In this document: positions 1 to 62,537 of the stretch, piece by piece
Numbering within the stretch: position 1 is the first letter of the stretch
How the letters are laid out: each line of letters starts with the position of its first letter
DNA from: Labilibaculum sp.
Lineage (GTDB): Bacteria; Bacteroidota; Bacteroidia; Bacteroidales; Marinifilaceae
Length of the DNA: 62,537 bases
Assembly (NCBI GenBank): GCA_016760525.1
Contig: JAESUW010000021.1
Coordinates: 1-62,537 of the forward strand
Direction: 5' to 3'
Position numbers and translations under genes: made by a program
The notes under the pieces: generated by a model
Seen by the model: the letters and a program-made list of their open reading frames with translations, nothing else
What the model was told of the DNA's origin: nothing
Databases searched by the model: none

Positions 1-134
1 GCTCTTCGGATCTAATAAACAACCTTTAAAATACTAGCGTTACGTGTAGATACTCTATTGTATAAGCTAATTTTAATGTTTACATTCGTAATTTCGCTAT
101 TAAATTACAATTCCAATCATTGTCGTCTTTCGCC

Positions 135-236
135 TTACATATGTAAATTACTTTTGTCACAATTAGAAGCGAAAATACTTTGACTTATGTAATTTTTGTT
201 TTAGATTTGTAACGTTACAATAATTAACATCTGTAA
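135..236. promoter_or_regulatory. Cluster of TTACA/TGTAA inverted-repeat boxes upstream of the XRE gene (candidate operators)
   Basis: Three inverted repeats built from the half-sites TTACA and TGTAA stand in front of the XRE regulator. At 135-146 is the perfect palindrome TTACATATGTAA. At 207-220 is the perfect palindrome TTGTAACGTTACAA, with the halves pointing outward. At 225-236 is TAACATCTGTAA, one mismatch from TTACA-nn-TGTAA. A weaker copy, TTACATTCGTAA, lies at 80-91. The 207-220 palindrome overlaps the end of the -7 element and the expected transcription start, which is how a repressor site would sit. The same box occurs twice in front of the cobamide operon. That the neighbouring XRE protein binds it is inference; TACA-nn-TGTA boxes are also known for BlaI/CopY-type repressors, none of which is in this window. 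Confidence 0.5.
179..209 (+). promoter_or_regulatory. Bacteroidetes-type promoter of the XRE regulator gene
   Basis: TTTG at 179-182 is followed after exactly 19 bases by TAGATTTG at 202-209. This matches the Bacteroidetes sigma-A consensus TTTG-N19-TAnnTTTG fully. Transcription would start near 215, about 45 bases before the ATG at 261. The candidate operator 207-220 overlaps the -7 element. Confidence 0.6.
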
Positions 237-260
237 AATCTACATCTAAACAACTTAAGA

Positions 261-689
261 ATGAAAAATCGAATAATTCAGCTGATTAATACTGAAGGAT
301 TAACCTCTTCAAAGTTTGCAGATACTATTGGTGTTCAGAGGTCTAGCATTTCTCATATTCTATCTGGTCGTAACAACCCAAGTCTGGACTTTGTACAGAA
401 AATATTGATCTCATACCCTTCAATTGATCCTAATTGGCTTATTTCAGGTAGTGGTAACATGTATAAATCTCAAGATTCACCATCTTTATTTCAGGAAACA
501 AAACCAGATCATTCACCCCTTGAAAATCAACCTAATCAGCCACCTAAATTAACTAAAGAACCTATTACTATTCCGAGCTCAAACACAGAGCCTGTACTTG
601 AAATGAATGCGTTTGTATCTGGCAAACAGATTGAAAAAGTAGTCGTTTTTTACACCGATAAAACTTTTAAAGAATACAATCCTTCTTAA
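261..689 (+). CDS. XRE-family helix-turn-helix transcriptional regulator
   Basis: A 142-residue protein whose N-terminal 65 or so residues form an XRE/Cro-type helix-turn-helix. The recognition part reads SKFADTIGVQRSSISHILSG and is followed by NNPSLDFVQKIL and the DPNWLISG turn often seen in Bacteroidetes XRE proteins. The middle is Pro/Gln/Asn-rich and probably flexible, and the C-terminus ends in a short motif, VVVFYTDKTFKEYNPS, that recurs in this regulator type. No ligand-binding or protease domain is visible. It stands alone, with a full consensus promoter and palindromes overlapping the start site, so autoregulation is likely. The same box precedes the cobamide operon, so it may also act there; that link is inferred, not shown. 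Confidence 0.85.
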   Translation: MKNRIIQLINTEGLTSSKFADTIGVQRSSISHILSGRNNPSLDFVQKILISYPSIDPNWLISGSGNMYKSQDSPSLFQETKPDHSPLENQPNQPPKLTKEPITIPSSNTEPVLEMNAFVSGKQIEKVVVFYTDKTFKEYNPS

Positions 690-702
690 GCATTTTTTAC
701 CT

Positions 703-710
703 TATCTTTG
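703..710 (+). promoter_or_regulatory. -7 promoter element of pyrK
   Basis: TATCTTTG at 703-710 matches the Bacteroidetes -7 consensus TAnnTTTG and lies 41 bases before the pyrK ATG. No good -33 TTTG is seen at the usual distance, so this rests on one element. Confidence 0.45.
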
Positions 711-751
711 CCTGTGTTTATACTTAACAGTTTAAAATACAACCAGGCAGC

Positions 752-1513
752 ATGAAAAAATTAGTACAGGACTTTAAGGTACTGCACAAGGAAGAGCTTA
801 ATGATGGAACTTTTGTTATTGATGTAAAGGCATATACGCCATTACCAGACATTAAACCAGGGCAATTTGTTAACGTTCTTGTCGAAAATGCAAACAACAC
901 CTTCCTTAGAAGACCTTTATCCATCCATTTTGTTGATTACGAAAAGAATATCATCAAATTATACATTAAAAAAATTGGAGAAGGCACAACCAAACTAGGC
1001 GAACTAAACCTTGGAGACAAGCTTAATATCGTTTTCCCATTAGGAAATCAATACTCTATCCCTAAGAACTCTAAAACTCTGTTAATTGGTGGTGGTTGTG
1101 GTGTCGCCCCTTTATTATACTTAGCTAAACATCTTAAAGATACTGGAAATGAGGTTACAACCATATTGGGTGTGCGTTCCTCATACGATGCTGTTGAATT
1201 AGATCCTTACAAAGAATACGGACGTATATTCGTAACTACCGAAGATGGCTCAATAGGCGAAAAAGGCTATCCTACGCAACATTCTGTGCTCAATGAGAAG
1301 TTTGATTACACATTTACTTGTGGACCAGAACCGATGATGAAGGCAGTAGCAGCTTATTCTAAAAGCAAAGATATTCCATGTGAGGTTTCACTCGAAAACA
1401 CCATGGCTTGCGGGTTTGGTGCTTGTTTATGCTGTGTAACTGATACAAAGAGAGGTAATATATGTACATGCACTGAAGGTCCGGTGTTCAATATAAATGA
1501 GTTGAAATGGTAA
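752..1513 (+). CDS. pyrK: Dihydroorotate dehydrogenase B, electron-transfer subunit (PyrK)
   Basis: PyrK passes electrons between the PyrD subunit and NAD+ in pyrimidine synthesis. It carries FAD and a [2Fe-2S] cluster. In this 253-residue protein the FAD-binding motif RRPLSI is at about residues 53-58 and the nucleotide-binding GGGCGVAPL at about 113-121. The C-terminal cluster motif C-x4-C-x2-C-x11-C uses C220, C225, C228 and C240, with a further Cys at 238. Length is normal for the family. The stop overlaps the start of pyrD by 7 bases, the usual translationally coupled pair. Together they show that the organism uses the NAD-linked class 1B enzyme rather than the quinone-linked class 2 enzyme, which fits anaerobic growth. 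Confidence 0.95.
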
Positions 1514-2421
1514 ATTTGGAAGTTAAACTTAAGGATCTGATTCTTAAAAATCCGGTAATGACTGCTTCCGGAACATTTGGTTACGGTAAAGAATTCGAAG
1601 ATTTTATCGATATCAACCAATTAGGCGGTATATTGGTTAAAGGTACTACCAGACACCATCGCGAAGGAAACCCTTACCCTAGAATGGCTGAAACATCTTC
1701 AGGAATGCTAAATGCTGTAGGCCTGCAAAATAAAGGAGTTGAATATTTTTGCGATAAAATATATCCTGAAATAAATCATTACGACACTAATATTCTGGTT
1801 AATGTGTCTGGCTCTGTTATAGAAGATTACGTAGAAACAGCAGCTATGATTAATGAATTAGATAGGATTCCCGCAATAGAGCTGAATATATCTTGTCCGA
1901 ACGTTAAAGAAGGTGGTATGGCATTTGGCACCAGCTGTGCTTCTGCGGCCTCTGTTGTTAAAGAGGTGCGTAAGGTATATAAAAAGCACCTAATGGTTAA
2001 ATTGTCACCAAATGTAACGGACATTACTGAAATTGCTAAAGCTGTAGAGTCTGAAGGTGCTGATTCAGTATCACTTATCAATACATTACTGGGAATGGCT
2101 ATAGATGCTGAAACAAGAAAACCTCTTCTATCGACAGTAACGGGTGGCTTATCGGGTCCATGTATAAAGCCTGTTGCCTTACGAATGGTTTGGCAGGTTT
2201 TTAACGCTGTAAATATCCCGATTGTTGGCTTAGGAGGAATAATGAACGCAAAAGATGCCATTGAGTTTATTCTGGCTGGAGCTTCGGCAGTTCAAATAGG
2301 AACTGCTAATTTTATCGATCCTCAGATAACAGTTAAAGTTGTTGAAGGAATTAAGGAATATATGATCAGACATCAGGTTAAAAATGTAACTGATTTAATT
2401 GGGGCGATTAAAACGCAGTAA
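1507..2421 (+). CDS. pyrD: Dihydroorotate dehydrogenase B, catalytic subunit (PyrD class 1B)
   Basis: The catalytic FMN subunit, which oxidises dihydroorotate to orotate in the cytoplasm as a PyrD2-PyrK2 complex. The 304-residue TIM-barrel protein shows the N-terminal FMN loop ASGTFGYG, the catalytic-loop motif [12 protein letters not shown] with the active-site Cys at 130, KLSPNVTDI, and the phosphate-binding C-terminal signature [11 protein letters not shown] with QIGTA. A Cys in the SCPN motif is the base of class 1 enzymes; class 2 has Ser. The start overlaps pyrK by 7 bases. The gene is followed by 170 bases of intergenic DNA before the cobamide operon, so co-transcription with that operon is possible but not required. 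Confidence 0.95.
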
Positions 2422-2471
2422 TACAGTCAGTTAAATTACGGAAACATTTCTTTAATTGGACCATCCGGGGT

Positions 2472-2495
2472 TTACATTTGTAATTACATCTGTAA
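2472..2495. promoter_or_regulatory. Two abutting TTACA-nn-TGTAA boxes overlapping a promoter-like element before the cobamide operon
   Basis: TTACATTTGTAA (2472-2483) and TTACATCTGTAA (2484-2495) lie directly end to end, each an inverted repeat with a 2-base centre. Inside the first is TACATTTG (2473-2480), a full match to the Bacteroidetes -7 consensus TAnnTTTG, although no convincing -33 TTTG lies 19-21 bases upstream. A protein bound here would block that promoter. The same box occurs in front of the XRE gene at 135-146 and 225-236. The remaining 170-base gap shows no cobalamin riboswitch core. Confidence 0.5.
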
Positions 2496-2591
2496 ACTAT
2501 TGCTGTTTTATTAAATTTTATTCTATATATTATACAATCTTCTCGACACAAATAACGAATATGTTTTCATCACTAAACACTATTATACAGC

Positions 2592-3620
2592 ATGTTACAC
2601 GGACACGGAGATGATGGTTACCAATATAAACAAGCAATTGCTGCCAATTTTAGCAGCAATGTTTGGTTTGGAGGTAAATCTGAGAATCTTAAACAACATT
2701 TATTTAAGAACTGGGATAAAATTCATTCCTATCCGGAAGCTTCTGCTGAAAGCCTTGTAAATGCTTTGGCTAATGATTTGAGTATAAATAGCAATCAAAT
2801 TATCGCAACAAATGGCGCCACGGAAGCCTTTTACCTTATTGCACAATGTTTTTCACAATCAAGATCAAGCATTGTAATCCCTACCTTCTCCGAGTATGAG
2901 GATGCATGCAAAGTCAATAAACACGAGCTATTCTTTATTAATTGGACTGAACTCAATAGGAATACTATTTTTGAAGAAGGCCTGATTTGGATTTGCAATC
3001 CTAATAATCCAAATGGAAATATTCTAAATCTGGAGGAAATGGAGGAAATGTTAAAATTGAATCCAAAATCTATTTTTGTTATTGATGAAGCTTATATCGA
3101 TTTTACTGATGAAGTTGTTTCATGTATTGATTTACTTGATAAATACCAAAATTTAATTTTAGTAAAATCACTAACCAAAAACTTTTCAATTCCCGGCCTG
3201 AGATTGGGATATTTAATTTCAAACAAGGCATTGGTACAGAATATTCAATTCTACAAGGCTCCCTGGACGGTAAATTCACTGGCAATTGAGGCTGGAAAGT
3301 TCCTGTTGGCAAATAAAATGGATTTCTTACCTCCAGTAAATTACTATAAATCAACAACTAAAAAACTCATAGGAAATCTAAAGAAAATTCCTGGCTTACA
3401 AATTCATCCTTCAAAAACTTCTTTCTTTTTAGTTGAACTAGAAAAATCAACTGCTTTTGAGCTGAAAAAACACTTAATTTCTAATTTTGGGATATTGATT
3501 CGTGATGCAGCTAATTTTCGAGGATTAAATTCTTCCTTTTTCAGACTCGCGACTCAAACCGATGAAAAAAATCAATTATTAATCGACGCATTAATTCAAT
3601 GGAGCAAATTGAACTCATAA
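2592..3620 (+). CDS. cobD: Threonine-phosphate decarboxylase-type PLP enzyme (CobD, aminopropanol arm of cobamides)
   Basis: A fold-type I PLP aminotransferase of 342 residues in the HisC/CobD group. In Salmonella nomenclature CobD decarboxylates L-threonine O-3-phosphate to (R)-1-amino-2-propanol phosphate, the linker of the cobamide nucleotide loop. Visible are the N-terminal HGHGDDGY typical of CobD, the TNGATEAFY cofactor site, CNPNNPNG near 135, DEAYIDF near 165, the PLP Schiff-base lysine K196 in SLTKNFSIPG, and RLGY. On sequence alone it could be histidinol-phosphate aminotransferase. The following cbiB, which overlaps it by 22 bases, and the rest of the operon decide for CobD. It is the first gene after the two operator-like boxes. 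Confidence 0.85.
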   Translation: MLHGHGDDGYQYKQAIAANFSSNVWFGGKSENLKQHLFKNWDKIHSYPEASAESLVNALANDLSINSNQIIATNGATEAFYLIAQCFSQSRSSIVIPTFSEYEDACKVNKHELFFINWTELNRNTIFEEGLIWICNPNNPNGNILNLEEMEEMLKLNPKSIFVIDEAYIDFTDEVVSCIDLLDKYQNLILVKSLTKNFSIPGLRLGYLISNKALVQNIQFYKAPWTVNSLAIEAGKFLLANKMDFLPPVNYYKSTTKKLIGNLKKIPGLQIHPSKTSFFLVELEKSTAFELKKHLISNFGILIRDAANFRGLNSSFFRLATQTDEKNQLLIDALIQWSKLNS

Positions 3621-4546
3621 TCCTCCCTCTTGTTATAGGATACATTTTGGATCTCTTTTTTGGTGATCCTAGAAAATTGCCACACCCAATCGTTTTATTT
3701 GGTAACACAATTTCTTTTTTCACTAAATATCTGAATAAAGGAAAATATCAGTTGCTTAAAGGAGCTTTGATGGCTTTTGGATTAGTAACAAGTGTCTACT
3801 TTATTTTTTTGTACATAAGCTCCATTACTTTACTTTGGCATAATTCTGTGTATGTGGTATTTACTTCAATCATGGTTTTTTACGGATTAGCGAACAAAAG
3901 TCTGCTTCAAGAAGGATCCGAAGTCTTTAAACACCTTAATGAAAAAGGATTGGAAGCAGGTCGAAAAAGATTGTCGTGGATTGTAGGACGAGACACATCG
4001 AAACTGTCGGAACAAGAAATACGTTTGGCTGTATTGGAAACTTTATCAGAGAATTTATCGGACGGTGTTGTTGCTCCACTTTTTTACTATGCTATTGCCG
4101 GCGTTCCAGGAATGATGTGTTATAAAATGATTAACACTATGGATTCCATGATTGGATATAAAAATGAAAAGTACATTTTGTTTGGACGCGTTGCTGCTCG
4201 TATAGATGATGTTGCAAATTTCATTCCTGCACGTTTGACCGCCTTGCTTATGGTATTACTAAATTTTAGTTCTAAAGGCTTTGTTTATATATTTAAATAT
4301 GGCAATGCTCATCTAAGCCCAAATGCCGGTTACCCGGAATCAGCTCTGGCAGGAATCTTAAATTGCCAATTTGGTGGACCTCATGATTATGGCGGGGAAA
4401 GTATTCATAAACCATTTATTGGAGTTAATAACAGACTAATACTAAACGAAGACATCAATAAACTTTTTCACATCAACCATTCGGTGTGTTTTGCAACTAT
4501 TCTTCTAATTATAGCTATCTATTTTCCATATGGAATACTGTTATAA
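3599..4546 (+). CDS. cbiB: Adenosylcobinamide-phosphate synthase (CbiB)
   Basis: Membrane enzyme that attaches aminopropanol phosphate to adenosylcobyric acid. The 315-residue protein has the family hallmarks LDLFFGDPRKLPHP near the N-terminus, GRDTSKL, ETLSENLSDGVVAPLFYY, NTMDSMIGY and the RIDDVANFIPARLTA segment, with several hydrophobic helices between them and a C-terminal helix. The start lies 22 bases inside the preceding cobD, an overlap that suggests translational coupling of the two enzymes that make and use aminopropanol phosphate. The next gene, cobU, starts about 100 bases downstream. Confidence 0.95.
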   Translation: MEQIELIILPLVIGYILDLFFGDPRKLPHPIVLFGNTISFFTKYLNKGKYQLLKGALMAFGLVTSVYFIFLYISSITLLWHNSVYVVFTSIMVFYGLANKSLLQEGSEVFKHLNEKGLEAGRKRLSWIVGRDTSKLSEQEIRLAVLETLSENLSDGVVAPLFYYAIAGVPGMMCYKMINTMDSMIGYKNEKYILFGRVAARIDDVANFIPARLTALLMVLLNFSSKGFVYIFKYGNAHLSPNAGYPESALAGILNCQFGGPHDYGGESIHKPFIGVNNRLILNEDINKLFHINHSVCFATILLIIAIYFPYGILL

Positions 4547-4645
4547 AAATGAATGAATTTATTCCTGCTGGAATCTTTAATTTGTAACTTCACACTTTCA
4601 AGATTACTGATCAATAAAGGTATATTGATCTTAAAAGAAGTTAGA

Positions 4646-5158
4646 ATGATACATTTAATAACGGGAGGACAACGTTCCGGAAAAAGTATATTTGCAGAAA
4701 ATTTAGCACTATGCCTAAGCGATCAGCCTGTATATTTGGCAACATCTCGAATTTGGGATGAAAGTCATCGAAAACGAATTGAAACACACAAACAACGGCG
4801 TGGAGATCAATGGACTACCATTGAGGAAGAAAAGTTTTTAAGCCAGCATGATTTTTCGGGAAAAGTAGTTCTTTTGGATTGTATCACATTGTGGATGAAC
4901 AACTTCTTTTTTGATAATAAAGAGGATGATAAAAAATCATTAAACGAAGCGACTCAAGAATTAGAAAAGCTTTTTACACAAAATTGCGACTGGATAATCG
5001 TTACCAATGAATTGGGATTAGGAGGACATCCGGGAAATAAAATGGCAATGAGATTCAATGATCTGCAAGGGGATATTAATCAATACATTGCAAAAAAAGC
5101 AGATCGTGTTACACTAATTATATCTGGCTTACCACTTGAAATAAAAAATACCTTATAG
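4646..5158 (+). CDS. cobU: Bifunctional adenosylcobinamide kinase / adenosylcobinamide-phosphate guanylyltransferase (CobU)
   Basis: CobU phosphorylates adenosylcobinamide and then transfers GMP to it, making the activated AdoCbi-GDP. The P-loop GGQRSGKS comes a few residues after the start; further motifs are YLATSRIWDES, RIETHKQRRG with the guanylylated His expected in HKQRR, LLDCITLWMNN, and TNELGLGGHPGN near the end. The reading frame opens upstream at 4553, but I chose the ATG at 4646. It puts the P-loop at the family position, gives 170 residues and is preceded by a purine-rich stretch. Confidence 0.93.
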   Translation: MIHLITGGQRSGKSIFAENLALCLSDQPVYLATSRIWDESHRKRIETHKQRRGDQWTTIEEEKFLSQHDFSGKVVLLDCITLWMNNFFFDNKEDDKKSLNEATQELEKLFTQNCDWIIVTNELGLGGHPGNKMAMRFNDLQGDINQYIAKKADRVTLIISGLPLEIKNTL

Positions 5159-5179
5159 CTTAATAACAGATCTATTATC

Positions 5180-6319
5180 ATGACTAAATCACTTAGTTTT
5201 CTTTTTTCACTACTTATTGTTTTAATTACTGTACAGAGCTGTAGAAAAGTAGAAAAGCAGCATACTTCAAATAAAATTAAGGTTGGTGTTTTCGATAAAA
5301 ATGGAGACAGTCCATGGTGTATTATCGATGCTGTTGAAGCACTCAAAATTGATCCGTCCATCGATTGTGAAATAATACGTACAAGTCAAATCGTATCTGA
5401 TGAAATAAATGAATTTGATGCAATTGTTTTTCCTGGAGGAAGTGGCAGAAGCGAAACTCAAAGTTTGGGAGAAACAGGAATGGATAAAGTTGTACGGCTG
5501 GTTAATGAAAAAGGAATAGCCGTAATTGGAATTTGTGCAGGAGCATATATTATGACTGAAACTCCTGATTATCCTAGTTTAAATTTGAGTGGTTTTAAAG
5601 CCATTGATATTGAGCATGATAAAAGAGGATGTGGTTTAGCTGAATTTTCATTAAGTGAAAAGGGAAAAGAGATTTTTCCTGAGTTAAAAGATCGAAAAAT
5701 ATCATTTTGCCAATATTACGAAGGTCCGGTTTTAGTTCCTGCTAAAAATAGTAAAGGAATTGAATTGGCAAGTATGCTTTCTGATGTTCATACAGTTGAA
5801 GGTAGTCCTGCAAATATGACCAACAACAAACCATTTATCGTAGTTGCTTCTGTGGGAAAAGGAAAGGTGGCCTCATTTGTTGGTCACCCTGAATGTACGC
5901 CAGGCATGAGATGGATGTTACCAAGAATTGTTCGTTGGGCAACTAATAATGAAATGATTAAGTATTCGGCAAATGTAGTTCGCCCTGATTTCTTTAAGCA
6001 AGAAATTATTTACACAAAAGAAATACAAGCCTTGCAAGCAAAATATCATGAAATGCTATCTGGTACAAAAGAAGAAAAGTTGATCGCAATTGATAAAGTG
6101 ATTGAATTGGCTTGTTGGTCTTCAAAGAAATGGATTCCGGGAATGCTGAGAGACAAAGATTCCGATGTTAGAGCTAAAGCGTCAAAAGCAATTGTACAAA
6201 TTGAAAGAACTGATGCAATTCCTGATCTGGAGTCAGCAATACACAATGAGAAAAATTCAGAATGCAAAGAAATAATGCGACACAATCTTAGCATTTTAAA
6301 AATCATGATCAATAAATAG
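5180..6319 (+). CDS. Lipoprotein with a BPL_N-type glutamine-amidotransferase-like domain and a HEAT-like tail, inside the cobamide operon
   Basis: A 379-residue exported protein. Its lipoprotein signal ends at C21 (VQSC). Residues from about 34 to 260 form a class I glutamine-amidotransferase-like fold: IVFPGGSGR near 84, a nucleophile elbow GICAGAY with Cys119, and a later GHPE motif near residue 235. The pattern resembles the N-terminal domain of biotin-protein ligase (BPL_N). The last 100 residues contain ACWSSKKWIPGMLRDKDSD and AIPDLESAIHNEKN, which look like HEAT-type helical repeats. It lies between cobU and the first cobT on the same strand with short gaps (21 and 29 bases). Its role is unknown to me. 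A periplasmic cobamide handling, trimming or precursor-salvage step is a guess from position only. Confidence 0.7.
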   Translation: MTKSLSFLFSLLIVLITVQSCRKVEKQHTSNKIKVGVFDKNGDSPWCIIDAVEALKIDPSIDCEIIRTSQIVSDEINEFDAIVFPGGSGRSETQSLGETGMDKVVRLVNEKGIAVIGICAGAYIMTETPDYPSLNLSGFKAIDIEHDKRGCGLAEFSLSEKGKEIFPELKDRKISFCQYYEGPVLVPAKNSKGIELASMLSDVHTVEGSPANMTNNKPFIVVASVGKGKVASFVGHPECTPGMRWMLPRIVRWATNNEMIKYSANVVRPDFFKQEIIYTKEIQALQAKYHEMLSGTKEEKLIAIDKVIELACWSSKKWIPGMLRDKDSDVRAKASKAIVQIERTDAIPDLESAIHNEKNSECKEIMRHNLSILKIMINK

Positions 6320-6348
6320 TACGATTTGAAATCTTTAAAATTAGTGTG

Positions 6349-7401
6349 ATGGAATTTAAGATATCCTCCGTATCCACATCCTTGGATCAGAAGTTGTTGA
6401 ATAAAATCAATGGAAAAACAAAGCCCCTTGGTTCCTTGGGAATGCTTGAAAAAATTGCATTTCAAATTGGAAAAATACAAAACAGTTTATCTCCGAAAAT
6501 TATGAATCCTACTGTTGTCGTATTTGCCGGAGATCATGGAATCACAGATGATGGAGTGAGTTTTTATCCAAAATCTGTTAGCTACGAAATGCTTTATAAT
6601 TACATGCAGGGAGGTGCTGCTATAAATGTATTTTCGCGCCAACATAATATTGATTTTAAAGTTGTTGACGCAGGTATTGATCATGATTTTGATCCAGCAT
6701 TAAATATCATCAATAAAAAAATTGCTTACGGTACTAAGAACTACAGATTCGAACCCGCAATGACAAAAAATCAATGTCTTGAAGGATTTAAGCGTGGTGC
6801 TGATGTAATTGAGGGAATTCATAAAGAAGGATGCAACTTTATTACTTTTGGCGAAAAAGGAATTGGAAATACATCTTCGGCGGCATTAATACTAAGTCTT
6901 TTAACAGATATCAAGCTTGAAGAGTGTGTAGGAAAAGGAACAGGACTTGATAAAGAAGGCGTAAAATCTAAATTTGACTTGTTAAATGAAGCATTGCAGA
7001 AATACGATGGCGGTAACAATCCTATTGATGTACTGACTCAATTTGGTGGATTTGAGGTGGTTATGATTGTTGGTGCTGTATTAAAAGCAGCAGAATTAAG
7101 AATGACGATGTTAATTGATGGATTTATCATTACTTCAGCATTATTGGCGGCATCAAAAATAGATCCTAAAGTGTTGGGCTACTGTTTATTTGCGCATAAA
7201 TCAAATGAGCAAGCACATATTAAAATGCTAAATCATTTAAATGCTGAACCAATTTTAGATATTGGCATGCGATTGGGCGAAGGAACAGGTGCGATGGTTT
7301 GTTATCCGCTTGTGAAAAGTGCTGTGCAATTTATTAACGAAATGGCTTCATTTCAGGAAGCTGGAGTAAGCGAATCAGAAGAAGTAGAAACAATCAGTTA
7401 A
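6349..7401 (+). CDS. cobT: CobT-like phosphoribosyltransferase, divergent first copy
   Basis: Homologue of nicotinate-nucleotide:dimethylbenzimidazole phosphoribosyltransferase, which activates the lower-ligand base of cobamides. The protein is 350 residues from the ATG at 6349; a GTG sits directly before it at 6346. It keeps KPLGSLG, FAGDHG, GGAAINVF, GIGNTSSAA, CVGKGTG and the C-terminal MRLGEGTGA with the presumed catalytic Glu. It departs from the usual family pattern where the base binds: YPKSVSYEM instead of YPQEVTxQM, and GEKGIGNT instead of GEMGIGNT. The next gene is a second, more canonical copy. The pair could form a heterodimer like ArsAB, or this copy could activate a different base. 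Confidence 0.88.
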   Translation: MEFKISSVSTSLDQKLLNKINGKTKPLGSLGMLEKIAFQIGKIQNSLSPKIMNPTVVVFAGDHGITDDGVSFYPKSVSYEMLYNYMQGGAAINVFSRQHNIDFKVVDAGIDHDFDPALNIINKKIAYGTKNYRFEPAMTKNQCLEGFKRGADVIEGIHKEGCNFITFGEKGIGNTSSAALILSLLTDIKLEECVGKGTGLDKEGVKSKFDLLNEALQKYDGGNNPIDVLTQFGGFEVVMIVGAVLKAAELRMTMLIDGFIITSALLAASKIDPKVLGYCLFAHKSNEQAHIKMLNHLNAEPILDIGMRLGEGTGAMVCYPLVKSAVQFINEMASFQEAGVSESEEVETIS

Positions 7402-7438
7402 GTGTTTTATATTTAATTTTCTATTAAAAATCTTATCA

Positions 7439-8488
7439 ATGAATTTCAATATAAGTAAACCCAATAACGAGCTAACAGAGCAACTTCAACATAAAATTGA
7501 TTTTAAAACCAAACCGATTGGATCTTTAGGTATTTTAGAACAATTAGCCTTGAAAATTGGATGTATTCAAAACACTCTGAAACCAGAATTAAAACAACCA
7601 ATTATCATGGTGTTTGCTGCAGATCATGGAATTGCTCTTGATGGAGTAAGTCCTTACCCACAAGAAGTTACTTGGCAAATGGTTGCCAATTTCATTAATG
7701 GTGGAGCTGCAATTAATGTATTTGGCCGTCAGAATGGAATCGATATTCGGATAATTGATGCCGGTGTAAATTTTGATTTTGACAAAAGCTCGGGAGTAAT
7801 TAATGCAAAAGTTGATTACGGAACAAAGAGTTATTTGAATGAATCAGCAATGACTGTTGAACAATTTGAAAAAGCAATTAAGCGAGGTGCGGATCTTTGC
7901 GATAAAATGCATCGTGAAGGCTCAAACATTATTGGTTTTGGTGAAATGGGAATTGGCAATACTTCATCGGCTGCTATTTTATTACATATTTTAGCAGGTG
8001 TAGATTTAAAAGAATGTGTTGGCCGTGGTACCGGATGGGATGATGAAGGTCTGAAAAAGAAATATAAAATACTGAAAAAGGCCGTTGATAATTACAATGG
8101 AGATAATTCAGTTGAGAACATTCTAACTTATTTTGGTGGCTTCGAAATTGTAATGATTGTTGGCGCAATGATGAAAGCCGCTGAATTGAAAATGGTAATT
8201 ATGGTCGATGGTTTTATCATTAGCTCCGCACTTTTAGCTGCATCAAAAATAAATGCTAACATTCTTGAATATTGTATATTTACACACAAATCGAATGAGA
8301 ACGGTCACAAACACATGCTTAAACATCTTAAAGCAGAGCCAATTCTAGATTTAGGAATGAGATTAGGTGAGGGTACAGGAGCAGCTATTGCATATCCAAT
8401 TATTGAATCTGCTGTCAATTTTTTGAATCAAATGGCTAGTTTCGAGGATGCTGGTGTGAGTAACAGCGATCAAATTACAGAAGTTTAA
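7439..8488 (+). CDS. cobT: CobT, nicotinate-nucleotide:dimethylbenzimidazole phosphoribosyltransferase, canonical second copy
   Basis: The second tandem cobT product, 349 residues, is clearly homologous to the first along its whole length. It has the standard motifs KPIGSLG, FAADHGIALDGVSPYPQEV, GGAAINVFGRQ, FGEMGIGNTSSAA, CVGRGTG and MRLGEGTGAA with the catalytic Glu. YPQEVTWQM and GEMGIGNT match ordinary CobT, so this copy is likely to make alpha-ribazole phosphate or a close analogue. It starts 37 bases after the first copy and its stop codon touches the ATG of cobS. Such duplication with divergence in one copy is known for the ArsA/ArsB pair, which attaches phenolic bases. Confidence 0.92.
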   Translation: MNFNISKPNNELTEQLQHKIDFKTKPIGSLGILEQLALKIGCIQNTLKPELKQPIIMVFAADHGIALDGVSPYPQEVTWQMVANFINGGAAINVFGRQNGIDIRIIDAGVNFDFDKSSGVINAKVDYGTKSYLNESAMTVEQFEKAIKRGADLCDKMHREGSNIIGFGEMGIGNTSSAAILLHILAGVDLKECVGRGTGWDDEGLKKKYKILKKAVDNYNGDNSVENILTYFGGFEIVMIVGAMMKAAELKMVIMVDGFIISSALLAASKINANILEYCIFTHKSNENGHKHMLKHLKAEPILDLGMRLGEGTGAAIAYPIIESAVNFLNQMASFEDAGVSNSDQITEV

Positions 8489-9250
8489 ATGAGAAAAGAA
8501 ATAGACATATTTTTTACAGGACTGTCTTTTTTTACAAGAATTCCATTTCCTAAATGGGCTCGGTTTAAAAAGGAATATCAGCATGAAGCCATAAAATATT
8601 TCCCTATTGCCGGGGTAATTATTGGAGGACTAGCAGGTTTAGTTTTTTATCTGGCTAATTTGGTCTTTCCTTTTAATTTATCGGTAATGCTAAGCATGGG
8701 GTTCACCGTTTTATTTACCGGAGCCTTACACGAAGATGGTTTTATGGATGTTTGCGATGGTTTTGGCGGTGGCTGGACACGTGAACGAATCCTTGAAATA
8801 ATGAAGGATTCATTAATAGGAGCATTCGGTGTTACTGGTATTGTTTTCCTTGTGATAACAAAGTTCTTTTGTCAATATTCTATATCAGCGGTTCAATTGC
8901 CACTGGTTTTAATTGCAGCACACTCAGTAACAAGAATGTTTGCTGCTACTTTGGTGAATTCGCACCAATATGCACGAACCGAAAATTCTAAAGCAAAGGA
9001 TTATTCTCAAAAACTTTCAATGGGAAACCTGATATTCACAATTATTACTGGAATATTACCATTAGCTTTATTGGGGAATATCAAATTTTTCCTAATTCTT
9101 ATTCCTGTTTTTTTGTGTAAAGTATTATTGGGCAGATATTATAACAAATGGATAGGTGGATTTACCGGCGACTGTATTGGAGCCACACAGCAAGTTTGTG
9201 AAATCGTATTCTATTTATCCTATATGGTAATTATTAATAAAGTATTGTAA
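8489..9250 (+). CDS. cobS: Adenosylcobinamide-GDP ribazoletransferase (cobalamin synthase, CobS)
   Basis: Integral membrane enzyme that joins AdoCbi-GDP to alpha-ribazole phosphate to give the complete cobamide. The 253-residue protein shows FFTRIPFP near the N-terminus, the Asp-rich active-site segment HEDGFMDVCDGFGGGWTRE, RILEIMKDSLIGAFG, a HSVTRMFAA segment, and GGFTGDCIGATQQ near the C-terminus, with about six hydrophobic helices. The ATG follows the cobT stop codon with no gap, and cobC begins 2 bases after the cobS stop, so the three are surely co-translated from one message. Confidence 0.95.
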   Translation: MRKEIDIFFTGLSFFTRIPFPKWARFKKEYQHEAIKYFPIAGVIIGGLAGLVFYLANLVFPFNLSVMLSMGFTVLFTGALHEDGFMDVCDGFGGGWTRERILEIMKDSLIGAFGVTGIVFLVITKFFCQYSISAVQLPLVLIAAHSVTRMFAATLVNSHQYARTENSKAKDYSQKLSMGNLIFTIITGILPLALLGNIKFFLILIPVFLCKVLLGRYYNKWIGGFTGDCIGATQQVCEIVFYLSYMVIINKVL

Positions 9251-9251
9251 G

Positions 9252-9788
9252 ATGGAAATATATTTAATCAGACATACAAAAGTAGATATTGAACAAGGCA
9301 TTTGCTATGGACAAAAAGATGTTGATTTGGCTAAAAGTTATCCTGAAGAATTGAATGCTGTAAAAGAAAAACTGCAAGGTATTGATTTTGACTTGGTTTT
9401 GTCTAGTCCCTTGAGCAGAGCAAAGAAGTTAGCAAGTGATATTTTTGGCGATCAGGTAGAAGAGGATAAACGCTTAATGGAATTAAATTTTGGTGATTGG
9501 GAAGGGAAAGTTTGGGACGAAATCAAAGATCCCTTATTTCCAGCTTGGATGGAAGATTTTGTAAACAAAAAATGTTCAAATGGAGAATCATTTGTTATGC
9601 TTCGTGATAGAGTTCTGGAGTTTTGGAACGAAATAAAATCAAAAGATTGCAAAAAAATTGCAATTTTCACTCATGGAGGTGTAATTCGCACAATAAAAGC
9701 AATCGAAAAAAACATCAAGCTCGAAGATTCGTTCAAAGAGCCAACAACCGATTTTGGAGAGCTTACCATACTACCAATTACGCAGTAA
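9252..9788 (+). CDS. cobC: Alpha-ribazole phosphatase-type histidine phosphatase (CobC)
   Basis: A 178-residue member of the histidine phosphatase (phosphoglycerate-mutase-like) superfamily. The N-terminal IRHTKV carries the phospho-accepting His in an RHT rather than RHG context, followed by GICYGQKDVDL, a combination common in CobC. LSSPLSRAKKLA supplies a further Arg, GDWEGKVWDE follows, and FTHGGVIR holds the second catalytic His. CobC removes the phosphate from alpha-ribazole phosphate or from cobalamin phosphate, the last step of loop assembly. It begins 2 bases after cobS and is the last gene of the operon, with a hairpin terminator close behind. Confidence 0.88.
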   Translation: MEIYLIRHTKVDIEQGICYGQKDVDLAKSYPEELNAVKEKLQGIDFDLVLSSPLSRAKKLASDIFGDQVEEDKRLMELNFGDWEGKVWDEIKDPLFPAWMEDFVNKKCSNGESFVMLRDRVLEFWNEIKSKDCKKIAIFTHGGVIRTIKAIEKNIKLEDSFKEPTTDFGELTILPITQ

Positions 9789-9814
9789 ATCAGCAGTAAT
9801 ACAATAATATGAGG

Positions 9815-9847
9815 AAATCAGGAGCAAATTAGTTTCTGATTTTTTTT
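9815..9847 (+). terminator. Terminator of the cobamide operon
   Basis: AAATCAG (9815-9821) pairs with CTGATTT (9836-9842) across a 14-base loop and runs straight into eight T residues (9840-9847). It lies 27 bases after the cobC stop. Confidence 0.7.
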
Positions 9848-9936
9848 ATGAATCTATTGTTAATTTAAATGACATAAAAGCTTGATCTGGCAAAGAAATT
9901 ATTATTTTAGCAAGCTTAAATTAACAATAATAAGCA

Positions 9937-10782
9937 ATGCGCACCATAATTTTCTCAATTATTTGTCTGGTACTTCTTCATACTGCTTGCACGAAACCTG
10001 TTACTTTCAAACATGTATCTGTTCGTACTCAATATGATTCTATTGAGAAAAAAGAAGATGTACATGCGATCACAGATACTAGTGTAACTCCTTATGTTTA
10101 CACTAAAGTGATATCCCTTAGAGAATTACCCGTAAAAGAAAAAAAAGAGAAATTTGTTGAAATGTTGTTGCCTTCCATTTTAATTTCACAGCATGATTTG
10201 CATCAGAAAATAAATAGACTGGAACATATTGAAAATTGGCTGCAAGAGCATCCTTTTATGATTAAAATGGATAGCCTTTTTCTTTTTCAATTGTTTGAAA
10301 CCTACAAATGTGATGAAATTCAGGAATTAAAGAGAAGATTAAAGCCTCATTCGGCCAGCATTGTTTTGGGGCAAGCCGCTTTAGAATCCGGTTGGGGATC
10401 ATCACGCTTTTTTAAAGAAGGAAATAATGTTTTTGGGATATGGTCATATCATGCAGGAGAAAATCGAATTAAAGCACTTGTAGGACGCGATTCCACAAAT
10501 ATTTATGTGAGAAGTTATTCTTCGATAGAAGAATCAGTTAATGATTACTTCCAAACCATTGCCAGGGTAAATGCTTATAAAGAATTTAGACAAATGCGTT
10601 TTACATCTGAAAAAACACTTGAATTAATTCCTTTACTAAAACGATATTCTGAATTGGGTGAATTATACACAACCAAGCTTAGGCAACTGATTGAAAATAA
10701 CGACTTAACAAAATATGATTCATACTTTATTAAAAACGAATATTTTATTGAAGAGGTAATTGAACTTTCTGAAAAGATATAA
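9937..10782 (+). CDS. Bax-like glucosaminidase-domain lipoprotein
   Basis: An exported protein of 281 residues. The signal ends in a lipobox with Cys18 (LLHTAC). From about residue 120 there is a mannosyl-glycoprotein endo-beta-N-acetylglucosaminidase-like domain of the Bax type. The key segment ASIVLGQAALESGWGSSRFF holds the catalytic Glu, followed by EGNNVFGIWSY and a YSSIEESVNDYFQTIARVNAY segment typical of this family. It probably cleaves peptidoglycan glycan strands and sits lipid-anchored in the periplasm or outer membrane. It is a single-gene unit 148 bases after the cob operon; nothing visible links it to cobamides. Confidence 0.85.
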   Translation: MRTIIFSIICLVLLHTACTKPVTFKHVSVRTQYDSIEKKEDVHAITDTSVTPYVYTKVISLRELPVKEKKEKFVEMLLPSILISQHDLHQKINRLEHIENWLQEHPFMIKMDSLFLFQLFETYKCDEIQELKRRLKPHSASIVLGQAALESGWGSSRFFKEGNNVFGIWSYHAGENRIKALVGRDSTNIYVRSYSSIEESVNDYFQTIARVNAYKEFRQMRFTSEKTLELIPLLKRYSELGELYTTKLRQLIENNDLTKYDSYFIKNEYFIEEVIELSEKI

Positions 10783-10910
10783 ATTGCATGAAAATAAATA
10801 TTGAATATTATTTTTTCATTATTTTTATTTGAATTTTCAATGAAATCACTATTTTTAGGCTTGTTTTAAACGGAAATCAATCATTTAATTAATCATAAAA
10901 ATTACTTAGT

Positions 10911-11645
10911 ATGAAAAAATTTATTCTGATTCTTGCAGTTTGTTTAAGTGCAGTTGGCGTGTTTGCTCAAAAAGCGGCACAATTTAAAAATGAAGGAAAT
11001 GTTGCTTTAAAGTCAAAAGATTATAAAACAGCTCTTGAATGTTACGAAAAATTCTTGGGTGCGGAAGATACCATTGAAGATGCAGCATTAGTTTTCAATT
11101 CAGGATATTGTGCTATTAAAGTGAAAGATTACGCAAAAGCTGAAAAATATTTCGGTATGGCTGCTGAGAAAAATTACAAAGCATCAACTGCTTACCGTTA
11201 CAAAGCAATTGCTCAAAAAAATCAAAAGAAATTTGATGAAATGGTAGCAACTTTAACAGAAGGTATTGCTGCTTGTCCAACAAAAAAAACAAAATTAATT
11301 TCTGCCCTTGCAAAGCATTACTTACTTCAAGGACAAAAAGCTCAAAAGGCTGATAAATTTGAAGTTGCTGAAGGTCTATACAAAAAAGCTGGTGACGTAA
11401 AATCTAAATTACAAGCTGATGCATTATTCAGTCTTGGTACTCTGTATTATAACAAAGGAGCGAAAATTATGCAAGTTGCAACACCTGTTGCAAATACAGC
11501 ACCTGAAAAATACAAAGCAGAATCAGTTAAAGCGAAATCTTATTTTCAAAAAGCGATTATAGAATTAAACAAAGCAAAAGTAATTGCTCCTACAAGAGAA
11601 GATGTTACTGCTACAATTGCAACGATCAAAGGATTGTTAAAATAA
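10911..11645 (+). CDS. Secreted tetratricopeptide-repeat protein
   Basis: A 244-residue protein with a Sec signal peptide (cleavage after VGVFAQ, about residue 20) and at least three TPR-like helical pairs between residues 25 and 200. Recognisable pieces are NVALKSKDYKTALECYEKFL, VKDYAKAEKYFGMAAEKNY and ADKFEVAEGLYKKAGDV. TPR proteins of this kind in Bacteroidetes are periplasmic scaffolds or belong to the cell-envelope stress network; no catalytic motif is present. It resembles in style the larger TPR protein near 21-22 kb. It ends in a strong terminator and appears monocistronic. Confidence 0.8.
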   Translation: MKKFILILAVCLSAVGVFAQKAAQFKNEGNVALKSKDYKTALECYEKFLGAEDTIEDAALVFNSGYCAIKVKDYAKAEKYFGMAAEKNYKASTAYRYKAIAQKNQKKFDEMVATLTEGIAACPTKKTKLISALAKHYLLQGQKAQKADKFEVAEGLYKKAGDVKSKLQADALFSLGTLYYNKGAKIMQVATPVANTAPEKYKAESVKAKSYFQKAIIELNKAKVIAPTREDVTATIATIKGLLK

Positions 11646-11672
11646 TTGCTTAGATAAAATATAAATTGAATT

Positions 11673-11704
11673 GGGATACCTTTTTTTTAGGTATCCCTTT
11701 TTAT
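11673..11704 (+). terminator. Strong intrinsic terminator after the TPR gene
   Basis: GGGATACC (11673-11680) pairs perfectly with GGTATCCC (11690-11697) over a 9-base T-rich loop and is followed by a run of T. Confidence 0.9.
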
Positions 11705-12571
11705 TTGCAATCGTATAATATTGTATTTTAAGGTAAATCTCTAAAATGGGCGCTTCGAATCATAATTTATTCTAATTGTTTGTATCCTAAACTTGGATTG
11801 GTTTTTTTATTTCTGACTTTAAGTTTTCATGTAATTGGAAGTGAAGGAGAATTAGAAAACAAATCTGGATTTAGCCTTAAATCATTTAGTCTTGCCCAAA
11901 AATCCATTAATACCGATTGGATAAATTAGTGGGCTACATTTCGCCATGCTCAACATAGCTTCCTATTTATTCCATCGGCATTAAACCAAGTCTTTTTCGC
12001 TCGCCATGGCTCACTAATTATTCAAAATAGTATAATACAAATCATTTCGACGAACAGTTTTCTTCTCATTAAGAGCTTATTCGAAACTTGGATTAAATAA
12101 AGTGATTGCCTTTTTGACATCTCCTTCCGGCAATAAAACGATAGAAGCCTCATGCGTAAAATAGAAAGAAAATAAAATCTGGTCTTTTATTTGGACGCAT
12201 TATTATTAAAAAGAAATCGGAAACTGTAATTTGAAAAATTAATAAAATTACAATTGAGGATTCAGAAGGAAATCAGAAATACTATAATAAATAATTACTT
12301 GTCAAAAATAAATTTTCATATTCTTTATTGGTAACCAATAATTAGAATAAACCGATAGGCGATAGTATCTCAATACGACATTCTTAACAAATCAAGAAAT
12401 TTTCCTTTATTTTTAATTATTCCTAATTAAAAGAGTTTCAGTTAAATACTAATTTCTTATTGTATTTGAGGCATTTAGCATATTAATCTATGGCAATATT
12501 CCCCATCTTTGTAGGCAACAACAACAAATAGTTAACTATTAATTCAATAATTTAACAAAACACTAAGAATA
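11705..12571. other. Gene-free AT-rich stretch of about 870 bases before maeB
   Basis: No open frame with coding character was found on either strand. It contains one copy of the dispersed hairpin repeat (11908-12030) and short related words such as AAACTTGGATT near 11790 and again near 12085. CATCTTTG at 12504-12511 is one mismatch from a -7 element and could serve maeB. The rest shows nothing I can name. Confidence 0.5.
11908..12030 (+). repeat. Dispersed hairpin repeat, copy A (short form)
   Basis: Starts with TAATACCGATTGGATAAATT (11908-11927). Near-complementary CCTATTTATTCCATCGG, continuing to CATTA (end 11983), follows, so the two ends can pair as an imperfect hairpin of about 19 bases. 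Similarity to copy B (55003-55181, opposite orientation) covers both ends and continues through TTTCGCTCGCCATGGC into 12030. Copy A lacks about 55 bases of the middle found in copy B. It has no coding capacity. The structure is that of a REP-like or MITE-like element; the mobilising protein is not in the window. Confidence 0.7.
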
Positions 12572-14833
12572 ATGTCTAAAAATCGCACTACGGATGCATT
12601 AAAATACCACGCAGAAGGGCGTCCAGGGAAAATAGAAGTTATACCCACAAAACCATACAGAACTCAACGCGATTTAGCCTTGGCTTACAGTCCTGGAGTT
12701 GCAGAACCCTGTTTGGAAATTGAGAAAGATGCTGAGAATGCATACAAATACACAGCAAAAGGAAACCTTGTTGCGGTGATTTCCAACGGAACAGCAGTTT
12801 TAGGATTGGGAAATATTGGTGCGCTGGCAGGAAAACCCGTAATGGAAGGAAAAGGTTTATTATTCAAAATATTTGCTGACATTGACGTATTCGACATTGA
12901 AGTTGATGAAACTGATGTAGACAAATTTATTGAAACAGTTAAAGCAATTGCACCAACTTTTGGTGGAATAAACCTGGAAGATATCAAAGCTCCTGAATGC
13001 TTCGAAATTGAACAACGATTAAAAGAAGAGTTGGATATTCCAGTAATGCATGATGATCAGCACGGTACTGCAATCATATCATCTGCCGGCTTGCTAAATG
13101 CCCTTGAAATCAACAATAAGAAAATTGAAGATATTTCGGTTGTTGTCAATGGAGCTGGAGCTGCGGCTGTATCATGTACAAAATTATATATTTCCTTAGG
13201 TGTTAAACCGGAAAATGTAATTATGTGCGATAGCCGAGGAGTGATTAACAGCAAGAGAACTAATTTAAACAGTCAGAAAAAACAATTTATTACTGCTCGC
13301 AATATTGATACACTGGAACAGGCGTTAATTGGAGCTGATGTATTTTTAGGTTTATCTGTAGGAGGAATAGTAAACAAGGAAATGATTTGTACTATGGCAG
13401 AAAATCCTGTTGTGTTTGCTCTGGCAAATCCTGATCCGGAAATTGACTACAATGAGGCTATTGAATCCAAAGAAGGTGTTATAGTTGCAACTGGCCGTTC
13501 CGATTATCCAAATCAAATAAATAATGTTTTAGGTTTTCCATATATCTTTAGAGGAGCTTTAGATGTTCGAGCGACAGCAATTAATGAGGAAATGAAGATT
13601 GCTTCGGTTCATGCCATAGCAAAATTAGCAAAAGAACCGGTTCCAGAATCGGTACATGCGGCTTATAATGAGTCAAATATCGTATTTGGTCGTCATTATA
13701 TTATTCCAAAAGCTATGGATCCACGTTTAGTATCCAGCGTAGCCGTTGCTGTAGCTAAAGCCGCTGTTGACTCAGGTGTTGCACGAAAAATCATCACCGA
13801 TTGGGATGCATATTCCGAAGAATTAAAACAACGATTAGGTACAGAAAATCAACTAATCAGAACTATTTTCGACAAAGCTAAATGCAACCCAAAACGTGTG
13901 GTTTTTGCCGAAGGAAATAACTTTAATGTATTAAAAGCTGCTCAAATTGCTCTTCACGATGGAATTGCTAAGCCTATTATATTAGGTGATCCGGATAATA
14001 TCAAAAGAATCATTTTAGAAAATGATTTAGATCTTAACGGAGCCGAAATTATCGATATTCGTTCTCAATCAGAAGCAGGAAGAAGAAATCATTACGCTAA
14101 TGTATTGTGCAAAAAAAGAAGTAGAAAAGGTCTGACTCATAAAGAAGCAGTCGAAAAAATGTTCGATCGCAACTATTTTGGAGCAATGATGGTTGAAAAT
14201 GGCGATGCTGATGCATTTATATCAGGATATGCAACACGTTATTTTGAAGCCCTAAGAATTGCAAGCAAAGTGATTGGTATTGAAGAAGGAATGAAAACTT
14301 TAGTTGGTATGAATATTATTATGACTAAAAAAGGACCTCTTTTCTTTGCCGACACAACTGTTAATTCAGAGCCAACAGCCGATTCATTGGTCGATACAAC
14401 ATTAAGTACCGCACGTGCATTAAAAACATTTAATATAGAGCCTGTTATGGCTATGGTGTCGTATTCTAATTTTGGATCTGTGAGAAAGGGTAGTCCCGTG
14501 AAAGTAAATCAAGCCATCACAAAACTACACACCAATCATCCGGCATTACTTGTAGATGGTGAAATGCAATTAAACTTTGCCCTTGACCGAAATTTAAGAG
14601 ATGAAACTTTTGGCTTTACTAAGATAAAGGGGAAAGATGTTAATACTATTATATTTCCAAATCTAAGTTCCGGAAATATTGCCTATAAATTAATGAAGGA
14701 CTTAGGTGGATCAGAAAATATCGGACCAATTCTTTTAGGAACAGCAAAACCATTTCATATTATACCTATGGGATGTTCTGTTCGGGAAATCATTAATATG
14801 ACAGCCATAGCTGTTGTTGATTCCCAATCGTAA
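12572..14833 (+). CDS. maeB: NADP-dependent malic enzyme with C-terminal phosphotransacetylase-like domain (MaeB)
   Basis: Converts malate to pyruvate and CO2 while reducing NADP+. The first 410 or so residues are the malic enzyme: [35 protein letters not shown], the metal-site region [27 protein letters not shown], and the Rossmann motif VVNGAGAAA. From about residue 430 to the end is a phosphotransacetylase-like domain (RVVFAEGNN near its start, [15 protein letters not shown] and later [10 protein letters not shown]). In such hybrid enzymes this domain acts as an acetyl-CoA-responsive regulatory part rather than an active transferase. The 753-residue length is standard. It is monocistronic with a strong terminator. 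Confidence 0.95.
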
Positions 14834-14850
14834 TTGTAGCGAAAATGATA

Positions 14851-14892
14851 AAATAAGGATGAGATTTTATTAAGATTTCATCCTTATTTTTT
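14851..14892 (+). terminator. Terminator of maeB
   Basis: AATAAGGATGA (14852-14862) pairs with TCATCCTTATT (14878-14888), and the stem runs into TTTTTT. It begins 18 bases after the maeB stop. Confidence 0.9.
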
Positions 14893-14939
14893 CTATTCAA
14901 TTATTTTATAGATTTTTGTGCAATTATATAAAATTGACT

Positions 14940-15545
14940 ATGACAATCTTATACGGATTAGATTTAATAGGTACACTTGTGTTTGCAATTAGTGGAACAC
15001 TGTCTGCCGCGAATAAAAAGCTAGATCTTTTTGGCGCTTATTTTACAGGTTTTATTACTGCAATAGGTGGAGGAACTCTTCGTGACGTAATTCTTGGAAA
15101 TTTTCCTGTTGGTTGGATTAGTGACATTAACTACATAATAGTTATATCTACCGGGGTAGCACTAACTTTTTTTTTCAAAGAATATATCATGACTTTAAAA
15201 CGAACTCTATTTTTATTTGATACGATAGGAATAGGTGTTTTTACGATTATAGGAATCGAAAAATCCTTAAGCTTAGGCATACATCCATTTCTTTCAATAA
15301 TAATGGGACTATTTTCGGCTGTAATGGGAGGTGTTATTAGAGATACACTTTGTAATGATATACCTTTAATTTTCAGAAAAGAAATTTATGCAACAGCCTG
15401 TTTAGTTGGTGGAATTCTTTTTATTGCACTAAACTCATTAGGTGTTGAATCTTCTATTAACCAATTTATTACCATTGCATGTATAATTATTATTCGTATA
15501 ATATGTATCCGTTTTAAGATTTCGTTACCAGTTTTAAAATACTAG
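14940..15545 (+). CDS. Trimeric intracellular cation channel-family membrane protein (TRIC / YicG type)
   Basis: A seven-helix inner-membrane protein, 201 residues from the ATG at 14940. The frame also opens at a TTG at 14916, but that one falls near the maeB terminator and adds an unusual hydrophilic start. The two repeated halves each carry the family motif: AIGGGTLRDVILG in the first and AVMGGVIRDTLCNDIPLIFRK in the second, with GLDLIGTLVFAISGTLSA at the start. Bacterial members form homotrimeric, mainly K+-selective channels; their physiological role is unclear. Only 47 bases separate it from the maeB terminator. Confidence 0.9.
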   Translation: MTILYGLDLIGTLVFAISGTLSAANKKLDLFGAYFTGFITAIGGGTLRDVILGNFPVGWISDINYIIVISTGVALTFFFKEYIMTLKRTLFLFDTIGIGVFTIIGIEKSLSLGIHPFLSIIMGLFSAVMGGVIRDTLCNDIPLIFRKEIYATACLVGGILFIALNSLGVESSINQFITIACIIIIRIICIRFKISLPVLKY

Positions 15546-15593
15546 TACTGAAGAAATTTAAACATTAAATATTCCTCTTGCCATAAAAAAAAC

Positions 15594-15995
15594 TTAAGAC
15601 ATATTAATTAAATTAGTGAAATTGATGTATTTTCCAGCATCTTGACCAAAACTAGAAACTTTTTCTTCATTAATTTGATAGGTGCATCTTTCGCCATAAA
15701 TCCCAGAAAATAGAATTTCATATTCATGATCTTCATCATCTTGCATTAAAATCTTGAAAATATTTTCATGCACTTTTGGATGCCTTAAACTTTTGTGACA
15801 ACAAGGACAAAACATACTAAGATTCTCATTTTCATCAAGATCGAAACAAGAATGCTTTTTAATTTCGTAATTTCCTAAATGAATACTGAATAATAGAATT
15901 CCTTTAGTTCCTTTCTTATTTTTAGCCGAGATAACAATTTGATCTCCAACATTAAGAAAGGATCTGCAAATTGGACATAAATAGTTTGCATTCAT
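15594..15995 (-). CDS. Small hypothetical protein with two CxxC pairs (zinc-ribbon-like)
   Basis: A 133-residue cytoplasmic protein with no family I can name. CPICRSFL at residues 7-14 and CPCCHKSL at about 63-70 give four cysteines in two CxxC knuckles, the layout of a zinc ribbon. A basic stretch (SAKNKKGTKG) and a repeated His/Cys (KKHSCFD) lie between them. The C-terminal third is acidic. It is convergent with the TRIC gene, 48 bases away. The upstream 230-base gap to the next + strand gene would hold promoters for both. A role in nucleic-acid or metal binding is possible but not shown. Confidence 0.6.
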   Translation of the reverse strand: MNANYLCPICRSFLNVGDQIVISAKNKKGTKGILLFSIHLGNYEIKKHSCFDLDENENLSMFCPCCHKSLRHPKVHENIFKILMQDDEDHEYEILFSGIYGERCTYQINEEKVSSFGQDAGKYINFTNLINMS

Positions 15996-16169
15996 AACAA
16001 TACATTTAAATGGATCATTTCCTTATTAAGAATATAAGACATTACAAGAACAATGTCAATTTAAATTTTCTAAAAATCAGAGTTCTAAATGAATTATTCA
16101 TTTATTCCTAAATCCTTTTTTTTTATTATTATTCTACCGTCGTAATTTTAAATTAAATATTAATTCGGC

Positions 16170-16177
16170 TATATTTG
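16170..16177 (+). promoter_or_regulatory. -7 promoter element before the small membrane protein gene
   Basis: TATATTTG matches TAnnTTTG and lies 48 bases before the likely TTG start at 16225. No strong -33 element was seen. Confidence 0.35.
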
Positions 16178-16224
16178 ATAAAAGGCATACTATAAAGTTG
16201 CCAAACCGTTAAAATGAACTTGAT

Positions 16225-16599
16225 TTGAAACTAACCATTACCATACTTCGCTGGATTGCTCGCTTTTTAGGGATTTTCCTATTCCTATTTTTTATTTGGT
16301 TTGCGATCCAGATTGGTTCTCCCGATTTAAACATGATGTCCGAACAGGAAATCAAATTATTTTCGGCAAATGTTATAATGCTTATGGGATTAATTGCCGT
16401 ATGGAAGTTTGAATTTATTGGTAGTCTTCTTCTAATTTCGGGATATCTTTACTTTGCAATTACTAATTATTCTTTTTGGAATGGGCCAGTATTTCCTACA
16501 TTCTTATTTTTAGGTTTATTGCATCTATTATGCTGGTCTTTAAGCTCTTTTACGAAAGTGAAAAATAATAAAATTTCATTGCTGATTTTTCTTAACTAA
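16225..16599 (+). CDS. Small hypothetical membrane protein
   Basis: A predicted protein of 124 residues with four hydrophobic segments (about 8-30, 45-62, 64-82 and 90-108) and a basic C-terminus. The only start that keeps the first helix is TTG at 16225; an in-frame stop at 16210 excludes longer forms. The next ATG pair would remove the first helix. I recognise no family. It sits alone between a divergent zinc-ribbon-like gene and the adenylate kinase gene, the latter 95 bases downstream. Confidence 0.55.
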   Translation: MKLTITILRWIARFLGIFLFLFFIWFAIQIGSPDLNMMSEQEIKLFSANVIMLMGLIAVWKFEFIGSLLLISGYLYFAITNYSFWNGPVFPTFLFLGLLHLLCWSLSSFTKVKNNKISLLIFLN

Positions 16600-16694
16600 T
16601 TCTCAGAACAACATTCTTAAAAAATTCCCTTAACGAATGAAATTTTTACTATTTTTGAATTCATAATAATCATAACAAATATAAATCTTGGTAC

Positions 16695-17861
16695 ATGTTA
16701 AATATTGCACTTTTTGGCCCTCCTGGAGCAGGTAAAGGAACTCAATCAAAGATGCTTGTCAAAAAATATAATCTAGCTTATATATCAACAGGAGATATTC
16801 TAAGAAGTGAGATTACTGAAGGAACAGAGCTTGGTTTACAAGCAAAAGACATCATAAAAAGAGGAGGACTTGTTCCCGACGAAATTATTGTTCAAATCAT
16901 AGAAGAACGTATCCAAACCAATACTGAGGTAAATGGTTTTCTTTTTGATGGATTTCCCAGAACAACAGTACAAGCCTATATTCTGGAAGGTCTGCTCTTA
17001 AAGATGAATACAAAACTGGACTGTATGCTAAGTTTAGAAGTGCCTTCAGATCAATTGCGCAATCGTTTGTTGGATCGAGCAAAGAAAGAGAATAGAGCCG
17101 ATGATACAGAGGAAGTAATTAGTGTTCGATTAAAAGAGTATGATACTAAAACAGCTCCCGTAGCTAATTTCTACAAGGAAAAAGAAATATACCATGGTAT
17201 TGATGGTTTGGGTGGTATTGATCAAATTTTTGAAAGGTTGACTTCAATCGTCGATCAGACACTTCAAAAATCATGGATTAATTTGGTTTTATTAGGACCT
17301 CCAGGGTCTGGTAAAGGAACGCAAGGACGAAGATTGGCTGAACAATTCAACTTAGTGTACATTTCCACAGGTCACCTAATGCGTCAAGAAATCAAAAAAG
17401 ATACAGAGATGGGGCAAAATGCGAAAACCTATATTGAAAAAGGAGATATTGTACCAGATGAAATTGCCATTCGATTAATTGAAAGACAAATTCGCAAACA
17501 TCCGGATGCTAATGGATTTATTTTCAAAGGATTTCCTCGAACTATTGTTCAGGCATACATACTAGATGGTCTGTTAAGAAAACTTGGATCTACCGTTACA
17601 TCATCAATCAACTTGAATGTTTCTACTCTTGAATCAATTAAACGATTAACATCAAGAGGGAAAACTCAAGGAAAAAGGCTTTATGATAATACAGACATCA
17701 TTATTCATCGTTTGGAGCAATTTGAAAAAAGAAGTGTTAAAGTTAGTACCTATTATTCCAAGCAGAACAAATTTGAAATGGTTGACGGGATCGGCAATCA
17801 AGACGATATATTCAACCGACTTACAGATGTAGTCAATAAATCGTTCAAAAAAATTAGATAA
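16695..17861 (+). CDS. Tandem adenylate-kinase-like protein (two fused NMP-kinase domains)
   Basis: A 388-residue protein made of two adenylate-kinase-like halves, about 1-190 and 195-388, where adenylate kinase is normally one domain of about 190 residues. Half one looks active: P-loop GPPGAGKGTQ, STGDILR, DGFPRT with Asp85, and LLDRAKKENRADDTEEV. Half two keeps the P-loop (GPPGSGKGTQ, from 201) and the lid arginines. It has STGH in place of STGD near 225 and KGFPRT in place of DGFPRT near 278, so the Asp that helps hold Mg2+ is lost. The second half may be regulatory or pseudo-enzymatic. It is monocistronic, with a terminator behind it. Whether the genome has a separate ordinary adk cannot be seen here. 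Confidence 0.85.
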   Translation: MLNIALFGPPGAGKGTQSKMLVKKYNLAYISTGDILRSEITEGTELGLQAKDIIKRGGLVPDEIIVQIIEERIQTNTEVNGFLFDGFPRTTVQAYILEGLLLKMNTKLDCMLSLEVPSDQLRNRLLDRAKKENRADDTEEVISVRLKEYDTKTAPVANFYKEKEIYHGIDGLGGIDQIFERLTSIVDQTLQKSWINLVLLGPPGSGKGTQGRRLAEQFNLVYISTGHLMRQEIKKDTEMGQNAKTYIEKGDIVPDEIAIRLIERQIRKHPDANGFIFKGFPRTIVQAYILDGLLRKLGSTVTSSINLNVSTLESIKRLTSRGKTQGKRLYDNTDIIIHRLEQFEKRSVKVSTYYSKQNKFEMVDGIGNQDDIFNRLTDVVNKSFKKIR

Positions 17862-17872
17862 TCTGATAGAAT

Positions 17873-17904
17873 ACTGGCTTTAGACACCTTAAAGTCAGTT
17901 TTTT
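17873..17904 (+). terminator. Terminator of the tandem adenylate kinase gene
   Basis: ACTGGCTTTA (17873-17882) pairs with TAAAGTCAGT (17890-17899) with one G-U pair, followed by TTTTTT. Confidence 0.85.
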
Positions 17905-18033
17905 ATTATTTTTCCCTCTAACAATACGATTAAAAGCCTTGACATGTAAATAGTACACTTTAATCAAAAGGCAATCGGTTAACAGTCATAATTTTGCTAA
18001 AATTGCAATTAATATAATTCAAGCGGAGAAGCA

Positions 18034-19131
18034 ATGTATCTGGAAAATCCAAGCCTTAAAAAAATACTAAATTCATTAGAAAACCATACTTTTTCTGATA
18101 ATTCATTTGCTTTCCTCCTTATTGGCGAAAATTCAAAAATCCCCTTAAATGAATTAGTTGATTCATTAAATAACAAAAACATTAAATTTGCAGGTGGTAT
18201 TTTTCCACAAATAATTCAAAATGAAGAAACATCAAGTTCAGGTGTAGTAATCAAATGGATAGCTAATGATTCCGTATCAATTTATTTTGATTCACCGGAA
18301 ACCTTTAGTCGGCAGATTACAGAATTTAACAGCTCGATATTTTCTACAGCCTATGTTCTAATATCTGGTTTGTGTTCAAATAGTTCCGAACATTTAAAAT
18401 CTTTATATACCTATTTAGGAAATGATGTTAAATTTATAGGTGGTGGCGCTGGTCGAATTAAAGAAAATAACAAAGGAATTTTATTTAGTAATGATGGAGT
18501 CTTTAGGTCAGGAACCATAGTCACATTAATTAAAAATAAGGTAATAACAGGGTCTTTGCATGGATGGACAAAACTTTTTGGTCCTTTTATCGCAACAAAA
18601 ACAGAAAAAAACTTTATTAAAGAACTTAATTGGGAAAATGCATTTGTTGTTTATCAACGATTTTTAAAACAAGCATTGGATATTACGCTTGACAGAAATA
18701 ATTTTGAAGAAAACTCCATTCACTATCCATTTGGAATCTATAAAGAGAATAAAGAATATATTATAAGAGATCCTATGAAAGTTTCTGAAGAAGGTTATTT
18801 ACAATGCGTAGGCAGTATTCCAGAAAATTCTCTAATCGATTTAATGTCAATGGAAAAGACTGATTTTAAATCAATTCCTGAAAACCTTATTGCCCAAAAT
18901 ATCAACAAAGTATCAGAAGTATCTGATGTCATAATTTTCAATTGCATATCAAGAGCTAATCATTTAAATAATGATTTCTACACGGAATTATCTAATTTAA
19001 CTAAAGAAATCAAAAACAATCAAAATCAGATGAATTTGGAAGGAGCTCTTTCTATTGGTGAAATATATTCAAGTGGTGAAGGATACCCTGAAATATTAAA
19101 TAAATCTATTGTTATAGGTTTTTCATATTAA
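18034..19131 (+). CDS. FIST-domain sensory protein
   Basis: A 365-residue soluble protein with a FIST N domain (about 25-210) and FIST C domain (about 220-360). Typical pieces are KFAGGIFPQ, FIGGGAGRI, GSLHGWTKLFGP with the HGW motif, and the C-terminal ALSIGEIYSSGEG. FIST proteins bind small ligands and signal to partner kinases or cyclic-di-GMP enzymes. Pseudomonas NosP is a FIST haemoprotein that senses nitric oxide and controls its co-transcribed kinase NahK. Here the hybrid histidine kinase starts 7 bases after the FIST stop, the same arrangement. Whether this protein binds haem cannot be read from sequence alone. The ATG is preceded by GCGGAGAAG, a fair ribosome-binding site. Confidence 0.88.
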   Translation: MYLENPSLKKILNSLENHTFSDNSFAFLLIGENSKIPLNELVDSLNNKNIKFAGGIFPQIIQNEETSSSGVVIKWIANDSVSIYFDSPETFSRQITEFNSSIFSTAYVLISGLCSNSSEHLKSLYTYLGNDVKFIGGGAGRIKENNKGILFSNDGVFRSGTIVTLIKNKVITGSLHGWTKLFGPFIATKTEKNFIKELNWENAFVVYQRFLKQALDITLDRNNFEENSIHYPFGIYKENKEYIIRDPMKVSEEGYLQCVGSIPENSLIDLMSMEKTDFKSIPENLIAQNINKVSEVSDVIIFNCISRANHLNNDFYTELSNLTKEIKNNQNQMNLEGALSIGEIYSSGEGYPEILNKSIVIGFSY

Positions 19132-19138
19132 GACTAGA

Positions 19139-20851
19139 ATGATAACAAACGATATAATAAAAGACATTTCATTTCTTTACGAATTATCTCTGTCTATTGG
19201 TCAATCCTTAGATATGAAGGAAAATTGTAAACGATTCTTACACACCCTAATGTCATTTAAAAACATTGAGTTTGGAGGAGTGTGGATTCAAAATAAGAAC
19301 ATGCCGTTTTCGAAGAATGAACTTGGTTTAAATGCAATTTATTCTCATCCTATTATTAAACTTGAAACTGACTCAATATGCAATTCTAATATTGTTGATG
19401 CCTTTTTTGCAACTCAAAATTCGTTTTCCTGTGTTCTTACAAAAGAAATTAGTACTGAAATAGGGTTTAAAGTTAAAGAGGGGGGAGCAATAACCATTTT
19501 TCAATTAAAAGAAATAGGATTTTTAGCACTTTATTCATCGTCTGAAAGACGAATTTGGAATGATATTGACCAAACTAAATTGAAAAATGTAATCGACAAA
19601 TTTTCAATTTCTATTCAAGCATGCATTTCACATGAAATATCTATACAAGATTTAATAACGATAACAGAAACGAAAAAAGAGCTGGAAATAGCGAAGAGAG
19701 AGGCAGAAGAATCAGAACAATTAAAGTCGGCTTTCCTGTCAAATATAAGTCATGAAATCAGGACTCCAATTAATGCGATGGTTGGATTTTCAAATCTACT
19801 ATCAGACAAGGATATAAATGAAGAACAACGTAGCAATTTCATAAATCATATTTCAAACAACAGCCAAAAATTATTAAAACTCATAAATAACTTGATTGAT
19901 ATTTCCAAGCTGGAAACCAATCAATTAGCGGTTCAAAAGGCTGAATTTGTTCTTAACCCAATAATAACAGATCTTTTTAAAGCACACAAAACGAGTTTAT
20001 CAAAAGATAAGAATCTTGGGCTAAAGCTTGTATTACCATATTTAAGTGAGCAATTTTCAATTTATTCCGATAAGAATAAAATAATACAAATATTTGATAA
20101 CCTGATTGATAATGCAGTTAAATTCACTACAAAAGGACTTGTTGAAATTGGATATTTTATAGAGAATGAAAAGAATCCTGTATTCTACATAAAAGACACT
20201 GGTGTCGGAATTTCATCAGAGAAACAAGGAATAATATTTGATTTATTCACACAAGGAGAAAATAGTTCCACAAGAAAATTTGAAGGTTCAGGAATTGGCT
20301 TAACCCTTTGTAAGAAGCTGGTTCACCTTTTAGATGGTGATATTTGGTTCGACACTAAAATCGAAATTGGCTCAAATTTCTATTTCAAAGTGCATGATTC
20401 TGGTCAATCAAATCTTAAATTATTACAAGATTCTTCAGACCAGCATGAAAGTAGAATTGAAAAATCTGGTATTAAATCCATTGAATATACAAATCGCAAT
20501 ATTTTAATAGCTGAAGATGTTAAGTCTAATTTCAATTACCTAAATGCAATAATTGAATTAACAGATGCTAATGTAATTTGGGCACGTAATGGTAAAGATG
20601 CTATAGAAATATGCGAAACAAATGATCCACATATTGATTTGGTATTAATGGACATGAGAATGCCTGAAATTGGTGGCTTAGATGCTATTAAACAAATTAA
20701 ATCGATCAACAGCAGTATTCCTGTGATTGTTCAAACAGCATTTACCCTAAACAACGAAAGGGAAGAATGTTTTGAAGCTGGAGCTGATGAGTTTATTACA
20801 AAGCCAATTGATCCACATCGACTAATTGAAGTCTTGCAGAAATTCTTGTAA
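19139..20851 (+). CDS. Hybrid sensor histidine kinase / response regulator, partner of the FIST protein
   Basis: A 570-residue cytoplasmic protein without membrane helices. Order: a GAF-like N-terminal part (about 1-165), a short coiled coil (about 175-195), HisKA with the phospho-accepting His205 in SNISHEIRTP, a HATPase domain (N box DNLIDNAVKF, G1 DTGVGIS, G2 GSGIGLTLCKKL), and a C-terminal receiver from about 455. The receiver has acidic residues in IAEDVKSN, the phospho-acceptor Asp in LVLMDMRMPE, and the conserved Lys in FITKPID. The lack of a membrane anchor fits a kinase told what to do by a soluble partner, the FIST protein encoded 7 bases upstream. No output regulator is adjacent. 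Confidence 0.93.
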   Translation: MITNDIIKDISFLYELSLSIGQSLDMKENCKRFLHTLMSFKNIEFGGVWIQNKNMPFSKNELGLNAIYSHPIIKLETDSICNSNIVDAFFATQNSFSCVLTKEISTEIGFKVKEGGAITIFQLKEIGFLALYSSSERRIWNDIDQTKLKNVIDKFSISIQACISHEISIQDLITITETKKELEIAKREAEESEQLKSAFLSNISHEIRTPINAMVGFSNLLSDKDINEEQRSNFINHISNNSQKLLKLINNLIDISKLETNQLAVQKAEFVLNPIITDLFKAHKTSLSKDKNLGLKLVLPYLSEQFSIYSDKNKIIQIFDNLIDNAVKFTTKGLVEIGYFIENEKNPVFYIKDTGVGISSEKQGIIFDLFTQGENSSTRKFEGSGIGLTLCKKLVHLLDGDIWFDTKIEIGSNFYFKVHDSGQSNLKLLQDSSDQHESRIEKSGIKSIEYTNRNILIAEDVKSNFNYLNAIIELTDANVIWARNGKDAIEICETNDPHIDLVLMDMRMPEIGGLDAIKQIKSINSSIPVIVQTAFTLNNEREECFEAGADEFITKPIDPHRLIEVLQKFL

Positions 20852-20950
20852 GCAAAAAAGCAAGTAAAAAATAGAAATTGCATTTTCTGAGTATATTTTC
20901 TAAAACCACCATTTGTCTTATAATTGACATTACGTTAAATAAAAGATATT

Positions 20951-20984
20951 AAAAAAAAAGGAGGTCATGACCTCCTTTTTTTTT
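20951..20984. terminator. Bidirectional terminator between the hybrid kinase and the TPR gene
   Basis: The core GGAGGTCATGACCTCC (20960-20975) is a perfect palindrome flanked by nine A on the left and nine T on the right, so 34 bases read the same on both strands. It serves both convergent genes. Confidence 0.92.
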
Positions 20985-21016
20985 ATAAATTATTCCATTT
21001 TATAAATTATTCCATT
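20983..21016. repeat. 17-bp tandem duplication at the 3' end of the TPR gene
   Basis: TTATAAATTATTCCATT occurs at 20983-20999 and again at 21000-21016 with no gap. The second copy contains the last codons and the stop of the minus-strand TPR gene, so the first is an out-of-gene duplicate. Confidence 0.85.
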
Positions 21017-22176
21017 CCATCCAACTTAGCTTTTATTTGATTGTATTTTTCAAGGTAAGCTTCGTTTTCGTTTCTAAGTTTGAAATATAATTCTTTTAAA
21101 GTAATCATTGAATTCTTCTCATCAGGTTGCATTTCAAGAACTTTTTCAAAATAAGGTATTACAGTTTCGTACTCTGCATACACACTCTTAATTGCAGCAT
21201 TATACTTTTTAGCATCCATTATTTCATTTGCAGTCTTATGATTTAGGATTGCCGAATTCAGTTTTAATAAACCAAAATTATACTGAGACGTAAAATCTTT
21301 AGGATCCATACTCAATGCTTTAGAATACATTTCTTCAGCTTTTGCAAATTCTTCTGTTTTTTCATACAAAGTACCCTTTGCACGGTAATAAGAACCATTC
21401 TCAGGATCTAACTCAATTGCTTTGTCTAAATAATCAGCAGCTTTTTGAGGCTCTCCACCTAACATATAATGGTTTATCAATTCAACTAACATCCATGAAT
21501 CATTAGGAAATAGTTCGAATCCTTTATGAAGATATTTAACTCCTTCTTCTTTTTTACCCGAATCAGTTAAAACTTTAGATAAATTCGCATATGTTTTAGC
21601 TCCACCGTAATTGTACTCAATAGATTGCTTGTAATACTTTACAGCTTTATCCAATTCATCAGCCTTTTGAGCAGTCATACCAGCATTAAAAATTACCGCT
21701 GTATCAATTGTAGCATTATCCTTAAACATATCCATTCCTTCGATTTCCAATACTCTCTCAAAGGCAGCTAAAGCGCCGGGAAAATCACCTTTATTATATA
21801 AATTCACAGCTTCATTAGTATAATCTGGAATCATATTAGTCATCTGTGCTTTAATAGGTTTAGCCATTTTCCCTTTTTTATCTAACTCAAGAGCTTTTAT
21901 ATAAGCATCGTAAGCTACATCAAGTGGGTTTTTTGCTAAGTTCTTGTAAGCAGGAAGCGGACTTTCGAAGATTCCTTGATATACCTTTCCTTTTACAAGA
22001 TATGCTTTAGCATATGCCACACATTTTTCGTTCTGAATCCCCGTATCAATAGCATCTTTTGCCTTATCCAACTTGCCAGAAGTTAGATAATTCTGGGCTC
22101 CAGTCACTTTGCTTTTTTGTGCGCTTACACTTGCAACACACATAAGCATAACTAGAATGAATGATAATTTTCTCAT
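21007..22176 (-). CDS. Secreted tetratricopeptide-repeat protein
   Basis: A 389-residue exported protein from the ATG at 22176; the frame also opens two codons earlier at a TTG. The signal peptide is cleaved after about residue 20 (ASVSAQ). It is then almost wholly TPR-like helices: VNLYNKGDFPGALAAFERVL, LDKAVKYYKQSIEYNYG, PQKAADYLDKAIELDPENGS and FAKAEEMYSKALSMDPKD are clear repeat units. The C-terminus has a coiled helix. Such proteins act as periplasmic scaffolds; no enzyme motif is present. It lies 104 bases downstream of gyrA on the same strand and ends at the bidirectional terminator. Confidence 0.85.
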   Translation of the reverse strand: MRKLSFILVMLMCVASVSAQKSKVTGAQNYLTSGKLDKAKDAIDTGIQNEKCVAYAKAYLVKGKVYQGIFESPLPAYKNLAKNPLDVAYDAYIKALELDKKGKMAKPIKAQMTNMIPDYTNEAVNLYNKGDFPGALAAFERVLEIEGMDMFKDNATIDTAVIFNAGMTAQKADELDKAVKYYKQSIEYNYGGAKTYANLSKVLTDSGKKEEGVKYLHKGFELFPNDSWMLVELINHYMLGGEPQKAADYLDKAIELDPENGSYYRAKGTLYEKTEEFAKAEEMYSKALSMDPKDFTSQYNFGLLKLNSAILNHKTANEIMDAKKYNAAIKSVYAEYETVIPYFEKVLEMQPDEKNSMITLKELYFKLRNENEAYLEKYNQIKAKLDGME

Positions 22177-22280
22177 AATCAATGTTTAGTTTTTATTTCA
22201 ATCTTGCACAAAAATATATTTTTATATCCTAATTTAAGCACAAGATTGATTTCTTTATATTAAGACTAAGTATCTATTCT

Positions 22281-24773
22281 TTATTCATCTCCTTCTGCTG
22301 GTTCCTCTGCTATTGATTCAGACTCTTCATTAGAAGAATTCACTTTAGCAACAGCTGCAATAGAATCATTTTTCTTACTCAGGTTAATCAAACGAACTCC
22401 CTGGGTAGCTCGTCCCATAACTCTTAAATCAGAAACAGCCATTCTAATTGTAATTCCAGATTTATTGATGATCATTAAATCCTCATTATCGGTAACGTTT
22501 TTGATTGCAATTAGATTACCGGTTTTTTCAGTAATACTTATGGTTTTAACACCTTTACCTCCTCTATTGGTAATTCTATAATCATCAATTTTAGAACGCT
22601 TTCCAAAACCGTTTTCAGAAACAACAAGAATATCCTCTTCTCCATTCTCAACACATATCATGCCAACCACTTCATCAGACTCGTCTTTCAAAGTAATTCC
22701 ACGCACTCCGGAGGCTGTTCTTCCCATCGGACGAACTTGACTTTCAGCAAATCTAATCGCTTTTCCTGAACGTCCGGCAATTAAAATCTCATTGCTCCCA
22801 TTTGTAAGCTTGGCCTCAAGTAATTGATCCCCTTCACGAACAGTAATCGCATTTACACCATTAACTCTCGGACGAGAATAAGCTTCCAATGAAGTTTTCT
22901 TAATAATCCCTTTCTTAGTACAAAGAACAATGTTATTATTATTAATATATTCTTCTTCTTTCAAATTTAAAACATTAATGTAAGCTTTCACCTTATCATC
23001 TTGTTCTATATTCAATAAATTCTGAATCGCTCTACCTTTAGATTGTTTAGTTCCTTCAGGAATTTCGTAAACTTTCAACCAGAAGCATTTTCCCTTTTCT
23101 GTAAAGAACAACATTGTATTATGCATTGTTGCCATAATCATATGCTCTAAGAAATCTTCTTCTCTGGTAATACTTCCTTTAGAACCTACTCCACCTCTAT
23201 TTTGAGTTTTGAATTCAGCAAGTGGTGTACGTTTAATATAGCCCATTCTTGAAATAGTAATTACCATTTCTTCATCAGCATAAAAATCTTCTGGATTAAA
23301 CTCCTCCGAAGCATAAACGATATCAGTTCTTCTTTCATCGCCATATTTCGCTTTCACCGCAAGAAGTTCTTCTTTAATGATATCCATTCGAATTGGCTCA
23401 TTATCAAGAATCGATTTCAAATAATCAATTAATTTCATCAACTCTTCATATTCCGCATGCAGCTTATCTCTCTCAAGACCAGTTAATTTCTGCAAACGCA
23501 TATCCAAAATAGCTCTGGCTTGCAGCTCATCCAACGAAAAGTTAGACATTAAGCCTAATCGAGCTTCTTCTGGTGTTTTAGATCCTCTAATTAATGCAAT
23601 TACCTCATCGATATGATCTAACGCAATAATTAAACCTTTTAAAATATGAGCTTTAGCATCTGCCTGCTTTAATTCGAATTGAGTTCTACGAACAACAACA
23701 TCATGTCTATGCTCAACGAAATAAACTATCAAATCTCTAAGATTCAGCATTTTAGGACGCCCCTTAACCAGCGCAATATTATTAACGCTGAAAGACGTTT
23801 GCATTTGAGTATATTTAAACAACTTGTTTAAAACAACGTTTGCAATTGCATCTCTTTTTAGATCGAAAACGATACGCATACCGTTACGGTCAGACTCATC
23901 ATTTACATTTGAAATTCCTTCTATCTTTTTATCATTGATTAAGTCTGCTGCTTTGATAATTAACTCAGACTTATTAACCATGTAAGGAATTTCACTTACT
24001 ATTATTTTTTCACGACCAGTGTCTGTGGTTTCAATATTTGTTTTAGAACGCACAACAACACGACCTCTACCCGTCTCAAATGCATCTTTAACACCTTGGT
24101 AACCATAAATTGTTCCACCGGTTGGAAAATCCGGAGCTTTCACGATACGAATTAAATCGTCCATTGAGACCTCATTATCATCAATATAAGTGATAATAGC
24201 ATCAATAACATCGGATAAATTATGTGGCGCCATGTTTGTTGCCATACCAACAGCAATACCCGAAGCTCCATTAACCAATAAATTTGGGATACGTGTAGGA
24301 AGAACCGTTGGTTCCTTTAAAGATTCATCGAAATTGGGAGTCATATCAACTGTATCCTTTTCAAGATCTGCTAATATTTCTTCCGCAATTTTTTTCATTC
24401 TTGCTTCAGTGTAACGCATAGCTGCCGGGCTATCACCATCAACTGAACCGAAATTTCCCTGACCATCAATAAGAGGATAACGTAACGACCAATGTTGAGC
24501 CATACGAACCATTGTCATGTATACAGAACTATCACCATGTGGATGATACTTACCTAATACTTCTCCAACAATTCTAGCTGATTTCTTATAAGGTTTAGTT
24601 GAAGTCATTCCCAACTCTCCCATTCCAAATAACACTCTGCGATGAACAGGTTTTAATCCATCCCTAACATCTGGCAAAGCTCTGGAAACAATCACCGACA
24701 TTGAATAATCAATGTAGGCTGACTTCATTTCCTCTTCTATATTAATACGTATAATTCTCTCTCCAGTAGTCAT
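22281..24773 (-). CDS. gyrA: DNA gyrase subunit A
   Basis: The breakage-reunion subunit of DNA gyrase, 830 residues. The winged-helix core has [20 protein letters not shown] at the start, the quinolone-region motif [17 protein letters not shown], and the catalytic Tyr121 in [10 protein letters not shown]. The C-terminal half is the six-bladed DNA-wrapping domain with a GyrA-box-like NRGGKG near 740 and an earlier NRGGVGSKG blade motif, which supports gyrase rather than topoisomerase IV. The residue matching E. coli Asp87 is Met86, and Ser82 matches Ser83. TACTTTTG on the minus strand (24812-24819) is a possible -7 element 39 bases upstream of the start. Confidence 0.95.
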
Positions 24774-25072
24774 TATATTTATTTTAAAATTCTAATCAAT
24801 TCTCGGAAATACAAAAGTAACAAAATATGTAGATTTTGCGTAACAAAGCAAATGATATTTATCAATGAATTAAGATAAATATCAACGCTTTTAGCATTAT
24901 CGCTTGATTATTAGTTTAATTCCTAATTCAGAGAAATAAGACTTGAAAAAATGATCGCCAATTTAGGCTTGGATCTAATTATTTTTCGTTATTTTAATGC
25001 TACAATTACAAAATCGGGATAAATTCACCGATTAATTTATTTTTGGTTTATAAAATTATTAAAGACTACTAT

Positions 25073-27580
25073 ATGGATTCAAAATTTTCACCTCGTATAA
25101 AAGATGTACTTTCTTATAGCAAAGAGGAAGCTGAAAGGCTTGGTAACAATGCTATTGGAACGGAACATTTGTTTTTAGGAATTCTTCGTGAAGGTGAAGG
25201 TATTGCTGTTGATATTCTAATTTCATTAGGAGTTGACCTTTACGATATTCGAAAAAACATAGAGAAAAATCTGAAATCAGATGCTACATCTGACTTAGAT
25301 CAAAACAATATTCCTCTACAAAGATCTGCGGAACGTGTTCTTAAATTAATATATCTTGAAGCTAAAGCCCTTAAGAACAATACTATTGATACAAGTCATC
25401 TCCTTTTAGCCATCTTAAAAGATGAAAAGAGTTTAGTAACTCAAGTTCTAGAGGACAATACCATAGATTATAATAAAGTGAAAGAAAACTTAAAAACACT
25501 CTTCCCAAAAGCACAGGCAGATTATAATCCGGAAGATCATGAGGGGAAAAGTGGAATGTCTGGTGGAGAATCCAAAAGAGCAACAACAACAACAAGAGGA
25601 AAATCGGAAACCCCGGTATTGGATAATTTTGGTATTGATATTACCAAATCAGCAGAAGAAGGTACTCTGGACCCAATCGTTGGAAGAGAAAGAGAAATTG
25701 AACGATTAGCACAAATACTAAGTCGTAGAAAAAAGAACAATCCAATATTAATTGGTGAGCCTGGTGTTGGGAAATCTGCTATTGCCGAAGGACTTGCTTT
25801 GCGGATTATTCAAAAAAAGGTGTCGCGGGTTCTATTTGGGAAAAGAGTTGTTTCTTTAGATTTAGCTTCTATTGTTGCCGGAACGAAGTATCGTGGTCAG
25901 TTTGAAGAAAGAATGAAAGCCATTTTAAATGAGCTGTCAAAAACAACTGATATTATTCTTTTTATTGATGAAATTCACACTATTGTTGGAGCTGGTGGAG
26001 CTACAGGATCACTTGATGCGGCAAATATGCTTAAACCAGCCTTGGCTAGAGGGGAAATTCAGTGTATTGGAGCAACAACACTTGATGAGTATCGTCAAAA
26101 TATTGAAAAAGATGGTGCTTTAGAAAGACGTTTTCAAAAGGTTATGGTTGAACCAACCACTCCTGAAGAGACCGTGGAAATCCTTAATAATATCAAGGAA
26201 CGATACGAAGACCATCATAATGTTTTCTATACTGAAGAGGCTATTAAAGCTTGTGTTAAGCTAACATCCAGATACATAAGCGACAGACATTTACCAGACA
26301 AAGCAATTGATGCTCTTGATGAATCAGGATCACGTGTACATATTTCAAACATTCACGTTCCTGTAATTATCGAAGAATTAGAGAGAAAAATAGAAGAAAC
26401 CCGTCAGAATAAAATTAAAGCTGTTAAAGCTCAGAAGTTTGAACTAGCAGCAAGCTTTAGAGATAAGGAAAAGACCTTTTCGGAAGATTTAGAACGAGAA
26501 AAAGACAAATGGGAACAAGAAATTAGCCTTAAGAAAGAAAAAGTATCTGAAGATGATATTGCCGAAGTTGTTGCAATGATGACTGGAGTTCCCGTAAAAA
26601 GGATAGCTCAGGCAGAAGGCTCCAGACTTATCAAAATGGCTACTGAACTTCAAGGAAAAGTTATTGGACAAGAAGATGCAATTAGTAAAATTGTTAAAGC
26701 CATTCAGAGGAATAGAGCCGGCTTAAAAGATCCAAACAAACCAATTGGAACATTCATATTTCTGGGACCAACAGGAGTCGGTAAAACGCAATTAGCCAAA
26801 GTCTTATCAAACTACTTGTTTGACAGCAATGACTCACTGATACGAATTGACATGAGCGAATACATGGAAAAATTTGCTGTATCCAGATTAGTTGGAGCGC
26901 CTCCAGGTTATGTTGGTTATGAAGAAGGAGGCCAACTGACTGAGAAAGTAAGACGTAAACCTTATTCTGTCGTACTTTTGGATGAAATAGAAAAAGCTCA
27001 TCCAGATGTATTTAATATTCTGCTACAGGTTCTTGATGATGGTCAACTGACTGATAGCCTTGGACGCAAAGTCGATTTTAAAAATAGTATTATTATTATG
27101 ACTTCCAATATTGGAAGTAGAGAATTAAAAGATTTCGGGAAAGGAATTGGTTTCCAGTCTGGAGGATTTAGTTCTAATGATTACACCAATAGTATCATTC
27201 AAAAAGCATTAAAAAAAGCATTTGCTCCTGAGTTTTTAAACAGAATTGATGATTTAGTCATGTTTAATTCACTAAGCCAGAAAGATATCCATAAAATTAT
27301 CGATATAGAACTTGATGGGCTATACAAAAGAGTTAATGATCTTGGATACAAGATTAAGATATCCACGGCAGCAAAAGATTTCATTGCCAAAAAAGGTTAT
27401 GATGTTCAATTTGGAGCTCGTCCGTTAAAACGTGCCATTCAAAAATATCTGGAAGATGAAATGGCCGAAGTAATTATAAGAGCAAGCATTTCGGAAGGCG
27501 ACACCATTTCTGTTGGGTTTGAAAAAGCAAAACAGAAAATAACAACCAAAATTATAAAACAACATAAAGAAGTAGAATAA
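25073..27580 (+). CDS. clpC: ClpC-type AAA+ unfoldase (ATP-dependent Clp protease ATP-binding subunit)
   Basis: A 835-residue HSP100 unfoldase that feeds proteins to ClpP. I chose the ATG at 25073 ([20 protein letters not shown]), which matches family N-termini, over a TTG 30 bases earlier. In order: two Clp-N repeats (about 1-140), AAA-1 with GEPGVGKSA and [13 protein letters not shown], a UVR-type middle segment ([19 protein letters not shown]), AAA-2 with GPTGVGKTQ and [14 protein letters not shown], and the C-terminal D2-small domain with [12 protein letters not shown]. The middle UVR part separates ClpC from ClpB. It has its own unit, divergent from gyrA, with a strong terminator. No CIRCE or other heat-shock operator was seen. 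Confidence 0.93.
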
Positions 27581-27609
27581 AAAAAGCCGGAATATTTTCC
27601 GGCTTTTTT
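27581..27609 (+). terminator. Terminator of clpC
   Basis: GCCGGAA (27586-27592) pairs with TTCCGGC (27597-27603) over a TATT loop, with A residues before and six T after, starting directly behind the stop codon. Confidence 0.93.
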
Positions 27610-27653
27610 ATATTTCAGTTCTGTTTTTATTTAGAGTAATTCAAAACAATTAT

Positions 27654-27661
27654 TATCTTTG
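27654..27661 (+). promoter_or_regulatory. -7 promoter element of tpx
   Basis: TATCTTTG, a full match to TAnnTTTG, 28 bases before the tpx ATG. The -33 region is weak. Confidence 0.5.
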
Positions 27662-27689
27662 ATTTAAACGACAAAATTAAAATATCATT

Positions 27690-28205
27690 ATGAATAAGAA
27701 CAATAACAAAGTTGCATTCGCAGGAAATCCAATGACTCTTCTTGGGAATGAAGTAAAAACAGGTACAACTGCAAATAATTTTACAGCTCTTGATCAAGGA
27801 TTATCGCCAGTACAACTATCCGATTTTGATGGTAAAGTGAAGATCTTATCAATTTTTCCTTCTATTGATACTGGTGTTTGTTCAGCGCAAACTCACAGAT
27901 TTAACAAGGAAGCTGCTTCTCTTGATAAAAACATACAAATAATTACTTTATCTAATGATTTGCCATTTGCATTAGGCCGTTTTTGTGGTGCTGAAGGAAT
28001 TACAAATCTAATTACACTCTCAGACCATAAAGAACTTGATTTTGGTTTAAAATACGGTTTTGTTGTAGAAGAATTACGTCTTCTCGCTCGTGGCATTGTT
28101 GTTCTCGACAAAGATAACAATGTAAAACATGTAGAATATGTAGCTGAAATGACAGAAGAGCCAAACTACGAAGTTGCTCTGGATATTGCTAAGGCATTGG
28201 TTTAA
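27690..28205 (+). CDS. tpx: Thiol peroxidase (Tpx, atypical 2-Cys peroxiredoxin)
   Basis: Reduces hydrogen peroxide and alkyl hydroperoxides using thioredoxin. The 171-residue protein has the peroxidatic Cys in SIDTGVCSAQTHRFN and the resolving Cys in LGRFCGAEGI, the spacing typical of Tpx, plus NDLPFALGRFC and the ARGIVVLDKD strand. The leading NPMTLLGNEVKTG is the usual family N-terminus. It is cytoplasmic, with no signal peptide. It follows the clpC terminator, has its own -7 element, and is followed at 54 bases by an exonuclease gene on the same strand. Confidence 0.94.
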   Translation: MNKNNNKVAFAGNPMTLLGNEVKTGTTANNFTALDQGLSPVQLSDFDGKVKILSIFPSIDTGVCSAQTHRFNKEAASLDKNIQIITLSNDLPFALGRFCGAEGITNLITLSDHKELDFGLKYGFVVEELRLLARGIVVLDKDNNVKHVEYVAEMTEEPNYEVALDIAKALV

Positions 28206-28258
28206 TATAATATTTAATTGCAAAAGCTCCTCTATGGAGATTTTTTTAAAGAAAGAAT

Positions 28259-28849
28259 ATGTATTTATTTTTCGACACAGAAACAACCGGACTACCGAAA
28301 CGTTGGAATGCTCCCATTACCGACTTAGATAACTGGCCAAGGCTTGTTCAGTTAGCCTGGATTTTATATGATAGTAGAGATAATGAAATAAAAAGAGCGA
28401 ATAGAATCGTTATCCCGGAAGGTTTCATTATTCCTCCTGAAGCATCTAACGTACATGGTATTTCGACACAAAAGGCTATTGATGAAGGTGTTGATTTGAC
28501 GGAAGCATTAAACGAGTTTTCCAAGGTATTAAACGAAGCAGATTTTTTGATTGCACACAACATTAGCTTTGATGAAGCAATTATTGGAGCTGAATTTTTG
28601 AGGAAAGATATCAAAAGCAGATTGATTGACATTCCCAAAATTTGCACCATGAAAACCACAACTAATATTTGCAAAATACCAGGAAGAAGTGGTTACAAGT
28701 GGCCTAATCTTACAGAACTTCATCAATTTCTGTTTCAAAAAGGCTTTGATGGTGCTCATGATGCGCTCGCTGATGTTAAAGCATGCGCCGATTGTTTCTT
28801 TGAATTAAAGAAAACCGGGATGTATCAAGTACAAGGAAGTTTATTTTAA
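28259..28849 (+). CDS. DnaQ-like 3'-5' exonuclease (DEDDh)
   Basis: A 196-residue exonuclease of the DnaQ/RNase T superfamily. The acidic catalytic residues lie in FDTETTGLP (Exo I), HNISFDEAIIG (Exo II) and HDALADVKACADC (Exo III), the last with the general-base His. It is a stand-alone exonuclease domain without a polymerase or helicase part. Proofreading, RNA trimming or nucleotide metabolism cannot be told apart here. It lies 54 bases behind tpx and is convergent with rimO; they share the hairpin at 28855-28880. Confidence 0.88.
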   Translation: MYLFFDTETTGLPKRWNAPITDLDNWPRLVQLAWILYDSRDNEIKRANRIVIPEGFIIPPEASNVHGISTQKAIDEGVDLTEALNEFSKVLNEADFLIAHNISFDEAIIGAEFLRKDIKSRLIDIPKICTMKTTTNICKIPGRSGYKWPNLTELHQFLFQKGFDGAHDALADVKACADCFFELKKTGMYQVQGSLF

Positions 28850-28854
28850 AAAAT

Positions 28855-28880
28855 AAAGGCAGATCAACCGATCTGCCTTT
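28855..28880. terminator. Terminator between the exonuclease gene and rimO
   Basis: AAAGGCAGATC (28855-28865) pairs perfectly with GATCTGCCTTT (28870-28880) over AACC. The T run is better on the minus strand (TTTATTTTTT), so it mainly serves rimO; the + strand side has a broken T run. Confidence 0.88.
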
Positions 28881-28884
28881 CCCT

Positions 28885-30183
28885 TTATATTACTTCTCCA
28901 AATAAGTCATAATCTTCAAAATCGTTAATTTTAACGGTATAAAACTGACCAATTGTAAGGTCTGCTCCTTTTATTGGAATTAAAACCTCCGGATCAACTT
29001 CATACGAATCAAATTCGGTTCTTCCATAATAGAAATCTACATCTTTTCTATCGATCACCACCTTTAATTCTGCCCCTACTCTTTTTTCATTCACAGCTCT
29101 CGAAATATCTTGCTGTAAAGCCATAATATCATCTTTCCTGCTTTCTTTAATCTCTAAAGGAATATTGTCATCATAGTTAATTGCTGCGTAAGTATCTTCT
29201 TCATTAGAATAAGAAAAAACACCTAAACGCTCAAATTTCATTTCGGAGACAAATTCCAGAAGATCTTTCATGTCTGCTTCTGTTTCACCCGGATGGCCAA
29301 CTAACATTGTAGTTCTAAGAGTTATTCCTGGAACCTCCTGCCTTATTTTATTAATCAACTCAATGGTTTTCTTGCGATCAATACCTCTACGCATCAAACC
29401 CAATACATTATCACTGGAATGCTGAAGTGCAATATCAAGGTAACGACAAACTTTTGGATTCTCACGCATCAACTTAAGAATTCCGTAAGGAAATTGAGTG
29501 GGATATGCATAATGCAGTTTTATCCACACCAAACCATCTATTTCGGAAAGCTTTTGAATCAATTCGGCCAACTTCGATTCATTATATAAATCATGACCGT
29601 AGTATGACAAATCCTGAGCGATCACTAACAATTCCTTCACTCCATCTTTTACTAAACCTCTTGCCTCTTCCAGTATATCTTCCATCGGTCTGGAAACATG
29701 TTTACCGGTAATAATAGGAATTGCACAATACGAACAAGATCGATTACATCCTTCTGAAATTTTCAGATAAGCAAAATGCTTTGGCGTAGTAACCATTCTA
29801 AAATTCTTAAAATCAGGCTTATAATTCTTATTCAATTCCTTAACGATAGATTGCCATTCAAATTTCCCAAAAAACTGATCGACTTCAGGAATTTCTTTTA
29901 CTAAATCATCGCGGTAACGTTCCGATAAACATCCCATAACAAACAACTTGTCAATTTTATCAGCTTTTTTTGCTTCTGCATATTGAAGAATCATATCAAT
30001 AGACTCCTCTTTAGCATCCCCAATAAATCCACAGGTATTAATAATGATAGTTCTTGCATCACTATTCTCTTCATCACAGCCAACTTGAAATTGATTGGCA
30101 TCAAGCTGTTTCATTAACAATTCAGTATCAACCAAATTCTTAGAACAACCCAAACTAACAATATTTATTTTCGTTTGATTCAT
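28885..30183 (-). CDS. rimO: Ribosomal protein S12 methylthiotransferase (RimO)
   Basis: Radical-SAM enzyme that methylthiolates the conserved Asp of ribosomal protein uS12. The start at 30183 gives 432 residues beginning MNQTKINIVSLGCSKNLVD; it is preceded by AAAAGGAAA, and the frame open further upstream lacks this. The N-terminal UPF0004 domain has its three cluster cysteines (SLGCSKN, NTCGFIG, MGCLSER). The radical-SAM motif is GCNRSCSYCAIP (CxxxCxxC), and the C-terminal TRAM domain holds GRTEFDSYEVDP. YSNEEDT supports RimO over MiaB. It follows ftsY on the same strand with a hairpin in between. Confidence 0.95.
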   Translation of the reverse strand: MNQTKINIVSLGCSKNLVDTELLMKQLDANQFQVGCDEENSDARTIIINTCGFIGDAKEESIDMILQYAEAKKADKIDKLFVMGCLSERYRDDLVKEIPEVDQFFGKFEWQSIVKELNKNYKPDFKNFRMVTTPKHFAYLKISEGCNRSCSYCAIPIITGKHVSRPMEDILEEARGLVKDGVKELLVIAQDLSYYGHDLYNESKLAELIQKLSEIDGLVWIKLHYAYPTQFPYGILKLMRENPKVCRYLDIALQHSSDNVLGLMRRGIDRKKTIELINKIRQEVPGITLRTTMLVGHPGETEADMKDLLEFVSEMKFERLGVFSYSNEEDTYAAINYDDNIPLEIKESRKDDIMALQQDISRAVNEKRVGAELKVVIDRKDVDFYYGRTEFDSYEVDPEVLIPIKGADLTIGQFYTVKINDFEDYDLFGEVI

Positions 30184-30279
30184 ATATAGATTTCCTTTTA
30201 TCGACTTAAATTTTGGCAAAAATAGGAGAAAAAACTCTTTATCCCATTTGAATTAACATTATTAATGGATTACGAACAG

Positions 30280-30308
30280 AAAAGGCTGTCTTTGTAAGAC
30301 AGCCTTTT
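30280..30308 (-). terminator. Hairpin between ftsY and rimO
   Basis: AAAAGGCTGTC (30280-30290) pairs with GACAGCCTTTT (30298-30308) over a 7-base loop. It lies downstream of ftsY on the minus strand; the T run is short (TTTTC), so some read-through into rimO is likely. Confidence 0.75.
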
Positions 30309-30331
30309 CCAAATATCATGAATTAATTCGA

Positions 30332-31282
30332 TTAACTAAATAACGAATCAACAAATTCGTTTCGATTAAAAACCTGCAAATCCTCTATACTCTCACCAAT
30401 ACCAATGTATTTTACCGGCACTTTAAATTGGTCAGACACACCAATAACAACTCCTCCTTTTGCAGTACCATCAAGCTTAGTAATCGCCAATGCATTTACT
30501 TCGGTTGCCAAGGTAAATTGCTTCGCCTGCTCAAATGCATTCTGTCCGGTTGATCCGTCTAACACCAATAAAATTTCATGCGGAGCTTCAGGAATAACTT
30601 TATCCATAACACGTTTAATTTTACTCAACTCATTCATTAAGTTGATTTTATTATGCAAACGTCCTGCAGTATCAATAATTACCACATCAGAACCATTTAT
30701 TTTAGCCTGAGTAAGTGTTTCGAAAGCTACTGAAGCAGGATCTGCACCCATTCCTTGATCAACAATAGGAACACCAACTCTCTCCGACCAGATTATTAAC
30801 TGATCGACTGCTGCAGCTCGAAATGTATCAGCAGCGCCAAGTATTACTTTCTTTCCAGCTTTCTTAAATTGATGAGCCAATTTACCAATGGTAGTTGTTT
30901 TACCTACACCATTAACACCCACAACCATTATAACGTAAGGATTATCTGATTTTGGTAATTCAAATGCTTCATAATCACCTTTATTATTCTCTTCTAACAA
31001 ACCGACAATCTCCTCTTTTAGGATTCGATTCAATTCAGATGCTCCAAGAAACTTATCTTCGGCAACACGTTTCTCAATTCGTTCAATAATTTTCAGTGTT
31101 GTATCAACTCCTACATCTGAAGAAATAAGAACCTCTTCCAATTCATCAAGTACATCATTATCAACGGTGGTTTTGCCAACTACAACTCGAGTTAACTTCT
31201 TAAAAACACTGTCCTTTGTCTTAGCAAGTCCTTTATTAAGATTTTCTTTTTTTGATTTTGAAAAACTACCAAATAATCCCAT
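30332..31282 (-). CDS. ftsY: Signal recognition particle receptor GTPase (FtsY)
   Basis: SRP receptor that docks ribosome-nascent chain complexes at the membrane. The 316-residue protein is a short FtsY without the long acidic A domain. It has an N helical bundle (about 1-100) and a G domain with GVNGVGKTTTIGKLA (G1), DTFRAAAVDQL (insertion box), DTAGRLHNK (G3), TKLDGTAKGG (G4) and GIGESIEDLQVFN at the closing loop. The N-terminus MGLFGSFSKSKK is basic. It stands between the rpmB-rpmG-DUF4295 block and rimO, the order found across Bacteroidetes. A hairpin upstream partly separates it from the ribosomal genes. Confidence 0.96.
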   Translation of the reverse strand: MGLFGSFSKSKKENLNKGLAKTKDSVFKKLTRVVVGKTTVDNDVLDELEEVLISSDVGVDTTLKIIERIEKRVAEDKFLGASELNRILKEEIVGLLEENNKGDYEAFELPKSDNPYVIMVVGVNGVGKTTTIGKLAHQFKKAGKKVILGAADTFRAAAVDQLIIWSERVGVPIVDQGMGADPASVAFETLTQAKINGSDVVIIDTAGRLHNKINLMNELSKIKRVMDKVIPEAPHEILLVLDGSTGQNAFEQAKQFTLATEVNALAITKLDGTAKGGVVIGVSDQFKVPVKYIGIGESIEDLQVFNRNEFVDSLFS

Positions 31283-31387
31283 TCCTATTAAATTTTAAGT
31301 TGCTAAAGTACAAAAAAATGAACTCACAAGCAATTAACAATAAATGAATAAAAACTATAGAAAAAAAGTAATACTATAAGATATAAA

Positions 31388-31419
31388 AAAAGCTTCCCAT
31401 ATAAAAATGGGAAGCTTTT
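31388..31419 (-). terminator. Terminator after the ribosomal protein block
   Basis: AAAAGCTTCCCAT (31388-31400) pairs perfectly with ATGGGAAGCTTTT (31407-31419) over six bases; on the minus strand the stem ends in TTTTTTT. It lies 25 bases behind the DUF4295 gene. Confidence 0.92.
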
Positions 31420-31444
31420 AGAATTCAATATGATATGAAAATCT

Positions 31445-31600
31445 TTACTTTTTAGCAAAGAAATCCTTTACATTTGCGTTTGGTACAATTTCTTCTTTAA
31501 AAGAATATGAACCAGTCTTAGGTGATTTTACCATTTTGATTACTTTAGCGTAACCACGGCCTTCACCTTTCTGTAGGGATGCTACTACTTTCTTAGCCAT
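31445..31600 (-). CDS. DUF4295-family small basic protein, ribosome-associated gene context
   Basis: A 51-residue, strongly basic protein that begins MAKKVVASLQKGEGRGYAKV and ends VKDFFAKK. It starts 7 bases behind rpmG on the same strand. Bacteroidetes genomes carry a conserved small gene of this type (DUF4295) at this exact place between bL33 and FtsY, so it is a real gene despite its size. The composition, with 12 Lys/Arg and a single Asp, suggests rRNA or ribosome binding. Its function has not, to my knowledge, been defined. It is the last gene before the block's terminator. Confidence 0.88.
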   Translation of the reverse strand: MAKKVVASLQKGEGRGYAKVIKMVKSPKTGSYSFKEEIVPNANVKDFFAKK

Positions 31601-31607
31601 ATCTCAA

Positions 31608-31790
31608 TTATTTAATTTCTCTGTGAACAGTTACTTTTTTCAAAATAGCATTATACTTCTTCATCTCCATACGATCTGGAGTGTTTTTCTTATTCTTAGT
31701 AGTAATGTATCTTGAAGTTCCTGGCATACCACTTGCTTTATGCTCGGTACACTCAAGAATTACTTGCACTCTATTACCTTTTTTAGCCAT
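31608..31790 (-). CDS. rpmG: Ribosomal protein bL33
   Basis: A 60-residue large-subunit protein. [18 protein letters not shown], followed by [22 protein letters not shown], is the bL33 pattern. Only one cysteine (ECTEH) remains, so this is a zinc-free form without the four-Cys knuckle. It is 13 bases behind rpmB and 7 before the DUF4295 gene. Confidence 0.96.
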
Positions 31791-31803
31791 CTTCTATGCC
31801 TTT

Positions 31804-32046
31804 TTAGTATTTTTTAATAAATCCTTTTTCTTGAGCTTTTGTAAGTGCACCTTTTACTCCTAATTTATTAATTAGGCGTACTCCTGCAGCAGAAATTCTT
31901 AGCTCAATCCAGCGATCCTCTTCAGGAAGATAGAACTTCTTATCGAAAAGATTTGGATAGAATCTTCTCTTAGTTCTTCTTTTTGAGTGAGAAACATTGT
32001 TCCCAACCATTACGCTCTTTCCAGTAATTTGACAAACTCTTGACAT
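31804..32046 (-). CDS. rpmB: Ribosomal protein bL28
   Basis: An 80-residue large-subunit protein with [33 protein letters not shown] and the C-terminal [15 protein letters not shown], all standard for bL28. First gene of the rpmB-rpmG-DUF4295 unit. On the minus strand TTTG-N19 leads toward a TATTTTG-like element around 32090-32120, a possible promoter 45-70 bases upstream of the start. Confidence 0.96.
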
Positions 32047-32287
32047 AGTCCAGATTATTTTTTTCCTTAAACGCTTTTCAAACAGGTCGCAAAATACGTA
32101 ATAATTTTCTTGAAAATCAAATTATTTTGCAACTTTTTACATATATATTTTAATGTGGATCCATTTGCTCCATGCACAACAAACACAATGCATGCCTAAA
32201 TAATAGAGAGTCTGTTTTTACAAACAATAAATTCTTTTTTTTCAATAATCGAAAAAATGAATATCACACTTACCCGCAAAAATAAAA

Positions 32288-32314
32288 AAATCCCGCCACA
32301 AAATGGAGGGATTT
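32288..32314 (-). terminator. Terminator of the YitT-family gene
   Basis: AAATCCC (32288-32294) and GGGATTT (32308-32314), extended by an inner CCA/TGG after a one-base mismatch, form a stem that on the minus strand ends in TTTTTTT. Confidence 0.8.
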
Positions 32315-32337
32315 AAAACAAATAATAAAATAATTGT

Positions 32338-33240
32338 TTAATCTTCATTCAGAGATTTAAATCCTTCTCCAAGAATTTCATTTGCTTCAGTAACATTAAC
32401 GAAAGCATTAGGATCAACTTCTCTAATATGCAATTTAAGAATTTCTAATTCTCTTCGACTCATTACTGAATAAATCATTTTCTTATCTTCCCCGGAATAA
32501 GCTCCTGTTCCTGTGAAAATTGTAGCTCCACGCATCAAGTCATTCTTAATTTTCAAAGAAATAGACTCGTACTGATCAGAAACGATCATTACTGTTTTAT
32601 GATAGCTTGCTCCACTTACCACCATATCGATTATCTTACCTTCAATATAGATAATAATTAATGAATAAATTGCAAACTCCCATCCCATAGTACCAGTTTC
32701 ACTGGGCTGAACTAATGTGAAAAGTACGATAATACTATCAACAATCATTACCAATTTACCCAATGACAACTTTATGTATTTAGCTAAAATCATTGCAATA
32801 ATATCAGAACCCCCGGAAGTTGCACGCGATTTAAAAATGAATCCTATTGAGATTCCATAAAACACACCTGCAACAATTGTATTCAACATCGGATCAGCAA
32901 TTACCTTTGCATAGTCTGGTGAAACATAGGTCTCCATAAACCAAACAGTGGATAAAATGATGCCAATACTTACCATTGTTTTAACCCCGAATCTTGGACC
33001 TAAAATAATTGTACCTAAAATTAACAATGGAATCTCCATTGCAAGAGTACAATAACTAATTTTCCAGCTAAACAAAGTATTTAGAACTGTTGCAATACCA
33101 TAAACCCCACCAGGAGCTAATTTGTACGGTACTACAAATAAGATGTCAGACACAGCAAAAATAATACTTCCTAAAATTAAGTACGCATAAGCATTTAGCC
33201 AGTCTTTTGACAAAAACTTTTCTTTGGTTACAAAAGCCAT
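32338..33240 (-). CDS. YitT-family membrane protein (DUF161 + DUF2179)
   Basis: A 300-residue inner-membrane protein from the ATG at 33240 (MAFVTKEKFLSKDW). The frame opens 22 codons earlier, but that part is Asn/Leu-rich and unlike family N-termini. About six helices come first, with PYKLAPGGVYGIATVLN and FKSRATSGGSDIIA as family motifs. A soluble C-terminal DUF2179 domain follows (GATIFTGTGAYSGEDKKMIY, REVDPNAFVNVTEANEI). The family is widespread and is thought to be a transporter; the substrate is not known. It is monocistronic, with a terminator 24 bases behind it. Confidence 0.9.
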   Translation of the reverse strand: MAFVTKEKFLSKDWLNAYAYLILGSIIFAVSDILFVVPYKLAPGGVYGIATVLNTLFSWKISYCTLAMEIPLLILGTIILGPRFGVKTMVSIGIILSTVWFMETYVSPDYAKVIADPMLNTIVAGVFYGISIGFIFKSRATSGGSDIIAMILAKYIKLSLGKLVMIVDSIIVLFTLVQPSETGTMGWEFAIYSLIIIYIEGKIIDMVVSGASYHKTVMIVSDQYESISLKIKNDLMRGATIFTGTGAYSGEDKKMIYSVMSRRELEILKLHIREVDPNAFVNVTEANEILGEGFKSLNED

Positions 33241-33537
33241 TTTTAAATTGTTGTTTAAGTGTTTAAAATTCGCCGACAAAAATAGATTCACCGCGTTTAA
33301 ATACAAGAAAATTCGCCAAATTTATTATCGATGTAATCTCCTTATAAACAGACAAAAACATATTTTAAGTATATTTTTTTTAACATGTTTATTCAAATCA
33401 TCAAAAAAAGACGTCAATTTTTCACTTATGAAAATAGGTTTGACAGCATTTCATCTGATTTACACATCGCTAAAATGTCTTTTCATCTTACACAAGTATC
33501 ATACTTATGATTACTTTAGGTCTTTAGTATAAAAAAA

Positions 33538-33562
33538 GGGCTACTCATTAAATGAATAGCCC
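33538..33562 (-). terminator. Terminator of the M3 peptidase gene
   Basis: GGGCTA-c-TCATT (33538-33549) pairs with AATGA-a-TAGCCC (33551-33562); on the minus strand TTTTTTT follows the stem. It lies 24 bases behind the gene. Confidence 0.88.
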
Positions 33563-33585
33563 TGGTATTATAATATATACAATAT

Positions 33586-35622
33586 TTATTTTAATCCGCT
33601 TCTTTTTAAAAGAGGCTCGATGGATGGTTCTTTACCTCTAAATTTTAGATAAAGGTTCATTGGATGATCACTGCCCCCTTTTTCAAGAATATTTTCTTTA
33701 AATGAATTTGCAATTTCTTTATTGAAAATTCCAGTACTTTTAAAAGCGTCAAAAGCATCTGCATCCAAAACCTCTGCCCATTTATATCCGTAATAACCAG
33801 CACCATAACCTCCTGCAAAAATATGCGAAAAGGAAGTACTCATACAGCTTGTTTCAACCCTATCAAACAATTCAGTTGCAGACATTGCTTTATCCTCAAA
33901 GACTGAAACTTCATCGGCTACGGGCTCTGTTACACTGTGCCAAGCCATATCGTTTAGTCCAAAACTAATTTGACGTACAAATGAATAACCACTTAGGAAA
34001 TTTTCGCTGTCAATAATCTTTTGTACTATTTCGCCCGGAATTTTCGCTCCTGTTTCGTAGTGTTCTGCCACATCATCAAGCCATTCCTTTTGCGTAGCAA
34101 AGTTTTCCATAAATTGGGATGGCAATTCAACAAAATCGCGGTATACGTTTGTACCTGAAAGACTACTGTAAGTACATTTTGATAACATTCCATGCAAAGC
34201 GTGACCAAACTCATGCAAAAATGTAGTTACCTCATTAAAAGTAAGTAAAGATGGTTTTGTTTCACTTGGTTTTGTAAAGTTACACACGATAGAAATATGT
34301 GGTCGATGATCCGAACCATTTTTACGATACTGATCTACAAATGATGTCATCCACGCTCCTCCCTGTTTTGAATTTCGAGGATGAAAATCGGTATATAATA
34401 AGGACAGAAATTCTCCTTTCCCATTCGTCACTTCATACACATCAACTTCTTCATGATACTTTGAAAGAGCAGGATTGATATTGAATTCTATTCCATAAAG
34501 ACGTGTTGCTAATGAAAAAATACCCTTTTTCACTCTTTCCAGTTCAAAATATGGTCGGGTAATTTCATCATTCACATCAAATTTGTCTGTTTTTAATTTT
34601 TCTGCATAATAAGCCCAATCCCATCTTTCCAGTTTAAAATCAGCACCTAAGCTCTTTGCGTACTCTTGCAATTCATTAAATTCCTCGTTTGCCTTTGGCA
34701 TTGAAGCATCTAATAATTCAGTAAGGAAATTAATAACGTGATTTGATTTTTTCGCCATTCTCTCTTCCAAAACAAAATCTGCGTAGGAATTGTATCCAAA
34801 CAACTGAACTCTTTTCAAACGCAATTCAACAATCCGTTTTAAAGTCTTTTGATTGTCGTATTTGTCGTTAAAACAACGAGAAGAATATGCTTTAAACATT
34901 TTCTCACGTAATTCGCGAATATCTGAGTATTGCATAAAAGGAACATAACTAGGAAACTGAAGAGTAAAACCCCATCCTTTCTTATCATTCTCCTTCGCAA
35001 CAGCACCTGCAGCTTCAATAATACCATCCGGAAGACCGGATAAATCTTTTTTATCGGTAATATAAAGCTCGAAATCGTTAGTTGCTGCCAATACGTTTTC
35101 TCCAAACTGTAAGGTTAATTTAGAGAGTTCTTTTGATATTTCTCTGATCTGATCCTTTTTTTCTTTCTCCAGGTTCGCTCCTGATCTCACAAAAGATTTG
35201 TACCGATCAGTTAGTAATTTTTCCTGTTCAATACTTAGCTCTAAATCTTTCTTTTGAGAATAAACCTCCTTTACACGAGAGAATAGTTTTTCATTCATGA
35301 TAATATCATTTGAAAACTCTGTTAGCATAGGCGAAACTTCTCTTGCCAGCGCTTGCATTTCATCATTTGTATCAGCATGATTTAAATTGAAGAAAATAGA
35401 AGCCACCCGATCTAATTTATGACCTGAATACTCCAAAGCCTCTATCGTATTTGTAAAATTTGGCTTTTCAATATTATCAGTGATCTGATCAATTTCTGTC
35501 CTTGCCATTTCAACACTCTCTTTAAATGCAGGAAGAAAGTGTTTCAACTCAATTATTTCGAATGGAGCTGATTCGTATGGTGTCGTAAATTCGTTTAGTA
35601 ATGGATTTGTATGTACAGTCAT
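33586..35622 (-). CDS. M3-family zinc metallopeptidase (oligopeptidase A / peptidyl-dipeptidase Dcp type)
   Basis: A 678-residue cytoplasmic oligopeptidase with no signal peptide. The zinc site is HEFGHALHG near residue 470, with the third ligand Glu in YRDFVELPSQFMENFA. The substrate-closing tail motif GGYGAGYYGYKWAEVLDADAF is also present. These are the marks of the M3A group, which holds Dcp (dipeptides off C-termini) and PrlC/OpdA (oligopeptides, signal peptides). Sequence alone does not settle which of the two it is. It is a single-gene unit with a good -7 element and a terminator. Confidence 0.93.
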   Translation of the reverse strand: MTVHTNPLLNEFTTPYESAPFEIIELKHFLPAFKESVEMARTEIDQITDNIEKPNFTNTIEALEYSGHKLDRVASIFFNLNHADTNDEMQALAREVSPMLTEFSNDIIMNEKLFSRVKEVYSQKKDLELSIEQEKLLTDRYKSFVRSGANLEKEKKDQIREISKELSKLTLQFGENVLAATNDFELYITDKKDLSGLPDGIIEAAGAVAKENDKKGWGFTLQFPSYVPFMQYSDIRELREKMFKAYSSRCFNDKYDNQKTLKRIVELRLKRVQLFGYNSYADFVLEERMAKKSNHVINFLTELLDASMPKANEEFNELQEYAKSLGADFKLERWDWAYYAEKLKTDKFDVNDEITRPYFELERVKKGIFSLATRLYGIEFNINPALSKYHEEVDVYEVTNGKGEFLSLLYTDFHPRNSKQGGAWMTSFVDQYRKNGSDHRPHISIVCNFTKPSETKPSLLTFNEVTTFLHEFGHALHGMLSKCTYSSLSGTNVYRDFVELPSQFMENFATQKEWLDDVAEHYETGAKIPGEIVQKIIDSENFLSGYSFVRQISFGLNDMAWHSVTEPVADEVSVFEDKAMSATELFDRVETSCMSTSFSHIFAGGYGAGYYGYKWAEVLDADAFDAFKSTGIFNKEIANSFKENILEKGGSDHPMNLYLKFRGKEPSIEPLLKRSGLK

Positions 35623-35643
35623 ATTTGTTTTTTATATCAATAA

Positions 35644-35651
35644 CAAAGATA
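35644..35651 (-). promoter_or_regulatory. -7 promoter element of the M3 peptidase gene
   Basis: On the minus strand this reads TATCTTTG, a full match to the Bacteroidetes -7 consensus, 21 bases before the ATG. TTGACTTTTC upstream is too close to be a standard -33 element. Confidence 0.5.
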
Positions 35652-36194
35652 TAAAATTGAAAAGTCAATTATTCCAGAAAAAATCTAATTATTTGAAAAA
35701 TATCTTACTAATACTTTTCTCTATACAACCAAACGATACTAGTCTCTGAAAATTTGAGACTTAACACACCCAAAACGAATCTGCATTCTATTTTTATTTT
35801 TTTACGCAAACCTTTTCATACAATTCACAATACGCAACATATCAGCACCTAAGGAATCATCTTGCAAAAAAAGCCTATATTTGATATATTAATACAAAGG
35901 GGGAATTTGTAATTATCAAGCGTTAGCGAAATGAGAGGCATGAAATTTCTTATTCAAAAAAGAGTACAAATTGAAGTAATAAGCTTGCAGCTTACTTCTG
36001 CATTACTGTGTTACACATCCTCCTGCCTATATCCTACTCGTCCCGTTGGGTATTTCTCAATTTAACAACTAGAATAAATTATTCTTTTTGCCTTTCACTA
36101 TTCATGGAAAAGGCATTTACAATTTAACACATTCTAATTCGAAGTGTCAGAATTCAATTCTTGCACTTTAAATTGTCATATCCATATAATAAAT
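35652..36194. other. 540-base intergenic region before proB with two inverted repeats
   Basis: No coding frame is convincing here. GAAGTAA (35973-35979) and TTACTTC (35992-35998) flank a small inner stem. AAGTG-tc-AGAATT (36142-36154) and AATTCT-tg-CACTT (36156-36168) form an imperfect palindrome that ends 26 bases before the proB ATG. GCGTTAGCGAAATGAGAGGC near 35920 is faintly like the edge of the dispersed repeat, too weakly to call a copy. The region could hold a proline-responsive leader or operator for proBA; that is conjecture. Confidence 0.4.
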
Positions 36195-37265
36195 ATGAAA
36201 CGAATTTGCATTAAAATCGGATCCAATGTTCTTACAACTAAGAACGGGGAATTAAATACATCTAGAATTAAAAACATAGTCCATCAAATATCCTCTCTAC
36301 GAAACCAAGGAATACAATGTATTCTTGTATCGTCGGGGGCTGTTGCGGCAGGAAAAAGCAAGGTGAAACTACATGATAAAATTGATACTGTATCTGCAAG
36401 ACAAGTATGGTCATCTGTAGGTCAGGTAGAGCTATTGAATAACTACTCATCTTTTCTTAGCGAGTTCAAGATAGAATGTGCGCAAGTTCTTGTCACAAAA
36501 CAAGATTTCAGAACGAGAGAGCACTATTTAAACATGAAAAACTGTTTAAATTCTCTTCTTAATAATGGAATTCTACCAATTATTAATGAAAATGATGCTG
36601 TCTCAGTTACTGCATTAATGTTTACTGATAATGATGAACTATCCGGATTAATTGCATCTATGATGGATGTTGAAGCGCTATATTTACTTAGTAATATCAA
36701 TGGAATTTACACCGGAAATCCTAATGATTCAAATGCAAAATTACTAAATACCGTTAATGGAGACATTAGTAAACTAAAACAATACATCACTACTGAAAAA
36801 TCTAATTTTGGAAGAGGCGGCATGTTAACCAAATGCAATATTGCAGGAAGAGTTGCCAAATCGGGCATACCAGTACACATAGCAAATGGAGGTGTTGATA
36901 ATATTTTATTGGAATTAGTTAAATCGCCTGAGAACGTGAATCATACTAGTTTTACGGCTAGCAAGAAAGCGTCAACAGTAAAACAATGGCTAGCAGGATC
37001 TGATGGTTTTGAAAAGGCTAAATTAGTTATTAATAAAGGTGCCGAAGAAGCATTGTGCTCTCAAAAAGCAAGAAGTTTATTGCCAATTGGTATCATAAAT
37101 ATAATTGGGTTTTTCGAAAAAGGCGATATTATTAAAATAATTGGCTCGTCGGGAAAAGTTATTGGTCTTGGGAAAGCTCAATACAATAAAAGTAAGGCGG
37201 AAAGCTATATTGGAAAAACCGGAGCAAAACCATTGGTTCATTACGATTACCTCTTTCTTTACTAA
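36195..37265 (+). CDS. proB: Glutamate 5-kinase with PUA domain (ProB)
   Basis: First enzyme of proline synthesis, phosphorylating glutamate. I chose the ATG at 36195 (MKRICIKIGSNVLT), which puts the kinase motif at the usual N-terminal place and gives 356 residues. The frame is open 17 codons earlier but that extension is Cys/His/Asn-rich and unlike ProB. The amino-acid kinase domain (1-250) shows IGSNVLTTKNG, LVSSGAVAAGKSK, NENDAVS, FTDNDELSGLIA and FGRGGMLTKCNIAGRVA. The C-terminal PUA domain (about 270-356) has KGAEEALCSQKARSLLPIGI. It is followed 92 bases later by proA. Confidence 0.95.
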   Translation: MKRICIKIGSNVLTTKNGELNTSRIKNIVHQISSLRNQGIQCILVSSGAVAAGKSKVKLHDKIDTVSARQVWSSVGQVELLNNYSSFLSEFKIECAQVLVTKQDFRTREHYLNMKNCLNSLLNNGILPIINENDAVSVTALMFTDNDELSGLIASMMDVEALYLLSNINGIYTGNPNDSNAKLLNTVNGDISKLKQYITTEKSNFGRGGMLTKCNIAGRVAKSGIPVHIANGGVDNILLELVKSPENVNHTSFTASKKASTVKQWLAGSDGFEKAKLVINKGAEEALCSQKARSLLPIGIINIIGFFEKGDIIKIIGSSGKVIGLGKAQYNKSKAESYIGKTGAKPLVHYDYLFLY

Positions 37266-37357
37266 GGATCCTTGTCGATACACTTAATTGTATTGAATAA
37301 AGAAATAAGATTTAATTTACATGTTAACACCTGATTAAACCAAAAACCAGTCAAACT

Positions 37358-38605
37358 ATGAACTGTACCGAACAACTACATAAAGTCAAAGAAGCTTCGA
37401 GAAGCATGTGTTTACTTAGTTCTAAGACCATAAACAATGTACTAACAGACCTTTCTATATCCTTAAGAGAAACTACAGGGAAAATTCTTGAAGCCAATCA
37501 AAAAGATTTAGATTTAATGTCTGAATACGATCCAAAATACGATCGTTTATTACTAAACCAAGAAAGAATTAATGGAATAGCAGATGATATTGAAAACACA
37601 ATTCGACTTAACTCGCCTTTAGGAAAGGTATTTTCGGAAAAAACTGTTGAGAATGGCTTATTAATTAAAAAGATAAGTGTTCCATTAGGAGTGGTAGGTG
37701 TTATATACGAGGCTCGACCAAATGTAACCCTTGATGTATTTGCTCTTTGCTTTAAATCTGGTAATGCCTGCGTTTTGAAAGGTGGAAGCGATGCCGAAAA
37801 TTCGAATACCGTTCTTGTCGAGTTAATAAAAAAGACGCTTATCAAAAATGAAATTGATCCGGAGATTATTCAGTTACTGCCATCTGCAAGAGAAGCTGCC
37901 ACCGAATTAATGAACGCTATTGGTTTTGTAGATGTTTTAATACCAAGAGGCTCTCAAAATCTAATTAGTTCGGTGCGCCAAAATTCGAAAATTCCTGTAA
38001 TTGAAACTGGAGCAGGTATTGTGCATACTTATTTTGACAAAGATGGGGATTTAGAAAAAGGAAAGCAGATTGTGTTTAATGCAAAAACCCGCAGAGTAAG
38101 CGTTTGCAATGCATTAGACTGTCTTATAATTCATAAAAAACGACTTGCAGATTTGCCAGCTCTTGTAAGTAAATTACAAGATAAGAATGTTGAAATATTT
38201 GCAGATCAAGATTCTTACAACACTATTAAGGATACCTACCCAAATACTTTGCTTAAAAAAGCAGATGAATCTTCTTTTGGAAATGAGTTTCTAAGTCACA
38301 AAATGTCCATTAAAACAGTAAATGATTTTCGGGAGGCTACAGATCACATTTACAGGTACAGTTCTAAGCACAGCGAGGCTATAATAAGTGAGAATTCAAC
38401 AACCATAAGTGACTTTTACTCAGTGGTTGATGCCGCTGCAGTTTACTCCAATACTTCAACTGCATTTACAGATGGTGCACAATTTGGATTAGGGGCTGAA
38501 ATTGGGATTAGTACACAAAAATTACATGCTCGGGGACCTATGGGATTGGAAGAATTATGCTCCTACAAATGGTTGATTACCGGAGATGGGCAAACCAGAG
38601 AATAA
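37358..38605 (+). CDS. proA: Gamma-glutamyl phosphate reductase (ProA)
   Basis: Reduces glutamyl-5-phosphate with NADPH to glutamate-5-semialdehyde, the second step of proline synthesis. The 415-residue aldehyde-dehydrogenase-fold protein has [29 protein letters not shown], the nucleotide/phosphate segment [11 protein letters not shown], the active-site Cys in [12 protein letters not shown], and the C-terminal [16 protein letters not shown], all characteristic of ProA. It sits directly after proB, so the pathway's first two enzymes are made together. A hairpin terminator follows within 30 bases. Confidence 0.96.
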
Positions 38606-38633
38606 AACGAAGGTTTGAACGTAATTTTCATTT

Positions 38634-38670
38634 AAAATCCAGAGAATGTTCATGTTCTGCTGGATTTTTT
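38634..38670 (+). terminator. Terminator of proBA
   Basis: AAAATCCAG (38634-38642) pairs with CTGGATTTT (38660-38668), ending in TTTTTT, 28 bases behind the proA stop. Confidence 0.85.
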
Positions 38671-39117
38671 ATTGTCTTTTATCTCTAATTGCTAATGAAA
38701 CACAAGTCGATTACCAGATCAATAAAAACAAATCGCGCAATTGATTTAATTACCTTCTTGAATATGAAATAAAAAAACTTGAATGCGTGAATTTAATAGA
38801 TAAAATAAACTTAATAATACACTAAAGATTATAAAGCGATGATTACACATACATAGGTCTTTCCTGAAAAAATACAAAATACTGTCAAATTTATTCTTTC
38901 ATGAAGAATACGAATGGTTATTAATAGTAAATCAGAACCCTCATTCGTACTGAAACGACCAAATTTAATCGAAATTAAGGCAAGCTTAAGGTTCAAGCAA
39001 ACCTAACACTCATCAATTTAGTTGATTCATAAAAATCAATTTATAGTTTAGTATATTGGAATACAAAACTCAATCTTTTGTTTATTTTAGCACCTCTAAT
39101 TTCAACAACAAATAAAT
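38671..39117. other. Gene-free stretch of about 450 bases
   Basis: An AT-rich gap between proA and the MutS-like gene. I see no coding frame, no strong hairpin and no clear promoter; TTTG at 39077-39080 is the only -33-like element near the next start and has no matching -7 at the right distance. Confidence 0.4.
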
Positions 39118-40926
39118 ATGAATCAAAAACAATCCTATTATACTGACCGAATAAATGCATTTAATAAGCAAATCTCTGATCTGCAAAAGCAAAATAGAAA
39201 CCTTTCTTTCTTACGTTTGATAAGCGCGATTGGAGCATTCGTATTATTTTATGTCATTCTTTCCTATTCTCTATTAATTGCGAGCACTGTAGCTATTATA
39301 TTAGTCTGTTTGCTAATTTATTTTGTAAGAAAATACAAGCAAAACAGTAAAAATATAAAAAGGTGGCAAGCTTTAGTTAAAATTAACGAAAATGAAATTC
39401 ATTGCTTAAAGACAAGGCACAGTGATCTTTTTTACAATGGTGAAGAATATTTAAAGCCGAATCATTCTTATTCATCAGACTTAGATGTATTTGGCAAGCA
39501 TTCCCTTTTTCAGTTAATTAACCGAAGTGTAACAAAAACAGGAAATGATACTCTCGCTAGCTGGCTTTCTAAGCCATCGTTAAATAAAGAGATTAGCAAA
39601 AGACAAGAGGCTGTTAAGGAATTGGCGAAAAAAATTGATTGGAGACAGAATATCATCCAATATGGTTTTACAAGTAAACTAAAATATGACGATCCTAAGT
39701 TTGTGATTGAATGGGGTAAAAATCCCTCTCCTTTTCATGGAAAAAGAGTATTACAAATTGCTGTTACAATCATGCCTTTTCTTTCATTGGCAGCCTTGAT
39801 ATATTCTTTTATCGGCTCGCAAGCCCCTATTACAATTATGATACTGGCTAATATTGGAATACATTATTTCAATAGCAAAAAAGTTAGTCTGGAACATGAA
39901 CAAACTTCAAAAAGAGGGGAAATGCTCAAAACATACTCCTACATCATTGAACAGTTCGAAAAAGAGGATTGGAAATCTGAAAAATTGAATGATCTTAAAA
40001 ATGCATTGGCAAGTAATGACAAACTTACTTCAAAGAAAATAAACCAACTGACCAATTTAATAGAATTACTGGATCAGCGCTTAAACCTTGTGGTTCAATT
40101 CCTTTTCAACCTTTTGTTTTTCTACGAATTACACATTTTGTTTCGCATTGACAGGTGGAAGCAAAAATACGGCAATGACATTGAAAAATGGTTTGATGCA
40201 ATCAGTGAAATTGAAGCTATATCCAGCTTATCAAACTTAAGTTTTAATCATGAAGATTGGTCTTTTCCAAATATTTCAGATAAACATTTTGAATTGTCTT
40301 TGAAAGAAGCTGGCCATCCGATGATTGATGAAAAAACAAGGGTAAATAATGACTATCAGCTGAACGGACCAGGAACTGTGCATATTGTTACAGGATCGAA
40401 TATGGCCGGAAAAAGTACTTTCCTGCGAACAGTTGGGGTAAATATAGTGATGGCTTTAGCGGGCGCTCCTGTTTGTGCTCAGGAAATGACGGTTTCGAAT
40501 GTAGAAATTAATACATCCATGAGAATTAAAGATTCTATAGAAGAGAATGAATCTTCCTTTTATGCCGAACTAAAAAGAATTCAGCAGCTTATTAAAAAGG
40601 TGAATAATAAAGAGAAGACATTACTGCTGTTGGATGAAATTCTGAGAGGTACCAACTCTAAAGATAAACATACCGGATCGCGTGCATTAATTAAGCAATT
40701 GGTAAAACATGATGCTGTGGCGATGGTAGCAACACATGATTTGGAGTTATCGATATTGGAAGAAGAATTGCCTGGACAGGTTGAGAATCGCTTTTTTGAT
40801 ATTAAAATTGATGGTGATCAACTTTATTTCGACTACAAAGTGCAAAAAGGATTTTGCAAAACCTTTAACGCTCCAATTTTAATGCGGAAAATGGGAATTG
40901 ATTTGGAAATATTGAATGAAGCTTAA
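39118..40926 (+). CDS. Membrane-anchored MutS-like ATPase
   Basis: A 602-residue protein with MutS domains III and V but no mismatch-recognition domain I. Two hydrophobic pairs, at about residues 35-70 and 215-245, look like membrane segments. The ATPase part has the Walker A GSNMAGKST, a signature-like SSFYAELKRIQQL, the Walker B LLLLDEILRGTNSKD, and the D-loop/His segment VATHDLELSILEEE. Unlike MutS2 it has no Smr nuclease domain. Small MutS relatives with transmembrane parts occur in Bacteroidetes and have no defined role; canonical mismatch repair is unlikely. It is monocistronic. Confidence 0.85.
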   Translation: MNQKQSYYTDRINAFNKQISDLQKQNRNLSFLRLISAIGAFVLFYVILSYSLLIASTVAIILVCLLIYFVRKYKQNSKNIKRWQALVKINENEIHCLKTRHSDLFYNGEEYLKPNHSYSSDLDVFGKHSLFQLINRSVTKTGNDTLASWLSKPSLNKEISKRQEAVKELAKKIDWRQNIIQYGFTSKLKYDDPKFVIEWGKNPSPFHGKRVLQIAVTIMPFLSLAALIYSFIGSQAPITIMILANIGIHYFNSKKVSLEHEQTSKRGEMLKTYSYIIEQFEKEDWKSEKLNDLKNALASNDKLTSKKINQLTNLIELLDQRLNLVVQFLFNLLFFYELHILFRIDRWKQKYGNDIEKWFDAISEIEAISSLSNLSFNHEDWSFPNISDKHFELSLKEAGHPMIDEKTRVNNDYQLNGPGTVHIVTGSNMAGKSTFLRTVGVNIVMALAGAPVCAQEMTVSNVEINTSMRIKDSIEENESSFYAELKRIQQLIKKVNNKEKTLLLLDEILRGTNSKDKHTGSRALIKQLVKHDAVAMVATHDLELSILEEELPGQVENRFFDIKIDGDQLYFDYKVQKGFCKTFNAPILMRKMGIDLEILNEA

Positions 40927-40970
40927 CATTCAAAATCACCATAAATTAAATCGAAAAAAAATACTCCTAC

Positions 40971-41005
40971 AAAAAAAAGCCGAATCAGAAATGATTCGGC
41001 TTTTT
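40971..41005. terminator. Bidirectional terminator between the MutS-like gene and lgt
   Basis: GCCGAATCA (40979-40987) pairs perfectly with TGATTCGGC (40992-41000) over GAAA, with eight A before and five T after, so it works for both convergent genes. Confidence 0.92.
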
Positions 41006-41020
41006 CTATGCATTTTATAA

Positions 41021-41824
41021 TTATGCCACTGGTTTTATTTTGAAAGATCGTATAAAAAAGAACAATCCAATTAAAACGAATGGTATACTTAATAATTGTC
41101 CCATATTCAACGCCATTCCCTGCTCAAAAGCTTCTTGATTTTCTTTAATGAACTCAATAAAGAAACGAGCTGTAAAAATCATCACGAAAAAAGCTCCAAA
41201 TAATCGACCGCTGTATTGTTTTGCATTGGTTTTCCAATACATAAACGACAATACAAGAAAGGAAATCAGGTAACAAATTGCTTCGTATAGCTGTGCCGGA
41301 TGTCGTGGTGCTTTTGGCTCATAAATAGAAGCTCTAATGAACTGAAAACCCCATTCGGAGTGAGTTTGAGTTCCAATAATCTCCGAATTCATAAAATTAC
41401 CCAAACGAATAAAACATCCTGCCAAAGCAACTGGAATTACCACGTAATCCAATATCCAAAGTATTGATTTTTTGCTGACTTTTTTAGAATAATACCACAA
41501 GGCAACAATAATTCCTATTGTAGCACCGTGAGATGCTAATCCTCCACGCCAAATTTTAATAATTTCTACCGGATGCTGAGAATAAAATTCCCACCCATAA
41601 AAGAACACATGTCCCAAACGGGCACCTACTACAGTTGCAATCATAGTAAATAGAAATAATTTATCAAGCCATTCCAGTTGAATACCATCTTTCTTAAACA
41701 TCTTTTCTACGATGTAATATCCTAATAAAAAACCTAAAGCAAATAGCAATCCATACCAACGGACAGCTATAGGGCCAATTCTAAATATTTCCGGATCGAT
41801 ATCCCAAAGGATTGAAAGCAACAT
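41021..41824 (-). CDS. lgt: Prolipoprotein diacylglyceryl transferase (Lgt)
   Basis: Inner-membrane enzyme that attaches diacylglycerol to the lipobox Cys of prolipoproteins, the first step of lipoprotein maturation. The 267-residue protein has seven hydrophobic helices and the family motifs AVRWYGLLFALGFLLGY near the N-terminus, GARLGHVFFY, GGLASHGATIG, LGNFMNSEIIG with the Lgt signature Arg upstream (GCFIRLGNF), and RHPAQLYEA. Many proteins in this window are its likely substrates. It lies 97 bases behind secA, with a terminator-like hairpin between. Confidence 0.96.
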   Translation of the reverse strand: MLLSILWDIDPEIFRIGPIAVRWYGLLFALGFLLGYYIVEKMFKKDGIQLEWLDKLFLFTMIATVVGARLGHVFFYGWEFYSQHPVEIIKIWRGGLASHGATIGIIVALWYYSKKVSKKSILWILDYVVIPVALAGCFIRLGNFMNSEIIGTQTHSEWGFQFIRASIYEPKAPRHPAQLYEAICYLISFLVLSFMYWKTNAKQYSGRLFGAFFVMIFTARFFIEFIKENQEAFEQGMALNMGQLLSIPFVLIGLFFFIRSFKIKPVA

Positions 41825-41855
41825 ATATGTGTTTTTAAATTTGGTAAATAAAACT

Positions 41856-41890
41856 ACATGGATCGTATCGCTGATCGAAACAATCCATGT
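41856..41890 (-). terminator. Terminator-like hairpin behind secA
   Basis: ACATGGAT (41856-41863) and ATCCATGT (41883-41890) form a perfect 8-base stem around a 19-base loop. On the minus strand it is followed by AGTTTTATTT, a weak T run, so partial read-through into lgt is likely. Confidence 0.5.
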
Positions 41891-41921
41891 GAATTTAATA
41901 TGATTTTTTTAATTATGAAAA

Positions 41922-44900
41922 TTAAGCAGGAACTCCTTTTCCATGACATTGTTTGAATTTTTTACCACTGCCACAAGGACAAGGCTCATTTCGACCTACT
42001 TTTTGAGCAACTCTTACAGGCTCCATTTTTTTAGGCTCTGCCTTTTCGCCCCCACGTCCCATTTCTTCTTTGGTCGTTTTCAGATTACTCATATCTGTTC
42101 TCTTTCGCTCTTCTGCCTGCCTAACATCTTCAGGATCTGACAATGGAATATGTCCTTTCATAAGACTGCTAACAACACTCTTATTTATAGTTTCAATCAT
42201 TACCTTAAACAAATTGAATGATTCAAACTTGTAAATCAACAATGGATCCTTTTGCTCGTAAGAAGCATTCTGAACAGACTGCTTCAAGTCATCCATCTCA
42301 CGCAAGTGTTCTTTCCATGAATCATCTATAGTTGCTAAAATAGAAACCTTCTCGAAAGAACGAACCAAATCTTCAGCTTTGCTGTCGTATGCTTTCTTCA
42401 AATTTGTTACTACCTGAAACATTTTTGATCCATCAGTGAATGGAACTACGATGTTCTCATACGTTTCTGATTTTGATTCGTATACATTTTTGATCACCGG
42501 AAAGGCTTGCTTACTGATTGCTTCTACTTTTCGCTTGTAATTATCTAAAACCACCTCGTAAATCTTGTCAGTAATTACTTCCGGTTTCTCCTTCATGAAT
42601 TCCTCTTCACTTACTGGAGATTCAGCAGAGAAAGTACGGATTAAATCCATTTTAAACTCCTCAAAATCGCCACCGTGATATTCGTTTGCAATCAATTCCG
42701 CCAAATCATACATCATATTGGCAATATCAACCTGAATACGCTCGCCAAATAAGGCATGGCGACGACGCTTATAAATAACCTCACGCTGCGAGTTCATTAC
42801 ATCATCATACTCCAATAATCTTTTACGAATACCAAAGTTATTTTCTTCCACTTTTTTCTGGGCACGCTCTATCGATTTGGAAATCATGCTGTGCTGAATT
42901 ACCTCACCCTCTTTCAGTCCCATTCTGTCCATCAACTTCACAATACGATCTGAGCTAAATAAACGCATCAAATCATCTTCCAAAGACACAAAGAATTGAG
43001 AAGATCCAACATCACCCTGACGACCAGCACGACCTCGTAACTGACGGTCAACACGACGAGAATCGTGACGTTCCGTACCAACAATTGCTAAACCTCCTGC
43101 AGCTTTCACTTCCTCGGTAAGCTTAATATCCGTTCCACGACCAGCCATATTGGTTGCAATAGTTACCGTTCCCGATTGTCCTGCTTCCGCTACAATATCT
43201 GCTTCACGCTGATGTAATTTTGCATTCAGTACATTGTGCTTAATTCCTTTAATTTTAAGCATACGACCTAACAATTCGGAAATCTCAACCGAAGTTGTAC
43301 CCACCAAAACCGGACGCTTAGCTTTAACCAAAACTACAATTTCATCAATTACAGCTGAATATTTTTCACGTTTTGTTTTATAGACTAAATCCTCACGGTC
43401 GTCACGACAAATTGGACGGTTTGTAGGAATTACAACCACCTCTAATTTGTAAATATCCCAAAGCTCTCCTGCTTCTGTTTCCGCAGTACCAGTCATACCC
43501 GAAAGCTTCTTATACATTCTAAAATAATTCTGAAGAGTAATAGTAGCAAATGTTTGAGTTGCAGCCTCTACTTTCACATTTTCTTTAGCTTCAATTGCTT
43601 GGTGTAAACCATCTGAGTAACGACGGCCTTCCATAATACGACCTGTTTGCTCATCTACAATTTTCACCTTACCATCCATCATAACATACTCAACATCTTT
43701 TTCGAAAAGAGTATATGCTTTTAATAGTTGATTAATTGTATGAACTCTTTCTGATCTTACGGAGTAAGCCTGAATCATTTCATCTTTCTTAACTAATTTA
43801 TCTTCATCCGAAAGATCTGATTTTTCAATCACAGCTACTTCTGATCCGATATCCGGCAGCACAAAGAAACCTGAATCTTCAATATCAGCACTAAGCAGGT
43901 CAATTCCCATATCAGTTAATTCAATTGAATTGTGCTGTTCATTAATAACAAAATACAACTCATCAGTAATGATGTGCATATTTTTGTTATTCTCCTGCAT
44001 GTAGAAATTTTCTGTTTTCAAAAGATTTGCCTTATTTCCCTGCTCACTTAAAAACTTGATAAGCGGCTTCATTTTAGGCAAACCTTTAAAAGTTCTAAGC
44101 AATAATTTTGCACCTTCCTCAAGCTCTTTTTTATCTTGGCTGTTCAATAATTTTTTTGAATCGGTAAAAATCTTCATTACCAAATCATTTTGAGCTCTCA
44201 CCAATTTCTGAACCTTAGGCTTCAAATCATCGAACTGTTGATGCTCACCTCTTGGAATTGGACCTGAAATAATTAATGGTGTACGTGCATCATCAACCAA
44301 AACCGAGTCAACTTCATCGACAATAGAATAGTTGTGACGGCGTTGAACCAAATCCTTAGGATTTGTTGCCATGTTATCACGCAAATAATCAAAACCGAAC
44401 TCATTATTTGTTCCAAAAGTAACATCAGATGCATAAGCTTTTCTTCGCTCATCTGAATTTGGAGAGTGCTTATCGATACAGTCAACAGATAGTCCGTGGA
44501 ATTGGTATATTGGTCCCATCCATTCAGAGTCACGTTTTGCAAGATAATCATTCACAGTAATCAAGTGAACTCCTCTGCCCGTTAATGCATTCAAAAATAC
44601 AGGTAAGGTAGCCACAAGAGTTTTACCTTCACCTGTTGCCATCTCGGCAATTTTTCCTTGATGAAGAACAGTACCACCAATCAACTGAACATCGTAATGA
44701 ATCATATTCCAGGTTATCTCTGCTCCACCTGCAGTCCAGGAATTAAAATAAACAGCAGTGTCGCCATCTATTTGTATGTTATCGTGATAGGGAGCTAAAT
44801 CTCTATCAAATTTAGATGCTGTTACTTCAAGCTCTTCATTTTCGGTAAACCTGCGTGCCGTATCTTTTACAATAGCAAAAGCAGTCGGAAGAATTTCCCC

Positions 44901-45218
44901 TAATACTTCTTCTATTTTACCGTCAATTTCATTTTCAATTTCGTCAATATGATCGTAGATTTCTTCTCTATCATTGATTGACACACCACCATTTTCAATC
45001 TTTTCTTTAAGGCTTCGTATTTCGTCATATTCAGCTTTAATGAAATCCTGAATATGTTGCTTCAATTTACCTGATTCTTCACGAAGATCATCATTACTTA
45101 AAATTGTAATTCTTTCGTATTCTGCCTTAATCTGCCCTAAGTAAGGACTCAACTCTTTAAGGTCTCTATCTGATTTATTACCAAACAGTTTACCCAATGC
45201 ACTATCTATAAAACCCAT
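41922..45218 (-). CDS. secA: Preprotein translocase ATPase SecA
   Basis: Motor ATPase of the Sec pathway, 1098 residues, the longer form seen in Bacteroidetes (E. coli SecA is 901). Order: NBD1 with [42 protein letters not shown], the Walker-B region [20 protein letters not shown]; the PPXD and NBD2 with [12 protein letters not shown] and [20 protein letters not shown]; then the helical scaffold. The C-terminal SEC-C zinc motif is [14 protein letters not shown]. An extra 70 or so residues between the NBD1 motor motifs and PPXD (around residues 330-420) account for the length. It feeds the Sec pathway used by the many exported proteins here. Confidence 0.97.
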
Positions 45219-45322
45219 TTTTATTTGTTGATTTCGATGTGTGAAATGTTCTCAATCACAAGATTGAAAACGAATAATATATAACAAATGAAATTTCCTA
45301 TTGAAAAAACAGGAAAGGAAAG

Positions 45323-45706
45323 TTAAGCAAAAACAGGAGCTCTAATGTGAAAATCACCCTCAGGTATTGTACTTATAACAATATCCGGGAAAGCGGAAAA
45401 ACATTGATAATCATGCGATATTGGAATACTTCCCAATGGAATAACTTGCTTTGTTACAGGGAATTTAGGCAAATTCTCAAGTAGTGAAATATTTTCACCA
45501 TTTGGAGTATATTTTCCAGCAAGTTGATCATGCTCTACGTGAGCAAGTATTGGCGATGAATAAGATTCATCAAGATTATGAACATGATCGGCGTACCATT
45601 CGGCAAACAGTTGATGATCAACAGTCATTTCCTGACCATTGGCCAAAGGAACAGCTGCCGCACAACCTGTGAGCACACAAAACACTACTATTAAATACCT
45701 ATTCAT
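45323..45706 (-). CDS. Small exported protein of unknown function, probable lipoprotein
   Basis: A 127-residue protein from the ATG at 45706 (MNRYLIVVFCVLTGCAAAVP). The first 20 residues form a signal with a lipobox-like LTGC. Alternatively, signal peptidase I may cut after the following Ala-rich part. The mature part is acidic and has five or more His, two Cys-free beta-strand-like stretches and no motif I know. TACTTTTG on the minus strand at 45719-45726 matches the -7 consensus; if used, the mRNA leader would be only a few bases long. It sits between ferritin and secA on the same strand, with a terminator on the ferritin side. Confidence 0.6.
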   Translation of the reverse strand: MNRYLIVVFCVLTGCAAAVPLANGQEMTVDHQLFAEWYADHVHNLDESYSSPILAHVEHDQLAGKYTPNGENISLLENLPKFPVTKQVIPLGSIPISHDYQCFSAFPDIVISTIPEGDFHIRAPVFA

Positions 45707-45766
45707 ATCCATTGCATCCAAAAGTAAATATTTTTATTGACTTAACCGTTCAAGATCATAAAAAAA

Positions 45767-45784
45767 GCCCCACAAAAGTGAGGC
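45767..45784 (-). terminator. Terminator of the ferritin gene
   Basis: GCC-c-CAC (45767-45773) pairs with GTG-a-GGC (45778-45784) over AAAA; on the minus strand the stem is followed by TTTTTTT. Confidence 0.8.
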
Positions 45785-45807
45785 ATTTCAAATATTATCT
45801 AAAAAAA

Positions 45808-46320
45808 CTATGCTTGTGTTGCATCAACAAAAGTTCTAGCTTTAAATTCTTTGTCCATCATGTATAAACCATGACCTTTTCCTTCGAACATTTTTAATTG
45901 ATCGATGATTTCACCAACTGTAGCTTCTTCTTCTACCTGCTCATCAACAAACCACTGTAAGAAATTAACTGAAGCATGGTCTTTCTCTTCAATAGCAACA
46001 TTTACACAAGCGTTTATTAAATTAGTCACTAATTCTTCGTGCTTTAATGTCTCTTCAAAAATTTCCAAAACACCATTCCACTTAGCAGGAACCTCCGCTA
46101 TTGGCTCAAGAATAACTCTTCCTCCTCTTTCGTTAATGTAATCCAACATTTTCATAGCATGAGATGTTTCTTCCTGAAATTGCACCTTCATCCAGTTAGC
46201 AAAACCGGGCATGCCATTCGCATTGCAATAGTTTGACATTGATAAATAAAAATAAGCAGACCAAAATTCTGCATTAATTTGCTTGTTCAAAATTTCTTCT
46301 GCTTTTTTACTAATAGCCAT
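45808..46320 (-). CDS. ftnA: Ferritin (non-haem, FtnA type)
   Basis: Iron-storage protein that forms a 24-subunit shell and oxidises Fe(II). The 170-residue protein has the four-helix ferritin pattern. INAEFWSAYFYLSMS carries the first ferroxidase Glu, QEETSHAMKMLDYINERGG the ExxH pair, and QWFVDEQVEEEATVGEI the late helix Glu/Gln cluster. There is no haem-binding Met of bacterioferritin type. It is monocistronic with a terminator. TACATTTG on the minus strand (46358-46365) is a full -7 consensus match 37 bases before the ATG. Confidence 0.95.
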   Translation of the reverse strand: MAISKKAEEILNKQINAEFWSAYFYLSMSNYCNANGMPGFANWMKVQFQEETSHAMKMLDYINERGGRVILEPIAEVPAKWNGVLEIFEETLKHEELVTNLINACVNVAIEEKDHASVNFLQWFVDEQVEEEATVGEIIDQLKMFEGKGHGLYMMDKEFKARTFVDATQA

Positions 46321-46357
46321 AACGTATAATATTTTTAAGTAATTTCTAATTTTACTT

Positions 46358-46365
46358 CAAATGTA
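46358..46365 (-). promoter_or_regulatory. -7 promoter element of ferritin
   Basis: Minus-strand TACATTTG fits TAnnTTTG and stands 37 bases before the ftnA ATG. A -33 partner at the standard spacing is not evident. Confidence 0.4.
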
Positions 46366-46523
46366 AGAGAAAAATGCCAATCTAAGCATTGCAAATTGAA
46401 GCTTGTCAGCTAATTTAAAATCAAACTAAATACCAATATTAGGTAAACAAAAGCAGTATCCTATTATTGTTGAAAGTTAGATTCAATTTTAAACTAAAAA
46501 GCAGATTAGAATACTACTGCAAC

Positions 46524-46547
46524 ACGATTCTAAATCAATAGAATCGT
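46524..46547. repeat. Perfect 9-bp inverted repeat upstream of the antiporter gene
   Basis: ACGATTCTA (46524-46532) and TAGAATCGT (46539-46547) are exact inverted copies around AATCAA. No T run follows on either strand, so it is not a standard terminator. It lies 195 bases before the antiporter ATG and 204 bases before the divergent ferritin start; an operator is possible. Confidence 0.55.
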
Positions 46548-46742
46548 ATTAAACCTTAAATTTTGCATCAAAATGATATTTTTATTTACAAATTTGTTTG
46601 CTTCAGGCCAGTACTAAAATTATTATCTCTATTTTTAGTTATCCGTGACCAAAATTATCTGTTAAAGGTAATGTTTTACTATAGGTTGCAAACTTGCAGT
46701 TTTTATTAATCTATTGGCGGATATAATCTCAAAAAAACTACT

Positions 46743-48344
46743 ATGGATCCTGTTTGGCTGGCTATTGCCTTCGCATTTGGTCTTCTTGCAAAATTAATTG
46801 GATTTCCACCAATGGTTGGATATCTAATTGCGGGCTTTACGCTTACGTATTTTGGTGCAGAATCAAATGATTTAATTCAAAATATTTCTGAGCTGGGAAT
46901 CACCTTGCTTTTATTCTCCATCGGTCTCAAATTGAGAATAAAAGACCTCTTACATAAAGAAGTTTGGGGCGGAGCATCCATACATATGCTTCTGGTGACT
47001 TTATCTATGGGGCTTATATTATTTGGTTTAAGCTACACATCACTACATATTTTCACAGATTTCACATGGCAACAGGCCTTAATCATTGGATTTGCACTTA
47101 GTTTTTCGAGCACCATTTATGCGGTAAAGATTTTAGAAGATAAAAGCGAATTGAAATCTGCTTACGGGGTACTGTCTATTGGAATTCTTATTATACAAGA
47201 TATTTTTGCTGTTTTATATATTGTATTGGTTGCTGATGAACTTCCTTCTGTATGGGCGATAGGTTTGCCTGTGCTGTTTATTTGCATTCGTCCCTTACTG
47301 ATGCTCATTCTTGATAAGATAGGACATGGTGAAATATTAGTATTGTACGGTTTTTTTCTTGCTTTAATTTTGGGAGCTGAACTGTTCAAATTTGTTGGCT
47401 TAAAAGCTGATTTGGGAGCATTAATTGTTGGCATTCTAATTTCAAATCATAAAAAGGCAAAAGAACTTGCAGATTCTTTGATGAACTTTAAAGATGTTTT
47501 TCTGATTGGATTCTTCTTATCAATTGGATTAATGGGATTACCAAATCTTCAGATGTTTATTGTAGCCAGCGTATTAGCCTTAACGATTAACCTTAAAGTA
47601 ATTCTCTATTTTTTTGTATTCACAAGGTTTAGAGTCCGTGCAAGAACATCTTTGTTTACCTCTTTAACTCTTGCAAATTTTAGCGAGTTTGGTTTAATTA
47701 TTACTTCTATCGCCGTCGCAAAAAGTTTGATTCCTTCAGATTGGTTGGTTACAATTGCAATTTCGGTTGCCATTACATTTATTATTTCCTCGCCACTGAA
47801 TTCAAAGGCACATAAAATTTACCATTTCATTAAGGATAATCTGCGCAAGTTTGAAACAGAAAAGCGTTTGATTTACGATAAGGCTTTCGATATTGGTGAT
47901 GCCGAAATACTTGTGTTTGGAATGGGAAAGTTGGGAGTATCAGTTTACAACCAACTGAACCAAACTTACGGACAGAAAGTATTAGGATTGGATTATAACT
48001 ACGATGTAGTGCAACGTTTAAAAAATGATGGGAAAAACATTCAGCAGGACGATGCTGCCGATAGTGAATTTTGGGAAAATATCTTCGAAAAGTCAAGCCA
48101 TCATAAAGTAAATTTGGTAATGCTTTGTATGAATGATCACAAATCGAACTTATTCGCTATAGAACGCCTCAAATCTACCAGTTTCAAAGGAAGAATTGCA
48201 GCCATTGCCCGCTTCGAAGATGAACGTAAGCAGTTGGAGAAAATGAATGTTGATGCTGTCTATGACATTTATTCCGAGGCCGGTTATGGTTTTGCGAATC
48301 ATGTGTGCAATCACATTGATATTGGTTGTACCCCAAGAAGTTGA
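46743..48344 (+). CDS. KefB/KefC-type monovalent cation:proton antiporter with NAD-binding domain
   Basis: A 533-residue inner-membrane protein of the CPA2 family. About 12 helices fill residues 1-365, with GFPPMVGYLIAGFTL, LLLFSIGLKLRI, SLSSTIYAVK-like FALSFSSTIYAVKILED, QDIFAVLYI and LGALIVGILIS with the half-helix Asp region (GLKADLGAL). The C-terminal TrkA-N/RCK-type domain (about 385-520) has the Rossmann motif VFGMGKLGVSVYNQL and senses NAD(H). Such proteins exchange K+ or Na+ for protons; gating by glutathione, as in E. coli KefC, should not be assumed. The 422-base upstream gap is shared with divergent ferritin. Confidence 0.88.
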   Translation: MDPVWLAIAFAFGLLAKLIGFPPMVGYLIAGFTLTYFGAESNDLIQNISELGITLLLFSIGLKLRIKDLLHKEVWGGASIHMLLVTLSMGLILFGLSYTSLHIFTDFTWQQALIIGFALSFSSTIYAVKILEDKSELKSAYGVLSIGILIIQDIFAVLYIVLVADELPSVWAIGLPVLFICIRPLLMLILDKIGHGEILVLYGFFLALILGAELFKFVGLKADLGALIVGILISNHKKAKELADSLMNFKDVFLIGFFLSIGLMGLPNLQMFIVASVLALTINLKVILYFFVFTRFRVRARTSLFTSLTLANFSEFGLIITSIAVAKSLIPSDWLVTIAISVAITFIISSPLNSKAHKIYHFIKDNLRKFETEKRLIYDKAFDIGDAEILVFGMGKLGVSVYNQLNQTYGQKVLGLDYNYDVVQRLKNDGKNIQQDDAADSEFWENIFEKSSHHKVNLVMLCMNDHKSNLFAIERLKSTSFKGRIAAIARFEDERKQLEKMNVDAVYDIYSEAGYGFANHVCNHIDIGCTPRS

Positions 48345-48442
48345 AGGCTAAAAACTAATAAATTCCTCAAAATTTAAAACTAAAGGTGAAAATAATTCAA
48401 TAATAAAAATCCTACTGACATACTGCTGTCACAAGTGCCATT

Positions 48443-48450
48443 TAGCTTTG
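48443..48450 (+). promoter_or_regulatory. -7 promoter element before the GyrI-like gene
   Basis: TAGCTTTG fits TAnnTTTG and lies 28 bases before the ATG at 48478. No -33 TTTG at the right spacing. Confidence 0.4.
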
Positions 48451-48477
48451 TTGTATTATTAATTTAAAATTGATATT

Positions 48478-48936
48478 ATGAACACAAAAACAGCCCCGGC
48501 AATGACCGTAGTGTCAAAGGAAGTAAGAACAACACTAAAAGACCTGGTGAAGAATATTGAAGATTTTCCGCAGGAAATTGTAAAAGAAGCAGTACAGGCC
48601 GGATTACATCCATCAGGACCGCAATGCTGGATTTACACTTGGGAAACCTGTGATATGGAAGCTGAGTTTAATTTAAAGATTTGTTTACCTGTAGCAACAT
48701 TCGGTAAATCATTCTCTAGTGATAAATTCAAGTTAGAAAAGCTTGAAAAATTTGTGCATGTAAAGAAAACCCATCTTGGAGCGTGGGATAAACTAAAAGA
48801 TTCGTACGATGAATTAATGAAAGAAATGAAAACCGGAAATATTGTCCCCGGACAATCGTGTCGTGAACTGTATATCAATTGCGATTTCGAGGTTCTATCA
48901 AACAACATTACCGAAATTCAATATCAGGTAAACTAA
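48478..48936 (+). CDS. GyrI-like / effector-binding-domain small protein
   Basis: A 152-residue soluble protein resembling stand-alone AraC effector-binding (GyrI-like) domains, two SHS2 units that bind small hydrophobic molecules. Supporting segments are PSGPQCWIYTWETCDMEAEF, ICLPVATFGKSF, VKKTHLGAWDKLKDSYDEL and the C-terminal CRELYINCDFEVLSNN, the typical ExY..D pattern. No DNA-binding part is present. It lies 111 bases upstream of a WYL-type regulator on the same strand, suggesting that the two may work on one ligand or stress response. Confidence 0.75.
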   Translation: MNTKTAPAMTVVSKEVRTTLKDLVKNIEDFPQEIVKEAVQAGLHPSGPQCWIYTWETCDMEAEFNLKICLPVATFGKSFSSDKFKLEKLEKFVHVKKTHLGAWDKLKDSYDELMKEMKTGNIVPGQSCRELYINCDFEVLSNNITEIQYQVN

Positions 48937-49047
48937 TTCAAAAGGCTTAGAGACTAAAAAAAATATCCCGGAGTATCAGCTCTTTAATTGGAAATGATAT
49001 TCCGGATTCTTATCCTTTTAGAAATAAACCAACAGCAAGTAAGAGTT

Positions 49048-50001
49048 TTGAACAGAATAGACAGATTACAGGCAATTTTAACGCAACTCCAAACCAAAAA
49101 GGTTATAAAGGCGCAAGAAATAGCGGACAGATTTGGGATAAGTTTAAGAACCGTGTACCGCGATATACGAGCTCTTGAAGAAGGAGGAATTCCGATTGGT
49201 GCTGAAGCCGGCCTTGGGTATTTTTTAGATGATAACTATTCTCTACCTCCAGTAATGTTTACCACAGAAGAAGCATCTGCAATACTGTTGGCTGGCAAAC
49301 TGATTCCGCATATATCTGATAAAAATGTAGATCGTGTTTTTCAAGATGCTTTATACAAAATAAAATCGGTAATGAATGCCGAAGACAAAAATGTTTTAGA
49401 GAAGCTGGATAATTCGGTTAAGGTATTTACCGGATTTACAGAAGCTCCCCAAAGAGATTCAATTTACCTTCAAGATATTCAGCAAGCCTTGGTACAGTCA
49501 AAAGTCTTACAATTAGGATATTTTGCCCATTACAAGCAAGAACTTACATTACGGGAAGTGGAACCTGTTGGCTTGGTGTTTTATGCTTTAAACTGGCACT
49601 TAATTGCTTACTGCAGGTTAAGGTGCGATTACCGCGATTTTAGGCTCGATCGAATCAGAGAACTGGAAGTAAGCAGTATAACTTACGATAGAAAATTAGA
49701 CAAGGCATTCGAAGAATATCTGAAAAGAGAAAAAGAACAGCATCAATATTTTGAAATTGAACTAAAAGTAAGTAAACAATTGGCTCTTTGGCTGCATGAG
49801 TCAAAATACTGGTATGGTTTTTTAAGCGAACAGGAAAATGGAGACTACATAAACATGAAGTTTTTGAACCCTGACCTAAACGGCTTTGCGAGATGGATTT
49901 TAACAATGACAGATAAAGTTGAAATACTATCCCCTGTCAAATTGGATACTATGCTGCATGAAATGATTAAAAAGCTATGCGAAAAATACCAAAACAACTA
50001 G
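49048..50001 (+). CDS. YafY-type transcriptional regulator (HTH_11 + WYL domain)
   Basis: A 317-residue regulator. The N-terminal winged helix reads MNRIDRLQAILTQLQTKK then IADRFGISLRTVYRDIRALE. The WYL domain follows (about 120-300) with VLQLGYFAHYKQELTLREVE, GLVFYALNWHLIAYCRL, RDFRLDRIRELE, and a C-terminal WCX extension. I chose the TTG at 49048 because it yields the family N-terminus MNRIDRL and is preceded by AAGTAAGAG; the frame is also open to an ATG at 48994 and a TTG at 48988, which add non-conserved residues. It probably regulates the neighbouring GyrI-like gene or others in response to a ligand. Confidence 0.88.
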   Translation: MNRIDRLQAILTQLQTKKVIKAQEIADRFGISLRTVYRDIRALEEGGIPIGAEAGLGYFLDDNYSLPPVMFTTEEASAILLAGKLIPHISDKNVDRVFQDALYKIKSVMNAEDKNVLEKLDNSVKVFTGFTEAPQRDSIYLQDIQQALVQSKVLQLGYFAHYKQELTLREVEPVGLVFYALNWHLIAYCRLRCDYRDFRLDRIRELEVSSITYDRKLDKAFEEYLKREKEQHQYFEIELKVSKQLALWLHESKYWYGFLSEQENGDYINMKFLNPDLNGFARWILTMTDKVEILSPVKLDTMLHEMIKKLCEKYQNN

Positions 50002-50348
50002 TCTTTACTAGTATTGAAATTTACTTGAAATGAATCCTTTTTCTCTTTAACTTTAATCACTAGCATCCGAAAGTCGTAATTTTAAAAAGCCCTCAGAATC
50101 CTATATTTTTATTTTCACTACAAAACATTTTAGATATGGGATTCATCAGGCGAAACAAAAATACCAATAAACCAATCATTCGGCAAATTGGAATTCCTAC
50201 AAAAAACCAGACAAAAAGTTAAGCCCTCAACTGATACTTTGCAAGGCCCTATACTTAAACTCTCTAAAGCTGAAAGTTTAGCACCTTTTTAAATTACAGT
50301 AATATCTTATCTGAAAAATAAATTAATCGAAAAGTAAAACTAGAGCCA
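50002..50348. other. Gene-free stretch of about 350 bases
   Basis: Gap between the convergent WYL regulator and outer-membrane barrel genes. The only start-to-stop frame of note encodes 28 residues (50136-50222) and is not supported. A 6-base stem (TAAACT/AGTTTA, 50260-50290) followed by CACCTTTTT may be a weak terminator for the regulator. Confidence 0.4.
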
Positions 50349-51578
50349 TTAAAAACTATACTTTGCTTTAAACCATATTTCCGAATTGTTTTTATACATT
50401 CCAAACGTCCCTTTATCGCCATAGAACCAATCGTATCCTACACATAAATGTATTTGATCAGAAAGAGAATAATCTGAAGAAAAACGACTAAAAAAAGCAT
50501 TGTTATTTACATCATAGTAGGTAAAATCAGAAATTTCCAAGCTGCTATTAAATAATTTTTTAGATACTTTATTGGTAATAAGAGATTTGTATTCTACTTG
50601 TACTATTTTATGAGAATAATTCAGAATATTTTCGCAAGAAAATTGTGTCATGACAGTCCATTCTCCTGCTGGATACCAATCGATACCCAACAAATAATTT
50701 ACTGTATTTTTATTAGCCAATCCATCTCCAACCTCTGTACATAAAAAATGCTTCGTGAAATTTACTGCTGCTTCACCTCTAAAAACAAACTGTCCCAAAG
50801 GTTTCGATACATCTCCACCCAGAAAGGTCATTCTATGATATTCTGAATTTAGCAATAAAGTATCTCCAACTATTTTACTATTTAAAACAGGCATTTTATC
50901 CCAAGTGTAAAGTCCTGCTAATGAAAAATCAATCCCCGGAAGGGCATAGCTCAAACGCATACCAATTTCACTATTAGCTATTTTTTTACTTGGTTTATTT
51001 TCCGTAAATACCTGCGTATTTATAGGCAAATTTGAAAATTTAAATGCCCAGGGATTTTCCGAATTAACAGGGATTACAAAAGAAGTAACTGTAGGAACCA
51101 AAACAAAATCCAATTTCATATTATCTTTAAAATACCTAAATCGAAAAGCGTCAATTGGCATACGGATATCATCGTAATCCCTGGCCAGAAATTCAGTATA
51201 ATCCATAGGAGATAATAAATCGGTAATTCGAACACCATCGGCAGCTCCCCAAATAATTATTTGCCGTCCGGCTCTTATATTCCAATTATTTGATGTATAA
51301 TTTAAATAAGCCTCCTTTAGTTCAAATCCTGATTCGTCTTCTAAAATACTATTCTCTTCAACATTAAAAGAGGAATACAAATACGAATTTCCTTCTCTTA
51401 CTTTTAATTCTCCCCTTAACCTACTTCTGGAGCTAATAAAATCGTTTGGACTTTTACTTCTCACAGCATGATAAGTATCAACAAAACCGTTAAAAGTCAT
51501 CTTTTTATCTTTATTATTTTGCGCATTTAAGAGTAAAGGCAAGAATAAGAGCAAAAGTATATAGTTGTATTTTTTCAT
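50349..51578 (-). CDS. Outer-membrane beta-barrel protein (DUF1302-like), last gene of the accessory cluster
   Basis: A 409-residue exported protein with a signal peptide cleaved after LLLNAQ (about residue 20). It then has alternating beta strands rich in Tyr/Phe/Asn and ends in a C-terminal Phe (FKAKYSF), the outer-membrane barrel signature. The segment IRAGRQIIIWGAADGVRITD, followed by LLSPMDYTEF, resembles DUF1302 barrels, which often occur with a LolA-like protein and an MMPL transporter, just as here. It starts 12 bases behind the LolA-like gene. It may be the outer-membrane exit or entry port of the system; the substrate is unknown. Confidence 0.78.
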   Translation of the reverse strand: MKKYNYILLLLFLPLLLNAQNNKDKKMTFNGFVDTYHAVRSKSPNDFISSRSRLRGELKVREGNSYLYSSFNVEENSILEDESGFELKEAYLNYTSNNWNIRAGRQIIIWGAADGVRITDLLSPMDYTEFLARDYDDIRMPIDAFRFRYFKDNMKLDFVLVPTVTSFVIPVNSENPWAFKFSNLPINTQVFTENKPSKKIANSEIGMRLSYALPGIDFSLAGLYTWDKMPVLNSKIVGDTLLLNSEYHRMTFLGGDVSKPLGQFVFRGEAAVNFTKHFLCTEVGDGLANKNTVNYLLGIDWYPAGEWTVMTQFSCENILNYSHKIVQVEYKSLITNKVSKKLFNSSLEISDFTYYDVNNNAFFSRFSSDYSLSDQIHLCVGYDWFYGDKGTFGMYKNNSEIWFKAKYSF

Positions 51579-51590
51579 CAGCTTCTATTT

Positions 51591-52376
51591 TTAAAATTCT
51601 CCAGCTTCGAGTTCAGGAACTGTAAATAAGCCTTTTTTAACTGGCACATTAAATTTGGGATTTATCTTTTCTAATATTGTTTCATGATATGTCTGAACAT
51701 TTTTCATCACCAGTTTTTTCGCAATCCAAAAACCATCAATTTCTTCGATATTGGAAAGGGCTAGTTTACGATGCAACTTGCCCAGTTTGTCGTAATACTC
51801 AACTTTTAATGGTATTAGGCAATCGATCCTAATCCAGGATATTTTTTTTAAATAAATATCACGACTGTCTTTAGAAGTTGATTCTATTACCCAACATTTA
51901 TGCCCATCAATTGTTTCCTCCCGCAAAAGCTTATGAATATCTTCATCAAGACTACGACTTCCCATATCGTCATAAGTAAAATCGGTTCCCATAAAATAGT
52001 CCGCTTTTGCCGAAGCTCCGCTAATACGACGCGTTTTTTTCATGGCTGGCAAATAGAGCCACTTATCGTCATCTTTACCAATCTCATCGTAATCCCAGGT
52101 AAGGAAACCGGTTCCTTTTACATCACCCGGATATAGAAAAAACATAATTGTTTTCTTATCTTTTCCTATATCCATAGAATATGATTCGACATTCCTTTCA
52201 CGCACGCGTTTCCGTTTGTTTATTAACTTCATTGTCATCTCCATAAATCTTGTATCTCCATCAGGACGGTTATCCACTTTTTGCATAATATCACGACCTG
52301 TAAGCAATTGTGCCGATGCACTAATACTTGCCAATAACACCACGCCTACTAAAATTTGAAATTTGAAATACTTCAT
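51591..52376 (-). CDS. LolA-like outer-membrane lipoprotein-sorting protein
   Basis: A 261-residue periplasmic protein with a signal peptide (cleaved after ISASAQ). The mature part has the LolA/LolB-like half-barrel pattern of the PF17131 type: [80 protein letters not shown] and [17 protein letters not shown]. Proteins of this type carry hydrophobic ligands and are commonly encoded next to MMPL/RND transporters. The outer-membrane barrel gene follows 12 bases later, and the MMPL gene is in the same cluster. True lipoprotein carriage (LolA proper) is unlikely, since no LolB or LolCDE is adjacent. Confidence 0.85.
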
Positions 52377-52549
52377 TTTCTTTGTATTTTATTATTAGTT
52401 ATTACAATTTATAATCCTGTTGTTTTCTTCTTGTGACAGCGACTCTATTCGATTTTATATACTACTTTACTGGGTAATCACAGGCATAATAAGATCCACG
52501 CAAGGAGCTCACAGTAAGTTATTTGCGACTCGATCCAATATCTCAATTC

Positions 52550-53164
52550 TCACGATCTATTGCTTGTGAGTAATTCTGCAAAAAAATCTTTTTGTTTTAT
52601 CCATATTTCAACATCCTGCCGTTTGTAATAATCTCCTTGTTTAATATTTCTGTTCACCAAACAAACTATTCGCATTACCATACTATTAAAAAGCGATAAA
52701 CTCTTAAATCGTAAACGACCTTTAAAAAAGGCTAATGATGATATAGTAAGGGAGGGAAGAATCGTTTTTAAATTGCGGATATATGTTGATACAGCATGGC
52801 TCTTTTCCCACGAATTCATCCTTTCTAAAATATTTATTTTCCCGGATAAATTTGAGTCTGTATATATTTCAACATTATGCTCTTTTATTTCATTATCTAA
52901 ATAGCAATCCATACAGGTAAAAAAAAGATGAATCGGTTTAGTCAATAGTTTATCTTCATTCTTTTCAAGGAATTTTATGATTTTCGGAGCTGGCTTTCCA
53001 TACATATTTGGCGTACCAATAATGACCCCATCGTAATTAAGATGCTCAACTTTACTCACTTCCATTAAATCTACATCGTAATTTATTATTGTATCGAAAA
53101 TTATTTTCGCAATTTGTTTTGTAGAACCTGATTCGGAATAATATGTAACAAGAATTTTCTGCAT
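52550..53164 (-). CDS. Flavodoxin-family protein
   Basis: A 204-residue soluble protein with a flavodoxin fold in its first 150 residues. The FMN-phosphate loop is YYSESGSTKQIA, the second loop VIIGTPNMYGKPAPK, and a third FFTCMDCY where flavin stacking is expected. The protein resembles HemG/menaquinone-linked flavodoxins (protoporphyrinogen oxidase type) as much as electron-carrier flavodoxins. The C-terminal 50 residues are basic and partly hydrophobic, perhaps touching the membrane. It begins 8 bases behind the metal-exporter gene, so the two are co-translated. A reductase role for a metal or for the cluster's product is inference. Confidence 0.8.
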   Translation of the reverse strand: MQKILVTYYSESGSTKQIAKIIFDTIINYDVDLMEVSKVEHLNYDGVIIGTPNMYGKPAPKIIKFLEKNEDKLLTKPIHLFFTCMDCYLDNEIKEHNVEIYTDSNLSGKINILERMNSWEKSHAVSTYIRNLKTILPSLTISSLAFFKGRLRFKSLSLFNSMVMRIVCLVNRNIKQGDYYKRQDVEIWIKQKDFFAELLTSNRS

Positions 53165-53172
53165 AACTTTTT

Positions 53173-54393
53173 TTATCCATTAAAAAAATAATAAACAGTT
53201 AGTCCTACTATTAAAGCAGGTATTGTTGTGATAATTGTTGCGATTAAAGATGATTTTTTATCAATAGCCAGCAATGGAAATAAGGCATCGCCATCTTGAG
53301 AAAGAGCATTTGCCAACAATGCTGAAAAAGGTAACATACCTTGTGCATAAAGAGATACAAAGATTATTTGTGGCCCACATCCGGGAATTAGCCCTATTGC
53401 GGCACCAATTATTACAGAAATAACACCTGCTGAAGTCATCCATTCGCGAACAACAGGTTCGCCTCCAACAGCAAAAACTGCTATTTCATAAATCACATAT
53501 GCAACAAACACCCATGTGTTTACAAAAGCTGTATCTTCTGCACTATGTATCAGGGTTTCTTTCAATGAAAATATCTTACTTTCTTCTTCTTCGTGAGTAT
53601 CATTTTTTACAATTTTTTTATTAATAATCATATACACTGCAGAAAATAATGTTCCTGCAATACCAATAATAAATCCCAAATAAGGTATTCCCAGATTTGT
53701 ATTTATTTTTATCTGGAAAAGCAATAATACCCCAAGTATCAAGCCTATGCTTGCAAGTATCCAGAATGCTTTATAGGCGTATTGATGCGTGAATGCATGC
53801 ACCCATTTGGCCTCTTGTTTTTGCTGATTGTGGTGCAATAGTATATCAATATTGTCACCTTCTTTATGACCAATATGGCACATACAATCTTGATGAAGAC
53901 CTTTATTTACCAGTTCCTTTTCCAGAACACTATGTTGTTTTTTAGTTCCTTCCAGTTTATGAATTAACTTCTGTTTTCGGCGAATAAATTTTCTATCAAT
54001 ATTTAATTTATCAACAATATAACCCGTTATTATAGCCACAATTATACTTATAAAAGATACCAAAAGGTATTTTTTAGGAAGTGTTGACATCAACACAAAG
54101 GCCGAATCGCCCATTGTGGCAATAAGTGTAGCCACAACAGTGCCAAATGTAACTGTCCCTTTCAAATATAGAGGCATCACAAATATGGCTCCACCACAGC
54201 CGGGTGATAATCCTAATAAAGAGCCAAATACAGGTTGCCATTTTTTAGAATTCTCCAATGATTGTACAAATCTCCCCTGCCGTTTGTAATTAATAAAACC
54301 AAATAATAGAAGTACAGCCCCTACAAAAACACCAACCTGTAAAAAGGCATTTTCGGCACAGAATAAGATTATATCAAAGATTTTATTCAGCAT
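53173..54393 (-). CDS. Putative 10-TM heavy-metal exporter (ArsP_2 / putative manganese transporter family)
   Basis: A 406-residue inner-membrane protein with two matching halves of about five helices each. The half-repeats carry LGLSPGCGGAIFVMPLYLKG plus MGDSAFVLMS, and GLIPGCGPQIIFVSLYAQG plus LSQDGDALFPLLA. The paired PGCG motifs and Gly-Asp-x-x motifs are the mark of the family. Between them is a soluble loop rich in His and Cys (HQDCMCHIGHKEGDN, LLHHNQQ, HAFTHQ), suited to bind a metal ion. Members are annotated as manganese or arsenic transporters, but substrates are mostly untested. It is 8 bases upstream of the flavodoxin gene and 47 behind the ICMT-like gene. Confidence 0.82.
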   Translation of the reverse strand: MLNKIFDIILFCAENAFLQVGVFVGAVLLLFGFINYKRQGRFVQSLENSKKWQPVFGSLLGLSPGCGGAIFVMPLYLKGTVTFGTVVATLIATMGDSAFVLMSTLPKKYLLVSFISIIVAIITGYIVDKLNIDRKFIRRKQKLIHKLEGTKKQHSVLEKELVNKGLHQDCMCHIGHKEGDNIDILLHHNQQKQEAKWVHAFTHQYAYKAFWILASIGLILGVLLLFQIKINTNLGIPYLGFIIGIAGTLFSAVYMIINKKIVKNDTHEEEESKIFSLKETLIHSAEDTAFVNTWVFVAYVIYEIAVFAVGGEPVVREWMTSAGVISVIIGAAIGLIPGCGPQIIFVSLYAQGMLPFSALLANALSQDGDALFPLLAIDKKSSLIATIITTIPALIVGLTVYYFFNG

Positions 54394-54440
54394 TATTAAT
54401 AGATAATTGAAATTAGTTTATACAATGGTTCATCTTAATT

Positions 54441-54980
54441 TCATAAATATCGCCTTGTTCGTTTTTTGTATTTCTCATATTTATCATCAAAATTTTCTTT
54501 ACAGAACCATTCCTCCTCAATAATTATGGAATGTTGCAATAAAAAATATAGAATAAGGCCAATAGCCATTACATACGAAGTACATAATACGGCCATACCC
54601 GTTGTTACAATAAAAACAAATATATAAATCGGATTGCGCGAAATTTGATACATCCCTTTGGTTATAAGTTCATTAAGAGGAGTAGTGAGATAATTATGGA
54701 AACTAACAACTGTCCCGATACTACCAATAACAAGTAGGGAAACTCCTATAATCAATAGAACTTTGTTTCCAGTAATTGATGAGAATACCGGGATAATTAA
54801 AAAAAGAATAGAAATCAACAAAATAAGTGATGAGTAAACGTAGTTTTTTTTGCTCATCCATGAAAAGTTAGTCAAACGTTTAGCAGCTTTCCCTCCTAAA
54901 GCCATGGGGGTATAAGAGATTATTATTAACAGCAGACTTAATATCCATCCGTTTCCTAGTGTAAAATCGATACTGAACAT
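54441..54980 (-). CDS. Isoprenylcysteine carboxyl methyltransferase-like membrane protein
   Basis: A 179-residue protein with four to five helices. The C-terminal part matches the ICMT/PEMT-type fold: GMYQISRNPIYIFVFI (the RNPxY motif that lies at the SAM site), then LLQHSIIIEEEWFCKENFDD and YEKYKKRTRRYL, the usual EExxL...F...Y..Y...RRYL ending. In bacteria these integral-membrane methyltransferases act on lipid or hydrophobic substrates. It may methylate the hydrophobic product that the cluster handles. It is separated from the MMPL gene by the hairpin repeat copy B, so it may be on a separate or processed message. Confidence 0.82.
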   Translation of the reverse strand: MFSIDFTLGNGWILSLLLIIISYTPMALGGKAAKRLTNFSWMSKKNYVYSSLILLISILFLIIPVFSSITGNKVLLIIGVSLLVIGSIGTVVSFHNYLTTPLNELITKGMYQISRNPIYIFVFIVTTGMAVLCTSYVMAIGLILYFLLQHSIIIEEEWFCKENFDDKYEKYKKRTRRYL

Positions 54981-55002
54981 AGTTGTTTGTTTTAATTGTT
55001 AT

Positions 55003-55181
55003 ACCATTTGTAATAATTAATGTGCCATTGCGAACGAAATTAGTAAGGTCTAATACCGATGGAATAAATAGGAAGCTAATTAATAAGTGGAGCGTGAAAT
55101 CGTAGACTGTTCCCAGTATCGGAAAACACTCAAGCAATTATTTGTAAAATTATAGTCCACTAATTTATCCAATCGGTATTA
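55003..55181 (-). repeat. Dispersed hairpin repeat, copy B (long form)
   Basis: On the + strand it runs from TAATACCGATGGAATAAATA (55051-55070) to ATTTATCCAATCGGTATTA, ending at 55181. The two ends are imperfect inverted copies, so the 131 bases form a large hairpin. Read on the minus strand it aligns with copy A (11908-12030) at both ends and beyond: the flank with ATTGCGAACGAAATTAG (55027-55043) also matches. Copy B has about 55 extra central bases. It sits in the gap between two cluster genes and has no coding capacity. It could be a mobile REP/MITE-like element or an mRNA processing hairpin. Confidence 0.7.
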
Positions 55182-55239
55182 GTTTATAATGGACAAATGA
55201 TAATGTGAAATTTATCAATTTTCATCTATCCATTATTAA

Positions 55240-57585
55240 TTAGTTCTTTTCTCTTCCAAAAATTCTAAACCTTTTAAATAATATTGGTGTAATAAAAAGA
55301 TCGGAAAGTAAAGCCGATAACATTCCCATAATAGCAAGTATTCCCAAATTGATAAATTGTAAAGCAGAAGATGTGGTGTAAACCAAGAAATTAGCTGATA
55401 TTACCAAAGTTGACAATACTAAAGCCACGCCAACCGTTCTGAAAGATTTAATAATTGATTTTTTATAATTTCCAGTTTTGGTAAACTCCAAATGACCATG
55501 ATTTATAAAATGAATCGTATCATCCACCGCTAATCCCAGTATCATTGGAATAATAGTTGCAGTCATCATATCAAGAGGAATATCCAGCCATCCCATTACA
55601 CCACCCACAACAAGTGCCGGAGCTATATTCGGAATTAAGCCTATTAATCCTATTCGTACACTTCCGAAAACAAGCATTAAAAGAAGCATAACAATAACTA
55701 ATGCTAAAGCAAATGATTGAACTTGTCCTTTTACGACATATTGCATCATGGTAGTGAACTGCGGTACGCTCCCCACTACAGTTATCGTTGCTCCAGGAAA
55801 TAGTTCAGAGGCTTTTCCCTGAATCTCTTGTAATTCTCTTTCGGATTCACGAGAATTATAAGTTGATAACTCGACCATTAAGCGCAAGCGTTTGTAATCG
55901 TAATCAATCCAATATTCCGATTCTGTTCCTCCTGAATTTTCGTATAAGAGAAGCATTTGAGCGACCTGATTTTCATTATCCGGAATACGATAATAAGTTT
56001 CCTTATTCTCATTTAATGTCTGATTCAGATCTTTAAGGATATCAAGAATGGATGTTGTTCGCTTTGTGAGCTCATAATTTTCTACATATCCTGCAATTTC
56101 ATCTAATTTTTTTAAGTTTTCGGGTTGTTTTGCTTCCCCATTTTCCGGAAATTCTATCAATAAATCGTATGAATATATCGAACCCAATTCCGATTCGCTG
56201 ATATCAAGAATATCTTTTACATAAGGAATTTTACGCCCCATGGTTTTTTCAATATCAAAAGCCGATTCGACTTTTGTTATGCCAATTGCGAAAAAAACAG
56301 CTAGAATAATAAAAACGGCAACAATACCTTTAGAATGTGAAAATACAAATGCACCTAAATCACCCATTTTACGATCGAGCCAACGACCTCCTTTTTCCCT
56401 AATTACAGGATTTGGTTTTTTGTCTTTTCCAAAACTTAATAAAGCAGGCATAAACAATAAAACAATAAGGAATGTAAGTAATACACAAGCAGATGTAGCA
56501 AGCCCAACAAAACGTAGAGGAGCCATCGGAATAAGTAAAAATGTAAGTAATGCTGCCATAGTCGTTAATGCTGAAAACATAATAGGCCATCCCATTTCTT
56601 TAACAGATTCGACAATCGCTTTTTTTCTTTTCCCATGAAAGGTAAATTGCTTTTTAAAAAATGAAAAAAGATGAATATTATAAGCAATGGCAACAGCAAA
56701 CGAGAGCAGAATAGGAACAGACATCATTGAGCTGTTAATTGCATAACCAACATATCCAAATATTCCATAAATAATTACAATAGAACTTACCGATGTTAGT
56801 AAAGGTCCAACTACACCCCGAAATGATTTGGTAGCAAGCACCAACACAATAATTGCTAATAATAAAGCAATTCCCATCACTCTACCAGTTTCTGCTCCAA
56901 AATAATTTTGCTTTTTATAATTCAAATAAGGCAAGCCTGTAGCCCTGGGAGATATTGCACTATATTTGTCTTTTCTAATAATTTTCTCAACTTCTTCTCC
57001 TGTAAAATATTCCACAGAATTATGATTTATTTTCATCCAAACAGAATCTTCAGGAAAAGTACGGAGTTTTAAAATAATCCATGAAAGCCGACCATCTTTT
57101 GATACTAATCTTCTTGCTATATTTGGTTTACAAAAGGCTTTATTTTTGATTATTTCCAAGTTCTTTTTATCTGAAGGAATTACCTCGGGAACAATTTGTT
57201 CAATTTGCATTCCATACTCTGTTCCCACCATGAATTCAATATCGGTAAGCGATGTTATTTTATCTGCATACGAAATACTGTCAAGCAGTTCATTAGAAAG
57301 TTCACGAATAAGTTCCAATGACTCTTTAGTAAAGGAATTGTCACATTCTGTAAGCACAGCAACATAACTATCATTGCCAAAAATTTCTTTAAACTCATCA
57401 GTTTTCAACAGCATAGGATCATTTTCAAGGAAATAACTATCCCATGATGAATCCATAACCAAATTTCTTAATCCCAAAAATGAAGTCCCTACTATAGCAA
57501 CAAATAGAATAATAATAGCCCAACGGTTCTTTATTATGCCTGTGGCTCTTCGTTCAAACCAATTATTTATTTTCTCAATTTTCAT
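55240..57585 (-). CDS. MMPL/RND-family inner-membrane transporter
   Basis: A 781-residue RND-superfamily protein of the MMPL/HpnN type. There is one N-terminal helix and then a periplasmic domain (about 45-225, with DSSWDSYFLENDPML near its start). Next come five to six helices (about 230-380, with SVPILLSFAVAIAYNIHLFS), a second helix with a periplasmic domain (about 405-610), and a final helix set (GLIPNIAPALVVGGVMG, IPMILGLAVDDTIHFINH with an Asp pair used in proton coupling, LSDLFITPILFKRF). HpnN moves hopanoids, MmpL3 mycolates; a hydrophobic substrate is likely here too. With the LolA-like and DUF1302-like genes it makes up a possible envelope-spanning path. Confidence 0.9.
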   Translation of the reverse strand: MKIEKINNWFERRATGIIKNRWAIIILFVAIVGTSFLGLRNLVMDSSWDSYFLENDPMLLKTDEFKEIFGNDSYVAVLTECDNSFTKESLELIRELSNELLDSISYADKITSLTDIEFMVGTEYGMQIEQIVPEVIPSDKKNLEIIKNKAFCKPNIARRLVSKDGRLSWIILKLRTFPEDSVWMKINHNSVEYFTGEEVEKIIRKDKYSAISPRATGLPYLNYKKQNYFGAETGRVMGIALLLAIIVLVLATKSFRGVVGPLLTSVSSIVIIYGIFGYVGYAINSSMMSVPILLSFAVAIAYNIHLFSFFKKQFTFHGKRKKAIVESVKEMGWPIMFSALTTMAALLTFLLIPMAPLRFVGLATSACVLLTFLIVLLFMPALLSFGKDKKPNPVIREKGGRWLDRKMGDLGAFVFSHSKGIVAVFIILAVFFAIGITKVESAFDIEKTMGRKIPYVKDILDISESELGSIYSYDLLIEFPENGEAKQPENLKKLDEIAGYVENYELTKRTTSILDILKDLNQTLNENKETYYRIPDNENQVAQMLLLYENSGGTESEYWIDYDYKRLRLMVELSTYNSRESERELQEIQGKASELFPGATITVVGSVPQFTTMMQYVVKGQVQSFALALVIVMLLLMLVFGSVRIGLIGLIPNIAPALVVGGVMGWLDIPLDMMTATIIPMILGLAVDDTIHFINHGHLEFTKTGNYKKSIIKSFRTVGVALVLSTLVISANFLVYTTSSALQFINLGILAIMGMLSALLSDLFITPILFKRFRIFGREKN

Positions 57586-57682
57586 TTTATACTATTTTTA
57601 ATTATTTACACGCAATAAAGAACAATGTCCATTTTCTGCTCAAGAGAATATTTAAACTCTTACAAAATCATTAAACTATTGC

Positions 57683-58711
57683 TTATAATTCTTTTATTTT
57701 AATTGCTGATAAAAGCATAGTAGGGGAAGCCAATCGTTCATCAGGAGCTTTTACTCTGAATTTTCCAAAACCAGCTTCGCTTAGTGCATTTCTCAGTACT
57801 TTTTCGGGTAAACAATGCGTTGGAAACCCCATGCTACGTGTCATTAGTTCTACTATGGCAAGCGTAAGACGATGATCTCCATTAACTTTTCCGGCAATGT
57901 GGTTGGATATGAACAAACCACCTAATTTCATCGATCGATTTACCTTTTTCAATAAATCGATTAAGCGATTAGTTGCTCCTAATTCGTATAAATAGTGTGA
58001 GCTAAAAAACAAATCGTACCCACTGCCAAAATCATCACCTGCTCTTACATCAAATGCGTGGTATGAAATGCGGTCAAATCCAGCTTCATCTTTCTTAATT
58101 TTATTAGCTGTTTCACAAACAATTTCTAAATCGTACACATGTGCATGCAGCTTGCGATTTTCATGCATCAGTGCAAACGAATAATATCCCGAATTACCGG
58201 CAAAATCACACATCTTGGTAGCTTTCTTAAATTCTGGGATTTCTTTAGCAAAAGCTAGAACCCGTTGTATTCCTCCTGCTTTTGCACCTTGTTCAATTCC
58301 TCGTATTGATTTCTCTGTACTCCAAATATTTTGATCGAATTCTGGAATATCACCCTTCAAGGCCTGTGTTAAATTCTTAAAAGGTCCACCGTTTACAATG
58401 TAGCTTTTTACTGCTCCTAATTGATTAAGTTCTGAAGTTTGTGTGAGATACTCATTTGCTAAAGCTGTAAGGCTATAACGCTTATCTTTTTCTTTCAAAA
58501 ATTCAATGGCAAGCAAAACTTCCAGTAATGATTCTGTTATCGGCTCATTGGTCTCTATTTCTTTTGATAAATCGATACACGACAGTGCCTGGTTAGAGAG
58601 CACATCGAACACTCCCACTTCTATGGCAGAATAAATGATGTTTGGTAAATAACTTTTATAAAACAGATTGTTAATTTTACTAAATGCAGTTTTTGTTGCT
58701 GGTAAATTCAT
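57683..58711 (-). CDS. SAM-dependent O-methyltransferase-type enzyme with winged-helix dimerisation domain
   Basis: A 342-residue soluble methyltransferase. The first 110 residues form a winged-helix dimerisation domain like that of plant and bacterial small-molecule O-methyltransferases (YSAIEVGVFDVLSNQ, TESLLEVLLAIEFLKEKDKR). The class I SAM fold follows with motif I as CDFAGNSGYYSFAL, where the usual GGG/GxG is replaced by FAGNSG, and DLEIVCETANKI and YDLFFSSHYLYELGA further on. The C-terminal His in FISNHIAG may be near the active site. The natural substrate is unknown. It lies 97 bases ahead of the MMPL gene and 53 behind the second methyltransferase. Confidence 0.82.
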   Translation of the reverse strand: MNLPATKTAFSKINNLFYKSYLPNIIYSAIEVGVFDVLSNQALSCIDLSKEIETNEPITESLLEVLLAIEFLKEKDKRYSLTALANEYLTQTSELNQLGAVKSYIVNGGPFKNLTQALKGDIPEFDQNIWSTEKSIRGIEQGAKAGGIQRVLAFAKEIPEFKKATKMCDFAGNSGYYSFALMHENRKLHAHVYDLEIVCETANKIKKDEAGFDRISYHAFDVRAGDDFGSGYDLFFSSHYLYELGATNRLIDLLKKVNRSMKLGGLFISNHIAGKVNGDHRLTLAIVELMTRSMGFPTHCLPEKVLRNALSEAGFGKFRVKAPDERLASPTMLLSAIKIKEL

Positions 58712-58764
58712 AATTCAATATTTTTAGATAGCTTTTGATATGAAAATATTCGTGTTTCAGATTT

Positions 58765-59391
58765 CTATTTTTGTGCTGTTACAAAAATTGCTTTCATTTT
58801 TGAACCTATTAAGGATGCTTCTGTAATCTTAAAGTCCTTTTTTACAAGCATATTCTGAGCATCTGTTAATTTTATTTTTTGTGCAAATGGCGATGGTTTT
58901 CCGTAAGTTTTCATATACCTGCAAATCATTTTCAGAATGTTATGAAATTTCATTCCTTCTGATGTGTAGCTAATAATGATGATTGCACCATCTTTTTTAA
59001 GTACTCGTTTTGCTTCGGATATTGCTTTTTCCGGTTGGGGAATAATGTGCAGTAAGTTTGCCATAAAGATGGTATCGAAACTATTATCGGCATAAGGTAA
59101 ATTGAAACAATTGGCTTTTTCTACTGTAATATTTGAAATTGATTTTAACCGAACTTCAGATGCATTTGCCATTTCATCTGAGAAATCGGTAGCTAAAAGT
59201 TGATCTGCATTTTTTGCAATTATTCTTGAATAAGTGCCATTCCCGCATCCTAATTCCAGAACATTTTTTAATTCTTTTAACTTCGACAGTTTGGCTAACA
59301 TTGCGTCCAAATCGGCTTTGCCAATCACATAGTTGTTTCGTTCTTCAAAATCATCGGCAAAACGCGACCAGTATATTTCTTTTTGTATCAT
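58765..59391 (-). CDS. Class I SAM-dependent methyltransferase (Methyltransf_11 type)
   Basis: A 208-residue methyltransferase. SAM motif I is LELGCGNGTYSRII near residue 42, with the motif II acidic residue in LLATDFSDEM, NCFNLPYADNSFDTIFMANL (motif III/IV), and LKKDGAIIIISY (motif V). The substrate cap is short. It is most like the UbiE/MenG-related small-molecule methyltransferase group, but lacks markers that would prove quinone synthesis. It is the second of two soluble methyltransferases in the cluster, 45 bases behind the second ABC gene, and may act on the same molecule as its neighbour. Confidence 0.87.
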   Translation of the reverse strand: MIQKEIYWSRFADDFEERNNYVIGKADLDAMLAKLSKLKELKNVLELGCGNGTYSRIIAKNADQLLATDFSDEMANASEVRLKSISNITVEKANCFNLPYADNSFDTIFMANLLHIIPQPEKAISEAKRVLKKDGAIIIISYTSEGMKFHNILKMICRYMKTYGKPSPFAQKIKLTDAQNMLVKKDFKITEASLIGSKMKAIFVTAQK

Positions 59392-59436
59392 GATTATTTT
59401 CTTGTTGTTGGCTCTTAATCTATTTCATTGTTACTA

Positions 59437-61185
59437 TCAACTTTCCATTATTAATTGCTTATTACTTTTAAGTTTCCATCCACTTGTGTTTTGCTGGGTA
59501 TTCCAGTAACTGGCATACAATCCGTTATTCTTGGTTAAATCGTTATGTTTGCCTACTTCGGAAATTCTGCCGTCTTTTAAAACAATTATCTTATCAGCAT
59601 TACGAATGGTTTGTAATTTATGGGCAATAACTACCACCGTTTTTTCTTTTACCAACTCTTGAATTGCTTGCTGTATATAAATTTCATTTTCGGGATCGAG
59701 TGATGCGGTGGCTTCGTCGAGTAAAATAATTGGAGCATCTTTAAGCATAGCACGAGCGATTGATATTCGTTGCTTCTGTCCGCCCGAAAGATGCGAACCT
59801 GCTTCACCAACTTTTGTGTTGATTCCATCGGAAAGCATATCCAGAAATTCAAGTACCTGTGCCTTTTCAGCCACTTTCATTATCTCTTCTTTGGTAGCAG
59901 TGGGTTTGCCAATTTTTATGTTGTTGTAAATGCTGTCATCGAAAAGATACACATCCTGAAAAACTTCACTAATAAGACTGTAAACGGTTTGTGGCGACAT
60001 ATCTTTAACATCTTCACTACCTATTTTTACTTCTCCTTTTTGCACATCCCAAAAGCGGGCAATCAAATTGGCAATAGTCGTTTTTCCTGAACCCGAAGCG
60101 CCAACTAATGCTGTTAATCCCTTTTCGGGGATGGTGAAACTTACATCTTTCAAAATTTCTCTGTCGATATATGAAAAGGTGACATTCTTAAATTCGATTG
60201 TGTAGTTTTTAGGAGTAATGTCTTTCCCTGCATCTTGTAAAGGCGATTTTAATAGTTGAATAATTCTTTTTAAACTCACATTCATGTAGTTCATTATGGC
60301 ATATTCTATCATAATGAGTTTTATGGGTTCGTATAATTTGTATCCAACAATTAAAAAGGCTATAAATGCAGGTATTGTAAGACTTTCGGCATTAATCCGA
60401 CCCAAAGAAACATATACCATAAACAGAAAAGCGAGTTCTAAAAATACAAATACTGTAATAACAAAAGGGCCTGGTACTGCTTCCAACTTAATGCTTCTGC
60501 GTCTTAAGTCTTCGAATGCTTTTTTGAGGGTAAAAAATGAATCGCCTGTTTGATTGTGTGCTTTTAAATGGCGAATGCCTTGAATGTATTCTATAAAACG
60601 ACTGCTTACTGCATTGCGTGCAGCAATTTGTTTTTTACCAAACGAGGCTACTATTTTGCTTACTATATGGATGATAACATAGGCCAAAGGTAATGCTGAA
60701 AGCATTATTAACGCCAGTTTCCAATCTATTATAAACAGAAACAAAGAAATGAAAAAGGTGCCAAAAAAAGCGCCAAAAATATTCCCTGCTGCATGCCCGA
60801 ATATGGTTTCAAAATTAGAGACATCCTGCAATACTACAGATGCCAAATCGCCTGGATCTCTACGTTTATAAAATCCGAGTGATAGTTTTTGTAATCGGTT
60901 ACCAAGCATAATCCGCAGTTTAGATGACATATTATAAATTGTGAGGTTGGTGTTTACCATTGTGCGGGATGCTACCCATAATTGTATAACGAGCATCACA
61001 GCCATAACGCCTACCTGTATCCAAATCATTTGTGTATCTGGTTCCGATTTGAATAATTCCCAAATTATAAATAGTAAAATTCCTGTTGGTGCTGCAAGAA
61101 ATAATCCGTGTAAGAATTCCCAGAAAATGACTTTTCCCATTCTTGTTTCTGTTATCCTGAAAATGTATAGTATATTTTTTAGCAT
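59437..61185 (-). CDS. ABC transporter half (fused permease and ATPase), canonical ATPase site
   Basis: A 582-residue type-IV ABC half-transporter with six helices in the first 310 or so residues and an ATPase domain after. It has Walker A GASGSGKT, Q-loop SEVFQDVYLFDDSIYNN, signature LSGGQKQR, Walker B IILLDEATASLDPENE with catalytic Glu, and the H-loop VVIAHKLQT. Its D-loop is the ordinary SLD. It pairs with the half-transporter ending at 61631, likely as a heterodimer. The pairing recalls exporter-fold siderophore importers such as YbtPQ/IrtAB as well as multidrug exporters, so the direction of transport is open. The methyltransferase genes follow at once. Confidence 0.9.
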   Translation of the reverse strand: MLKNILYIFRITETRMGKVIFWEFLHGLFLAAPTGILLFIIWELFKSEPDTQMIWIQVGVMAVMLVIQLWVASRTMVNTNLTIYNMSSKLRIMLGNRLQKLSLGFYKRRDPGDLASVVLQDVSNFETIFGHAAGNIFGAFFGTFFISLFLFIIDWKLALIMLSALPLAYVIIHIVSKIVASFGKKQIAARNAVSSRFIEYIQGIRHLKAHNQTGDSFFTLKKAFEDLRRRSIKLEAVPGPFVITVFVFLELAFLFMVYVSLGRINAESLTIPAFIAFLIVGYKLYEPIKLIMIEYAIMNYMNVSLKRIIQLLKSPLQDAGKDITPKNYTIEFKNVTFSYIDREILKDVSFTIPEKGLTALVGASGSGKTTIANLIARFWDVQKGEVKIGSEDVKDMSPQTVYSLISEVFQDVYLFDDSIYNNIKIGKPTATKEEIMKVAEKAQVLEFLDMLSDGINTKVGEAGSHLSGGQKQRISIARAMLKDAPIILLDEATASLDPENEIYIQQAIQELVKEKTVVVIAHKLQTIRNADKIIVLKDGRISEVGKHNDLTKNNGLYASYWNTQQNTSGWKLKSNKQLIMES

Positions 61186-61193
61186 GATTTTTT

Positions 61194-61250
61194 AATTGAT
61201 AGTTAATAATGAACAATTGATAATTAGCCACTATTAATTGGATATTATTA
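61194..61250. repeat. AT-rich degenerate repeat cluster between the four-helix-bundle gene and the second ABC gene
   Basis: The gap is built of variants of TTGATAATTAATAATGAA and its complement: AATTGATAGTTAATAATG, then ACAATTGATAATTAG, then TATTAATTGGATATTATTAG. Related words (CCATTRTTAATT) recur at the 3' ends of the genes at 59437, 61631 and 55240, so they cluster in this operon. Confidence 0.5.
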
Positions 61251-61607
61251 GTTAGTTGTTTTCGAAGTTTTCACAATTGAGATGAGCATCTTTAAAACCT
61301 CAGCAGCATCACTACTTATTGATTCATAATGTTTTGTTTCGATGTATTCTGTTTTATAAAGCAATTCGAGCCAGTAATTTGTTTCATTGGCTTCTTTTAA
61401 GGCTATCGACATTTTATGAGTGAAATCAGCTCTGCTTTGAGCATGTTCTGCTTCACGAATCATTGCTCCAATGGATGTGCCTGAACGTAAAAGTTGTTTG
61501 GAAAGAACGAACTCTTTCTTCTCATCTTTAAGATATTTATACAGTTGTACTATTCTTATTGCAAAAGCAAATGATTTGTCTTTTATAATATTATTCTTCA
61601 TAGCCAT
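61248..61607 (-). CDS. Four-helix-bundle protein (23S rRNA intervening-sequence protein type)
   Basis: A 119-residue helical protein of the S23/IVP family: DKSFAFAIRIVQLYKYLKDE, EFVLSKQLLRSGTSIGAMIR, EAEHAQSRADFTHKMSIALK and EANETNYWLELLYKTEYI are the four helices. The RSGTSIGAxxxEA motif in the second and third helices is diagnostic. The family was first found inside 23S rRNA intervening sequences and often occurs as a free-standing, mobile-looking ORF in Bacteroidetes genomes. It pentamerises and is thought to bind nucleic acid. Here it lies between two ABC halves that should be adjacent, 23 bases behind the first and 62 before the second, and is flanked by AT-rich repeats. Confidence 0.88.
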   Translation of the reverse strand: MAMKNNIIKDKSFAFAIRIVQLYKYLKDEKKEFVLSKQLLRSGTSIGAMIREAEHAQSRADFTHKMSIALKEANETNYWLELLYKTEYIETKHYESISSDAAEVLKMLISIVKTSKTTN

Positions 61608-61630
61608 TTTTTGAAATTATCCATTGTCAA

Positions 61631-62537
61631 TCATCCATTGTTAATTATTTCAAATTCTTTTGCACGCTTGTGTGCGTTCCACATTTTGGTGTAGAGTCCA
61701 CAGTTTTGTAATAACTCGTTGTGGGTTCCTTTGGCTTCTACTTTGCCATTATTAAGCACTACAATTTGGTTTACTTCGGCTATGGTAGAAAGGCGATGCG
61801 CTATTATTATTACTGTTTTATTTTGAATAATCTCGCTAAAAGCTTCCATTATAAGGTGCTCGTTTTCGGGATCGCTAAAAGCGGTGGCTTCGTCAAGAAT
61901 TAGAATAGGTGCGTCTTTTAATATTACTCTTGCCAGTTGGATGCGTTGCTGTTCTCCTCCACTTAAATGGATTCCTTTTTCACCAAAATGAGTATCGTAT
62001 CCATTGGGTAATTGTGTGATAAAATCGTGACAACGGGCAACTTTTGCGGCAGCAATTACCTCTTTTTTTGTTTTATCCATTCCCATCAATATGTTGTCGT
62101 AGAAGCTTTGATAAAACATCATATTATCCTGAAATACAAAGCCTACGTTTTGCATCAGGGTTTCTGTTTTAAAATCGTTTATATTGATATTCCCTAAAGT
62201 GATGCTTCCTTTTTTTACATCATAAAAGCGGGCAATAAGTTGTGCTGCTGTTGATTTACCGGAACCTGAAGGCCCTACGAGTGCTGTAATGCTACCTTGT
62301 GGGATACTGAAATTAATATCTTTTAAAACCTCTATTCCTTCGGTATATGAAAAGCCAACATGATTAAATGTGAGTGAGAAATTTTCGGGTATTTTTTCGG
62401 AACCGCTTTTTTGTTCTTCTACTTCAAAAAGTATTTCATCCATACGTTTTACGCCATGGTTAATCATACTAATTTGTGGCCCCAGACTGCTCAATGCCAG
62501 CACCGGACGAATATATCCCACTCCTAATATCAAGAAT
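61631..62537 (-). CDS. ABC transporter half (partial, N-terminus beyond the window), altered D-loop
   Basis: The C-terminal 300 or so residues of an exporter-fold ABC half-transporter; the frame runs off the right edge at 62537, so the membrane part is mostly missing. The ATPase has Walker A GPSGSGKST, Q-loop GFVFQDNMMFYQSFYDN, signature LSGGEQQR, Walker B LILDEATAFSDPENE with the catalytic Glu present, and the H-loop IIIAHRLST. The D-loop reads FSD instead of SLD, unlike the partner gene, so the two ATP sites are asymmetric. This ATAFxDPE form recalls half-transporters of the YbtPQ/IrtAB siderophore type; I recall it rather than can show it. Confidence 0.88.
   Translation of the reverse strand, partial: FLILGVGYIRPVLALSSLGPQISMINHGVKRMDEILFEVEEQKSGSEKIPENFSLTFNHVGFSYTEGIEVLKDINFSIPQGSITALVGPSGSGKSTAAQLIARFYDVKKGSITLGNININDFKTETLMQNVGFVFQDNMMFYQSFYDNILMGMDKTKKEVIAAAKVARCHDFITQLPNGYDTHFGEKGIHLSGGEQQRIQLARVILKDAPILILDEATAFSDPENEHLIMEAFSEIIQNKTVIIIAHRLSTIAEVNQIVVLNNGKVEAKGTHNELLQNCGLYTKMWNAHKRAKEFEIINNG

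Follow-up and report, generated by a model that had tools for sequence, protein, structure and literature searches.

A tandem pair of CobT homologues in Marinifilaceae, the first with a lysine at a base-pocket position

A Labilibaculum-type genome encodes two full-length homologues of CobT in tandem within an operon for late cobamide synthesis, and the changes fixed in the first copy, relative to the second and to other CobT proteins, lie mostly in segments around the base pocket. We give an even chance to the reading in which the second copy would be an ordinary CobT and the first a competent paralogue with an altered base specificity, perhaps forming with its neighbor a heterodimer that shares sites. 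The window, by which we mean the whole 62,537-nucleotide stretch analyzed, is contig C83 of a 3.5-Mb metagenome-assembled genome (MAG) that is 63.2% complete. The diverged paralogue, cobT1, lies at 6346..7401 on the forward strand (351 aa from a GTG start, or 350 aa from the ATG at 6349), and the canonical-type copy, cobT2, at 7439..8488 on the same strand (349 aa), with ORF calling leaving 37 bases between the stop of one and the start of the other. Both pass the cut-off of 319.3 bits for the CobT equivalog family TIGR03160 (cobT_DBIPRT; 422.5 bits for cobT1 and 444.6 for cobT2) and span the 329 positions of PF02277 almost entirely (2-329 and 1-329, respectively), and they are 55.9% identical to each other over 349 aa. 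An initial annotation of the stretch had described two full-length CobT homologues 37 bases apart, and this description holds. Chance or misassembly as the source of the pair is ruled out, as further Marinifilaceae genomes carry the identical pair in the identical order.

The alignment places the base-pocket segment of cobT1, SFYPKSVSYEM, at 6559..6591 (+), equivalent to residues 78-88 of Salmonella CobT, and that of cobT2, SPYPQEVTWQM, at 7649..7681 (+). The cobT1 segment has Tyr at 80 and Met at 88, and Ser replaces both Glu83 and Thr85. At the position of Salmonella Leu175, cobT1 has a Lys codon (6856..6858, +; GE-K-GIGNT) and cobT2 a Met codon (7946..7948, +), while the equivalents of the catalytic Glu317 are found at 7279..7281 (+) in cobT1 and 8369..8371 (+) in cobT2 (role from the available text of PMC9561151). 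The motifs quoted in the initial annotation (YPKSVSYEM and GEKGIGNT in cobT1, YPQEVTWQM and GEMGIGNT in cobT2, LGEGTGA in both) can all be read in this alignment. The residue following the Glu174 equivalent is Lys in 22/22 cobT1 rows, a fragment from genome G036 included, and Met in 22/22 cobT2 rows; the 52 other rows have Met (46) or Leu (6), E. coli CobT has Leu, and Thermus CobT, ArsA and ArsB have Met. Met was also present in all 30 of the best-scoring further CobT proteins, drawn from the 125 CobT-bearing genomes of the phylum sample and all belonging to one family (f136). A DNA search for the pattern GEKGx[GA]N[ST] matched 2/395 phylum genomes, namely that of the window and G600; the G600 match was rejected as a lysine-bearing CobT since it meets a stop within 20 codons, is unlike CobT, and lies on a contig other than that of the real CobT, and a stray match was to be expected given that the reversed control pattern matched four of the genomes listed.

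Seven columns that are conserved in cobT2 and the other proteins carry a change fixed in cobT1 (E. coli CobT positions 58, 83, 85, 92, 176, 296, and 325, where 176 corresponds to Salmonella 175). Six of the 28 eligible columns inside four base-pocket and active-site segments are changed in this way vs. one of 80 outside them (Fisher p 0.0011, for segments drawn after the motifs had been seen), and the control count for changes fixed in cobT2 gave 0/20 inside and 1/76 outside. The divergence of the first copy, as initially described, is thus borne out, and the concentration of its fixed differences in base-pocket segments points first of all to a changed lower-ligand specificity. Two of the replacements, Glu83 to Ser and Met175 to Lys, alter charge and would render the cobT1 site more positive. 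Of the 42 columns invariant elsewhere, 39 are retained in all 21 intact cobT1 rows, and the equivalents of Glu317, the general base, and Glu174, which binds ribose, are invariant in both alignments (A1 and A2), cobT1 included.

Single-chain AlphaFold models of the two proteins have a mean pLDDT of 94.2 (cobT1) and 94.1 (cobT2). The cobT1 model, the one of the two that was compared with the PDB, resembles the CobT structures of Thermus, Salmonella, and Yersinia most closely (TM to query 0.88-0.92), followed by ArsA (0.87) and ArsB (0.83-0.84). Both chains of Salmonella CobT contribute to its base pocket, with Glu317 acting as the base and Glu174 binding the 2'-OH of the ribose (PMC9561151, available text). 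Positions 80, 88, and 175 have been engineered by others as base-pocket positions, as judged from the titles of PDB 4kqj, a CobT S80Y/Q88M/L175M variant with p-cresol, and 4kqk, the same variant. At these three positions cobT2 carries the engineered triad, while cobT1 differs from it in having Tyr/Met/Lys, a combination absent from all other rows here. According to the accessible part of PMC4657239, which cites Crofts 2013, the substitutions S80F and Q88M each lower the use of adenine by CobT, and Q88M increases that of DMB. Because both cobT1 and cobT2 have Tyr80 and Met88, adenine is unlikely to be the base of either.

Among 56 Marinifilaceae genomes, CobT is present in 44, half of which (22/44) have the pair and half (22/44) a single copy. 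The pair is found in six genera (8/9 genomes of g1, 5/5 of g2, 1/1 of g10, 5/5 of g11, 1/1 of g12, and 2/2 of g14), within which no genome has a single CobT copy; in one pair genome (G003) the copies sit at the ends of two contigs and their adjacency is inferred. The ninth g1 genome (G032), 99% complete, is without CobT and CobS and has CbiC and CbiZ, its late operon being lost or absent from the assembly. Across 393 genomes of the order, 63 encode CobT, and two copies occur beyond the window's genome in five (G084, G119, G186, G187, and G430), in none of which they are adjacent. Within a phylum sample of 395 genomes, 125 of them with CobT, two further genomes had two matches each (G614 and G701), and these appear to be parts of genes that are broken or truncated. 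A cobT1 query against 84,980 named species genomes, a scan sensitive to close relatives only, returned nine loci, of which six are from Labilibaculum; the remaining three, 49-52% identical, have Met at the 175 equivalent. The cobT1 proteins of L. euxinus, L. manganireducens, and Labilibaculum sp. K2S are 88-89% identical to that of the window. We found no account of a Marinifilaceae cobT pair, or of a CobT with Lys175, in the available text of open PMC papers. Tandem cobT genes have been described in 27 species, nearly all of them Negativicutes (PMC6461909, available part).

The operon around the pair runs on the forward strand from a CobC/CobD-like aminotransferase (2592..3620; TIGR01140 256.6 bits, under the cut-off of 290.55) through cbiB, for adenosylcobinamide-phosphate synthase (3599..4546; TIGR00380 228.6, cut-off 165.9), cobU, for adenosylcobinamide kinase/guanylyltransferase (4553..5158; PF02283, with NF004469 at 158.6, just under its cut-off of 161), a gene for a BPL_N-like plus HEAT-repeat protein (5180..6319; PF09825, with PF13646 under its cut-off), cobT1 and cobT2 to cobS, for adenosylcobinamide-GDP ribazoletransferase (8489..9250; TIGR00317 119.9, cut-off 110, and NF001277 275.8, cut-off 273), and cobC, for alpha-ribazole phosphatase (9252..9788; TIGR03162 171.4, cut-off 162.9). 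The cob neighbors and their order are identical in one genome from each of the five other pair genera (L104-L108), and the BPL_N/HEAT gene also lies inside the operon in each of these. This gene is non-obligate in the operon, since tblastn gave no match to it in the cobU-cobT1 interval of four Labilibaculum loci (L074, L075, L077, and L078). The HEAT repeats of its product are weak, and the N-terminus reads as lipoprotein-like. No RNA control element was matched by Rfam at gathering score within the window.

The corrin-ring synthesis marker CbiC was found in 22/22 pair genomes, 16/22 single-copy genomes, and 1/12 without CobT, and according to the available portions of PMC9765461 and PMC12908670, part of the Marinifilaceae encodes cobamide synthesis. 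CbiZ, which initiates cobamide remodelling in R. sphaeroides (PMC7733943, accessible text), occurs in 21/22 pair genomes, the exception being the incomplete genome of the window, in 0/22 single-copy genomes and in 1/12 without CobT. This association is nearly complete but tracks one genus group and may reflect a single event, so that it argues weakly for a functional link. None of the 56 genomes has BluB over the cut-off of 150 bits (51/56 have sub-threshold matches, the best at 81 bits), a threshold passed by 3/14 control genomes. The BzaD/E family was likewise over its cut-off in 0/56, with weak TIGR04385 matches in 26/56, and BzaA/B/F-type (ThiC-like) proteins in 0 of the 12 genomes searched for them, in both cases with cut-offs that no control genome passes. 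A ThiC-like gene in a Labilibaculum genome (G027; TIGR04386 550 bits, cut-off 700) was rejected as a sign of Bza-type base synthesis and read as the ThiC of thiamin synthesis; by their translations it lies between ThiE-like and ThiD-like ORFs with a Thi4-like one before, and the same gene is present in G032 and G033. As these searches yielded no base-synthesis gene above cut-off, the cells probably import the lower-ligand base or produce it by an unrecognized route. Organohalide respiration does not offer a general reason for the pair, as PF13486 was found in 4/56 genomes, all of them pair genomes (4/22), although in the available text of PMC12908670 reductive dehalogenases (RDases) in Marinifilum and Ancylomarina genomes are commoner than was found here outside the genus of the window.

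The initial annotation read the pair as resembling ArsAB. The ArsAB of Sporomusa ovata (PDB 4hdk and other entries) does share with cobT1 and cobT2 the tandem arrangement of two CobT homologues, and the Tyr/Met/Met triad of cobT2 is also that of ArsA. This triad is non-diagnostic for ArsAB, however, because Thermus CobT has it too. A tree of 98 rows was built from 21 cobT1, 21 cobT2, and 52 other proteins (22 from single-copy Marinifilaceae, 27 from the order, and L080-L082) together with E. coli CobT, Thermus CobT, ArsA, and ArsB, leaving out the G036 fragments and 12 identical duplicates. In it, cobT1 forms a clade supported at 100/100 with a stem of 0.55, cobT2 one at 99/97 with a short stem of 0.15, and the two are sister clades with moderate support (88/76), while ArsA and ArsB join one another (100/85) away from both. 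Topologies constrained to unite cobT1 with ArsB (p-AU 5.7e-9), or all four proteins (p-AU 5.35e-9), were rejected, although the reference rows in the tree and in these tests lie on long branches. ArsB is without the GNT and GxGTG loops, which cobT1 and cobT2 both retain, and cobT1 has Lys where ArsB has Met. Judged by descent and by this loop loss, the pair falls outside ArsAB, and a local duplication unrelated to ArsAB is its most likely origin. The tandem pair and the diverged first copy of the earlier description stand, and kinship with ArsAB is unsupported.

Compared with the CobT family proper (TIGR03160, PF02277; Salmonella, Thermus), the two proteins are alike in matching the family over its full length, in the fold predicted for them, in both catalytic Glu residues and the NaMN loops, and in late-operon position, and differ in forming two adjacent paralogues rather than one and in the Lys at 175 of cobT1, where all other CobT rows examined have Met or Leu. 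Two seemingly redundant CobT enzymes have been described in Propionibacterium acnes and Moorella thermoacetica (PMC4657239); the likeness, by description only, is that of two CobT proteins per genome, and the available text mentions neither a tandem pair nor a pocket lysine.

A resemblance to ArsAB could nevertheless have arisen by convergence, with the two proteins forming an obligate heterodimer in which cobT1 would mainly shape the base pocket in the active site of cobT2, possibly for phenolic bases. Consistent with this, each of the 22 pair genomes has both copies and no genome of the pair genera has a lone one, the base pocket of Salmonella CobT is made by both chains (PMC9561151, available part), and cobT2 shares its triad with ArsA and with the CobT mutant bound to p-cresol. 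Yet cobT1 retains its own NaMN loops and both Glu residues, features superfluous in a partner whose role is structural alone, and this, with the occurrence of the triad in Thermus CobT and the absence of kinship between cobT1 and ArsB, leaves an obligate heterodimer possible but doubtful.

It is unlikely that cobT1 is instead an NaMN-binding subunit with a regulatory role or low activity, or that its function is being lost. The Gly after the catalytic Glu is replaced by Ala in 9/21 intact cobT1 rows, a possible sign of weakened catalysis or some relaxation in those proteins (the cobT1 of the window keeps Gly), the lysine could block a hydrophobic pocket, and in G036 (G036:C47, L045) both tandem copies are frame-broken. 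The breakage of both copies may, however, be an assembly fault instead of recent decay, and the catalytic Glu residues are invariant. Purifying selection on cobT1 is also close to that on cobT2, with median dN/dS of 0.066 and 0.056 (range 0.024-0.133 each), as estimated from the 42/171 ortholog pairs with usable dS among 19 loci, excluding the window's own copies, at a median dS near 1.1 that is close to saturation. Median dN is 0.065 for cobT1 vs. 0.047 for cobT2, so that the cobT1 protein evolves slightly faster. From the dN/dS medians, cobT1 is not decaying, and degeneration was rejected as a general reading; the degenerate divergent copy in close relatives, which the initial annotation had named as counting against its proposal, was encountered in G036 alone. 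Finally, a redundant cobT1 that uses the same base and is retained for dosage or different expression would fit two proteins of one family in one operon, both above the CobT equivalog cut-off, but is very unlikely in view of the asymmetric stems and of the fixed pocket changes, a charged residue in 22/22 rows among them.

The favored reading, of a competent cobT1 with altered base specificity, would begin with the tandem duplication of one CobT gene in the ancestor of the marine Marinifilaceae. Thereafter cobT2 would have remained an ordinary NaMN:base phosphoribosyltransferase with a hydrophobic base pocket of the Tyr80/Met88/Met175 type, and cobT1 would have retained its catalytic and NaMN-binding machinery while its base pocket was remodelled through Lys175, Ser83, Ser85, and Tyr92. 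With the machinery kept and the pocket remodelled, cobT1 is most likely active with a preference for another base, plausibly one whose distal edge is anionic or accepts hydrogen bonds; its activity, base, and partnership we infer from sequence. Since the base pocket of Salmonella CobT uses both subunits, mixed dimers of cobT1 and cobT2 would by analogy be possible. Together the two enzymes would broaden, or choose among, the lower ligands that their common CobS attaches, and this choice of ligand would act in cobamide synthesis, salvage, and CbiZ-type remodelling. More speculatively, and rather improbably, cobT1 might activate a base class new to cobamides, with an anionic or strongly hydrogen-bond-accepting group pairing with the pocket lysine; if so, a cobamide of marine Marinifilaceae would carry a lower ligand not yet described, with Lys175 as its genomic marker.

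These distinctions bear on how cobamide types are predicted from genomes. A survey of 11,000 species labelled adjacent cobT homologues as putative arsAB, and hence as predicted makers of phenolyl cobamides (PMC6461909, available text), and cobT1 and cobT2 fall under its operational rule of two adjacent cobT-type genes. Because the pair is a separate duplication on the tree and is without the loop losses of ArsB, the adjacency rule would mispredict here unless function has converged. Should cobT1 have a base of its own, Lys175 would be a readable marker of cobamide type in the Marinifilaceae, which are reported to predominate in deep-sea incubations (PMC9765461, in the part available), and the pair would show specificity evolving naturally at a position known from engineering.

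Elsewhere in the window, a 388-aa ORF at 16695-17861 (+) contains two adenylate kinase stretches (about residues 3-188, and from 195 on) and apparently unites two adenylate kinases in a single chain. A 602-aa ORF at 39118-40926 (+) has a MutS match confined to its C-terminal part and a below-cut-off match, at 99 of 300 bits, to KamC, the lysine 5,6-aminomutase reactivase.
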